DNA of 64,000 bases, from NCBI GenBank assembly GCA_947561715.1, contig OX387202.1, positions 19,605,001 through 19,669,000 of the forward strand, given 5' to 3'. Shown here piece by piece: positions 1 to 64,000 of the stretch. Position numbers and translations under genes: made by a program. Numbering within the stretch: the stretch's first letter is position 1; every line of letters starts with the position of its first letter. The notes below the pieces were generated by a model. It made no database searches. It saw nothing but the letters and a program-made list of their open reading frames with translations, and was not told the DNA's origin. This DNA is from Ascidia mentula (taxonomy: Eukaryota; Chordata; Ascidiacea; Phlebobranchia; Ascidiidae).

Positions 1-485
1 CCGGTTGGAATCGAAGATAACTTTGACTCATTGATGTTTATCTAAAAGTCGACGAAGAGTATTGAAGGAAATATTGAAGGGAAGCTAAAGAAAAAGGAAT
101 TATTTTACCTTCGGGGCACGACAAACAACAAATGCGCTGTATTACGTCACAAGGGCTAAATATTTGAGAAGTTCTGGTTTGTCGCTCGATTGTTCGGCTC
201 GTCTGCGTCTGCGGATTAATTTGTTTTGGTGAAAAAAGTTTGCCGATTCTCCCGCGAACCGTTGTGAATATAAGGGATGATGTTTGGGCTGAAAGCAAGA
301 AAGCCGCAAGTATGAAGGTTAGCTTCACACTGGTTGGGAAAGTCTCTGTGCTGCCGAGCTCTTGCAATGAACAACTTCTGCTTGTTTCGACTGAATGGAT
401 GTAAATCTTTTAAGACTGAGGTTTTTGTGTTTCCACAGATTCACTGAGGTTTAAGAAAGTTATTTATTGAAAAGCTTTAAAGAAA
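1..485. other. Upstream flank of the EF-hand gene, no gene seen
   Basis: No exon with convincing coding character was found on either strand. The minus-strand open frame at 38-367 opens with a non-ATG codon and resembles no family I know. The stretch probably holds the promoter and 5' UTR of the EF-hand gene that begins at 486. Confidence 0.4.
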
Positions 486-1664
486 ATGTGGGTTTCCGTT
501 ATTTTGTTTCTTGCTTCTGCAAACGTTATCACAGGTAAATTAAGTATTTAATGTTTTGTACAAAGTTGCAAACTATAAAATGGTGAAATACTGAAAATTA
601 CTTGTTAAAGCCTTATTGATTGATTTTTTGTGACGTGACAATCGTTTGTAGGTTCCTTTAATGACGAAACAATTAAAAGTTTGGAATTCCTGCACAGTCC
701 CCGGTTTACTTTTATGGATATGAACAGCGACGGCATCCTTACGTCGGATGAGATATCGGTTAAATATACGTCGTACATGAAAAACCGTAAGTGAAAATTT
801 TTGAATCAAGTTTGTTACGTGATTGAGGTTCTGTGGTTAAAACAGGTGGGAGATTCTGTGGCTTGGATTTTGTTTGTGACGTCAACAAAGACGGGAAAGT
901 GACGAGAACCGAGAACACAATGTGCATTGTTCAATTCTTCAACCAAACCATATTTCCGGTATTAACCATTGTTTGTTTATTTATTATATGTAGTTTTGCA
1001 CTTTGCGATTTGAGCAACTTAATCGCAGCCAAGTGCCAAAGACACGAATGACGGCAAGAATCTGTTTCATGACGTCACAGTACGCATGTTCCACGTGATC
1101 GGCAGCGAAATGTTGATTGCTATTTTTTTCGCGGGAAAATTCCGCACGAGAGAAAAAAACATTTCAGTTTAAAAGAGAAGTCGACATTTTGGAAAACAAA
1201 TTTAACAAAGTTACTTTATTTCCGGTTGACACACACACAAATAAAAGGGGATTCTGGAATGCTTCCGCATAACTCTGTCTCGTATTGTGCAAAACAAACG
1301 TTTATTCCACAAGAAGATTAACAAGTTTTAATTAAATTCTTCAACCGAAATGAAATGTAAACAATGACATTCTAGAAACGACGTATTATGACGACATAGA
1401 AAACGCAGTTAGTTCAATATAGAATATGTTCCACAGATGCTCGACACGGACAGTAACGGTGTGATCAGTGGAGCGGAACAGACAAACATTGTGACGTTAA
1501 CACAGGAATATTTCTACCATCTCACTGCAAAAGAGATCGGATGGGTTGTCCAGTACTGTGACGTCAACATGAATGGCGAAATGGATCTTTCCGAAATGTT
1601 GCATGTTGATGGTGAACTCACGAATATCGACCTTATGAGACTTAAGTTTGCGAGTGCTCCGTAA
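486..1664 (+). CDS. Secreted four-EF-hand calcium-binding protein
   Basis: Exons 486-534, 652-786, 846-958 and 1437-1664 join in phase and give 174 residues. The protein starts with a hydrophobic signal peptide (MWVSVILFLASANVITG), so it should enter the secretory pathway. Four EF-hand loops follow in order: DMNSDGILTSDE, DVNKDGKVTRTE, DTDSNGVISGAE and DVNMNGEMDLSE. The third and fourth keep the Asp/Asn and final Glu ligands, so Ca2+ binding is likely. No other domain is present; an extracellular or luminal Ca2+ sensor or buffer is the safest role. The exon 3 donor at 959 reads CCG|GTATTA; if that intron is kept, the frame instead runs to a stop at 1049-1051 and adds a hydrophobic tail. I do not recognise an exact orthologue. 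Confidence 0.8.
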
Positions 1665-1729
1665 CGCCACCAAGTGGATGACTTACTGTATTTATGTTGC
1701 GAATGCGCCACGTAGTGGCAGCTGTGTTA

Positions 1730-1735
1730 AATAAA
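1730..1735 (+). terminator. Polyadenylation signal of the EF-hand gene
   Basis: AATAAA lies 66 bp after the stop codon of the EF-hand gene, on its strand, at a normal distance for a short 3' UTR. Confidence 0.6.
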
Positions 1736-3523
1736 GCAGGCTGTTTTGTCAAACATAACGTCATTACTAACAGCTTAATAAATATGATTTCTATTATGTA
1801 GCCCACAGTGTGCCTTCATCAGAACAAGAAAGACAGCAATTTTATGAAATCCCAATAATGTTTTTTGAAACCCAGTCGTAGTTTTTAGATTTTTGTTGAT
1901 TGAGGGTCAGCAGCTCTCATGTTATCATGGTTCCAGCGCTTTAACACTATATAATATGTTTTATGGGGAAAAGGCGGAAAGCAGTCAGCAGGATTACCAA
2001 TCCACACAAACTCAGGGAATGCCTCTTGATCGATATATGGATCGGTTTGCTTTATTAAGTTTCCTCGAGTAAACCTTACCCTGTGCAGTGCTGCAAGATT
2101 GCAATATTGAAAAAATTAGTTTGTGAATTTACTAAAAGTCTAAACCACGCAGGTACAGAAAGTTGTAAAATCCGGTTGCATTTGAAGGTCAAATATGATT
2201 TGATTTTTTTGGTAAAATTAAGGCTAGCCAGACTCTAAACGCTGAACGCAACTCACGCCAGGCATTTGAAATTATAAAATTCAACGTTTATCAATATTTC
2301 ATTTCATGTTAGCCGCATTACCCACAATTCCTATTTTAATATGGAATAAGTTGCCGTGTGATGCATTCATTTCCTTGTTTAAATGAGACACAAATGTTTC
2401 TGTGTTCGAGAAACGATGTATAGGAAATATCGGATTGTATCGAATCCAACTTTTCAACAAGTTGTGACGTCAGCGGGTGCGTTAGTTGAGTCGAATAGGG
2501 AACCCAGTTTAAGTCAGACTTTATCAAACCCAAAAGCAAGTGTAACAGGTGTTGACTCTGGTTGACCTTTCACTGTGTGGATGCAAAAAACACATAGCTA
2601 TTGAACTGATGGGAACGCATTTAAAACGTTATTAATCTGCAGCAATCTTTCCCGCCAAATGTTGGTTTCTTTTAATGCTAGAACAAGAGAAGAAGTTTGC
2701 ATCGCGCGCGTTGCAGTGGATTATATTCTCCCAATACCCTGTGATTGATTTTCTGTGTTGGGCGGTTAGGTTATCTATGGCGCGAGCCGCGTTTATTTAA
2801 ACAAGAATTTAGTGAATGATTCACGAATGTCACAAACGTTCTACGACTGCGAAACGCGAGAATCTTGACATCGTCAGGCAATCGTGGTTTATTGCGTCAC
2901 TATCAAGGACTTGGTAAATCGAACGCTTGAATTGTTTCTACAGAGACGCCCATTGATGAGCTTGCTGTCGTCAACTTTCGAGTTTCGCGTCGCTTCAGTG
3001 GAAGACAATTCCAATTCACACGTAACAAAGCATAGCTACACGGTTGGGCGCGCAAAATATTGTATAGTTACGAGCAAGTTCCAGAACTTGAACTCTCTCA
3101 ATGTTAACTCCGCGATAAAGAGGTTTGTGAGGTCACAGTAAGTAGCCGAAGGGCGGCATTGTCGTGTTTGTATCCAAGAAAGTAGACGGAAAGTGATGAT
3201 CAAAAGTAGGAAATCGTAAACCAACTTCAGTTTTGCAATCCAGAAATCCTCACACGGGAATATGTATTTACCAGGAACCAAACAACAGCAGTATAATGGA
3301 TCCAGTACAAAAAACAGCACAATGTTTGTTCAAGTCAGGTTACCAGCAGTTAAGGGCTGCCTTGCCAGTCTGACAGCCTAAACACTAGGGTTATAACGAA
3401 GGCTTAACATACCGCTTGATTAAACAATTCATTTCTTTCCAGGACGCGTTACTACACAATAGATACTGTGACGTAAAAATACCACGCAGTACTATGTGAC
3501 GTACACAAATGACGTCATATATT
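1736..3523. other. Intergenic region and IP6K promoter
   Basis: No recognisable exon. The region holds GC-richer patches near 2700-2850 and several TGACGTCA or TGACGTAA motifs. The plus-strand open frame at 2884-3141 opens with a non-ATG codon and has no family resemblance. A 5' UTR exon of the kinase gene could lie here. Confidence 0.4.
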
Positions 3524-5628
3524 ATGGTGCCGGGTCAAGAACTTGACGCCTACGTTCATCAGGTTAGTCGTGTGTTATCGTGATGTCACGTAAAGTGCTA
3601 TTGCGACGTTTTGCCATAATTGGAAACTTTATTACAGCACGTTAGCAGTTCTTGAGATTTTGCGACGGACGAATTATCGATCTGTAACATCTGCCGTAAC
3701 CAGACGCCTTGTGTGACGTAACAGTGTTATATTTGTGACATTAGGTTAGCGGTCGAGCGCACATGCTGAGTTTGAACAAAACAACTTTATGCAAAAGTAT
3801 CGCTTTTCGGGAATGGAATTTCTACTTAAGTTTACCTGCAGCCCTCACACCATTCACACCCAAGCTTAAAGGTAAACTCAACGGTATTTCCGATAAATTT
3901 GTGATTTTTCTGTCGATAAAACATATTGTGAGATCGTAATGTAGAACTGTTCAAGCGGATTTGTTACGTCATAAATATTCGCACGTAATATTAAAAACAA
4001 TCTGGAACAAACAGAAGAAATAATAATACATGTATTCGACAACGATTGTCGTATTATCGATTCACTTTATGATGTCATAACAGGGTTGTTGTACGTTTTG
4101 CTGGAAAAAGGGAGCGATAATTCACACCGATTCAAGACGTCTGGTTTGTGGATACCACCACCGTTGCCTGGCAACCAACACGAGACAGCGAAAGACGCCC
4201 AGCCGCACAATGGGGAGAGCGCGGTGCTTAAGTGAGAAAATGAACAACCATACATCCATAATGACGTAACAATTCTCCTTGTTGTAGACAAACGATGTTC
4301 AAGGGTTTGGATAGAATGCAGTATGACGAAACAAACGGTTTTACACGTCATCCGTGGACGATCGACAAAGATCAGGAAGCATTGACTGAGGCTGTGGGGA
4401 AAAACCCTTGGTCGATACGACAACATCGGAGGGAAATCAACCGCACGCTCAAGGGCGACACCTTGCGGAAGGAGGTTGACCTTCAGATGTTGTGGGAGGC
4501 GACATCTAGCGACAAGACGATGAAAGAAATGTTTTCGAACGCATTCGAAGACGTTCGACACAACGGGAACTTTATGAAAGGTTTTCTATGGTTCTGGTTT
4601 AGCCGGGGTTCGAACCGTCAACCTTATGTTGCTGACAGGTTACCTACTCTTGGATGACGTCACATCCGAATATGAATTCCCGTGCGTTGTTGATTTGAAG
4701 ATTGGGACGCAGATGGGGAGGAAGGGATGTTCACAGGAGAAGAAGGATAAGCATGTTAACTTAATCAAGATGAGTAGCACCGGAAGTATTGGTATCAGAC
4801 TAGCAGGGATGCAGGTACGTCACTTCCGGAACATGTGGCTTGGTGGTGTTTAATGTCGCCAGTGGTAATATTACACATTTTACTTTTTGACATAACACAT
4901 TTACTAAACCAGTGGGTCTCGAACTGTTCGTCGTTTTGGGTTCCAACGGCACCAAGCAACAATTTGAACAGAACAAAAAGTAGCAAATAACAAGTGAAGT
5001 CAGTCAGTCAAAAGTGCTGCAAATCATTCCAAATGCGCCGCACGCGAAAAAGTTTGAATAGCACATTTGATAAAGAGTAAATAAACAGAAAAAAGTTCGC
5101 TGATATTACTGAATCTGGGGAGAATGTATTTAGGTTAACTCCGCATCAGTCGCTGTCGTTTCAGCTAACTTTCCAGCTAAGGTTACCGCTAACTTACTTC
5201 GTATTTAGGTATACCAGGTAACTACCGGCCAATTTCTTTGTCGGGATAAGTATTATGGGAGAGGACTTTCGACTGACGGTTTCAAGGAGGCTCTGAGGCA
5301 ATTCCTACATAACGGACAGCGACTTGTAGCGGAGGTGGTTCCACAAATAATAAGCCGCTTGGAGAAACTGAGGAGCGTCGTTGTAAAGCAAGACACTTTC
5401 CGGTTTTACGCAAGTTCCATTTTAATATCGTACGATGGCGCTGTTGAGCCGCATCCAGATAAAAAAGGCGACGGGGGTGGATTCAAAGTCGGAGTCCATG
5501 TGATTGATTTCGCCCACAGCACTTTTAGAGGTTTCCTCGATGATAAAATCGTCTACGATGGTCCGGATAATGATTGTTTGGTGGCGCTGGATAATTTAAC
5601 TGCTCTTCTTCAGGAGTTAATAGCCTGA
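3524..5628 (+). CDS. IP6K: Inositol hexakisphosphate kinase (IP6K)
   Basis: Six exons, 3524-3562, 3745-3871, 4084-4231, 4288-4580, 4639-4814 and 5209-5628, splice in phase to 400 residues, close to the 400-440 of animal IP6Ks. The enzyme adds a pyrophosphate to InsP6 (and InsP5), making 5-InsP7, a signal in energy and phosphate balance. Family marks seen: the N-terminal DAYVHQ-V-SG block, the HPW/NPWS-xx-H segment, the PxxxDxKxG catalytic motif (PCVVDLKIGTQ), the GIRLAGMQVYQ turn, the YYGRGLSTDGF block, the SS-LL-type SSILISYDG stretch and the IDFAH metal-binding motif near the C-terminus. Exon 3 and the first part of exon 4 are the least conserved. Assignment as IP6K rather than IPMK or IP3K rests on the N-terminal blocks and overall length. 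Confidence 0.88.
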
Positions 5629-6232
5629 AGGTGGACTTAATTCCTATTTTGCTTCAATATATCCTCACCCTTTGCGCTAATCGAATATAGTCAATGTTTA
5701 TTTTGCATTGTTTTTTTTTTGGTACCAACACCGCAAGATTAAACACACAAATTTGGAGGTTCTATTTTCTTGGAAAACTTGAGCGACTTTGTTTAATTTT
5801 TTTTGTCAGAATTTTCAAAGTATGTTTGACATCAAACCCTCTTCCTGATCAAACGTATTCAAATACCCTTATGTATTATTGTTAATTCCCCGAACTTTCC
5901 CCATCGTAAAGCATTGCAATTTATTGTCAAAATATTACGAAAACTTCTTCCTGACAATTAGACAATCTGTTTCCATTGTGCGCTTATAATTATCATTGTG
6001 AACTCATAACCACTAATTCATTTAAGATGTGTGTGTTTGTAACTGTGATTATTGCAGTAATTTGGGTAAATGTTTCGTTTATGCAAATTTTGTATGCACT
6101 TCACTTGCTAATAAATTAGCTTGGTCACAAGAGTGATTTCGAGACTATGGTTTATCCACCGAGATTCAGGGACAAATTTGTCAACCCATCCCACTGATAT
6201 TATGTGGTAATCCAGCTTCTTATGTCGTACAG
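5629..6232. other. 3' flank of IP6K
   Basis: AT-rich non-coding DNA. A possible AATAAA for IP6K lies at 6110-6115. No gene recognised. Confidence 0.4.
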
Positions 6233-6599
6233 CAGTGCTTTTCAACCTTTTTAAATTCTATCCGCACTTTTCTGTGGCACGAAAATTTCATCCGCACAAT
6301 GCGGCCAAACCGCGCATGAAATGTTTGCGAACCCCAGGATGTACATAACTAATACCAACAGCCAGGCTTCATGATAAATTGCCCTTTCTTGGACGTTTCG
6401 AAATTTAAACGAATGGAAACCGACGACGATTTAAGGTGAAGGATTAGCGTTGCTTCTTGAAGCTAGTGTACGTAACCAAATATGAACAATTCTTGGACTA
6501 AAAAGCCTAATTATCGGGCGATTGTCAGCATCCGCACTCATCCGCACCGTGTTACCCATCCGCACCAGTGTGGATGGTCCCACAGGTTGAAAAGCACTG
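6233..6599. mobile_element. hAT-type MITE with subterminal ATCCGCAC repeats
   Basis: The element begins CAGTGCTTTTCAACC and ends with its exact inverse GGTTGAAAAGCACTG. It is flanked by an 8-bp target duplication with one mismatch (tcgtacag / tcgtgcag), which is the hAT signature. Inside both ends the octamer ATCCGCAC or a close form recurs at least five times, like transposase-binding subterminal repeats. At 367 bp with no transposase frame it is non-autonomous. A 35-bp exact copy of its left end is found at 50749-50783. Confidence 0.85.
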
Positions 6600-7086
6600 T
6601 CGTGCAGGACAGTGGCTCGCAATTTGTGTTTCGTTTGAGGGCGTCGTAATCCAATTTCCATTTGTAAAGAAGCCTACTGCCTGTAGGGACCTGGCTGTTA
6701 CGTAAAATCCGCTATTCTAAGTATCTTCGTTACATTTGAGTAAAACACATTAAACGTTGGTCAATTTTTCCTGCCTGTAAATCCTAACAGGCATCTTGTG
6801 GTAGGCTGATAAAATATTTTGACGTAAGCACACATAATTGATACCCTGATATAAAATTGTTAAGGCACTTTAAATCAGAAGGAATAAAAAATATGCATAG
6901 AAGAAATAATACTGGCAATGATTGAAGTGCTGTGAGTAAATTATTTGCTAAGAAAAATTGCATCAAAACGTTCAAGAAATTAAAATAAAAAGCAGCATAT
7001 TGTAAACTCGGAATGGGATTTCTTACACACAAAATTTAACTGCAATCACACAATATCAGGTACTTTACAAAACCAAATCATTTTAT
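6600..7086. other. Intergenic, 3' flank of the START gene
   Basis: AT-rich sequence with no recognisable coding exon. It probably includes the 3' UTR of the minus-strand START gene. Confidence 0.4.
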
Positions 7087-8721
7087 TCACTGATTTCCCA
7101 TTCTACGCTGAACCTCGGCTCTGATGCTCTGGATGTAGCTCGCTTGTTGTGATGGCAACGCAGTTTCAACCACATACCTTGGGATCATCCCTTTGATGTC
7201 TGTGTTCACGTATAACTCCAGGTAACTCTGGGAGGGGTTACTGCAATCAACAACATCACAATTCCCTGTATTGTCACAAACCTCATCCAGGACCACAGAA
7301 AAATGTATTATTTTAATACAAACTGTCAAAAATCACAACTTTTATGTGGAGAAACAAAATTTGGAAAGTTGGCAACAAGTTTATATACCTTTTTTTACTT
7401 GCAACTGCATAACCAGCAGGGAAGTTGTTGGCACGAACATAGTTTCGCGTTATTGGACGTGATTTGTGTTCTACGCTCATAGCTGCATTAACATTTAAAT
7501 ATTACTATTCTGGCTTCTTCAAAACATTGCATTCAATTTTAAAATTCAGCAATCAATAACTCAACAACGGTCGGCGAAAATTTTAAAAAGAAACTTAAAA
7601 GCGCTCACCGAATATCCAAGAAATGCTGCCGTATTCTAAAAAATAATCAAATTAAACAACAAAGCAAACAGATAGGTTTGTTTAAACCACAGTGAAATCA
7701 TCTTTATCTACCAAAGCCAGCTAAGATATGTTACCTGGATTTTGATCTGAATCAAATGTTTTGAAACAGTAGAGATCAATGAATTCTCTAGCAGAAATCA
7801 AACCTCCAGCTGCAGGGTGTGTCAAAATTAAACCAATTGCTACATTCTGAAACAAAAATAAACCCGAATAAGTGAGATGTGTGATATGCAACAAAAATTG
7901 TTTGAACCTCATTTATTGTCTGTAGACGTTCATAGTGTGCAATGCTTTTATCCCAGTTAAGTCTTTCGTCAGTGGTTGCCGGAGGTTTCATCACAGAATA
8001 CAAAATGTTGCTGGGAGCATTCACCTCTGCCACAAACTTGTACCTACATAACACAACTAACTAAATTCAAAAATTGAAATAACTTCCTTTAACGACAAAT
8101 AATTTATATCCTTATCAAATGTTTGTAAATTTTGTTAATAAACCCTGATCTCAAGTAAAGGTGAAACAAGCAAATATTGCATTCACTTGTACCCTATATA
8201 TCAGTGGTTCCCAACTGGTGTGCCATTATACCATTGGATGTCATTTGTCACTTTCATGGATGCCGCAACCATCTCTTTGTAATCACTGTGGTAACTTTTC
8301 ACCATTAGGTTTAACCATGTGTAATGCCATACCCAGGGGACAAGATAACAACCCTCTATCCAGAGTCAGATAGAAAGGCTGATTGCAGCATTTGTGGTCG
8401 ATGCTAATTGGGTTCCACAAAACTTGACAAATTGTACTGGGGTGCCATAAGCAAAGAAATGTTGGAAACCACTGTTTTATTAATGCAACCAATCTGCACA
8501 TATTGAAATACTCACACACTTCCTCTAAAGTTTGGTGATGCCTTCGTGTACACTTTAACATCTCCCTGTTGAGTGACAAAATTCATGCTTTTTAAAATTG
8601 TATGCAATTAAATTCATGTCAAACTCACCACAGATTTCAAAAACTTCCAGCTAGTCGGATCACCTCGTAAAGTCAAAGCATCTTTACAAAGTTGTTCAGC
8701 TTTATTCACAAAATCCTCCAT
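7087..8721 (-). CDS. START-domain lipid-transfer protein, STARD4/5/6 type
   Basis: Seven exons read on the minus strand (8721-8629, 8565-8516, 8043-7908, 7846-7735, 7635-7609, 7482-7399, 7265-7087) join in phase to 226 residues, nearly all of it START domain. Recognisable blocks are VKVYTKASPNFRG, YKFVAEVNAPSNILY, the WDKS-type segment, GLILTHPAAGGLISAREFIDL, MSVEHKSRPI, NYVRANNFPAGYAV and the C-terminal YVNTDIKGMIPRYVVE helix region. The family binds sterol, bile acid or similar lipid in a soluble cytosolic pocket. The exon at 7609-7635 is a 27-bp micro-exon. The start lies 86 bp after the MRPL53 stop on the same strand and just behind a strong 3' splice site. Which of STARD4, 5 or 6 it matches best cannot be settled by eye. 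Confidence 0.85.
8202..8474. mobile_element. hAT-like MITE in a START-gene intron
   Basis: Left end CAGTGGTTCCCAAC and right end GTTGGAAACCACTG form an inverted repeat of the CAGTG...CACTG hAT class. No clear 8-bp target duplication is visible. The element is non-coding and lies inside intron 2. Confidence 0.65.
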
Positions 8722-8744
8722 TATACTATATGAGTTAAAAACAG

Positions 8745-8760
8745 TCTGCAAATAAAATGA
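8745..8760 (-). promoter_or_regulatory. 3' splice acceptor between MRPL53 and START gene
   Basis: On the minus strand the 86-bp gap contains a pyrimidine-rich tract ending ttttatttgcag, giving a 24-nt leader before the START ATG at 8721. Because MRPL53 ends just upstream, this is a good candidate spliced-leader trans-splice site, as used in ascidian operons. The trans-splicing role is inference. Confidence 0.55.
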
Positions 8761-8807
8761 CAGATGTTAATACAAAACATACATCACAAAAAGTTTTTTC
8801 AACAACA

Positions 8808-9185
8808 TTAAAACAAAGTGGAAGGAGCGTCTGTTTTTCCCAAAGCTTTATTAATACAAAATGAATTGAAATGGTACAAAATTTCCTCGGAAGACATATA
8901 CTGTCCATGAAGGCAAAGCTTTTCTTCATCATAAAATTTAACAGTTATTGTTGGTTCGGATTTGTTGTGGGCCAGGGTTGTTGTGATGTCACAGAGTCGA
9001 TTCGTCTTCCGACTTTTTTCTCCACAAACATTCACCCAAAACTTCTTTGTTGAGAGAGAAAGGTCATCCCAAGGGCACATTTGGATTTGGATCGACGATA
9101 TATTTGTCAGGTCTGGCTTCTTTCTTGCAACTTTAACAAGTTCTCCTAAAACGGCCTTGACAAACTTGGGCGGCCCCGATGCCAT
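8808..9185 (-). CDS. MRPL53: Mitochondrial ribosomal protein L53 (mL53)
   Basis: One uninterrupted exon encodes 125 residues from MASGPPKFVK. The core matches animal MRPL53: IQIQMCPWDDLSLSTKKFW, then a segment around SRKTNRLCDI and SEPTITVKFYD, then LHGQYMSSEEIL, comparable with the mammalian CPFE...STR, SEP and LTALEML blocks. The protein belongs to the large subunit of the mitochondrial ribosome. I chose the ATG at 9183-9185; the open frame runs on to 9227 but only through a non-ATG start. The START gene follows after 86 bp on the same strand. A splice-acceptor-like cttgcatag lies 16 nt before the ATG. Confidence 0.87.
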   Translation of the reverse strand: MASGPPKFVKAVLGELVKVARKKPDLTNISSIQIQMCPWDDLSLSTKKFWVNVCGEKSRKTNRLCDITTTLAHNKSEPTITVKFYDEEKLCLHGQYMSSEEILYHFNSFCINKALGKTDAPSTLF

Positions 9186-9858
9186 ATTTGCAAAGTGGTA
9201 TCTATGCAAGAATGCAAAATCAAGCAACTAAACCTTAAGTATGTTTATTTTGCACGAAAGACTACAACGTAAACTAACTACACACGCAACAGTTGTTAAA
9301 CGAAAACGATTTGATCCCATCATCATCATGATGTCACACTTTCCCGAATTGTCACGTGTGTTGTGAAAGCAGTCAACCGTGCAACAAAAAAAGCCAAAAG
9401 TTCAAAATATCGTTTTCAATTGTAAAATGTATGTTTTAAAAGTATTCTGTCTTTCAGAGGGTTTATTTGTATAGTTGCGAAAAAGTGTTTTTGCATTTCA
9501 TTTCCAGCCCGACGGCAACACATATGCCACCCCTACGGGCTAGAAACAAAAAAGTTATTTAATCATATTTGAATAATTTATGCTTTGTGTTCACACTTCG
9601 GTACACTGGCGCGGCCTGTACGGCATAAGTTTTTCACAAAAATCCAAGTACCACCTCTTTATTAGCAACGTTTATGTGCATGCAACAATGTTATAATTAT
9701 CAATGCTCAATTTGCACCAAAGCAAATAAAAATAACATCTAAAGCACAAAAAGCAATATTTGCAGCGAAAACTTAAACCACAATGTGTCAGTCTACAATT
9801 CACGAGTATAATGTGAGAAAACATGCACATAATTCAGAGCTTTTGGCAATTTTTCATC
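9186..9858. other. Intergenic region upstream of MRPL53
   Basis: Probably the MRPL53 promoter together with the 3' end of the F-box/LRR gene. No exon recognised. A CATCATCATGATG-type near-palindrome occurs near 9320. Confidence 0.4.
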
Positions 9859-12527
9859 TTATACTTCGACCATTTTTCCTCCTGAAGCTATTTGCCTTTT
9901 CTTCTTCTTTTCCATTTTTAATAAACCAGGCAATAAGGCATCCAGGTCTTGTAGGGTTATCTCATTGCTTTGTTGTTGAGAAATTCCAAACATCATTTTC
10001 TGGGTACTTAAGAAGAAAGTCTCGAACTTTATGTGGGGAAATTTCCTGACCAGATTCTGGACCTCATTCTGGTCAGCCTGAATAAAATGTTGATTGTTAC
10101 ATAATACAACAACTTACACAGACATCTCTAAACACACAGATTTGATGTAAAATTAATCGAAAAAACTGTTGATTGAGACTATAGGATAACTCTTTGCACA
10201 CCAATTGCAATTGATGACACAGCTTTTATGAGTTTTGCTTTTGGCTAACGCTTTGTATGGAATGTGTCGCAACAAGGGACATAGGCACCTGACTTGATAA
10301 CTCCAATGGTTTTATCAGTGTCCATGTCATTTTATTTGTGGAGTTTGTTTTTTGGTTATGCGCATAGTTGATATTTTGCACAAAACACAAACCTTTTTGC
10401 ATTTCATAAAGCGCAATTCTTCAAGTTTTGGCAAACTCTCACACATAAGCTGCAACCCAACATGTGAGACATTCGTGTGTCCGATATCTGCTCCCTCCAG
10501 CAGCGGACAATTTTTTACCAATGCTGGGATGCCTTGAACACATACACAATTCATTTAAAACCAGCAAATAAAAATTAACCCACAAACATGGTTTCTACTT
10601 TTGTCTGTGATGGAAGTTCCGTTAAAGTGAACTTCTGTCAATTCATGGAGGTTGCCTGCGATTTCTACTAGACATCTACAAAAACATAAACACTTTACCA
10701 ACTACAACATAATCGCAGAGCTAATCACAGGTCGGTATAGTTACAGGATAAAATATTTTGCGACACACATAGAAATCTTACTCATCGTTGAATTCTTCCT
10801 GCATTCCGATATTCAAATAATTTAATTTCTTCAAGTTGGAAATCAACTTTAAGTCTCTACTTTGAATATTTTTCACCCTCCCAAAATAGAGCCTCCTTAA
10901 TTTTTTTAATGTAATCAGTAATTTAATTCCATCCCCTGTCACAGATGTAAACCCAACAAACACAGCTTCAACAGTGGAATTTTTTTTATCTTCTTCGGCG
11001 AGGACTTTAACAAACTCATCTGTGATCTATAAAAATACCAAAGATTTAAGGAATGTGAACGTCAATATGATGAAATGTTACCTGGGCATTATTGGACAGT
11101 TTGATGTGTTTTAGTTTTTTGCAATTTTTAACAACAGCAATTGCACCTTTGTCTGTGACTTTTGTGTTGTTTAACGCGGCATATTCAAGGTGCTGTAGAT
11201 GTTTTGCAAACTAAAAACATTTTTCCACATTTAATATAGATTAATTTGTAAAATAAAATACCTAACCAGTGACAGTTATTATTATTACACAATAATTGTT
11301 AATTAATAAAAGTCTACTTTAGATAAATATCACGAAAAAACTTACCGCAAACATAGAAATGTCTGAAATACTAACAGAATTAAAGTGTAAATGTGACAAA
11401 TATGGACAGTTCTCACATATTTTTTCAATCAACACATCAGTAATTTTATTGTCAGTGCAGCTGCAAAACATAATAGTTGTTATCTGCTCATGGAAATACT
11501 TGGATCAGATCAGGCAAATTTTTGGGACAGGGTGCAAATTTGCAGTTTCATTCAATCAAAGGTTAAGAAAACCATAAAACTCTTTACCCATTCAAAGCAA
11601 TTTCAGTCAGGTTGGGGCAGAGAGATGAAAACCTAATCAATCCTTCTGGTGTAACTTTAACACAGCTTTGCAATTCTGCTGATGTCACGTTCTTGCTGTA
11701 AGTTGCAGAGCGACATAAAACCTCATCGGTCATCTTTAAACCAAAAGAGATAAAATCCATACTTGTGTCAATATAAAAGAACATATTAAAGTGGCGTGAC
11801 ATAAAAATATGCCCCTGGACGCCATAATCAGCAGAGATGAAATATTTCTACCTGAATAGTACTATGCATTTCTTTGTAATAAAACTAAAGCATAATCACT
11901 ATTAGCATTGCAATGATGAATTTATGCCAATTAGGGGGTTATGCAAATTAAGGGATATCAGAAATGTAAACAATCTCTTACATGTTTTCTTCCTGCAAAA
12001 TCCAACTTGCTCCAAAAATATCCGTCGAAACAAACTTCATGCCATAGTTTACAAACAAAACACAGATCCAGCAAGCGGTCATCCAACGTCAAATAGGAAA
12101 ATATCTGAAAGTTTTTTTGTTGAACAAACTTTCCCTTAGGAGTAACTACCAATAACTCATGGGCAATGATATTTTCTACTGCGCGAGTACAAAGCAATGC
12201 AGAAAACAGCCATAAACACAGGCACGTTTCTAAATCAAATTAAATTTATTGGGCTACTTTTGCAGCCAGGCATACTACAATCTAAACAGGGCTGCTCTTT
12301 TGCAAGTACGATAATTTATGTCAAAGGAGCAGTTTTGTTCAAAAAGATATATATATATATATTTATTGATTCACTTAAAAAATATATACCTTTATGAGAA
12401 CATTGTATGGAAGGTCATTGATATTGGGAGTCTTATCACCAGAGTTTTTTTCCTCCATGTTGTTAATTCCACCAAGTTGCTGTTGTTGTGAATGATTTTC
12501 TCGTTCTACGTTCAATGTTACTGACAT
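9859..12527 (-). CDS. F-box and leucine-rich-repeat protein (FBXL type)
   Basis: Nine minus-strand exons (12527-12390, 12104-11982, 11733-11588, 11460-11346, 11210-11082, 11026-10782, 10675-10584, 10532-10393, 10077-9859) give 448 residues. An F-box spans about residues 36-80: NINDLPYNVLIKIFSYLTLD followed by CFVCKLWHEVC and FWSKLDF. It is followed by cysteine-containing LRRs (CPNLTEIALNGC, CPYLSHLHFNSVSISD, LEYAALNNTKVTD, CKKLKHIKLSNNAQITD, LRRLYFGRVKNIQSRDLK, CPLLEGADIGHTNVSHVG). The C-terminus is Lys-rich and charged. By family knowledge it should be the substrate receptor of an SCF ubiquitin ligase. No specific FBXL orthologue is assigned. The donor of the seventh exon is the least certain boundary. 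Confidence 0.8.
12344..12361. repeat. Short (AT)n microsatellite
   Basis: A run of about nine TA units lies in intron 1 of the F-box gene. Confidence 0.8.
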
Positions 12528-13206
12528 CTTTAACAGACTTAGTTCCCGGTTGTAATTTACGCGCAGTTTGACACTACAAACTTTAAAAGCGATTAAAATT
12601 TTTAGTATTTAGCCGCAAATATACAATACAAGTAGTATTACTATTTTATTTGTTACTGTTAAGGCCTCAATAAAATTTTAAATATATTTTGCGAAACATG
12701 TTTGTGGTACAAGGGGGAGAAAAATAAGTTTTGTATTGGGGAAATTACCGTAATGTTTCAAGCTTCCCTCTAACTGTGGTAATAACTGTGGTGTTTGAAT
12801 TTGCCCTGATTAAGGTTGATTGTGAAAGCTTTTACTAACGCCGACCACGTAAATTATTTTTGCCAGAAGAGCTTATGAGTTTACCTTTTTTCTGTCTACG
12901 TTATTAGCAAAAGGTTATGTAACTGCCTTTTGGCGTAGCAGATCACGTTTATCCGTATTACTTGGACTCGTCAAATGTCGGTTTTGCAAGGTATCCGGAT
13001 TTACAGAATCGAAAAATAATAAGACCGATTCTCAACAAATTCTGCTGATCCTTCCAATTAAATTATTTTCTTTCTTTCAAAACCCACATACACCCAAATT
13101 CCAATGAAAACTTTATTAAAACGACCACAGGTTGACAATCTAATGAGAGGTGTATAACTTATTAGCTACCGAGTTCACGGCACACGACACGTAATTTCAT
13201 ATCAAT
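12528..13206. other. Intergenic, F-box promoter and creatine kinase 3' flank
   Basis: No exon recognised. It separates two genes on the same strand. Confidence 0.4.
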
Positions 13207-16200
13207 CTACTTTTGCTGCAGGGCATCAACAGCAGCATCGACGTTCTCGCCTTGCTCCAACTTCTTCTCGCAGTCAATCATGAACTCAACACCATCAATG
13301 ACCATTTGGACAAGTTCCACTTCAGAAAATCCAAGTCGGTCGGCGTTGGATATGTCAAATGTTCCGTCGGTCGAAGCAGTGTCAACCCCACCTGTATATT
13401 GTGACGGAATAATTAAGACCGCAAGGTTATGATTATGCAATACTGCACTATCATTAACTTGTGTAAGAAGTTAACATGGTTCGGAAAAGATAAATTTTAC
13501 CGGTTCCACGTTTTTGCAGACGAAGTTTCTTGAGGATCTCCTCGAATTTAGAGTGTTGTGAAAGTTTTGGAACTTTCAGGTGGACTCCGGCCCTGACTCC
13601 TGTACCCAAGTTGCTGGGGCAAGTCAAAACGTACCCCAAGTGCGGGTTCCACATATACTCGTGACCACAATCCTTCATGTATTTCTCAACCTATTAACAC
13701 AACCGTGACGTCAGATAGGTGTGACGTCACAAGCGCTGACGACACGACTTACAAGTTGGAGTCCGTCGCACCAACGTTTGAAGACGCCATTCATGTTGCC
13801 TCCTTTCTCCATAGAAATCACACGAAGATGGTCTTCTTCATTCACCCACACGAGGAAGTTTTTCTTGTCGTTGTGCCTTAATAAGCGCAGAATCCACGTC
13901 AAAACTTATGTGATGTCACATAGCTTGTTTTTATGACGTCACTCACCAGATGCCACGTGCGTCGGGCCAGTCGCGGGCCATTCCGGACGCAAGAAGAAGA
14001 GGAGAGATTGGTTTGTCGAAGAGGAAATGATCAGCGATGAGTTGCTCCTGTTGTTGGTCTGTCATCCCTTTCAGTGGGTAATACTTTCCCTTCAATTCGC
14101 CGTCCAACTTCGCCAAAGCTAAAACCACACCAACTTACTCAGTAACTGTTACACACAAGATTTACTTTTCTGTTGATTTCAAAACTTTAACCACCGGTGA
14201 ACCCAATATTTTATGAATTTTACCTTCACATGAGATCTGCTCAACCTTTCTGCGCTCGGCTCTGCTGCAGTGTGGTGGAAGACAGAAACCTCGGATGCTT
14301 CGACCAGTTCGCACACGTGACGACAAAACGTATTTCGGGTCCATATTTTCACCTCCCTGTAACGTAACAATACTTTTTCTTGCACGTGATCAGCAGATAG
14401 TTCGACAAACAGAAGTTAGTTGTAATCACCTTGAGATGGGTGGGGTCGATGTCGGTCTTATGCATATCCGTCTTCTTGTACCCATTGTGACGAGCCTCGA
14501 TCACTGGGTCGAACAAATCGGCGAAAACTTCATAAGTTTCTTCGTCACCGGCCACGCATCCGACTGTCATGATGAAAGGATGCCCTGCCAACAACACAGC
14601 AACGTCACAGCAAATTCCTAACACTTTGATGACGTTTATTTATAGAGGACAAGTACTGCTTCACTTACACAGAGCTTTTTTAAGTGTCGAGTTATTTTTT
14701 AAAGGGCAGGTCGAAGAACCCATGCAGGGAAATTGCTGAATTTTTGCTCTGCTTTGAGTGTCAACGCCTAAACTACGACTTCGGCGCAAACTTTTTCGTG
14801 ACTGCTTCGAATTGTGATTAGCTGTCGTCGTTTTGTTTTGTTTTTTGTTGTGTGCAGGAGTCCTGGGAGCATCGGCCGCATCTGTCTGCGGAACTTTACT
14901 CGCCGTATTCTGGCCGATGTCTCCAACATGCTCGGGTCTCTGTCGTCTTGGCTGGCTTGGCATTCTGTTAACTACGCTAAACGAGTTGCTAACTTTCACT
15001 TGTTCGTCCATGTTTACTTCCGAGAAAGACCGGAAGTCAGAGGCGGATGAACGGAAGTTAAATTCATTAGAAGAGAAGTCCATTGCACCTCCCTTGCTGT
15101 TGAAATACATATCCTATCTTGTATGATCGCAAGACACCCGATGCAGACTACAGCATGCTGCTACTGCCAGCTGGCAAGACTGACCACCACCAGTACGAGC
15201 TTCGATGAACGCTCTTGAATTTTAATCTTCTAAACCTTAATCTCCGGGCCGCTTCTGGGATGAAAATCTTCTCATTTCTTTTAATCGCAATGGCTGAACA
15301 ACGTAGCAGCTCCACAATGCGCTCCTTTCGATCGATTTAAACTAAATCACCAGCTTAAGCAGATAAGCCTACGTCACGAAATGCCTCTCTATCAATTGGA
15401 CTTGATGTCCGAATGTTTTATGACGTTCGCTAAATTATTACTTTTAAATTTTGTTCCATAAACCTTGGTAGGTTTCAGATAACACAATCCTAGTCAATAT
15501 TTAAAAAAAATCACAATTGTATTTTACCTGGGTTGTCGACCCCTGTCTGTATAGCGCCATCTAGCGTGAAGCCATTGGGAGTTGTTTTGTTTCGAATTGA
15601 GTCGTAAACATCTTTCGTGAGTGCATGGGCCATGTGGTTATTGTGGGTGCTAAGATCTGGGTACTCTTCTTCGCAACTGAACTTTGCCTTGTTCGTATTC
15701 ATATTTCTTCGCTTTTTTTCTCGTGGTGTTATTAAAACAAAATTTGCTTAACCTGACAACTGGGCCTAGCTTTTCTGTTCGATAGAAATGTTAGTTCAAC
15801 AAACTTTACCTTAAACATAATAAATCACACACACAAGTTCATGTGTGGGAGGTTAAACGCTTTAAAGGAAGCAACTATTTGTTTGTAATGAAGAAACCAA
15901 ATTCCACAATAGAATGATAAAAACCCATTTGACCTCAACGCGTATTGATCGACCGTACCTGGTGTACAACTGGGAACAGAAGGTCAATATCGATCCGTTT
16001 AATCAATACTATGCAATCACGTAACAATCGAAAATGACCTTGGTGGATGACCGCGTGGCTTTTTGCTGAAGGTGATTATTGACATATGGCATGCCACTGT
16101 GCTAATTGAGACTAACATGTCTATTTGGAACGTCAATCTCTGCAGACAGCTGGCGGATTATGTGCCAAATTTACCACAAAACTAATGACATGCTGCCTAG

Positions 16201-16840
16201 CGAGAGAGAGCTTCCACGTTTTCAAACACCTTTTACAAGGTCACGATAAAGTTTACCATTGGCAAACCTCGCGATGGTATTTCAAACAAACCATGTAACC
16301 AAAGATAACGAAACAGACATTATGTCTGAGTCGCTTGTAGCCAACCAAAAGAAACATGAATCTAAAGTTAACTTCGAAAAACCCTGGAATTCACCAACAC
16401 TTAATGTACGACATTCACAAATCATTGAGTAGGTCATTCTAAGCCAAAGCATTTAGCATATTCGCTTTCAGATAAGATAACTTAGAGGAGAAACAGATAA
16501 AGTGACAACATACACTCCCACTTAACCACTGCAACACCAAGGCTTCTTCATATACGATGCCAGTACCGGTATATATCCACGCACAGACAATACCTCAAGC
16601 AGAGTTTAAACAATTAAGCAACTTCATTTGACCCTTAATGCAAAAGACATGCAAAATTTCACCTGGATTGTCCACGCCCGTCTGGATAGCATTATCAATA
16701 GTAAAGCCGCTAGGGGTCTGGACTGCTCGCATTTTCTTGTAGATTTCCTTGGTAAGACAATGCGACATGTGGTTATTGTGCTTCTCAAGATCTGGATACT
16801 CTTCCTCAGCAGTATAGCGGGCAGTATTATGGTTGGGCAT
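13207..16840 (-). CDS. Creatine kinase, cytosolic type (distal first exon form)
   Basis: Minus-strand exons 16840-16663, 14584-14430, 14356-14224, 14118-13947, 13876-13753, 13690-13501 and 13391-13207 give 378 residues, against about 381 in vertebrate cytosolic forms. The enzyme moves phosphate between ATP and creatine. Marks seen: [14 protein letters not shown] near the start, [35 protein letters not shown], the active-site cysteine in [19 protein letters not shown], and the C-terminal helix [16 protein letters not shown]. No mitochondrial presequence is seen on this form. Exon 1 has a near-identical alternative at 15702-15528 that splices into the same acceptor in the same phase. A TATA box lies 104-111 bp upstream of this ATG. 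Family assignment is firm; which phosphagen is used is inferred from similarity. Confidence 0.9.
14686..15110 (-). other. Possible third alternative first exon or intronic ORF of the creatine kinase gene
   Basis: An ATG-initiated frame of 149 codons lies in the intron between the proximal first exon and the kinase body. It is Ser- and Arg-rich ([14 protein letters not shown]) and contains an acidic N-terminal part. A consensus donor GCTCTGT|GTAAGT near its end (exon end about 14686) leaves one extra base, the same phase as both known first exons, so it could splice into exon 2. The product would lack the N-terminal kinase segment. No family is recognised; it may be chance. Confidence 0.25.
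15528..15702 (-). CDS. Creatine kinase alternative first coding exon (proximal)
   Basis: ATG at 15702; 58 codons plus one base, then donor CCAG|GTAAAA. It encodes an N-terminus ([34 protein letters not shown]) closely parallel to the distal exon at 16840-16663. Both leave one base and fit the shared acceptor at 14585, so the two are mutually exclusive N-termini, presumably under separate promoters. Confidence 0.85.
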
Positions 16841-16943
16841 CTTGCTTCGTCTCAACAAGTTCAATAGCGATCGAAGAATAGTGCAGTGATCTCCTTTCGG
16901 CGACTGATGTCAGTAAGAATGGTGAGCTGTTCGCAGACCCCCG

Positions 16944-16951
16944 TATTTATA
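16944..16951 (-). promoter_or_regulatory. TATA box of the distal creatine kinase promoter
   Basis: TATAAATA on the minus strand in a GC-rich setting (gggcgTATAAATAcgggg), 104-111 bp before the distal ATG. This predicts a start site near 16915-16920 and a short 5' UTR. Confidence 0.7.
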
Positions 16952-18426
16952 CGCCCGCTATCGAGCAAAAGCTGTCGTCACCCTGACTAGAATTGATCCA
17001 CGAGAACAGCGTGATTAAAGGTTGAAACCGACTCAGCACAAGTGTGATTTGCTTCGCATAACTCATTAGGAGCAACATTTGCGGTCGATTCAAGGGCGCA
17101 ACAAACCTTGCGAGAAAAGCAATCACACCTTTATTCAAACTAACAGACTTGTTCCACTAATTTAACCAAGACTACAATTACCTAGACTTCTACCTCAACT
17201 ACATACGACACACACAAGCACCCCAAACTACAAGAAACTGCAATTCCAAGAAAATCTTTTAACCATATTGAAAAACTTGTTTTCCTTTTTAATAATGATA
17301 TTGTGACGTTTCACAACATGTGTGTGGTGTCACAGAGAAGTTCAACAAAGATGACAAGTGCACGAATGCAAGATTTTTTCCCCCATAATCAGGGAAATAT
17401 ATTTTGGTTTATTATTTAGCTTGCTTAACAGTGTATTAAGTCATTCATTATGCGTTGTGCGACAGTCACGTATCGCATTTGGTAAATCATTTTTTAAAGG
17501 CGAGACACAAGACAAGGGCAAAGGCAAACATTGCCTGTTGTATCGTCAAGGTGACCTTCAGTCGGGTCCCTTTTTGGTTAGCTACTTGTGCTAAGTCTGA
17601 GAATACTTAATGCTCTCTTTTAGCTGCCGCTTTCCTTGACTGCCATTCAAACACACTAAACTCGAGTGTAATTTAAAACGAGAACTAGCAGAGGCACACA
17701 TAGCGAAACAAACTTAACAATAGAATTTCCAACAATACCTCAGCGCAATAAAGAACCCAGGCTCGACGGGTGACCTTCTGGCGTAAGCGTATTTTAATGA
17801 TTTCCTTTTAAAAAACACGACACTAGTGGCATTAAAAGGTACGTAGTTTTTTTATTTCGATAAAATGCAAGAAAAAGTAGTTCAAAGATTAGGGTTTAAT
17901 TTTGGTTAAAAAACATTTGATTAGCGGAAATGATAGCAAACTTGGCTAACTGCGCATGCGCAGGAGATACAACATGTTTGGTGTCCTTGAAACAGAATTT
18001 ATTCCCAACCCACACATTTAGACCAACGCAGAGAACGTGTTGTAAAATTTTAACTCAACTCCCCGTGTACAACCATTGTTAACTTCGGAGCGCCGTCTAG
18101 CGGCAATAGAAATTTGCAACAAATAGTTACGGGGTAAAAGTTTATTGAGACGTCAAATACACTTCTGCGTTTAAACACAAAATCCAAAATTTATAGTTCA
18201 TCATAGAAATTGGAAAACACGGGTTGCAATTATTGTGTGGTCATAATCGCAATGCAATCATCACAATGCAAAAGTTACACGATAAAAGAACAAGGTCTTG
18301 TGACGTAAGTGCCCAAGGTGGATGTCGGCCAATTCGAAAAACTTTCCCATTAGAAAAAGGGCGATTGTTCGGTCACAAAATCACAAAGTTCAGTCAAAAT
18401 ATGACGAAGGAACAAACAAAAACACG
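16952..18426. other. Intergenic, creatine kinase upstream region
   Basis: No exon recognised. It likely contains control elements for the distal creatine kinase promoter and the 3' flank of the AMPK gamma gene. A CTCF-like site lies at 18090-18105. Confidence 0.4.
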
Positions 18427-21400
18427 TCAGACGTCATCATAGTGACGTAACACCATAAAACTGAGGAGATCGGAAAGTGACACGATTCCAATCACCTGAT
18501 CGTCGCTATTGACAACCACCAATCGATGAACCTGAACAGAAACAAAATCAAGGCGTTGCCTGAAAAACTTCTTGTACTGGGTCAGCATTTGTTCTCGCAT
18601 CTGGGGAGACCCCGAAAACCCATGCAATGAAATACAATCAAACGTTTTAATACCAGTTGCACACACATATATGTACAAGTTTAATCGACATTACAATGTA
18701 TTTAATAAAACAGAAATGTTCAAAACCCTACCTCAGCTTCGACGACCCTCTTAACGATTGCATTCATTGTCTCACATAAATAACAACGAAGAACACCGCC
18801 ATCTGGCGATCTTAGTGGTCGGTGAGCAAGAGCTTGTTTAACGGTGATGTCAAGGTTGTTGTATGATCTCTGTACTGCGAGATTCTGAGTAAATAACCGG
18901 GGTTAGTTTTGTTGCAAATTTATGTCATAACATTGTCAGATGTACTTACTATGACATCAAACTTGGCATAGATGTCAACTACTTTCCCTTTAAACAAACA
19001 AAAAATAGTTTAAAAACCAGAGCAAGGTCAACTGTTTATGCATGCTTGCAGCTACTTTCAATCAGAAAAAATTGTTGTAACATTCATGCAATGACACAGC
19101 ATTATGAACTTCTCAAACATATTTCTCAACAACAAACAGTTATAATTCATTGTACTTGTACATTTAACAACCCTTGGTATACAGATTTCTAACAGAATAT
19201 TTTGACAAAATTTAATGAGCGGAATCAGATTTTCACAAGTGATTTTGGAGATCAAGAACAATTTACCAGTTGAGTTGACGACGGGAAGGGCTGACACTCG
19301 GTGGTGCACAAACAGTCTGAGTGCTTCAATAATGGGAGTGTCTTCAGTGACCGTGCAAATGTTGGAATAGGTCCCGATTCTGAGTTCAGACAACGTCTTT
19401 TCCATAAATGCAGGTTTAGGGAGTTCTTTAAGCTGGAAATCGAAACACTCAAAATGTGAATAAAACTGTTCCTTTGTCTAATAGAAAATATTTCATAAAC
19501 AGAATTATCCAAATTATCAAAAAAGCTTAAAAGTTGTTTTAAATCTTCAGTTTTAAGTTAATAATTAGAACAAACAGGCAAAAATCAACGAAACTTGGAA
19601 ACTCACGAACAAATAAAGGAATTTGAGGATTCTCTTGTGGGTGAGAATGTATAGGGGATTCCCCGCAGTATGTTCCATGATGGGCAGACGATGGATTTTG
19701 TTTTTTATCAGTTGACGTAGTCCGTCGTATAAACTACAAAGTACAAGCAGTGCATGGTCACCAACATCTACCAAACCTAATGTTTAAACAACTTCAAACT
19801 ACAAGTTGCATTTGGAGATTATATTCTCACAGTTTGATGTTTTAAGTAAAATCATAATTATTCTAAGCCAAAAGTAAGAGTGCCATTGTTTTGCACAAAT
19901 TATGATTTCTTTGCCCAAGTACAGAAATTTTAATCCCAAGATTTTTTGTAAAAATTATGATTAAAGAACCAATTTTACAACATTTAATTATTTTTGGCAG
20001 TGGTAGGGTAACGTCCAAACTTTTATTTCAGCATTCCAACACACAAACCTTGCGTCAGGGTCAATTGAGATAAGTTTGGTGCTGTGTGGCCCATTTCTCC
20101 ATGTCTCTATCAGATGCTCTTCCAACTCAAGCATTTTTACAGTAGGTGATTTGTAGTAAGTGTGTAAGATGTTAATGAAATCAGTAATTGTCAACATCCC
20201 GATAAACTCTTGGCTCTCGCTGTTCCACAAGGGGGCAGAGCGGAGTCCTTCAAACAGAAAAAACTCCAAAGTAAATATTAAAAACAGGAAAAAGTGTTCA
20301 CATACATAAGTTGCAGAATACACCAGGCAGACAACATCTTGTAGGTTTGGGTTTCTACTAACAAGTTTAAAAATATAATTTGTTATGCAGCCTAAAGTTA
20401 CCATTGGCAACCAGAGCATAGAAAGCTTTTTTGACGGGAAGTTTGATGTCAAACACAACAAGTTTGGAGCTGGTTGGGATCAGATCGTAACAATGATGTT
20501 CTTTCATGAAAAGTCCATAAACTCTCGATCCGTCGTCGTCAGTTTCTGTAAAACAAACAATAATTTTGTATTATATTATTGAGTACTAGTGCTATATTTT
20601 TGACAGACTGGCCACTTAAAAAGTGCACCAGTAACCGAAGAAGTAACAAAACAGAGAAAGATATTAAAAAAATATTGGGTCATCCAAATAAATAAGTTTT
20701 GAATATTATGCCTGGTAATGTCAGTGACAAATTTGTTTACAGAGACTGATATGTTGACGAATGTTGTGGGTGCCATGCAAGTACTTATCACATGTAAGAA
20801 TGGGGATTAACAATATCAAACACATGCCTTATTCAAAACACATCATCACCATAACAACCAACCTGAGCCATCAAGACTGAGTCGGTCAATCATTAGCTCA
20901 TCTCCATTTGTCGACATGTTCTGAACAAAAACAAACCAAATTATCGTCTTACAAATTTCAAATGTAATCATGCAGCCTGCAGGTATAAAACTGTAGCACT
21001 TTTGCAAACCTGCAACTTTGCATCTTTAACTTTGATTCGGAATCGCTTCATTTTAATTGCAGAAATTTGGATTAGAAAAAAATTAAAACAGATACTATCA
21101 TTCAACATAACCGCTGAATTAATCTGCAAGTTCATCTGCACGTTAGTGTTGACATACTACACGACAGACGTACTTTGCAACACTATGTGGTCATGAATTG
21201 CTAATGATTAGCCCAACACGTAGGACAAAGAGGAAGTTCCAAGCATAAATCATCTCTATCTTAACTTTTTATACCAAACTTTACCCGAATGGTTCTCAAC
21301 AACTCAATTCCTAAATCAACCTCTTTTTATATAAATTATTCATCAAATTCTCAAATAGTTTTTTCCCTTGGGAGTCTCTGTTGGTTAAAATCACATAAAA

Positions 21401-22866
21401 CTGATCTTAATCAGGATATGAATAGAGGATATTTAAAAACTAATTGTTTCCAGTTTCAAATAATTATCGTTTGAATAAATAATATGAGCAAAACAACGAA
21501 CCTCTGTGTAGTAAAAAATACAGATTGCAAATAAATCTTATTGTTTTTTTACACATTCAAACTCAAACAATCCAAAGTGAATTATGAAAAGTAAAAACAT
21601 AAAAATGAGATCAATTTTTTTTACCTCAGATTCTTGTGTCAAATCCAACAGTTCGTCAGATCTCCCGAGACGAGGAACAAATTGGTTTTCCTGTTTCCTA
21701 GCAACCAGCACCGGATCAGTCAAGGAGCGAGATAGTGAAGATTGAGAGGAATGTGAAATATAATTTTCGGACTTAGACGATTCCTCAGAGTTCAGCATTT
21801 CAGATTCTTCTTCAGCTGCAAAAACAAACCTATATTTTATATTTTATCAAACTACTGGTTGACAATTCAGCAAGTTGAGTCAGCCCTTCAAAAGAACTGA
21901 AAGTCAACAATGTCTTGATCCGTAAATTCAGCTTTACACAAAAACTCTTAATACAGTTATCGACTGACAACCAGGTTTGTTCACTGACAATCCAGTAAAA
22001 TTTATATTGCCATTTTCATGTAAAAGTCACTATCTCTCGCAAACAAAAGGCTTTAAAGAATTCTAACAACGACAATACAGACAACACAGTTGAGATATAA
22101 AACTTTTTAGCTACAGAATAAACTGACCTTGAGATGGTAAAGCACCGGGATTAAACTGAAGCGAACTTCTGGGTTTGAATCTAAATAAACAATGTAGAAA
22201 ATTTATAAAATACAAAGAAATAATCAAAATGAGCAAAAAACCTTGGAACTGCAGATTTCTTTAAACTTTCACTGTAATATTCGTAAATTGACGATCTACG
22301 TTGGAAAGTCCGAGCACCAAACACTAAAAAAGGGAATTTTATAAAATTTATCGCTAAATAATTTTAGGGATTATTTTCAAAATTTTTGCTAAATGTAAAA
22401 AGATACGACAAAAACGGTTGACAATACCTTGACTAGTATACGTTGACATTAGAGATGTTTTAGAGAATACAGAGTCATGTGACATGTTACTGCAGGTAGC
22501 GACTTTACTCAACTGACATGCGCCAAACGCACATTCCTCACACATGCACTGGCACAGTTTACGTGGCAATTCATTAAACTGCTCGCTGCTGTCTGTCATC
22601 GGTTGATTTTTGCACTTATCCTGACTTCGACAACACTTAAGCAGTTTGGATAGAACCATCTCCAGTGGAGGATGACTTGACAACTCACCATGATCGACAG
22701 TAAGCAGACTTTACATAGATAGTTAGTGTTGTAATTTGTTGCCCAGCATTTTCACTGGTTGCTAGTAACTGGGATATCATGACAACATACAAGATGTATT
22801 TATAATAACTGAGCAGAAAAATACTCACCAAAAATATGATCTGCTTGCAATGATGTAACAGATTGC
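18427..22866 (-). CDS. PRKAG: AMP-activated protein kinase gamma subunit, long form (5' end uncertain)
   Basis: Minus-strand coding exons: about 22690-22428, 22323-22242, 22180-22128, 21815-21625, 20920-20863, 20545-20402, 20247-20049, 19733-19607, 19432-19267, 18987-18950, 18884-18732 and 18531-18427. From 22323 down all phases agree. The C-terminal part carries the four CBS repeats that bind AMP, ADP and [73 protein letters not shown] and [16 protein letters not shown]. It is the energy-sensing subunit of the AMPK trimer. The N-terminal extension is Ser-rich, as in vertebrate PRKAG2/3 long forms, but its first exon is unusually Cys-rich. A small exon may lie near 22828-22866; the true start was not found. 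An internal ATG at 20916-20918 could start a short form. Confidence 0.87.
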
Positions 22867-23355
22867 CTAAAATTTAAACTATGTGAATCAAATACAAAAA
22901 TACTCTGGAAAAGGAAAAATTAAGTTATTGCTTGAACGACAAACCCTACCCCTATAACAATTTGATTTATATTCACAAACTTGTTGTTGACCCAGTTTAA
23001 AACACTAGACCACAAACCACAAAACCGCAATGTGGTTATGAAACAACTCTTGGTTGATGTTGGGTTTGTGGGAATTCATGGTTAATCATTACCCATGTGG
23101 CCACCACATTAAATGCCACCGCAATTCAACAAACCCTTCTTTTTGAAAAGGTAAATGGTATTTATGACATACTGCAATCTAGCAAAAGAGAAGCATGGAA
23201 AAGGTATTTCAATATGTGCGTATTAGCTATCTGGTTGCTCTGGAGGCCTGCTGTCCCATTGCTGAGTTAACACTAAACTTACTCCCTTTATGCAGTGAAG
23301 GTGCAAATATATGAAAGCAATTAGGCCAGCGGCATCAAAACAGTTTCTAAGATTA
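22867..23355. other. Gap between TATDN1 and AMPK gamma genes
   Basis: AT-rich and non-coding as far as I can see. It may contain the promoter or missing 5' exon of the AMPK gamma gene. Confidence 0.35.
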
Positions 23356-24279
23356 TCAAGAGTTGAAAAACAGTTTCATGGTGTTCTTGTGCAATGTTTC
23401 CGCCAAAGTAATTTTGTCCTCGTTTCTTGCAGACGCCATTACTTCCAACACTTGGATGATGTGACATGGTTCATTCCGTGATTTAACGCAACAATCTTTT
23501 TCCCATTTCTTCTTAGTTGTGAACTTGGTTTCAATAAACTTATGACCAGCATGTGTTGGACGAATTTCACACCAAGGACAATCAGTTTCTATCATCAACT
23601 TCTCGCTGGGTATTGACTTCATTGCAACGATATTCTCCTGTGTTTTTAACGAACAACCATTTATTCCAATATATAAATCCAATGCTGTAAGTCTTTTTGC
23701 TTCTTCTGCAGTACCGGTGAATGAATGTACAACGCCACCCTTAATATTTTGTCTGTGCCTTTCCATTATTTCCGTAAAGTCAGAATAAGCATTCCGACAA
23801 TGCAGAAACATAGGAAGGTTGTTAGTTTTTGCAAGTTCAAACTGAACTTCGAAGTATTTCAACTGTGTGTCTTTGTTGCAGAAATGCAACCTGTCATAAT
23901 CCAGTCCACATTCACCAACTGCTACAACTTTCTTTCCATCAGAAATAAGTTTTTGCAACCCTTCAATATATTGAACTTCATTTTTGGTGAACTCATCACA
24001 CCTGGTCGGATGACAACCCACAGTGGAATATAAATGGTCGTACTTTTCACAAAGTTTAATCGCATCGACCGACTCACTAAGGGACCCTCCAGTAACAATC
24101 ATGCGATCTATTCCAATTGTTTTTGCTCGCTCCAAAACATCTGTGAGGTCACAATCGTGTTTTGTTTTTCCATGGTAAATTCCAGAAAACATTGGATCTG
24201 ACAGGTTGGCACCAATATCAATAAACTCCATTTTTAAAAATGTTTTTAATCTTGACAAAACAAACGTGCAGAGTCTCAT
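23356..24279 (-). CDS. TATDN1: TatD-family metal-dependent DNase, TATDN1-like
   Basis: An intronless frame of 307 residues. It matches animal TATDN1 end to end: [114 protein letters not shown] and [14 protein letters not shown]. The Glu of GECGLD, the His of LHCR and HSF, and the Asp of ETDCPW are the expected metal ligands. Family members are 3'-5' exonucleases or endonucleases of the TIM-barrel hydrolase fold. Two in-frame ATGs occur; the second, 16 codons in (MEFIDIG), fits the usual N-terminus better. The lack of introns among intron-rich neighbours is notable. Confidence 0.92.
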
Positions 24280-27200
24280 ATATAAATAACCTGTTCAAAA
24301 AACCTAAAACCATGAACACATTTAATTAATACCTGTCTGACATCACTATTTGCTTGAAACATCGACTATTAATTGAAATCTTAATTGTGAAATTTACATT
24401 TGTGGTGCAAGCTTTCAAAAACACCATTTTGTTTGTTAAATTCATTTGCACAATTTATTTTCAAGTTTCAAAAAAAATTGTAAAACCATTGTTTCTTCTC
24501 TGGGAAAAGGCGCAAAAGGAGTTACACGCAATGGCAATTTACACAAGTTTACATAAATATGCCTCACAAAAGTTAATTAAACGTTAAATAGCAATCGACC
24601 ATTGCATTTTATTAAATTATTACTGTTTCGTTTCTACTTTTTTCTGTAAAAGAAAACAAACATTAGGACAAAAAATAAATAATGTCGTAAATGGATGAGA
24701 GAACATTAGATTTACGAAACATCCACAGCATAAATTTATTTTCAGTATTTTTTATGGTAATACTAGAAAAAACTTCACACCAGCTAAAAATACTCGCATT
24801 TAATTTTGTATTTGAGCTGCGGTTCTGCTCCAACTTTACCACAAGACTAATCCATCATAATTTGTTTTTCTTCAATTACGTTGGATCACTTCAAAGTCGT
24901 TATATTATTTATTTACAACTGTTATAATATTTTCCAGAAAACTTTTTAACTGTCCGTAATTTTATTTACAGTCACGAGATCTGGTTGTAGTTGTTACTCT
25001 TTGGAAAAGGGCGCTCTGTGGCGACTGAAAAATATTTTATCAGTCGTCGGCAGTGGGCGCTAACAAGGCACAGAAGCAGGTGAAACTTCTCAAATTGAAA
25101 AAACGAAAAATGGAACTTTGGCCGAACAGGAGTTTTTAAACGAAAAACCAGAAAGGGGAAAATTGGCAACCGCAAGAAAACACACACATCGGATAGCATA
25201 ATTACAGGGTAGGCTTGTAAGCAGATTGTGCAGCCTACGTTACACCTATGTACATTATCACCAACGTGGAAAAGATATTCGTGGCGGTCAACCACTGGAA
25301 GGGCGCGTTCACCTCGGGTTAGAGTTTGTACAGATGTTCGAGTAATAAGGTTTGTACAACTGGTTCAAAGAAAAACCACTTATGTCTGCCTGGTGTTAAC
25401 CAAGCCAATATACACAGGAGAGCGATACTAAACCACAATTCGATGAAATCGTACAAACTTATGGTGAATTTTAACTGGTTTGTTACAAAAACCATATTTG
25501 TTATAAACCATTTCTGACAAACACACAAAGGTCGGTGGAGCTAATGCAATATTTTTAGACAAAAAGAACAAAGATGGTGAGCATGGTTTTCTTGTACCTC
25601 TCAATATTCATTGACACCAATAACTTTTACGTTAAATTTACAACAGACCAGAAAAAAGTAATTTAACTAATAATTTGTGTAGATCCTCGTAGTGGCAGAT
25701 ACAAGGTAAAAACTTTTACGTATACCGCTTTGCGACAGGCCTCAAACAATTTAGAATGGTTGTTGATAACAATGTGTGTGTATATGTGATAAATAAAATA
25801 GTACGAAGCAAAACACAGCGTGGACGACACACTTTGATGGGTTGCGAGAATTATTTGGAAGATTTAGAAACTAAACTTTCAGAAAGGGGGAAGCACCCAC
25901 AATAATATTGGAAACTAGTATCGCAGAACAAACTTCAAATAACATAAATTCTATCAGAATAATTTACGAACATATTAGAGTGGCTGAAAAACGCCTGGAG
26001 GACAGAACACGTCAGCATAAATTATCAGATGTAGTCATGACGACAAAGAATCATGGGTTGCAATTATTGATGAAAAAACACACAAAAATAATTGTACGAA
26101 ACAAACGCAGATTCGCCAAGTGGGGGTGAAACTTAATCCACTTTTGCGACGACACAACTAGTTAATGACGTCATAATTGACTTTTTGCAGAAAGTGAAGC
26201 AGGGGCGACACACAGGTCGAAATCCACACGTGGATGGGAGGTTGTTTGATGATTTAAGGCTGACGGCTGATTTAAAGGAAAACCACCAAAAAAACTGTAC
26301 AGAAAGTTTGGGCGCCGAACATTCATTAGAAGGGAAGCAAAAATATACATTCCAATAAAATGTTTTTATGAATGAACTTTGAAGCACGAATTTGGCCTAA
26401 AATTTTTTTTCACATTTACGCAACAAATTTATCCGACTTTCAGTGACAAGAAAGAAATAAACATATTTTTTGAACGCCGCAAAAAAACTATTGACTATTT
26501 CTAAACACATAAAATCTATTTCTTTTAAGTGCAAGAATTAGATAATTTTGAACTGTAGTAGCGCAAGAATTTTGCAGGTTACGGTTATACGAGAGTGAGA
26601 TATATGTGGTTAGTAAGGCTACGGTGGTTAATGTTTGATTATGGGGATTATGACAGAACAAAGAAATCTTTTGTATTACTAAAGAAGCCCCAGCACTATG
26701 ACACACAAATAAGAATTACTCGTACGTATTAAATTCATAAACATGGACCCTTTTCCGATTTTTCACGACGTAAGAATGCCCATTGTGACGTATGTGATGA
26801 GAAGTTGTTGATTTTAAATATTGAATCAAACTCAAGGATTGATTGTCATCCGATGTTAATATATTATGAAATTTTACAACATATTTTACACGAAGACAAA
26901 AAAGCGTTTTCTACAGCTTTTACTTAGTTATTAGTTAAGGCGTCAACAACATTAATTTTGCTGTTATTAAAAGAAAAACACCAAACAACCGGCGGAACGA
27001 CATATTTTGTCCTAATATTTGGCAGTGGAATCTCACAGGTGTTAGAAGTTAAAGCAATCGAGTTTGTTAAAAACACCTTTAGGATGGCCGCGTTTTACTG
27101 AAATATACAAAACCAACAAACTAAGTTAAGTTTTTATGTCTATGGGAAGTTTAAAGGGGAGTGTTTGAAGTCATAAAAGTTTTGTTTAAGGTGATGATGC

Positions 27201-27389
27201 AAGTTTCAAAACGTAAAAATTAAGTTCAATAAATTATTGGAAGGCGGTAAATTCACGGCGGACCAAAGTTCGGCAGGGGCTGAACGTCGACGCGAGAAAA
27301 CAACAGAATCGACAGAAGGTTGTCGCAAAATATATAAAGAAGGCGCGGGTTCTTGTGTGAAACTTGCGAGGGGTACGTGGATTAGGGGA
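24280..27389. other. Long intergenic stretch with no recognised gene
   Basis: About 3.1 kb of AT-rich DNA. Open frames here (24354-24587, 24691-24927, 25228-25431, 25908-26129 plus; 24972-25295, 26133-26387 minus) are short, of low complexity, often without ATG, and resemble nothing known. The segment next to 27389 probably includes the hexokinase 3' UTR. Confidence 0.4.
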
Positions 27390-30300
27390 TTACCCGCCGT
27401 TTTCGTTAGAAAAATCGCTTTCCGCGTTTTCGCTCAACCGACAAGCAACTGCCGTCACTAGGGCAGCGCCTTTGCCACTTCCGTCCGACGACTGACGGAA
27501 AGTGACGTCACATCCGGGACAGAGTTCGGAAACTTTATCGCTGAGCAGGAACCGGAATCTGGGAAGTAAACGATAAAAGTGTTTTAATTAATTTGTGTAT
27601 AAGCTGCAGACAGATGGCCACTGTTTCGACCTAAAAGGTCTCATCAGTGCAGCTGGTGTGACAATAAAGCGACTTTGCTGACCAAACGGCCTGTTTTAAT
27701 TAAGTTTTGGTTAAATTTGTGTTTCCCAACTAACAGTACACGCGGAGTCGTTCACCGGACCAAATATTTTTTTTACCTTAAATAGATTTCGTTTGGTGCT
27801 CAGTGCATACTTTTGCCTTGTTACATTTTTTTTAATTATTTTTTTTCAACATAATTTAGTTTGGATTTCTCCAGGATTAAAGTAGTTGAAATTACTGTGC
27901 AAGTGCAAAAGGTTGAGGATCATGAAAGTTAAAACACAAATTTGCCCAAACATATTGGCGAACTTCAACCAGCTTTAAAGTAATTTAGGTTGAAAATTGT
28001 TTCAATGAAAGCGAATCGGTAAAGCATAAATCAGGTCTTACAGTTAATAAACAGCGAAATACAAAGAAGCATTCATCCAGCAGGCAGCCCACAGGTTGTA
28101 AAACATTAAGCGACCGTCAGCAGCTGTTTGCTCAAGCGATCGCATGCCAGCAGACAAACCCACAGTCACCGGGGTTTAACATACCTTGGGTGTTTCTTGT
28201 AAACCGTCCCGTCAACTCCTACTGTAATACGAAACCTCGGCGTTGCAGCGTCTCCACACGCCGCATTTCGGAACTCAATTTCCCGCGACCGGAGGACAAG
28301 AGCCGCGACCCCCGCCGCACAAAGGTTAGCCGCCCTTGTGCTGACGTTTACGCAAGCTTCGCGTACAATTGTCCTCTCCTGGAGCGTCGTATCTAAGTAA
28401 CCAAGACTTTCGAGGATTTGCGAGCAAGCTTTGAGTTGGTTAGAGCGATCCCTGCAAATCATGTTTAAATTTACAATCACTGTACAGAGTATTTCTGAAT
28501 ATTAAATACAGAGAGTTTTGACTGGAAACCATGTCTAGAAATAATTGCAATCTGACAGGCTAATGCTTCATTGCATTTAAATGCAGTGTGGTTAATATTA
28601 TTTAAGCAGTTTGCCAGGAAAGCATCAATTTTTGTACTTTGAATGACTTCCCTTATAGATTGGACCAGCTGTTATCCAAACATTAAGATAACAGACAATC
28701 AATGTGTTGTGAAACATTGGAATAACTAAAAAATAAAGTCTTTTGTGTTTAAACATAGGCAGAGTAAGCTTGCCATCTGTCTGTTCATAATTAGCCACCA
28801 CAAAATCCTGCATCAAACTTTAAACAACTTTCCCTCAGGCGTTGCTGCACCATCCTAATCCTTAATCCACTGCAGTGGAGTAAGTGGTTACACGCTGTCG
28901 ATTCTTATGTAACACGAATCTTAATGAGCAAAGTTATTTTTAAAAGCATAACGGTCATTTGTAAATGAGGCTTCGTTGGTAGACGACGCTGAGAATACAT
29001 CAGGTTGTTGTGTAAAACTTGGAAGCCAATAAACTTATGTCTACAATGTAGGGACAACATATTATAACATTCAACTTTAAGATAGAAACAAAGCGTTACA
29101 TGGATTAGTTAAACATTAAACTTCAATATGGGCATCATCATCGTGCACTCCTCTGACACCACATCAATCATTGAGCATTAACATACTGTGTTGGAGGTAC
29201 AATAAGCACTGGATTTTTAGTGAATAATACTACTTGAAACTAATTTACTTACACTTCGATTTGTGTGACAAAAGCTGTGAGGAATTTCCCTTTTGTGTTA
29301 AGTTCAGTGGTAATTCGACCTTCAAACAACCCAGCTTTCTTGACAAGGTTAAGCAATAGAAATCTTACAACTTCACCCATGTACATTCCGCTGATCATTT
29401 TCTCAAATCTGTTAAAAACATATATTAGTTGACATTTTTTGCACAGTTTAAACATGTAGATTTTAAAAAGTCATTAAATGTTGGTGTCCTTATGCGAGAC
29501 AAAAAATAATTGGTTTGATCCATGAGTGCCAACATAATGTAAATGCTTGCAAAGAAATTACAGCAGCAAAAAAACAATGGGAAGTTAATTCTACAACAAA
29601 TTTTACAGGGGTTGTAATAAATCTTTTTGATGCCATGGAAACCTTGGAAGCAAATATTGTGGAACTCCAATTAAAAAATTGATACATTGAAACAAAACAT
29701 GTACTTTCCACAAACAAAGATCTGTGATCAAAACACATTGACGATCAGATGCTATTAATAAAAGAATCTGAATATAATCAAACATTCTTCCTGGTGAAGG
29801 AATTTAATATAAGTACGTACATCATGCAGCCAGGATTAATGGATTCTGTGTCAACTTGGTAATCGCAATCGGTCCGAATCGAATCCAGACTCCCGTTTTC
29901 CCCGAAACCTCCCCACTCAGTGTTGATGCACATCCTTTCCGATCCACTCAACTTCTGGCCTTCGGTTAAAGTTTTTATGTCCGTCTCACTCTCCATGTAA
30001 CAAGCATTACTTCCGGTACCTGTGGAATGGAAACGTTAAAATACTTTTGTGTGATTAAGAGAATATTGAAAACACACAAAGGTAAGTTAAGAAGTTCGTG
30101 TCAGGTTATGAACAACATCCACTAACAATGACAAAGGGGCTCAGGACCAAGAAAGAAATATGACAAAAACAATTCAACTTTGAAACAATACAAGAAACTG
30201 TTTTCTTTTAATAAACATGGAGTCAATAACCATCACTATTATAATCACATGATAAACTAAAGTTTCTGAAATTAGGGAATATGACCAGACAGGCAGCATA

Positions 30301-31999
30301 CCTACTATCATTCCTATAGTACATTGTTGATCGCTGTAAGCACAAGTCATCATGGTGCCCACAGTATCATTGATTACAGCTTTAACTTTAACATCGTAGG
30401 TCAAATGGCTTTTTTGCTTTTGTCGTTCGAGTGCATCATGTAACAACCCTGCAAGGTCTTCACCGGCAACACCAGTTGCATTAAAACCCTTCGTCCATCG
30501 CAGAAGCATACTCTGTGGAATTAGTCATACAGGTATTGTCCATTGAGAATCTAAAATCACTCAACCAATCATAATTCATTTTCAGATGAAAAAATTGATT
30601 CAGAAACAAAACCATATTCTTTACAACAGGTTTAACTTTCAACAATAAATAAACTGACCAATTAGCCAGAAAGGCAACAGCAGCAAAAAGACAAAACCAA
30701 CCTTATCTAAACCATTTTGAACACAAGGAAAGGAAAAAGTGAAACCCAGTGGTAAAGTTGAATCAGAAAGATTGTGACGTGTCAAAAAGTCCTCAATACA
30801 TACGGCAATGTGATCAAACAGCTGGAAAAATATTTCAAAAATTTTGTGAAAAAAATATTGAATTTACTTAAAAAAAATTAGCATGCCAGCATTTGCAAGA
30901 TTTTATGCCAAACACATTTTTACATTTGCAAGATTTTATGCCAAACACATTTTTACGTAACTCATAAATTTACAACAGACTTCTTGCAGTGGGCAAGCAT
31001 TAACTCGCTGCTTATTACATTTGATTAGTTATCCCATAGAATTAACCTTATCTCCAGTAGTTGTCATGGCCTCAGGTGGGACCATATACACTTGGCTGTC
31101 TACTTCAACCCTTTCTTGTGATACTTTGGGAAGTTTTACTCGTAAAACTCGAAAGTTTGTCCCACCGAGATCAAGCGCCAGAAAATCACCACATTCTACA
31201 ACAATAAAAGAATGTCAAACATTACAAAATCAAAGCACATTAATTTTTTTGTAGAACTGTAATAGGTAAATATTGTGTTGCTGCCAGACAAAGTGTATTT
31301 CAAAATATTGGTTCTTCTGGCATTTAAACGTGCACTTTCATTCACTGCTGACACAGCTTGTTAATTCATGTGAATAATTAAGAAACATCGGTGATGACAA
31401 CATATGTTTAATTGTGCCAGAAGAACGGATAAATTGAAACAAAAATTTATACAATAGTTCAGTTGGATATAAAAAGATAATGTGTGGATATCATTATTAC
31501 AGGTTTGCACAAGAAATAAACAAACCGTCAGACAATTATGTCAAAATTTACCTTTTCCATTGGGAATTCCACGGACAAATGAAGGCAACATTTTTAACGA
31601 TGATTTTTTTCCTTTAAGTCCATTTAGGATATTTTTGATCATTTCATCTCGAATTTTTTGAAGTTGTTCGTTGCTCAATTTATACGATGACAAAACTTCA
31701 TCGATCTACACAAAAACAACTTCAGACTTTACGATTGTAACAACAATTTGTGCATTGTTGGTTTAAACATCACTTTATACATAGTATCAGCCATCTGACA
31801 GGGTCAAAGGTCAACTGCAAGTCCTTGGTTATGGGGTTACGACAAAATTTGTCTTATTGTATATTAAAGACCAAGAATCATGCAACATAATATTACTATT
31901 GAAAAATTTAAAATAAATGCAAATAAAGCATACATTCTATTTAACAAGTTATATAACCTGACTCTATACCTGGTTTCTAATTGCTTCCACATTCGCCAT
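27390..31999 (-). CDS. HK: Hexokinase (single catalytic unit)
   Basis: Nine minus-strand exons (31999-31970, 31705-31552, 31195-31047, 30821-30702, 30512-30302, 30019-29821, 29408-29253, 28451-28185, 27558-27390) join in phase to 484 residues, the size of a 50-kDa hexokinase or glucokinase. It phosphorylates glucose with ATP, the first step of glycolysis. Marks seen: [16 protein letters not shown] (phosphate loop), [26 protein letters not shown] with the catalytic Asp, [52 protein letters not shown] and [13 protein letters not shown] in the last exon. The last exon is masked by an antisense open frame and is easy to miss. The short N-terminus lacks the hydrophobic porin-binding start of mammalian HK1/2. 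The final intron (27559-28184) carries a sense-orientation hammerhead ribozyme. Confidence 0.93.
27592..27691 (-). mobile_element. 100-bp SINE-like insertion carrying a hammerhead ribozyme
   Basis: The segment is bounded by perfect 12-bp direct repeats TGTTTTAATTAA at 27580-27591 and 27692-27703, as expected of a retrotransposed insertion. Read on the minus strand it has about 37 bp of unknown sequence and then the ribozyme. It lies in the last hexokinase intron. Partial decayed relatives of the ribozyme part occur at 53721-53780 and 36791-36845. No coding capacity. Confidence 0.7.
27602..27654 (-). ncRNA. Type I hammerhead self-cleaving ribozyme
   Basis: Read 5' to 3' on the minus strand: stem I strand AGCTGCA, core CTGATGA, stem II GACC-TTTTA-GGTC, core GAA, stem III ACAG-TGGCCAT-CTGT, cleavage base C, then TGCAGCT, which pairs perfectly (7 bp) with the first strand. 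Every invariant core base is present, including the G10.1-C11.1 and A15.1-U16.1 pairs. Cleavage is predicted between 27609 and 27608. It is transcribed in the sense of the hexokinase pre-mRNA, about 43 nt before the last 3' splice site. Confidence 0.9.
30891..30956. repeat. Perfect 33-bp tandem duplication
   Basis: Two exact head-to-tail copies, 30891-30923 and 30924-30956, beginning atttgcaagattttatgcc. They lie in the hexokinase intron between the exons ending at 31047 and starting at 30821. A recent local duplication. Confidence 0.95.
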
Positions 32000-34900
32000 T
32001 TCGACTAATTTGGTTTAATTCGGCGATTCCAAAGAATATGGTGAATTTATTCCGGGACCACTGGCAGTCAACAACTTAACACAGCGGACAACTTCAGTCG
32101 ACAATCCGGTTCCACGCGTTGCAGAAAGCGGTCAGCGCTATCTTTGCAAACTTGTATCTCGACACCATTGCCGCGAATGTTTAAAGAGACTTAAAAGAGT
32201 TTTCAGCGGAGAAGAATTCGTCTCTTCAGTAACACCCCTTTCACACGGCGTCTCTGATTGGTTGGTTCGACAGCACGCTTGAGTGATTTTTTAAAGGCAC
32301 TACTGTTCTTGTGGAAGACATTTTCTGTTGGATTTTTAACGTAGAGTTTGTGTGTTTAACTTCCATCGATTCCAGAGATACGCCTAGCTTGCAGCAAATA
32401 GCTCTTCACTGCGCCATACAAAGCCCTCAATGACATTGAGAGACCAAATTTTTACTGTGGGTAAATGCATTGTGAAACGATTGCCGTCCAAATATTGCTA
32501 CTCATTGCATTTTACAACATAAATATTCGTGCATGTAATTGTAATTTTAAGTACAGCGCAATATCAGTGCAATATGTGTATCGGTTTCAAATAAATGCTA
32601 TTCATAATATACACCTGCAAGAAATTTACGAGCTTCGGTGTTTACAAAATGTATTTTAAAGCATTGACAAGTTCTTCCTTTAGCGCCACACGGTGAACAC
32701 TTTTGTTTGACAATAATATCCGCTGGAGCGCAGCAAAGCACACTTTTTTGGCAATGTTTTATTACAGTTTGCTCTGTGTGTGTTCAGCTGAAGCACGAAA
32801 ATTCTTTACACTAATTTGAAAAAATAAGTTGATTTAGCAACAGCGATGCCAATGAAGATTGCATTTGTGCATAATTGTCAGACGCAGGAAAAACAGAATC
32901 ATTTTATCTCTTCTGAAAATTTTTTTGGCTGTTTAATTCAAACATCGAAAGGAAGTATAAAGTTACTGTAAGTGGGAGTACCAATCCTCAAAATCCGAGG
33001 TTACGCGAGTTCACAGCACCACCAAAGGGTTATCCTGGGTCATAACCGTTCTCGCTGCCGATTGAGCTGAATTTAACTGAACGCACTTTGCACCGGCAGC
33101 GAGCGTTTTTTTTGCTGACACCGCAGAGATCTGTGTGCTCGTTACATCAAGTGTAAATACCAATGACACATTTAAGTAAACCTCTTGGGCTTTCCGCTCA
33201 CGAAGCAAATTAAGGATGTCTTTTTTAATGTCGGGCTTATCTTTGCAAACTGCTGATACAAGACAAGTCGTGTAAAAATGCCGTGCAAACTTCAAGGTCA
33301 TGCAGCAATGTCATAACTTATCCAGGGTCACGACGTCAGTTTCTCTGTGGACCACAATTTGAAGTCCATCATATCCAATACAGTTGAGTATTGTACTGCT
33401 GTGTCGCCATCCCCAATGTAGGCATATATTTATGTTGAAACAATTCCGTCGAACCACGACCAACTTTACCACGAATTGCAAATGTTCCTTTTTATGGTTT
33501 TATTCACATTTTGAAAGCACGTATACATGCTAAACGTTTAAACAAACACGAATTTAGTAATCCGGAAATGACGGAAAAATGATATCAATTTGAAAAAATG
33601 ATAAATACATACTTTGTAATAATACCACCGAAAAAATAACGTTTCAGTTATAGGTGCGACCGGTTTAACCCTGCAAAGTTCAAACAGATGTCCCAGCTTT
33701 TATGTGAAAACTATGCCGTCTTGTTGGGTTCGCGTCCCCCTGGCATAAATTCTATTGTCAAGTTGTCTGTCGAGATATAGCGGAGATATATTGTTAAACT
33801 GTAACACGAGAATCCTTGGGAATATCTCAGATTTTGAGACTCATCGAATAACGTCACAATGCATCACCTGATACCGTACAAGAACAGCGGTGTGTTGCGA
33901 AACTCACCTTAAAATAGAAAGTAGGTTTGTTTGCCGTCGTAATATGATATCTATGGGCTGGCTCGAATAAACCAGGTCACAGCACCGGCCGGTGTACGTC
34001 TGTTCAAGTCCTTTTGTGTACTTAAAGTACAACGACCAACATAGTTCGTTCGTCAGCAGTTTTAGCTGGTTAGGGGCGTGGCCCGGCATCCAGCAGAATG
34101 TGATTGGTCGAATTTAAAACAAGTACCCTGTAGAAACATGAAGAGTTGATCTGTGACGTAAGAATATGCGTTGTTTAAACCCACCAACCATCTACGTGCA
34201 AATTGAATGTTGCATGAATACATGCGGAATCACAATCAACACATGTTTCATCTGCGAACAATTCCCGAAGGCAATCTTATTCCCCTGTCCTATGGGGATT
34301 GTTACGTCACTTGTAAGTTTACAATATGTATTATAGCTTACGCAACCAGTTTCGTGATATCGGCATAAGAGAATTACCTTTAAACGCATCAAGAAATAAT
34401 TTAATTGTTGCGCAATAATATTACGTATTGTCACAATAACAAACACAGGAATTCTTTGCAGGATAAAATATCAGGAAACTGAATAAAGGGTGCTCACACA
34501 GCAGTCAATAAACTAACATTGACACAAAAACACAAAGTTTAAAAATTGCAACCAAAAGGCAAAGAAATGCACTAAAATTGCATTAAACACTATACAGTGT
34601 TATTGTTTGGTGGCCGTAAAAAATGTCTGCTGTCTGGCCAGTAACCTCGAAAAACATTATATTTTCATTTGGCTTTTTGAAATACAATTATTGTTGCGTT
34701 CTTCTGATATGTTTTATGTCAACAACCTGTTGCAGCCATTATTTAACTACGAGCTTAACTATGAGTGTAATCAGTGGAAAATTTTCCATAGTTGGAAAGT
34801 TGGCCATGTTTGATCTCTGGCATTAAAACCTTGAGTTGTAAAGCTGAAGTTGCCGAATTCGTTCTGCAGCGTTTGCATGCGTTCGGCAATGACGTCACAC

Positions 34901-37900
34901 GGCAATGAGGGGATTGACCCAGTTATTAAATTCCTCTACAACTTCCGGAAGACATTCTGCAATATTTGGCAAGGTCACGCCAGCAAGTACTTCACCGCAA
35001 GGTCATCTGTGTTAAATGCAACTCCCAACTTTTGGCGGAGTTGTTGTGTGCGCAATGAGGCGTGACGGTGGCAAAGTGTCGTAGTTTGAACAACGGAGAA
35101 ACCTCTCGAAGTCCAACAATCTGGTTCAACAAACCATAACTTCTCCCATAGCGTTGGCACTCCCATAGCGAACTTAAAACAGTCGCATTTAATCATATAC
35201 AGATAGAGATGTGTAAGATGTGGTGTTAATTTCCCCATAAATGCCGGAACCTTTGAGTAGGGGATTTATTTAAAGTAATCTAACAAACCATTAAAGCACC
35301 AAAGTTAAATATCGTAACGCTACTTGGACTTTTGCGTGAAACGAAGTTTAATGAGGTTTCTTCAACAAGCCTTCGTACTTGATGTATTTTCTTGGGCGCT
35401 CCTATAGGATTAAGTGCGGTTACATCACCTGCACGAGGAACCTGCGCTTGGAAAAACTTGGCCGAAAAGTCCACTGTAAAGACATCTTGAAGAGGTGGCG
35501 GCCGTGCAAAGTCACTAACTCTTATATAAATCTTCCGTATTAAGAAGCACGCATGTTTTGCATTCGCTCCGCATCGCCCGTGGGGCTCGAACGATGCGCA
35601 AAAGCTCAACGAGTAATGAAGTGAAAAAAGGAGGATTTTTGCTAGGCGAATCGTACCGTGCCGCTGTGCACGTCCCAGTTGTTGACTTCAACCTTCGCTT
35701 CCTCAGCATCGGCCGCGGCAACAAAGCTCCATCCGTCAGTTGTTTACCAGTAGATCGGCATCACCGCTCGTTTCACACCGGCAAAATATACGGGCGGTTA
35801 TTCCAAAACAACAAAATGATTGGTAAAAATCCACAGCCCGCATTTAAAGTGTGGCCCGTGGTCACGTTCGCAAGTCGGTTTGAAGCAAACTTGTTGACTG
35901 CGGTTTAATGCGAAGAGAACTTTCCACGTTGCAAAACAGGCGGCTTCAACTTAATGCAAAGACGTCACTTATTAAGCAATTGTTTCATTCTCACTTCTTG
36001 GTTCCGACAAGCTTCCCGATCTTCAGCGTATGTTGCTTGGCAACGGCCCGATACATAAATTCTCTCTAAACAACTTAATTAAGTTGGAAGGTGCTGTTGT
36101 TTTCCAGGCAATTAGCTTGACACAGTCGTTTCTTATTACGAAAAGTATAGCCAACCTTTTCCACCGATAAACCGACGGCTCGGCAACGGAAACGCGTTGA
36201 AAATATTTTGTCAATAGTTGGGCAACTTCGTGACTTAGCCGTGGTAAATAGTTTAAATTCTGTAAATTTTATCAGGACCCGTAACGCGCTCTCATCACAA
36301 TCACATACATCGGTAAACATGTTGAACATTTCAGAATCTAAATCTCAGCAACAAGCGGAATCACGTGACCACGCCTGTTCGCCTGCGAACTCGCGCAGGT
36401 TCGCGCGTTACGTCATAATGCTGTTGTGTTCGTTGTGACGCTCGAGTCGAGAGCTCATTCCAGTAAAACAGAACGCGGTTCTTTTGTTCAAATCTTCTGG
36501 AGCACAGGGAAAAGTGGAATAATACGAAGGCTTATAACAACCTTAATCATCGCGCGTTGATCAACAGCTGGGGTCGGGCGATCAACAAAACTTTTATCCA
36601 CGTGAAGTTTTGTTAAGGATATCGCTCCTATTTCTGCGATATATTCACCACATTCTGTAACACAACCCAACATGGTTTCCAAACCTTTTTACCATTCATT
36701 GAGCTGCACACAGAGTCACTTTGAACATATCTCCATTGCCCACACCTATAAGTCACTAAATTTATCCAAATTTAAATGTTTGTTTTGTAGTGAGCTGCAG
36801 ACAAGGCCACTGCTTCGACGCAATAGTTGTTATCAGTGCAACTTTAGCTGGGTTTACAACGGTCTTGTCAGCTATATACTAGGCAAGACTTCCACTTTGT
36901 GGTGACTAAACAGTTGCCGTTGGCAATTGGGTGTCAAACTGGGTGCAACCCGACGAAAGCAAACTTCTCCGCTTTCTTGCTTGCTGTTAAAGTGCTCATA
37001 GACCACGAGAACTACTTTTCACTGGTTGCATTTATATTTGGAAGAAAGTTCGAGAAACAACTCAAACATCATCGGTATGTTGACACAAAAAAACACAGAA
37101 CAGTACGATGACGTATGCGATACCAGCATCTCATGCCGATCAGCACAGCGCAATACACAAGGAATATACGTACATTGTGCGAAGGTTTTTCACGTATGTC
37201 GTGTTTACAAAAATTTGATGCGCCCGTTCGCTCAAAGCAAGCGGAATGGCAAAAGAGAGAAATTCGCCGCCACCTTAACGAATTCACAACGATTCAAATA
37301 TTTTTCTTCGCACCATCCGTGATGAAAATATTTTGAAGTTTGTGATGAAACCTCTGATGTATTAAATGTTGAAATTCAGCACTTTATTGGTTTGGCCAAA
37401 AACAAATACAGTGCTATCTTTTAAAACCAACGATTTTGTAGTCGACTTAAAGAAGGTGACGTCATTAAACAAAGGACTGTTGACGTTAGCGGTGACGTCA
37501 TAAAAGAAAGTGGCAATCGTGAATTTTCTGGTGACGCAATGGCAGTTGAAGCACGTGACACAACAAGAAGAAAAACTGGAACTTTGCAGGTTTCAACACT
37601 AGAGGGCGGTAACATATACAGCTTATACACCAGGAAATCCCACTTTTTATTGTTGAAATTCTGCCACCACCTTTGGTGGTTTGGCAGAAACGTGAATCTC
37701 CAACCATTCATAACAGCGGAGAAAACGAGAGATTACGGCATCAAACCCCATCAAAGCTAAGCCAAGATTAAAACATTAATTAGTGAAAAATTGTACCAAC
37801 AATCTCCAAATGTAGAAAGAAGCAAATCGCGTTTAAACACAATCGGAAAGTTCTACAGGAGGTTTAGAGCCAAGTATGGCGGGACAACGACGGTAGTCGA

Positions 37901-37952
37901 AAGTCGAATGGTGTGAACGATATTTGAGGTATCGCCTCCCACACGATTGGAA
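32000..37952. other. Six-kilobase region with no recognised gene
   Basis: The part next to 32000 should hold the hexokinase promoter. Several ATG or non-ATG frames of 60-116 codons occur on both strands (33011-33301 minus; 34975-35238, 35280-35609 and 35515-35724 minus; 35558-35908 plus) in a GC-richer patch around 34.9-36.4 kb, but none resembles a known family and no splicing pattern ties them together. A decayed hammerhead copy lies at 36791-36845 and a CTCF-like site at 37597-37610. Confidence 0.4.
36791..36845 (-). repeat. Decayed hammerhead-ribozyme repeat copy
   Basis: The minus strand keeps the outer parts TGCACTGAT, GCAGTGGCC and GTCTGCAGCT of the intact copy at 27602-27654. The core reads CTGATAA, stem II no longer pairs well, and GAAA has become GAAG. 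Expected to be inactive. Confidence 0.6.
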
Positions 37953-40309
37953 TCAATCGATTCTGACTTGCGAAACTGAGACGCGAGATTTCATCTCAAA
38001 CCACATCCTTTTATCCGGGACATATCCCAACATCGGAGTCTTGTGCGGAGTCGTTACAGCGAAGACGCAGAGCCGTCCATCCTGCTGGAGGAGAGCGTTG
38101 ATCCTCATCATGGCGAGGAACGGTTGTACGGGGAGGACTTGACCGACGAACCTCCACGTCTCTTCCTCCGGATTAAACTCCTCCACCTCCCAAACATTCC
38201 TGCCGGAGAATGGATTGTCGACACCTCCCACCGCCCACATCTTCCCATTGTGTCCTTCCACGAGGGCGTGGAATCCACGGTCGCAGAGCATCGGAGCGAA
38301 CACTTCCTCCCACCGGTCGTCACTGATGACGTAACGCAACGTCATTCCGGTCGTTTCGTAATCGTTGAAACCGCCGGTGACGTAAATGTTTCCGTTGTGG
38401 GGAAGTCCCGCCGCCATGTAGATACCCTGCAAAATTTAAAAAATTTTAATCTAACCAAGTTTTCTATGGAGGGCTTAACTTTTCCTTTGAAGAAAGAGGT
38501 GACAAAACACGTCACTAATAAACACTCGCGCACGCCCACCTGCGGCAGATCTGCAACACGTTCCCAAGCATTTTCCCTGGGATCATATTTCTCACAGGTT
38601 CGAAGCGCTCCCCTTCTGTTTCGGCCTCCGATTACGTATATGGCGTCATCGATGACGCAAGCGACAAAGTCTCCTCTTTCCACCATCATATCGGCAATTT
38701 TCACTTTTGTGTCGAGTCTGGGGTCGTATCGCGTTACAGATCGGCTGAAGAAAATCTTGGAGTCATTTTGTTGTAGTTTGGATTTAAATTCACAGTGAAT
38801 TTAATTCAAGCTTCAAAAGGTTGGGAAGTTTCTGTTGACACAGGTTGACGTCTAACATACACACACTGAACAAAACTAAAGACATGGAACTAAATGCTCC
38901 AACTTATAACTGCACCGTGTGTCTAATTTACTCGAGCAATTACAAGCAACAAACCTGTAGCAGCTCTCGCGTCGTCGCGTTGCTCCAAGAACATAAAGAA
39001 ACCCGTTAAGTTCGACGACATTGTGATAAGGATCACGAATCGGAACACTTCCATCACTTTCAGGATTCGAATCCTGGACACCGACGAATACGTTGTCGGA
39101 TCCTGTTGGCAGTTTGATTTGTTTCGGGGCGAGGACACCGTCGACGCAGGCCCAGTGAAGTTGCTCCGTTCGCAGGGAAGATTTGCAGGTTTGTAGCAAG
39201 GGTTGTTCGAACAACCGCTCGTGGTACGAAATCGCCATGTTGAAATACTTCTGGAAAACAGAGCCAAACGACTCGGAAAAATCGTCTGCGCAATCGTTGT
39301 TGTTGTTCATTTGTAATTGGCGACAGCAAGTTTCCAGGCCTTGCTTTGTAATAAGTGCAAATCGTATTTGGGATACAAGCTCTTCCTGCTTCATTTCTTC
39401 CACATCTAGAAAGTTGTGGGACAGCCAACGTAGAACCACCTTCAAGATGGTTTGTTCGGTGGCTGAGTTGGACAAACCGTTACCGAGATCATCGCGGCGC
39501 ACAAACGATATCATATCGTCGACGTTTAAAAGCTCAATTTCGGAAGTATCGGAATCACATTCGAGAAAATGACAGAACACGTAGGAGCAGCAATGTGCCG
39601 AGAAATCATCCAGAGCGAGGTCACGTGATAGCTGGGAGAGGTAGCAGCAGTTTTGGGGGGTTAGGTTTGAAATGAGGAAGGTTTGACAACGGTTAATAAG
39701 GGGGAGAATTTGGTAATAAACCGCAATCTCCAGGAGATCCACAGCCACATCCAAATCCAGGCATATTTCACCGGTGTACATGAAATCGACGATCGTTTTT
39801 ACGTAACTTTCGTTGACGTCATGCAACACGACAGTGTTCTCTACCGACTCCTTCATTTTCGACGTGAACATAGCCTTGAAGTAGTCGCTGCACGCGGCGA
39901 GAACCACTTTGTGAACGTCACAATGGAGCTTGTCGGCCACCAGTGTGACGTCACAACAGCAATGCTGAAGCCGGAGGTCGTTGAGAACGCCGAGTCGTTC
40001 CTCCAATAACTCGGGCGATGTATCGGCAAGGGAGACTTCTTGCACGGGGTCTTCATCACCAGAGGAGTAAGCTTTGAGAACATCCTCCATCGGGTAATCA
40101 CATATCGGCCGCTCATCCTTTTCCTCCGCATCTTCCTTATGCGGATGAGCGCTCATTAAAACCACTTTATGCGCGTTCACGACATTCAGTTGACCCGGCA
40201 CTCTGACGTCACAAAGGATTCCAACTTTCTGGAACTTTCTCATTTCGTTAAAGAGGAAAGAGGCGTGGTTGCATTTTGTTGCCTCTTTGGTTGCACCGCA
40301 CAGCACCAT
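37953..40309 (-). CDS. BTB-BACK-Kelch (KLHL-type) protein with extra partial BTB
   Basis: Three minus-strand exons, 40309-38955, 38744-38540 and 38426-37953, give 677 residues. A full BTB domain begins near residue 105 (LGVLNDLRLQHCCCDVTLVA, HKVVLAACSDYFKAMFTS), followed by a BACK region and Kelch blades (VVELNGFLYVLGA, VIDDAIYVIGGRNRRG, HNGNIYVTGGFNDYE, HNGKMWAVGGVDNP). Such proteins are usually substrate adaptors for cullin-3 ubiquitin ligases. Residues about 18-54 repeat the start of a BTB domain (FLFNEMRKF-KVGILCDVRV, AHKVVLMSA) and break off into an acidic linker, so the protein has one and a half BTB units. The ATG at 40307-40309 is used; the frame reaches 40324 only through a GTG. Large plus-strand open frames over this gene are antisense shadows. 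Confidence 0.85.
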
Positions 40310-43300
40310 GATGTTAGCACACACACTGGTTCAGGCAAACATAGAAAAAATACTACTCGTCCTGTAACAAACGCGTTTGTTGAGAAACAATTGCTTTCAG
40401 AACAGCCACAACAGACATCAAGTTAAATTCAAAGATGGCTGTGCGTTGTATATTTATTTGAGATCATGAGCAAGCAATATTGCGTCAACAAGCCAAGTTA
40501 TTACAAAGTTAAAACCAACGAAAAATCGATTTCAACACAAGAAAATGCAGGCAAGTCTGTAACAATCACTTTAAACTCTTCTCTCACACCACCCAACAAC
40601 TAAATAATTTAAATCTTTTCAAATACCTCGTTTATCAAGCAAGTTACGACCAGCAATTCGAAACAGCCTGCTGCAAGCTGCATTCACCAATCCACAATGG
40701 AATTGCGAAAGCTTCAACCCAACGCGGTTCAACAAAAGCAACGACCGCCTTTTTTCCGCTTGGATCACGTGACAAACGAACACAGCCCGCCGCTGTATCA
40801 ACTTACCGGTGGCTAACTGGACCAGAAAAAAAGGGTCGGCTCTCTTGCAAAACAACAGCACACGTAGGCACTGCTAATGACCCACATTGAACTCGCTAAT
40901 TTTTCATCACCTGCCATTGTTAATCATTGTCTTGTCACAAGAGCTTTAAATTGATTCGTCGGGTTCATTGCAGTTCATTTTGATAAGCGCAAAAACAAAA
41001 ACCGTCATGAAAGAAAATTTGCTGCACCACAAGCACACTGCAGTCTGCTTTAAGCTTGCACAATACCAAGACACAGACTAGCAGCATAATTGTTGCAGCG
41101 GAACTGGCAACACTGCACAATTCGCCAACCGAGCAGTCTTGCAATCCATCTGCTGCGAATAACCAGTCGGCACCACAACCACTTCACGTGTTAGATGCGT
41201 GCACACCGCGTGATCACTTAACGCCGGCTGCCGGTAAAGCTCCGCGACACCATCTAGTGGTCGACGTTGACCTATTTTACAAGTTCTTGGAAATGGCGAC
41301 TAGACAGACAGCAAAATAAGTTCGGTTTAACATTCTGACAAAACTTGATAATTGTTCTCTCTTGTGACTATTGTTAGGCAACAATGGCGTACTTATCTGT
41401 CGTACAATTAACATTGTTAAATGAAACCAACATTTTGAAAAATAGGTCCTGTAGTTTTGCTGTCAACCACGACAAAAATACAAGAAACGATGAATAAAAT
41501 TAAATCAAATTTACCTCAAGCCGAACCTGCGCACTCAGCCCAACCAGACCTTCACGTCTAACAATGATCTGAGCCACAACGAAACTGTGAATATAAACTC
41601 TCTAAATTACGACCATGTTGCGAAACTGAATCACAACATGCTGGAATCAGGCCTGGGAAAACATTTACTTTGATTCTTTGTTGAACCGGAGCACGCAGCA
41701 GCAGCAATATTGCGTCAGGGTTTGTTATCAAGCAGCAAGTCAAACACAGGCGGTAATGGCGGACATCACGCAGCCACCCATGCTTGGTTTGAGCACGTGC
41801 TACCGTTTAGCACGCTCCTATCACGCGCTGTTCGCGTGACAGACTGCTGCTGTTGTTTTTGACTCGAAAATAACGAAGGTGTTTCCCAATTCGTTGCGTT
41901 ATTTTTGTAAATATAAATTTTACAGAGGTTGGATGTTACTGGTATTTGGCTTTTTAGATAAATAATTAAATCTTGCGCCAGTTGACAGCTTTTTTATTTA
42001 CAACAAAAATCACGCAATGTGAAATTTTCGAGATGCACTCTTGCCGAATTTCTTGATAAAACTTATCATTGGGTTAAGAATGAATTTCTCTGGTATCATC
42101 TGTATTGTATTATCTCTGAAACAGGGTTATGTGCAGAAGGAATCAGACCGTTTAAAAAGTCAAGTTCAATAAAGCTACAGAAGTTTGGATGATTTCGCAA
42201 CACAACGACCTTTCCACGGTGACGTAATGCTCATGTTTTATGTAAATCTGTACCAAGGCAAATATTCACAGACATAAATCGTGTTGAGTTCGTGATCTTG
42301 AAGACCACCACATCCTGCTTTGCATGGCTGGGCGCATGGTCACGGCGTGATTAACGCGTGATCAGAGTATTGACCAGGCCTGAAGAAAATTTAACATTAC
42401 AGAACGTTGCCTTTGGATTATAGCTCTGAACTAGCTCTAGTCACTAGGAATCAGAGAGTAGTTTTCTTTCTCGCTGTTTTAAAATGCCAAAACACATGTT
42501 ACATCCAATATAGGACATTTAAACAATTACCAAGTAAATATGCCAAAAACTTTGCTAATTTCAACCGGTTTTATCTTTGTTTGGAAAAGTATTCAATGCA
42601 TCACGACTAAATAAAGAAAACACACAAGTTATGATATCGGCTTGTGTACTTGCATGGAGTTTAATATTTGTGATTATAACTTTTACCGCATAAAAATGTT
42701 TAAACATTCCAAAATTCTTTGCTGAAATTGGGAAGTGAATTATTTATTAAGTTTGAAGATAAAAAACAAGTCAAGGTTGATAGAATTGTCCTTGTGTTAT
42801 TTCGGGTATCCGACAAACTGATTGAGAATTCATGTACGTTGGTAGCTTACTTCAGACCGAGGTCGTGTAGTTCAAGAATCATAAACGTTTTGGATTTTTT
42901 TCAGAATTACCGAAAAACAACGCAGTAATATTACATACAATGGCATGATTGGCAGGATCGCCCCACTGCGTTCAAACCTCACCGGGAGCTTGATTTTTCA
43001 AATCTCGCTCCGACTTCAGGAAAAAGTGGCTGATCCAGGTAGGCTGCAATACCTGGGCTGCCAAGCCCGAAAACCTCATGATTACCTAAAACAATTCGCA
43101 CTTTTCTGTTCTTGTTCGTCTCACTTCATAAAGTGTGAATACTCAATTTGGAGTGCCATTATTTTTGCAAGTCGCAACAACGTCAACAAGGTATACGTTC
43201 TGTGTTATCCTATGTCATGTTGTCAATACTACCACTGGTGTAGATCGAGAGTCACAAAGTTATGGAACTTTATTAGAATTACCGAAAATAACTCGGATCG

Positions 43301-43980
43301 CTCGTCATTGCACGAACCGGAAACTTGAGAAGCGGTGACAGACCTGGTTCAACTCATTCATGTAAACAAATATGTGTTAAACCATGTTTGGGTTATCAAT
43401 CCCCCAGTGTGAATCAGAAAGGCTCCCGGATGTGTGTTAACTCCAGCTAAATACGCTGCTGCCATCAAACTATTAGCTATTGTCTTGCTGAGGTTAACGC
43501 TTGGGCTACATAATAACTGAGCCCAAGTTCTTGAGGTAGACGTCGTCATTCAACTTTATTCTTGGCAAGACAGCAAGGTTTACATTGCAATAACTTTGTT
43601 CTGGAATTTTGTTTTCTAAGTTTAACAAAATTGTTGTGGCTGAAATAGTTAAGCTTATGTTGCGTAGCTTACATAGTAGCTTATGTTGCTACCCGTAGCG
43701 TGGCTTATGTTGCAAGTTGCAGCCTGTGGAAATGTTGTTTGTGTTCCCCGATTATCCGGACACAAGACATCCGGTAATTCCGTTAAAACCGACATTATAT
43801 GTGAGAAAGCGCGTAGTCTAGGAAAGTGCGACGCCTGAATGAATGTAATGGACAGAATCAAAGTTGCTCGTTTTGATTTGGAAATGAATTGTGCAGAATT
43901 TATAGTAGTGGCAATTGTAATTTGACTTTGAACTACTTACAGTACCGCATTAAGTAGATTGAGAATTACTGAATAGGAAA
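40310..43980. other. Intergenic region between the Kelch and P450 genes
   Basis: No exon recognised on either strand. Open frames at 41056-41319, 42407-42610 and 42945-43328 (plus) and 40619-40861 (minus) lack family resemblance, and the first begins with a non-ATG codon. A CTCF-like site lies at 41248-41262. The 3' part should contain the P450 promoter. Confidence 0.4.
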
Positions 43981-46900
43981 ATGGAAATGTATGCGGTTTT
44001 GTCGACTCTTTTCGCTTGTATAGCGATGGCGTTGGGCTTGTATAACTGGTACAGGAGACCCAAGGGAATGCCCCCGGGCCCCAGGGGTTTACCCTTCGTG
44101 GGTGCAATCCCCTTTCTTGGCTTTGTACCTTGGAAAACTCTGTTCGAATGGAAGAAAACATATGGTTCTGTCATAACTGTTAGATTCGGAAGGCTGGACT
44201 GGGTTATTCTTAACGATTACAAAATTACTCACCAGGTAAGTTGCATGGGATATTAAACCAAGATTCTGGTTTTGTCGTGGATCTGACTCTTTTGTTCAGC
44301 GAAGTTTTTAGTTTAGTTTTTTTCCCAGAAGCCAAAACTACAAAGTCTGTTTTTTGGTGGCTGAAATACAATCTTCTTTAAGCACTGATGATGAACACAG
44401 TAGTGCAGTGTTTCCCAACCGGTGGTACGCGGCGGCATTCCAGGTGGTACGCAAGCATCTTTCTGTAATTTTCGGATATAGTTCGAATTTAAAAATTCGT
44501 GAGTGATCCCAAAATGTTAGGTTCTTTTGTAACACTCAACTAAGTGGTACGTGTCGAATTGTTTTACCTCCAAGTGGTAACGCAACCACAAAAAGGTTGG
44601 AAATCACTACATTAGTGTTTGAACGTCTGCTTCGGCATAAGCTTTGGTTTTCCTGTTCAAATTTGTTAACTCCAAGTTTTTTGCACCTAAATCTACAAAC
44701 ATTATATAACGTCATGTAGTTTTCCTGAAAATTGACTTTGCTTCGGTTGTTATATTTGGGAAAGGTCGAATTTCGCTAAAATGAATCAAGCGAATGAAAG
44801 GTGGTGAGTTTTTCCGCGTTTCCTTCAGGCGTTAGTGAAGGCGGGCGATTCATTTCTGGATCGTCCGGTCATTCCTGTCTTGGAGATCGGAACCCAAGGT
44901 CACGGCTTGGCAATCCTCAAGTACGGGGACAAGTGGAAAACACAAAGGAAGTTCACCATTATGACGCTGAGGGGGTAAAACGACGTCATAATGTATATAA
45001 GAATAACTGTCATTGACATTACTTTGTTACGTCGACGCCCAGATCAATCGCAATTTAAAAATCAAAATTCTGAATAACAGAAAGAAAATAAAACATAATT
45101 AGGAAGTTATTAGTTTTGTGTTTCATGGCTTGAAGCATTTCGTTTTCAGCTGAATCCATGGTTTATTTCAGTTTTGGTTGAACAACTTTTTCTTTCCATA
45201 GATTCGGGATGGGTAAGCGGAGCATAGAAGACAGAATAAGGGAGGAGGCTGCTTATATGTGTGGGGAGATTCGGAATCTCAACGGGAAACCATCCAATTT
45301 ATCGGTATGTGCGATCATTTGCGCCCATATAAATATTATTGCCGGAAAAACCTTTCGTATTATTAGTATGTCTGGCAGCATTATAAACGATTTATTTCAG
45401 ATGATTTTCGCCAAAGCGATCTCGAATTCTGTTTGTTCGATTGTTTTCGGGCGTCGTTTCGACTACACAGATCCATGGCTGTGTCGCCTTCTCCAATACG
45501 TGGACAAAAAGTTCGTAAAGTTAAACAATATAAACTAACAATGTGCAGGCAATGAGTTAATAACGATCTGTGGGCTGCAGACAGTTGCGCATAAACTCTC
45601 TTTGCTTCCTATAGCAATGCGTTCAACGACAATTTAACGTTTCCATTCTTGGCACAAGATCTTGTTCCACTGTTAAAAATACTTTGTCACGTCACAGTTT
45701 ACTGTGTTACGTCACAGGTACCACGACAAACGAACAAACGCAGCAACTGGAATAATGGTTTTTGTTCCATGGCTTCAATACATTCCACCGTTCAACAAAG
45801 TGGTCCAGGAACTGACTGATGAAATCGATGACGTAATGAGTAAGATCACGTGGCAAAATTGTTTGCTACATAACAATATTGCCGTCTGTAGAGCAGGCAG
45901 TGATTCTTAACGATTTTCTTGATGACGTCACTTTAAAGTAACCATTCACCCCATTCTTCTTTGCTCCGATTATAATAATATTCTTCATAGATAATAAAGT
46001 ATTCAAATACACAGCCATAATCATTTAACCTCCAACCACCCCCTAGAAAGTACCTCACACTCCCCTGGGAGGGTCGAGGTTATTAACCCCTGCTCTACAT
46101 ATGAGTAAGGAACAGAAAATAATATAATATCAACAAAGTGTTGATTTGATGGAAAACATGAACAAATATTTCGAAGGAATGTTCGAGAAAGAAGTTCAAC
46201 GTCATCGCGATACTTTTCAACCTGACGACATTCGAGATTTCATCGATGCCTACTTGGTGGAATTGGACGTCAAGAAAACAGAGACTTTTAGCGTATGTGA
46301 ATTAGCTTACGATACAAACTTATGTTACTTTCAGCTTCAGATGTAGACTTAATGCATAAATTTAGGCAATGTCTGTATGGCACATTTAAAATGCTACGCT
46401 ATGCCACCAGGAGACTCCAGGACACTTGTGGGGTATTATTGCCCATTGCCAGTCTAGGGGGGGGGCTATGAAAAGCAAAGGGGGCCCACGAACACCATTG
46501 TTTGCTTTAAAACTAAAAATGGGTTCCACTTTTATTCTCATGTGATCCTGGAAAATGTCCTCGCACCGGCACATTAGTTTCCTTCTCAAGGGTTCCCACC
46601 CAAGCAACACAACTTTTGGTTTTTGCCAAAAAGACATCGGCCAACTTCATAAACATTGTTTACAATATTTGCTTTGGAAAACAAACAATACCGAAAACCT
46701 ATATAAGGAGATGTTTCATGTTCACTGTTTGTTTTGCAGCACCCACAGCTCCTGCACCTGATTAGAGAATTGTTCGAAGCTTCAGCAGACACCCAGACCA
46801 GCACCTTGTTATGGTTCGTCCTCTGTCTCATTCATTACCCAGAGACGCAGGAAAAATTACACAAGGAAATAATGGAAATGTTCGGTAAATGATTCCATTC

Positions 46901-48401
46901 AATCGTTTCTTTCAAAAAATAATCAAGCAATCGTTGAAAAAATTTCACAGTTAATAAGAAACAGATAACCTCCTTTGTCGCACATAGAAAAATGCTACAT
47001 TGGTAAGTGACGTCATGATGTCATGGTTGATTTCAGCATTGCGTCATCAAAAGTTACGTACAGTTGACAAACGACTTGAATTCAAAACAGACCGTGCGCA
47101 CTTTCTTGTTCATGTCTGGAATTTCTTATTCGTGTCCTTGTTTGGATTATAATAACAATCGTGTTATATACAAGGTTCCAACGGGAAGCCATGTGTTGCT
47201 ATGAGGCCAGAAATGCCATACACATCAGCCTTCATACAGGAAAGCATGAGGTTCCGCTCGTTAAACCCCCTCGGTATAATCCACCATACGAACAACACGG
47301 TCGAATTGGATGGCTACGTCATACCTAAAGGAACAACCGTGAGTTGCTGTTACGTCACAATTGCACATTAGATATTTTTATGGCCAATATATTTTTTTTC
47401 GATTGCATAAATCAATAATCTCGATGAAGTTAACGGGGATTTTAGCCATGGAAAGTTGGCGACACAGCAATATGTTAAAACAATGGATGCAGAAACATGC
47501 TATAACACAAAAATGTCACGCGTCATTGCAAAACACACTAAAATACATATTACGTTGCCTTGGACAACCAGAAAGCCATGGCCGTTGCACTTTGGGGAAA
47601 TATTTTTTATTTGAGGCTAGTAATGATAGTGGCTTCAGAATATGTGATTGTTGTACCTGGCTGTGTAAAAATGCTTATGGGCCATACAAAAAAGGTGGTA
47701 TTTAATAGAAAATTAACGCACTCCTTTTCATTTTGTTCAAATCCATTTGTGTTATTTGTTATAGACACTAAGATAAGGCTATGACGTCAGCCAGGTCAGC
47801 TCCTTATAATGATGGAGCTGCACCAACCGCGTCATTCAAACTGATGATGGCATAAGTTATTGCCGAAACGTCTTAAACATGGCAATGTTAATAGCAGTAT
47901 GGGCAAGTCTTTTTATTCTCAAAATTATGAGCAAATTCGTGAGTAGTTTTCCTAATGATGTTATTTTAGCGAAATCCACTTGTCTTGAGTAGGAAAGCTG
48001 AATGATTTTTAAGCCAAGAGAAATAAACGTTTCCATGTTGCTCAATTGTTGTAAATAGGCGACAATTATTTTACAATTCTCAGGTTGTCCTTAATCAATG
48101 GGCGATGCACAATGACCCGGATGTATGGAAAGATCCAGAAACATTCAACCCAGAAAGACATCTTGACCCAGATGGTCGATTCGTGAGCAACGAGCAAGTT
48201 GTTACGTTTTCTACCGGACCGAGAAGTTGTCCAGGAAAGCAACTTGCCACAACTAAGATATTCTTGTTTCTCGTTTCTTTGGTTCAGAAATTCCATTTCG
48301 TTCCCGGTCCTGCGGGCTTACCAGATATTAACAAAGCATCGTCTGGATTCGTTTACACGCCTCTGCCCTTTGAAGTTATTGCTGAAGAACGAGAATATTA
48401 A
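43981..48401 (+). CDS. Cytochrome P450, CYP2-type clan
   Basis: Nine exons (43981-44235, 44829-44974, 45202-45304, 45401-45510, 45718-45839, 46177-46292, 46740-46884, 47175-47338, 48084-48401) close in phase to 492 residues, the normal microsomal P450 length. The N-terminus is a membrane anchor followed by a Pro-rich hinge (PKGMPPGPRGLPFVG). Further marks: WKTQRKF of helix C, RFDYTDP, RDFIDAYL, the I-helix oxygen-binding region FEASADTQTSTL, the K-helix ExxR (ESMRFR), FNPERHLDPDGRF, and the haem loop FSTGPRSCPGKQLA with the axial Cys. It is an ER monooxygenase; the substrate cannot be told. The acceptor at 46177 is the least certain boundary, because an upstream in-frame ATG stretch (46149-46176) lacks an AG acceptor. 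Confidence 0.9.
44406..44609. mobile_element. hAT-like MITE in P450 intron 1
   Basis: Left end CAGTGTTTCCCAACC and right end GGTTGGAAATCACTA pair at 12 of 15 positions. Flanking octamers cagtagtg and cattagtg differ by one base and look like a hAT target duplication. Non-coding, 204 bp. Confidence 0.75.
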
Positions 48402-48900
48402 CCTCATAAAGCTTCACTGTTACAATTTAATTATTCTGAAATATTTATTTATGTTTACCAGTTGTCACGTACTATACAGACCTACCTACGATTGTGTTTC
48501 CATCAGAATATAATTTTACAAGGCATTGTTCTGCACTTTTTTGAATTTCAGTTCAACAATCAACACACAGGATGTAGTTTTCCTTCATTAAATAACAAGT
48601 TTGAATCTGCAACGTATACAACGTAGCTTAACTTTCTTCAGTGCTAATTGTTAGTCTTGTAATTATGACTTGACGATGCTGTCGTAAAGTCAGACCTCGA
48701 TTTTGAACAATTTTATTCTCAAGTTCAGCTCGACGGGACACACGGCAAGCAAGATAACTTAATTGTCTCTTGGTGAACAACAGTAGATTTGTAAATTAGA
48801 ATTCCATGCACAGATGGGAAATGACAAACCCAGCGGAGTTTGTGAACAGAATTTGAAAACAATATACTGTAAGAACACGACTCACGGGTTTTCTCATAAT
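48402..48900. other. 3' flank of the P450 gene
   Basis: AT-rich, no coding exon seen. An ATTAAA-type or AATAA-containing tail near 48588 could serve polyadenylation. Confidence 0.35.
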
Positions 48901-48940
48901 TCTGAGTATAAAGATATGGACCAGTCTCTTTATACTCAGA
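48901..48940. repeat. Perfect 14-bp inverted repeat (hairpin)
   Basis: TCTGAGTATAAAGA at 48901-48914 is mirrored by TCTTTATACTCAGA at 48927-48940 with a 12-nt loop. A direct repeat of aatatactgtaa lies on both sides of the hairpin. Confidence 0.8.
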
Positions 48941-49247
48941 ATATACTGTAACATACGTCAAAGATACCAGCATTGTATTGCGTAATGTCTTGTAGGGAAT
49001 TCAGTTTGTCATAATTCGAAACCTTTTATTATTTTGTCAACACTTCGTCTTTTGAAACTTTCAACTTGCGCTACTTCTTCTAAGTCTGCTTTGTCGCGTA
49101 ATCGCAGCAATTATATCTTTGTTTCTGCCTCATCTTTGATATCTTCCCATATATTTGCGACTCTTTCCACAAATAAACAGATCCTAACATTCGGTCAAAC
49201 TCAGATCGCAATGTGGTCTCTCAGATCATGGCTGTTGGTCTCATTTT

Positions 49248-50700
49248 GTTCTGACAGGACCTGTAGGCAGCATGTTGTCTCACCGGGGCTTTCTTGACTG
49301 ATTCCGACAAACCAACTGCGACCCTTCAGTCTTGTGGGACAGGATTGACAGGACCTGCAGGCAGCATCGCACAAGCATTGCATAATTCATTTCGTTTGCA
49401 GCATTGCACAAGCATTTGCAAGCCCCGTTAAATAAAGAATAGAATATTTCGCAATAACCGGCTTAACTGTAAATATAACCCCCTAATGTGATCCAAGTGA
49501 TTTATTCAACATCCTGTTTACCACATAAAATGTTCTCCTATGCTTTTATGTATCACCACACCTTTGTCCTTGATTTAATTAACTATTCAAATGTGTCCCA
49601 GATAACGCACAAGCGGATCTCCTTCCGTTAGCGTCACCCTAGAATGTGCCCACCAGTCACCCAGAGAATCTTTCGCCTGTAACATACGTCACAGAAACCA
49701 GTGTTTATATTTCGTAATGTTTTGTGTGCAACATTGCACAGGTATTGCATAATCCATTTTGTGTGCAGCATTGCACAAGCATGTGCAAGCTCGTAACAGA
49801 ATGTATAAAATATTTCGCAAGTTTTGACCTAAATGACTAACTGGTCGAATGTTCTCACAGAATATATACTTGTATTAAAATAACCATTTTAATGCGTCCC
49901 AGATAATACAAGGAGGATCAACTCCTTACGCTAGTGTGCAACAGAATGTGTGAACAAGTGACTGCTCATACAGCACGCGTGAATCATCTATATCCGGTTT
50001 ACAGATAATCTCGATGTGTACTGTATTTTATGCTCTTGTATTATATTGCTTCGACCATTTGGCGATGTCACGTGATATTGTTGACCAATCAGCTCTCATC
50101 ATGGAGAGCGTTAAAGATCCCAGTTTTTACCCGTAAATTCAGTCTAGTCTTCGCCATTCTATACGCTGACATTCTATCAACGTTGCATTGAAAGTTGTAA
50201 TGTACCGTCGTAATGAAGAAGATAACAGAAATGAATACAATTATTCGGGAAGAGATCTTGGTTCTGGGTGCTTTATAGAACGGGGCAGAAGCAGGTTTAA
50301 CAATCGAAGAGACTCAATAACCGCTCAGGCCATCGAGACACTGTTAAATTTCTCTGATATCCTTAGAGTTATTTACACGCCCTTAGTGTATATGAATCAT
50401 CTACACCCTGTATTCTTTGTGTCCTTGCTGACCGGATCCTGTATTTTTGTTCTTGTATTATATTACTTCAAGCGATTCATGAAATCACGCCCAGATTATT
50501 GACCAATCAGCTCTCAGTAGGGAGAGCTTAAAAACCCAGTGTGTACCTGTAAATTCATTCTACTATTCTGATATTAACTGCAATTCTCTTTAACCTGGTA
50601 GAATCAAATTTCGTATTGCAGTTCGTAATGAACCGTTTTAATGAATCATGTAACAGATTTCAATACAATAATTACTCTGATACAAATAGGTTTATAATTG
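49248..50700. repeat. Nested degenerate tandem repeats
   Basis: Several blocks recur in order: GACAGGACCTG-AGGCAGCAT at 49250 and 49347; the cattgcacaagcat / cataatccattt block at 49364-49454 and 49726-49819; a GTCCCAGATAA...GGATC...CTCCTT block at 49590-49659 and 49890-49962; and a roughly 415-bp unit containing gaccaatcagctctca at 50081 and 50501. An aacatacgtca block at 48951 recurs at 49681. Together they show repeated local duplication followed by decay. Confidence 0.75.
50200..50502 (+). CDS. Small predicted tail-anchored membrane protein (orphan)
   Basis: An ATG-initiated frame of 100 residues inside the tandem-repeat unit. The N-terminal half is charged (MYRRNEEDNRNEYN, ERGRSRFNNRRDS). 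The C-terminus has one hydrophobic segment (HPVFFVSLLTGSCIFVLVLYY) followed by a basic tail, as in tail-anchored or single-pass proteins. A CCAAT box (gaccaatcag) lies about 115 bp upstream. Flanking repeat units carry broken versions: upstream (about 49981-50095) the membrane segment is interrupted by stops and shifts, and downstream (50628-50705) a related N-terminus ends at a stop after 25 codons. No family is recognised. It may be a young or dying gene family rather than a functional gene. Confidence 0.4.
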   Translation: MYRRNEEDNRNEYNYSGRDLGSGCFIERGRSRFNNRRDSITAQAIETLLNFSDILRVIYTPLVYMNHLHPVFFVSLLTGSCIFVLVLYYFKRFMKSRPDY

Positions 50701-50705
50701 AATAA
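50628..50705 (+). pseudogene. Truncated downstream copy of the small orphan ORF
   Basis: ATG followed by MNRFNESCNRFQYNNYSD, parallel to MYRRNEEDNRNEYNYSG of the intact copy, then a stop after 25 codons. It is preceded by the same CCAAT-containing block (50501) as the intact copy. A MITE fragment follows at 50749. Confidence 0.5.
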
Positions 50706-50748
50706 GACAACACACAATCTGATTGAAATCTTGCCTTTTGTGCTAGTA

Positions 50749-50783
50749 CAGTGCTTTTCAACCTTTTTAAATTCTATCCGCAC
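50749..50783. mobile_element. Left-end fragment of the 6.2-kb-region hAT MITE
   Basis: A 35-bp exact match to the left end of the MITE at 6233 (CAGTGCTTTTCAACC through ATCCGCAC). No right end is found nearby. Confidence 0.85.
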
Positions 50784-51413
50784 AGACTTTGCAATATTAT
50801 AACTCTAATATTTAGTTTGTATATGCAAAAACGTTGTTACACACTAAGAGCATGTTGTTTTTTTGGTAGATTTGCCTAAAGACCAAGAATTTTGATACTT
50901 TAGGACGTGTGTGGCATTGCCGAAGCACGTGGTGAACGAAACAAACGTTTCGTTGATGTAAGATGTTTTGCTTGCTTTTTAACATACCTCTATACAATGC
51001 CTTGATAACTATTTTAGTTCAGAAAGAATGATATTTCCAACAAACATGTTTGAAAAGCTACTTTAACATATCACGAAAACCGGGGGAATCCCGTTTCGCC
51101 CGTCCGTGAGGTGGTTTAAGTGTCTACCGAAAAGCACTGTGTTAGTATATTGCTTGTTCCAAATAACAGTGACGATTGGAGCACCGGGAACAAAAAACGC
51201 AACACGTGGAACTTTACTCAGAATAATTGCATAAAATACATGAAATGCCACAAAATCGATTGAAGAAATTTGAAAAATTAATACAGCATGATTAAAAAAA
51301 TTAAACAAGCACAACAGTCACTATATAAGTGCTACATTTGCTGCAGAAAATCAATTCAGTTTACAGTTTAATTATTTTGGCACAAATGATATTTTAAAAA
51401 TTTAAACAACACA
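50784..51413. other. 3' flank of the tandem reductase genes
   Basis: No exon recognised. Minus-strand open frames (50812-50997, 51063-51314) are short and of no known family. It likely includes the 3' UTR of the reductase gene at 51414. Confidence 0.35.
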
Positions 51414-52319
51414 CTAAAACAAAGAACGCTTTTTTTTGGCACGTTCAAAAATTGTTTTGAAGAAGAGTGTACCAAAGGCTTCCGGCAGAATTTCAAACAA
51501 TTTTCCTTGAAGAGCATGGGAAAGGCAACCAAAAGACCGACGGCATTTTCCAACCACTTTTAAAGCTGAAGCCACAAATGCATCTGGACTAACTACAAGA
51601 AAATTGGTTTTCTTGATTTTGGACATCTTAGTTGCAACAAAAAAGGGCATTATGCATTGTGAGATTATGCCCTTGTTTCCATATTCAGCATCGATGCATT
51701 TTGAGAAACTGTCAACAAAATGTTTGGTTGCAGAATAAAGTGAAATCATTGGTGTTGGAACAACTCCAGAACCAGAACTGATGTTAAGAATTATTCCCTT
51801 GTGTTTCCCGATCATTTGAGGTAAAACAATCCCAGTCATTTTCACAACTGAAAGTGCATTCACTTTGATCATTTTTTCCACCTCTCCTTCATGTGCAGCA
51901 AAATCAAGATGTTTGTTTAAATCCATTCCCACCCCCACATTATTGACCAACAATCCAACGTCGAGTCCTTCCAAATCACATTTGATTTTGTCGTAAATAT
52001 CAGTGCAGGAAAAATCAACCACAATTTCTTTTGTTTCCACGTTGTATTTTTCACTCAATTCTGTTGCAACTGACTTCACTTTCTCTGAAGTGCGACTTAC
52101 AACAACAATATTCTGCCCAAGTTCTGCAAGTTTTCTCGCAAAAGCCAGTCCAATCCCATCTGTAGCTCCAGTAACCACAGACCATTTTCCATACTTCCCA
52201 AAATCAGGGTACGATCCCATGCAGTAGATGGTGATGAATTTATAAAACCCCCATGCAATTCTCAGCACAACACACGTGAAAACTACATGGGTCAGGGTTT
52301 GGATGCATGAGCCAAACAT
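51414..52319 (-). CDS. HSD17B12-like short-chain dehydrogenase, copy 1
   Basis: An intronless 301-residue frame. A hydrophobic N-terminal segment (FTCVVLRIAWGFYKFITIY) precedes a short-chain dehydrogenase core: cofactor loop TGATDGIG, LLVNNVG, ILNISSGSG with the catalytic Ser, and YSATK with the catalytic Tyr-x3-Lys. The basic C-terminus (ERAKKKRSLF) fits ER-membrane orientation. Closest known group is 17-beta-HSD 12/3, where type 12 is the 3-ketoacyl-CoA reductase of very-long-chain fatty acid elongation. The tandem partner lies 268 bp upstream on the same strand. A good 3' splice site (tgtatgcag) about 29 nt before the ATG suggests a 5' UTR intron or trans-splicing. Confidence 0.88.
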   Translation of the reverse strand: MFGSCIQTLTHVVFTCVVLRIAWGFYKFITIYCMGSYPDFGKYGKWSVVTGATDGIGLAFARKLAELGQNIVVVSRTSEKVKSVATELSEKYNVETKEIVVDFSCTDIYDKIKCDLEGLDVGLLVNNVGVGMDLNKHLDFAAHEGEVEKMIKVNALSVVKMTGIVLPQMIGKHKGIILNISSGSGVVPTPMISLYSATKHFVDSFSKCIDAEYGNKGIISQCIMPFFVATKMSKIKKTNFLVVSPDAFVASALKVVGKCRRSFGCLSHALQGKLFEILPEAFGTLFFKTIFERAKKKRSLF

Positions 52320-52587
52320 TTTTGTTATCTTTACTCAGTACTTCCCTGCATACAGCAAAACACACAAGCATTAATAATTATAATATACCTAGGATATTTG
52401 TTACATACTTTAATCCGCTTATTAATATTTCAACTCTAAGAACAAGCATCTGAAAACTGGGTTGGGCAAAAAAATGCACTTAAAATTCAAATCAATAAAT
52501 TACAACGAACATTCTGACAAAAAATCAAAATATTGATTACTGCAATACAAACAGCAAGTTCAACAGCAATGTTACACGTAATATAAT

Positions 52588-53523
52588 TTATTTTCCTTTA
52601 GAAGCTTGCTCCCTCTTTTTCAACGCCTTAGCACGAATCCCCAACGACATCTTTTTAGCTCCCAACAAGAATAAACTTTCCGGAACAATCTCAAAAATTT
52701 TTCCCTGGATAGCGTGAGCCCAATAACCGTAAGACCTTTTGCACCGTCCGATAGTTTTCAACGCAGAACTCACGAAAACTTCAGGGGTTGGAACAAAAAG
52801 AGTTGGACGTCGGATTTTAGACATCTTTGTTGTGACATAAAGAGGAACGATACTTTGAACAATAACTCCTTGGTCACCATATTCTGCACTAATGCATTTC
52901 GATAAACAGTCGACAAACAGTTTTGATGCTGAGTACAACCCCAAGAGTGGGGTTGGCTGAACTGCTGAACCAGAAGAAAGATTTAAAATAATTCCCTTTT
53001 TTTTCTTCAACATTTCGGGAAGTATTATCTGAATCATTTTGGTGACAGAAATTATGTTGATGTTGATCATCGTCTGAATGGCCACAGGATTTTCAGCAAA
53101 CTTTAGGAAATAATCAGGATATTCATATGAAATTCCCACATTGTTGATCAAAGTTCCAACATCAAGTCCCTTTAACTTCAGTTGAATTTTATCATAAATA
53201 TCGCTTTCTGAAAAGTCCACATCAATCTGCACTGTATCCACACCGTACTTATCATGGATTTCCTTGGCAACCAATTCAAGTTTTTCAGGATTTCTGCTAA
53301 TAAGAGCTATATTCTGGCCCTTTGCAGCTAGTTTTTTTGCAAATGCAAGACCAATTCCATCGGTACCTCCAGTCACCACAGACCAACTTCCATACTTGCT
53401 AAAGTTTGGGCATTTTCCAAGAATGTAAATTGAAACAATATTCCAGCAACCCCAAAGAAAGTTCAAAACAACTGCACCAGTTACAAGTTGAGCAAGGGTT
53501 TGGAAACAACAGCAGTCGGACAT
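52588..53523 (-). CDS. HSD17B12-like short-chain dehydrogenase, copy 2
   Basis: An intronless 311-residue frame, clearly paralogous to the downstream copy. Marks: N-terminal hydrophobic anchor (LAQLVTGAVVLNFLWG), TGGTDGIGLAFAKKLA cofactor loop, GLDVGTLINNVGIS, ILNLSSGSA, and YSASK catalytic pair. The tail is Lys-rich (KKREQASKGK). A strong acceptor (ttcttttgcag) lies about 30 nt upstream of the ATG, again pointing to a spliced leader or a 5' UTR intron. Same likely role: NADPH-dependent reduction of 3-ketoacyl-CoA or a steroid ketone at the ER. Confidence 0.88.
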   Translation of the reverse strand: MSDCCCFQTLAQLVTGAVVLNFLWGCWNIVSIYILGKCPNFSKYGSWSVVTGGTDGIGLAFAKKLAAKGQNIALISRNPEKLELVAKEIHDKYGVDTVQIDVDFSESDIYDKIQLKLKGLDVGTLINNVGISYEYPDYFLKFAENPVAIQTMININIISVTKMIQIILPEMLKKKKGIILNLSSGSAVQPTPLLGLYSASKLFVDCLSKCISAEYGDQGVIVQSIVPLYVTTKMSKIRRPTLFVPTPEVFVSSALKTIGRCKRSYGYWAHAIQGKIFEIVPESLFLLGAKKMSLGIRAKALKKREQASKGK

Positions 53524-54361
53524 GCTTTTATTTCAAATTTTCGTTTTACTGCAAAAGAACATAGATAATTTGCTTATGATGCTGCCAGGCATAATTTTTA
53601 GTCAATTTTAAGCTCTTCTGGTAAAATTTATTTAATAGACTTTATGACGACCGCAACGTTGCTTACTAGAAGAGGTTAAAATTGACTTAGGTAGCATAGA
53701 TTCTTATGTAACATTAATGTAAGCTGCAAGCAGATTACAACTGTTTCGACCAATAAGGTCTCATTAGTGGATCAGTGCAGATTCTTGTTAAAGATCTTGC
53801 CAACCATATGTCCGCAGCTTACAGTTGTCAAAGATCTTGCCGACCATATGACCAGTTTATTTGTAAAACTTGGACATTACCAGATTAATAAAACACTTAA
53901 ATATACAAACCGTCGTGATTTTGGGGTTGAAACTGCGAGAAATATAAGTTACACTGACGGAGATAAGCAACTTCGTTTAATTGCTGTGTCACAGTAAAGG
54001 GTTAAAGTCCATTAATAATTCCCACGTTTGTCTCGAATTTCCGAGGACTGCACGGTCGGGGTCAAAGGTTGCAACAGAATTTTTTCAAAGTTTATTTCGG
54101 AATGTTGTTTGTGGTAAGCCCACAAAGTGTGTTGGCTTTTTTCGCACCTACATCTAATTACATCAAGTTTCGTCATTTCAACGTTACAGGGTTTTTATTT
54201 CGATTCGTTTTCATGTTTTATTCACAATTTAAAAGTTTCTGCACCAGGGAAAGTCCCCAGTTGACATGGTGAAATAATGCCAAACTCACCAAAATATATG
54301 TTTTGGAATATTTGAAGTGGCGAAAGTTGCAATATAAAAGCTCCATGCTTAATGAGGAGAC
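53524..54361. other. Divergent promoter region, reductase and WDR38
   Basis: This gap separates oppositely transcribed genes and should contain both promoters. It holds the decayed ribozyme copy and a 37-bp-period imperfect duplication of aaagatcttgcc-accatatg at about 53790 and 53829. Confidence 0.5.
53721..53780 (-). repeat. Decayed hammerhead-ribozyme repeat copy
   Basis: Minus strand keeps stem II (GACC-TTATT-GGTC), GAAACAG and TGCAGCTT, but the core is CTAATGA (G5 changed), about 10 extra bases split the first half, and the cleavage triplet is altered. It is in sense orientation, about 200 bp upstream of the reductase ATG at 53523. Expected to be inactive. Confidence 0.7.
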
Positions 54362-57320
54362 ATGAATTCCAATCTTCTTGACGTTGACAGAATCGACGTG
54401 AAATTGTTCAAAGGTCATAAGGGCGAGGTAATACATATTTTGCGTTTGGCTGCAATATACCATGGAAATATAACTCAAACAAATCCATGTTGTTTTAAAG
54501 CTTTTTGATTCTTATTATGTATGTATCTGGTCTTATTTCAAATTAAAATGCTGGTAAAATTGGCGCTAAAATATATTTTACTTAATTTACCCCAATATTT
54601 TTCAACCCAGGTTAACTCATGTTCGTTTTCATCTGACTTTGAACTTCTTGCAACTGCAGCCGATGATGGAAAAATCATAGTGTGGAGTGTGTCAAAGAAA
54701 ATACCGCTTTGTGAGCTTGTCGGCCACAGGGGTCCAGTGAACACTTGCACTTTTTCATATGATAACAAGATATTGGCAAGTGGCTCATATGATTGTGCAG
54801 TGAGGTTAGTTCAAAACTTACTCATTTTTGTGAATAATATATGCAGAGTGGTTGATGAGTTTGTTAGGTCACCCCCAACATAAATATTCACACTACAGAT
54901 AAACACTAGGCTAATAAGTTTGTGACTTTTTATAACAAAATTAAAACTTGAAAAGCACCAAGCACTGATATCACAAAAAGAACAACGATCTGTTAGTTTA
55001 ATTATTTGTGTAAAATGATTTTTTTTCCAATCCTATTTTGTTAGGCAATGCTTCTCTTGGTGTTAGAAAAAACATTAACATTTTGCATCCAGATGTTTTA
55101 AATGTTTGCTTTATATCATACAATACTCTTAAGACAGCTTTAAACAAAACAATTATATTTAGGTTGTGGCAGACAACAACATCATCCTGTGTCAATATAT
55201 TAAGAGGTAGAAATTGTTGTCTATTTTTATGTCAGTTCTTATTTATTCACACAAGAAATTATTCCAGATTTATGTAATTGTAAATTTTCCAGGTCATAAA
55301 AGAAGTGTTGAGTCTGTCAGTTTTTCGCGAGACAACTCTTTACTTTGTTCTTCATCCTGGGATAAAACTCTTATTCTGTGGTCACCGGAGGTAAAACAAT
55401 TAAACTTAAATAATTGCGGTTTGTAAAACATTATAAAATAAATTGATATTGTTGGTTTGAGAGTGTAATTTTCAAAACATACAAGTTTTTATTTACTTTT
55501 AATTTAAGTATTACTCATGGCATTTGTGTGGTTGGTATGAAAGTTGTCTGCAGTAGCTAAAAGTTTCTTTGACATGAATTGGAATTTCAACTTAAATTTA
55601 TTTGAAAATATTGCCATCAGGATGGTGAAATTCTCCACATCCTGGAAGGCCACTCAGACTGCGTAAAAACCTGTTCATTTTCATACGACAGCCACCTCAT
55701 TGCAAGTGGAGGTTGGGATTACAGTGTACGTGTGTGGAATATTAAACCGACTGAAAAAGGTATTTGTAAGTTCGCGAAAGTGGCATCACATGGCCTTTCG
55801 TGCCAAGTTTGAGCAAAATCTGAGACTATGGATGTAAAGCAGTGCTTCCCAACCTTTTTGTGATCATGTACCACTTGACATTAACACAACCTCACCACTA
55901 GGTTCAGGAGGTTGATGACCCCAAAATGTACAAAACATAAGACAACTTTCAGATATTTGCGCATCCTTTTTGTGATTATGAGCAATTTTTTTAATATAAA
56001 CTAAATGGATCTTAAAATATTGCTGGTTCAACAGGGAGTGAATTTGTTTATTTTATCATGGCTGTGATATTTTAACAACAGAAAACTTGGCATAAATTTA
56101 TCAAGACAAGCTCATTTCTTTTTTTTGTCAGTTGAATAAGTGTTTTACATTGCTGTTTACGTCCAGAAACTGGAGACCAAGCAAAGTGGCTTTTGCGCAA
56201 GTTTGAGAAAATGAATGACAAAGTTTATTCGATCAAGCTGAAAGGCCACACTGGAAATGTTCAAACTGTTGCATTTTCAAAGGCAAACATCTTGGTAAGT
56301 TTCACTTTAAACCTTAGTCACATATACTTTTGTACTTGACTCACCATTAGAACTATAAAACTCCATAGAATGTACATAATTCCTGACATACCATTTTATG
56401 GCACAAATTATTGGGCATCCATGCATTAGCTATAGCAGTTGTCTGGGTTCCGGTTGTAGAAGTTCGTAGTCCAAAACTTTATACGCTGACTGCATGTATA
56501 AGTACTGATGTTATTAGCAGTGCAGTTGGCCTGTAGTTTGACATACACAATATTTTCTGCAGGCCTCAGGGTCATGGGACAGAACTGTGAGATTGTGGAA
56601 TCCATTTAACGGGGAAACATTAAAAGTTTTTACCGGCCACACAGGATGGGTGAAAGCTGTTACGTTTTCACTCGACTCAACAGAATTGGCTTCAACTGCT
56701 GACGATGGAACTGTAAGTATAAAATTTAGGATCACGAAAGAATCTGTGATCAATGGTAGTTTGCCAAAACAACATGCCCACCTATCAATTGCTTTTCTTA
56801 AACATTTAAAATTTACACAAAACACTTAATATTATATTTGAAATGATGGAGAATTAGAAATAATTGGATGTGCCATTGCAACAAATCACACCAGAAAGTG
56901 CAGCTACATGATGTTTTAAATGTATTTGTGTAACAATGCCATACAAAATTTAAAAGACAGTTGAGAATTTTGCAAATGTTGTATTTTTAGATTAGAGTTT
57001 GGAATATTCTGTCAGGAAAATGCAATAAAGTTAAACAGGTATTTTCAATTTTATCCCGGATCTATTTTAGATAAAAAGTAACAAAGCACATATTTTGTAA
57101 AAATGTATATTAGCTTGTGAATATAACAGTGCATTGGGTGGCAGTTCTTCACTACGTTATAAACAAACATTACGATTGCAAATGACTGATTGATAAATTG
57201 ATCGGCCAACCAAGAGATTTACCAAAAGTTTTTGTCTAGGACCACACAGACCTTGCACAAAATTGCTCGTTCTCAAAGACGGGAGGTCTTCTTGCGTCCG
57301 GTGCAGCTGCTCCAGTGTAA
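54362..57320 (+). CDS. WDR38: WD-repeat protein, WDR38 orthologue
   Basis: Nine exons (54362-54427, 54611-54804, 55163-55206, 55293-55390, 55621-55759, 56167-56294, 56563-56712, 56991-57038, 57240-57320) give 315 residues, matching the human WDR38 length of 314. About seven WD40 blades are visible, for example KLFKGHKGEVNSCSFSSD, LVGHRGPVNTCTFSYD, LRGHKRSVESVSFSRD, LEGHSDCVKTCSFSYD, LKGHTGNVQTVAFS, FTGHTGWVKAVTFSLD and the degenerate DHTDLAQNCSFSK, with several WD or WN ends. The order and spacing of blades and the short C-terminus fit WDR38 rather than longer WD proteins. The family is uncharacterised, with expression in ciliated tissues suggested elsewhere; no function is claimed here. A hAT-like fragment sits in intron 5. 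Confidence 0.88.
55840..56000. mobile_element. hAT-like repeat fragment in WDR38 intron 5
   Basis: Begins CAGTGCTTCCCAACCTTTTTG and resembles, in part, the inverse of the right end of the element at 44406-44609. No matching right terminus was found, so the right boundary is approximate. Confidence 0.5.
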
Positions 57321-59260
57321 AACCACTGTGATGTCACAATATGAGGTCATGTGACCACCTTTAAATATTTGATGTTTCAGTTTAGAATTCCTCTGCCTTA
57401 CATATTACACAAGTTTTGTTGTCCTTAAAACAACTCACTTTTTTTTCTACTTATTTTAAACCTGTACACTGTGATCAAGTTTTTGGTGTGAATTTGCAAT
57501 CGTATCAAGTAAGATGAACACTTTGACACTTTATGACGTAGTTGCACTTGTGAATTTTATTCAGGGTATTTCTATTATTCTCATGACACAACTTGTGTAT
57601 TTGATGAATCTGTGTCTTGCACTGTGTAAATATCCCATATTCTATCTCAACGATTTCATCATGTTTTCTGATTTTTAAACTTTGAACACAAACAGATCGA
57701 GCTGGGCCGTTTCTTTGTCGATTTAAAAATAATAAATCCTCATCTCTTTTGTGAAACTTTTTTTTCATTTGAATTCAGTCTAGAACAGAGGTCAGTAATC
57801 CATGGCCCTGGAGCTGCATATTGCTCTTTTAAACTCAGATACTGCCTCATGAGAGGTCAAGCTTAATAATGTAAATAAACAAACGTATTTACGACCTTGG
57901 GTGCGCTTGGTTGTGCCTGTAGGTTTATACTCAAAACATGTAGTAAAGGTGAATTTTTTTCATGTGGATTACAGAATCAAAATCATCACTATCAATGTTT
58001 TTGGAGTTGATCTGTTTCAGTTCAGTGCTAAAGAGTGTGACAAGATCTTTGCAGGCAAAAGCTTCCCGGCATTTAAGCTACTAAGAATGGGCATTTCACA
58101 AATATTTATTCCATCAACTTCAATTGATACTAAGTAACAACATTGTAAGCCATGCAACAATGAAGAAAATACTTCCTACTCTGCAAAATGCACACAGCAA
58201 GCAAAAGAGTGACACAAACTTTATTTGAAACTTAAAAGCTTCAATGAAAAAGTTTAAAGGAACACTTTGAATAGACATCAGAAAGTACATCGACATTTTT
58301 TCAGAATGCTTCTTTATCGTTTACAACTTTGCAGTTGTTAGGGTTATTTGGCACAATAGTCAATCTATGCACTTATACAAAATCCAAACAAAAAATTTGC
58401 CATTTAAAAATATTGTGGTGCTCAAAGCAGATTTTAATGAACCAAAATATCAATGTCATAAATATTAGTTAAACCGCACAAGGCATATATTTCCATGAGT
58501 TTTATCCCAAATATTATACAGAAAGGTAAGATTTATGAACTACGACACCTTTTAGAAAAGATAAAAGGTTTGGTAAAATAATAATGTTAAGGTGAAAATG
58601 CACCAGCTGTAACATCTTTACATTGAAGTTAGTAAACTTTCCTCCCAGTTAAACTTTTGAGAGTAAGAAAAATTACCCTGGAAATGGGAGTGCATGCTTT
58701 ATGCACAAAATGTTCGTTGAAATACACAGGAAATGTTAAGATTGTGCACATTTATAACAAAATATTGCTGGTAATTACAACATAAGGAAGTGGGTATTCC
58801 CCATGGTGCAGCAGCACAAATGCAATAATATGATATTTGTTAAAAACTTTGGCCAATGTGCCTGAAAATTTGCTGGATTGTCAAGCAGGATAGCAAGAGG
58901 TGTATGCAAATACACCAAAACCTAATCGTTTTTTATTCTGTTTAGGAACATCAGATCAATTGGTTCCAATAAATTTCGTAGAGCAGCCAATATTGTACAA
59001 CTGCACCTACTTTTTCAAATGCCCAGTTTAATACTGAATGTTTTTCCATTGACAAAAACACTTAAAGCAGGAGGTTTTAAATGCTGCTCTAGTGTCGTTT
59101 GGGCAGAAAGAATATATTATTTTCATAGTTTCACATTTGTTGCTCTCATAAATAAAAATATATCCTAATGTAATCTACCACTTAAACAATACTGCCAATC
59201 TTTCATATTACTAACAGTAACCTTATAATGCGCAAAAAATAAAAATTGCAAAAACACTTT
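57321..59260. other. Convergent intergenic region, WDR38 and PEDS1 3' flanks
   Basis: No exon recognised. It should hold the 3' UTRs of both converging genes. A fragment at 57787 (cagaggtcagtaatccatgg) resembles the end of a hAT-type repeat, and the open frame at 57901-58137 opens with GTG and matches nothing known. Confidence 0.4.
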
Positions 59261-61525
59261 TTAATCTGTTCCTTTTGCCCATTTCAGATCGTCGGTTCTA
59301 GGTTTGACACCAGTTATTGTTTCTATGATCCATTCCAAACTGGTCCAAAACTTTAGTTTCTCCAACGGATAATTCAGCCATCCAGTGGTGATGCAAAAAT
59401 ATCTGCAGCAAAAAATAAGATTGCAGGCAAAATAGTATGTCGACAGTTTTGCTGGATTAGCAGTTTTGTTTGGATAAAACTAGCAACACAAGGTACTATT
59501 ATTTTGTGGGAAACGCAACACAGGCACACAACCAAGTTTTCTAAACAAAATTGAAACCTCAAAGTTACGTGACAACAAACACGCTTCACTCCCAGTAATA
59601 AACGAGGACTTTAATCTCTGAGCTCGATATATTGGTCAATATTTGACAAGTCGCTCACAACCCACAGTAAGAACTGTTGGATGGCAAATACTAACATCAG
59701 TATTTGGTTGGACATTTGAACTTTGGTCCAACAAACATAATCCTGGTCTTGCGCAAGGAGCAGCAGAGCTTTCTAGTTCACTGGACTGATTAAAATTTTC
59801 TATGTTTCCCAAATCTAGATTTGCTTCTACAGCTTAAAGTATTTTGCTTCAAGGAAACACAAAATATACAATGTGTTTTGTGCAAGTATTACCTCATTGT
59901 CATCTAATATTGAACAAAAAAAATTTAACACCTGCCCTCCCCATTGAGCAATACCATTCATCAAAAATATCATTTGTTTGATCACAACAACATAATTCCC
60001 CACACCTAATATATTTGTTACAGGTATTTTTATGACTACTCTTGCACCAATGTTACAGCTGCATAGTTTAGCTTTGAAATATAGAAAAAGGTGGATAAAA
60101 AAGGGTTTCTCCACTTACGTTTCGTGGGGTGCAATGTGGTGAATTCTGTGATGTTGTTTGGGTAAAATGATGTGGTAATCCTGCAGAATTGTCACAATCC
60201 AAGGTAACTTTGAATAGGTGTGCGACCATTTATGTATTTGGTTTGTGAGACAAACAAACAAAGCCAGGGAGAACACGAACGCTTGGAATGGATAGTTCGC
60301 TGCAATCTCACCTAAAGTTTTGTAAAACATTTGTAAAACCTTACACATACTTTTTACAGGGAGTTCTTAGATAATAATTAGGTTGGGATTAATTTCAATA
60401 TAGAACATCTATAACCATTTTTGAAATAAATCATTAGAATAGTAGCTGAAATATATATACAAAAAATAATGAAATATAAAAAAATATATACATAATAACA
60501 ATGCCCGTTACGTCATGCAGAGGAAATTACTCATGTTCAGTGCAACATGTGACACACTATTTCCGTTAGTGTCATAATACTACTTTGGACATGTTGTTGG
60601 TGCGATGTTGTAGAAACATTGGTTTAAAGTAAAGGGAAGTCTTAATTGCATTATCCAGTGTTGATTGGATTATGAATAATGCATGACATGAGTACAGAAT
60701 GAAACTGCAATTTTCTCAAACACAAGCATTTCACATTTCCATATTAAGGCTAACTTGGTTTTGATTGATTTGGTTGTTTCTAAAAACTATTTTTCTTGGT
60801 AAAAGCCTTACCAGGGGTTTGAGTTGAAAACCTCCAAATGCTGATTGCGATTGGAATAATGACCAGCATGAAATTGTCACCGTTGGTTTCAACCATGTCA
60901 TGTCTTGTAATTGCTGTCGGGTCAATATGATGTTCCCTAAACGGGCGAATAAACGCTTTTCCAAAAACAGGGATGTTTATCGATCCCCAACTATCTGCAG
61001 CCCAATGCACAAAACCAGAAGCAAAATCAGCAGTAACTATTCCGGCAACTGAAAAGTAAAATTAGCTTTTTAAACTCATATACAACACAGATGTAATATC
61101 ACTATTTAAACAAAATAAAATATGTTTATATAAAAAACAAGTAACGCTTTTAATCACACATTGAATCAGCAAAATAAATTTGGTCACTTACTTGTAGCTG
61201 GAAGTATATAAAGAAAGTTAGACAGTTGAAAATAACGAATCAAAAAGTAACAGTCGATTGCCAGCAGAACAACACACAAAGAAACACAAATCTGTTCTTG
61301 AAGTCGCTTTTCTGTAAACATAAAACATTTTCAATTACCTAATTGTTTCTTTCTATATTACTACCTTAAACATAGAAATGTTAATTGTTTTGACTTACCG
61401 GATGAATAGAGTTGTGAAAGTACTTTTGCCCCATTCTTGGAGGGTAATTTCTTCGACAAAACAGTTTCTTCCAACGATACTTCTTCCTTTAAAAAGGTGT
61501 TGTTTGTTTGTTGTGTGGGAGGCAT
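59261..61525 (-). CDS. PEDS1: Plasmanylethanolamine desaturase (PEDS1/TMEM189, Kua family)
   Basis: Five minus-strand exons (61525-61399, 61311-61192, 61048-60812, 60311-60119, 59402-59261) give 272 residues, against about 270 in human PEDS1. The enzyme introduces the vinyl-ether double bond that turns plasmanyl into plasmenyl ethanolamine lipids (plasmalogens) in the ER membrane. Seen: a hydrophobic segment from about residue 48 ([17 protein letters not shown]), [16 protein letters not shown], the di-iron histidine clusters [25 protein letters not shown] and [19 protein letters not shown], and the C-terminal [13 protein letters not shown] with PRTDDLKWA. All key His boxes are intact. No fused UBE2V segment is present. 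Confidence 0.93.
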
Positions 61526-63146
61526 CGTCCAGTGTTTTACAGATATTAATTTACATTCTATTTACTGCAAAAATATCGTATTTAACTCAAAACCATTTTA
61601 AATGAAACTCAATTACACATTCTCATTGCTGTAACTAGTTGGCCTGAAGTATGTCGGATATTAAAATCATAACAAATCCAGACATTTCACACAATCAAGT
61701 AAAATTTTAAATAACACTGCAATTAATTTTGTCTTGAAAGATATATCCTAGATCAATTGTTCAAGTAGCTGCAGTAACTTTCCGAACAAAAGAGTTTTAT
61801 TTTCCGTCACTCACTCACAAAACATACCCTCAAAATAACATCAATTTCACCAAATTGTACCTGACAAAAGTCTGCAATTTTACATGAAACAAAATACTCA
61901 ACCGCGCCCAATCCCTGTGGCTATGAAACTGTTCCAAAAGGTGGCGTCGAAATGTCAATCAAATATTGCCGGTATCACGTTCGCTCACGTGGAACGGTGC
62001 CCTTTAACGGACACGTTCTACAAGGTCAAATTAGCCCTAACTTAACTTTACACTTAACATAAGAGACTTCGCAACACTTTGGTTAAATCCAGTTGCCAAG
62101 CGCCTCAAATCCAGCCAAGACAAACTCACGCAGGGCCTTTGCTTCCTTATATTAGCAAAGAGAAAAAGGCAAAATGGCGTGATAGGTTTGCGTGATGAAA
62201 TGTTATCGCTGATCCGTGCGTGCTGCAGAATGGAAAAACTATTGATCTTCTTGTTATACAACGCGCTCAGCCCGAACTTTGGCACATTATACATGTTTAC
62301 CGTTGACTGTGTTGTCAACAAACTTGTATTTAATTTTTCCTTCTCGATTTCAAAAGGTATCATGAGAAGATTTTACTTTGATATTTCAAATCTTTAATAT
62401 TATACTTACAGAACACTAAATTGACGTTGATTAGTCATTTTTACGTCACAATCGTTTTGTCACTTTGCGCGGGAAAGTGTTTCACGTCACTTGATATTCT
62501 CTGATCAAACGTGCTTGAAGAGTTCACCAGCGGCACACCAGACAGCATTTGTGGATCCACGTATGTGCGCTATAGAGCAATCGGCGATTCTGAATGAAGA
62601 AAGAGGTCAAACTCCGGTGATGGACCGCATCTCTCGGCAGACGAAGAGAAAAAGCTTGTACTTGCTTGTACTTGGCTGTAGAAAGGAATGTGGCTTCGGT
62701 AAGTCGGTAGTGTTTCGCGTTATGTTCCCGCAGGCTGCGGTAAAAGCGTTTCGCAACATGGCTCAATGACTGTATGGTTTGGTTTGGGCGGCGTGCAATT
62801 GAATACTGGAGTCGAGTGTCAAGGGCGGTATTAATTGACTTATCAAGGCGTGGTATTAGTGGTTATTGGCGATCAGTTGTGTTTACTTACGATGTATGAT
62901 TGGTATTTTGTAGCGACGTGGATTTAGAAATGTAGTGTTTTGTTATCTTGATACATCAGTTAAGAAATTTACAGTAAACGCCTTCCCAAATTATAAGCGA
63001 CGTAACCCTATTATGATAAGGCAGGCTTTTTAATGTATGACGATATTTGACAATCTTTTATATATGCGCAGTTACTGTGAAAACAGAAATGTGAAAATAA
63101 GGCCAGACTTTTTAAGTGAAATCAAGAGACACAAAATAGTGAAAAA
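61526..63146. other. Divergent promoter region, PEDS1 and LHFPL2-like gene
   Basis: Contains the upstream region of PEDS1 and the 5' UTR of the tetraspan gene. A strong donor GGCTTCG|GTAAGT at about 62700 on the plus strand suggests a non-coding first exon for the downstream gene. The open frame at 62491-62769 around it starts without a convincing context and matches nothing. Confidence 0.45.
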
Positions 63147-64000
63147 ATGTGTTGCTATGTGATAGTAACAGTGAGGAGCCTGTTTTGGACTCTGCTGAGT
63201 ATTACAATATTCCTTGCCGAACTCTCTGCATTTATGAGTGCACATTGGCTTGTATCCCAACCTGTAACCATTCCACGTGGCAATGGGAGTCAATTTGCGA
63301 TTGCAAAGGAAGAAGAAACTTATGTTCGTACAATGGGTCTTTTCCTGAGGTGCAGACAAGCAGATGGCTCAAAATTTCTTTCTGTTTCCAACAATTGTAG
63401 AGTTTACGCTCACACCATTGGAGATATTGCATCACCGTTTTGGATAGCAACCTGCATTTTTATGGGCATTGCAATGTTGCTGTTGTTGGTTGTAGCACTC
63501 TTCTCTGTATGGGCTCTTTGCTTTCGTAGCCTGGGAAAGAAAAGCATCTTCAGCATATCAGGTTTACTACAAGCTATTGCAGGTATAAAATTATTCAAAT
63601 TATCTTTATTTTGGATAGTGGTGTTACAATGAAGGAATTGGGCAGCTCTTTATAATTTTGTTAAAGCATTTATCGCTGTAGTTCTTGGTACAGTAAATAT
63701 TTTCATAAATCATTTCCATACAACTTCCTCAATTATATAGGCCTCTTCCTTATATTCTCCCTGGTGTTGTTTCCTGCTGGCTGGGGGTCAGAAAAAGTTC
63801 AGTTTGATTGTGGAAAAGGAGCTGGTCCTTTTAATGTGAGTTTTAACAATTTTAATAGTGTTTGTTGTCTTAATCCAATTCACAATTAACAACAACTTGT
63901 GTTCCCACACAACCTCCATCCATTCAATGCTCACAGCTTAGTGGGTCATGGAGTCCTTTGTTGTCATTTCGGATAATTAAACAAAAGCTTAGTTTTTATT
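63147..64000 (+). CDS. LHFPL2: LHFPL2-like tetraspan protein (3' end outside the window)
   Basis: Two exons are visible, 63147-63582 and 63741-63835, in phase; the rest lies beyond the window. The start MCCYVIVTVRSLFWTLLSI closely follows vertebrate LHFPL2 (MCHVIVTCRSMLWTLLSI), then AELSAFMSAHWL, an extracellular loop with paired Cys, GDIASPFWIATCIFMGIAMLLLL (second membrane segment), KKSIF-SGLLQAIAGLFLIFSLVLFPAGWG (third membrane segment). LHFPL proteins are four-pass plasma-membrane proteins of the claudin-like superfamily. The ATG at 63147 is preceded by an AT-rich leader. Orthology to LHFPL2 rather than other LHFPLs rests on the N-terminus and the PAGWG block. Confidence 0.88.

Follow-up and report, generated by a model that had tools for sequence, protein, structure and literature searches.

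Does a complete hammerhead ribozyme in the last intron of a hexokinase gene serve that gene, or is it part of a mobile element, and which protein would have moved such an element? These questions were raised by a window of 64,000 nucleotides of Ascidia mentula DNA, the whole stretch analyzed here. We favor, with a probability of about 0.87, the reading that the intronic element is an animal non-LTR retrozyme, present as a young and truncated copy, and that it was moved by the protein of a Penelope-like element (PLE).

The hammerhead motif in the hexokinase gene

The eight recognized exon frames of the hexokinase gene span 27390..31705 on the minus strand, and all eight matched Hexokinase_1 or Hexokinase_2 (Pfam PF00349 / PF03727); the last exon scored 23.7 bits, slightly below the cut-off of 24. 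Its last intron (27559..28184, minus strand, 626 nt) runs from GTATGT to CCCAG, and the final splice is in frame. The original prediction had placed a complete type I hammerhead at 27602..27654 on the minus strand, in sense orientation within this intron and about 43 nt before its 3' end, and sequence, stems, core bases, and position all bore this out. Read from 27654 to 27602, the minus strand consists of AGCTGCA, CTGATGA, GACC-TTTTA-GGTC, GAA, ACAG-TGGCCAT-CTGT, C, and TGCAGCT. Stem I has 7 bp and no internal loop inside this motif, stems II and III have 4 bp each, and every core base is present. The distance from the 3' end of the hammerhead to the last base of the intron, 27559, was 43 nt, and our reading of the sequence agreed with the predicted cut site between 27609 and 27608 on the minus strand.

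The covariance check proposed together with the prediction failed. No type I match was obtained at gathering level, and over the whole 64-kb window 0 Rfam families reached the gathering score; the best match of the motif was to the type III model, which has the wrong permutation (27.2 bits vs 48.5, E 0.0012). The Rfam type I model also gave 0 matches in the own genome. Because it was equally silent in the control genomes (0 of 14), this search gives no proof of absence. The type I search thus came back empty in a genome that holds 486 identical copies of the motif, and routine annotation may therefore miss such families. In another tunicate, 9 type I hammerhead loci are listed in the accessible part of the Didemnum genome paper. 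For the source genome, TATDN1 was 73% identical to Phallusia mammillata, the highest value of any named hit among the 120 matches listed of 6589, in keeping with an ascidian host, probably one near Phallusia.

Folding of the isolated 53-mer was rejected as proof of a ribozyme, since the catalytic pairing was not its most stable fold. The lowest-energy fold was an alternative at −17.4 kcal/mol, compared with −15.1 kcal/mol for the catalytic pairing, or −16.0 kcal/mol when constrained, and the z-score against shuffled sequences was just −1.55. The alternative pairs CACUG with CAGUG and exceeds the catalytic pairing in stability by 1.4–2.3 kcal/mol in a model that does not include tertiary contacts. 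The CACUG/CAGUG pairing is retained in the commonest variants of both retrozyme families described below, and variants with a broken CAGUG also occur among the family copies. In circular RNAs, such a modeled pairing might keep the ribozyme off.

A young retrozyme copy within the intron

A 301-nt query around the motif found 86 places in the own genome, mostly with about 105 nt in common; several of these places lie in tandem arrays elsewhere in the genome, which were built of units of 283–286 nt with a type I hammerhead. In the 195.8-Mb genome, a gapped core pattern gave 1814 matches (900 + 914; reversed control, 0), and the exact 51-nt hammerhead motif gave 486 (247 + 239; control, 0). At least one further retrozyme family is represented by variants in which the loop of stem III is longer. 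Neither the 100 nt of the window insertion nor the unit of approximately 285 nt is long enough for a reverse transcriptase/GIY-YIG frame. The original prediction had pointed to metazoan retroelements and retrozymes, and this was the right lead, as the element belongs to the non-LTR retrozymes of animals. The GC content of one monomer was 47.4%; the limits given in the available portions of PMC7229834 are <50% in the text and <45% in a figure legend.

The window insertion (27592..27691, minus strand, 100 nt) is a 5'-truncated copy with an end of the short class defined below, and matches a genomic monomer at 95.2% identity across 105 nt. It is a single truncated unit: from 27691 to 27592 it comprises unit positions 203–285 followed by 1–17. 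An exact 12-nt direct repeat, TTAATTAAAACA, flanks it on the minus strand as a target-site duplication, with the upstream copy at 27692..27703 and the downstream copy at 27580..27591. The insertion shared 97 of 99 nt with copy L009 and 71 of 71 aligned nt with copy L018. Judged from its sequence, it is young, and the intact core needs no selection because young age alone can explain its intactness. Two older relatives in the window, both on the minus strand, have decayed. One (36783..36964; 72% over 189 columns) has a broken hammerhead core, and the other, a fragment (53720..53769; 84% over 50 nt), carries CTAATGA in place of CTGATGA.

The downstream copy of the duplication includes TTAAT, a branch-point-like motif whose A lies 30 nt ahead of the end of the intron and which may be the branch point. 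As the duplicated target carries this motif, splicing need not have suffered from the insertion. Cleavage at 27609/27608 would fall upstream of the TTAAT site and would part that site from the 5' exon. A role in the gene was weighed in the form of a domesticated ribozyme that would cut the last intron at about the time of its splicing and so adjust the maturation of hexokinase mRNA, as has been proposed for intronic hammerheads of amniotes and for the Cpeb3 ribozyme. The complete core, the sense orientation, and the position 43 nt ahead of the intron end would suit this role, and there is a precedent: according to the accessible text of PMC10919898, CPEB3 expression rises when the intronic Cpeb3 ribozyme is inhibited. 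However, the motif is not isolated but has 486 identical copies in the genome, the insertion is young and flanked by a target-site duplication, and the older copies in the window have decayed. We consider domestication very unlikely. A regulatory role in hexokinase is unsupported, because the motif belongs to a dispersed repeat, the insertion is young and truncated, and older copies decay. Within the hexokinase gene, the retrozyme copy is an ordinary insertion, and its hammerhead would be at most an incidental cleavage site. An intact intronic hammerhead should hence be checked for being a repeat before it is called a gene regulator.

How retrozymes and PLEs of the same genome end

The ends of insertions were analyzed at 100 retrozyme loci (L001–L100). 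These were the 30 places ranked highest by BLAST, the first 30 places of the pattern search (on contig 1), and 40 regions picked from the BLAST and pattern lists, partly for holding arrays or pairs. On account of this choice, the share of head-to-head copies is no estimate for the genome; the pairing of end classes was unaffected by it, as far as can be seen. Overlapping regions at the same place had been merged earlier, and ten loci that were duplicates or members of one shared composite subfamily (L037, L041, L042, L043, L047, L048, L050, L051, L052, and L053) were left out, giving 73 insertions. These comprised 41 head-to-head copies and 32 others, the latter including the mosaic L026. Duplications were scored against mismatched-flank controls in the 83 insertions present before these ten were left out; 60 surpassed the 95% level of the controls, and 54 also the 99% level. 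Clear duplications were found in 49 of the 73 insertions (10–17 nt, median 13), and the target duplications were AT-rich (0.78 vs 0.63 in the flanks).

The 3' junctions of insertions with clear duplications (n = 81) were confined almost entirely to two zones: 44 lay at unit positions 8–19 (short ends) and 36 at 39–51 (long ends), none at 20–38, and 1 elsewhere. The zones, which hold 80 of the 81 junctions, have medians approximately 29 nt apart and are situated just beyond the ribozyme cut. In a predicted fold of the circular RNA, positions 19–24 pair with 47–52 to form a stem-loop, and each end zone sits close to one of its edges. With class limits drawn after the ends had been seen, one end of each class was present in 36 of the 41 head-to-head copies; the five misfits were two long-long copies, one short-short copy, and two with an end outside both zones. 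Random re-pairing of the ends gave a mean of 19.7 mixed pairs and a maximum of 33 in 100,000 trials. At the 3' junctions, exact microhomology averaged 2.1 nt, whereas shuffled flanks gave 0.58 nt and, in 500 shuffles, at most 0.94 nt. The average at 17 5' junctions was 1.1 nt. By eye, among the matches listed for the 51-nt motif, neighboring opposite pairs were minus-then-plus in 9 cases and plus-then-minus in 1. The second retrozyme family had the same geometry at L099, where the repeat is 12 nt long and the ends lie 11 and 38 nt beyond the cuts. A similar copy, L045, has a repeat of just 8 nt.

Could the pairing of ends have been inherited from one MITE-like composite with inverted repeats, of which all head-to-head copies would be descendants? 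A single structure shared across loci does exist: L041, L042, L043, L047, and L048 form an older composite subfamily with one head-to-head structure and a related flanking 14-mer. That subfamily was, however, excluded before the count. The remaining 41 copies differ in their inner junctions, the arms of the 36 counted ones range from 19 to 1680 nt, and the duplications differ between copies, which leaves common descent the least probable of the explanations that we weighed. The short-end arm was the longer one in 15 of the 36 copies, giving no clear asymmetry as to which arm primed first.

Arms reached 5.9 units and ran through the cut site. Units inside one insertion differed at a mean of 0.52 positions (21 comparisons, six insertions), compared with 4.84 between insertions (210 comparisons, range 0–17), and in L097 and L084 the units of opposite arms were identical in all seven comparisons. 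This homogeneity fits a single circular RNA copied by both strands; the transcript of a homogeneous array would give similar unit identity.

End geometry in this genome was compared between two element classes, retrozymes and PLEs. A minimal PLE-type hammerhead pattern had 323 matches genome-wide (reversed control, 0). At the PLE locus L102, a frame of 841 aa without internal stop (229-2754, plus strand) matched RVT_1 at 26.3 bits (cut-off 29.6) and GIY-YIG at 20.9 bits (cut-off 22.6), both below cut-off, and the hammerheads of L102 lie in direct repeats of 360 bp or more. Stop-free copies of this kind may be recent. The frame had 913 protein matches at E up to 0.001, and no close relative was present among the best 120 of them. 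Within 5 kb, at least 14 pairs of PLE hammerheads were minus-then-plus and 0 plus-then-minus, as counted by eye in about 100 of the 323 places. Some of the 14 pairs are copies of each other, and 9 of them were read by eye. One long and one short end were found in 7 of these 9 (L103, L104, L105, L106, L108, L109, and L110); L101 had two long ends, and the ends of L107 were not assignable. Exact direct repeats of 11–14 nt flanked 5 of the 9.

Comparison of the retrozyme with two PLE loci, L101 and L102, found no sequence similarity of start zones. Sequence kinship between the two classes was rejected, the lone match being 17 nt (E 1.7) inside L101 and away from the start zone. The window itself contains a plus-strand stretch at 47841-47875, CTGATGATGGC...GCCGAAACGTC, that resembles a minimal PLE-type hammerhead core with a weak-looking stem I; it is possibly a decayed PLE end. 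Two fragments, 31276-31331 and 53562-53632, match sequence from the ends of the PLE loci L102 and L101 at 77% identity, and the former falls inside the span of the hexokinase gene.

Twin priming by LINE-type enzymes can also make head-to-head copies with duplications of 10–17 nt. If an enzyme of this type had mobilized the retrozyme by ordinary twin priming, without a PLE, the observed copies and duplications would be accounted for. Yet twin priming would scatter the inner primer along the RNA, whereas the outer ends observed here lie in two narrow zones, one of each in 36 of 41 head-to-head copies, and such pairing was also seen in 7 of the 9 PLE pairs read in this genome. Mobilization by a LINE is thus improbable. 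Mobilization by a PLE remains our preferred reading, and the end geometry supplies anatomical evidence, at the level of sequence, for the movement of animal retrozymes by PLE machinery.

A two-site priming model and known systems

We put forward, at roughly even odds, a model in which PLE proteins move animal retrozymes by two-site priming. Retrozyme transcripts would cleave themselves and be ligated into circles, and the ribozyme would serve the RNA processing of the element. A PLE protein, perhaps as a dimer, would cut both strands of AT-rich DNA. Reverse transcription would be primed by each DNA 3' end and begin at either of two fixed RNA sites, so that each nicked strand would be assigned its own start, about 29 nt apart from the other at the edges of the predicted stem-loop. 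Both strands would copy one circular RNA, sometimes circling it more than once, and the two cDNAs would be joined head to head. A truncated copy in a single direction, as in the hexokinase intron, would arise when the product of one strand alone is retained. If so, the presence of two end zones, both represented in each head-to-head copy, would be a signature of the helper that can be searched for in any retrozyme-bearing genome.

PLEs have been proposed as retrozyme helpers on the grounds that both have hammerheads and tandem copies and occur side by side (PMC7229834, PMC7761336, in their accessible parts), and the latter paper describes animal retrozyme repeats as having no conserved motif from which a helper could be deduced. 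Here the link to PLEs is drawn from the anatomy of insertions, in contrast to those earlier proposals from shared features and co-occurrence. Among the open-licence papers that our searches listed, we found no report of the PLE tail signature in retrozymes.

Among known systems, the sense, self-cleaving intronic motif near a downstream exon recalls the amniote intronic hammerheads (cited in PMC7761336) and the Cpeb3 ribozyme (PMC10919898). As described in the available text, those are few and highly conserved, whereas the hexokinase copy is recent and comes from a high-copy repeat. The element itself is close to metazoan non-LTR retrozymes. The portions of PMC7229834 considered here report features that the present family shares: type I hammerheads, tandem units (170–400 nt there), dispersed copies, target duplications of >4 bp that are longer than those of plant retrozymes, no long terminal repeats seen, and PLEs in the same genome. 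Metazoan retrozymes are further characterized by a tertiary contact between loops 1 and 2 and by expression as linear and circular RNA. The present family differs in coming from an ascidian genome and in having head-to-head copies whose 3' ends fall in two zones, with both zones represented in a copy; the main text of that paper contains neither the word "inverted" nor the word "tail".

With hammerhead PLEs, as far as the excerpted texts of PMC3846280 and PMC11167929 extend, the retrozyme shares head-to-head insertion, a hammerhead just ahead of the 3' ends, a tail of about 30 nt at one of two ends, and AT-rich duplications. The most frequent inverted arrangement of PLEs is reported to be head-to-head, and in Adineta an optional 31-bp tail occurs at one of the inverted pLTRs (PMC3846280). 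The Anolis PLE cuts and extends both strands, starting at two internal RNA sites, and the 30–40-bp tail is the stretch between the two start sites; the abstract calls this tail signature unique to PLEs (PMC11167929). Unlike PLEs, the retrozyme has a 285-nt unit without a protein of its own, a full stem III (PLE hammerheads are minimal), and start zones that show no sequence similarity to those of PLEs. In vitro, as the available text of PMC11167929 describes it, the Anolis PLE needed no hammerhead activity, its start site had no homology to the cut DNA, and its start sites were alike on both strands. In contrast, retrozyme 3' junctions have microhomology to the target, and the two arms differ in end class. 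The pairing of ends constrains the PLE mechanism, because two start sites but no strand difference were seen in vitro, and the retrozyme family supplies a sharp, testable rule for that pairing.
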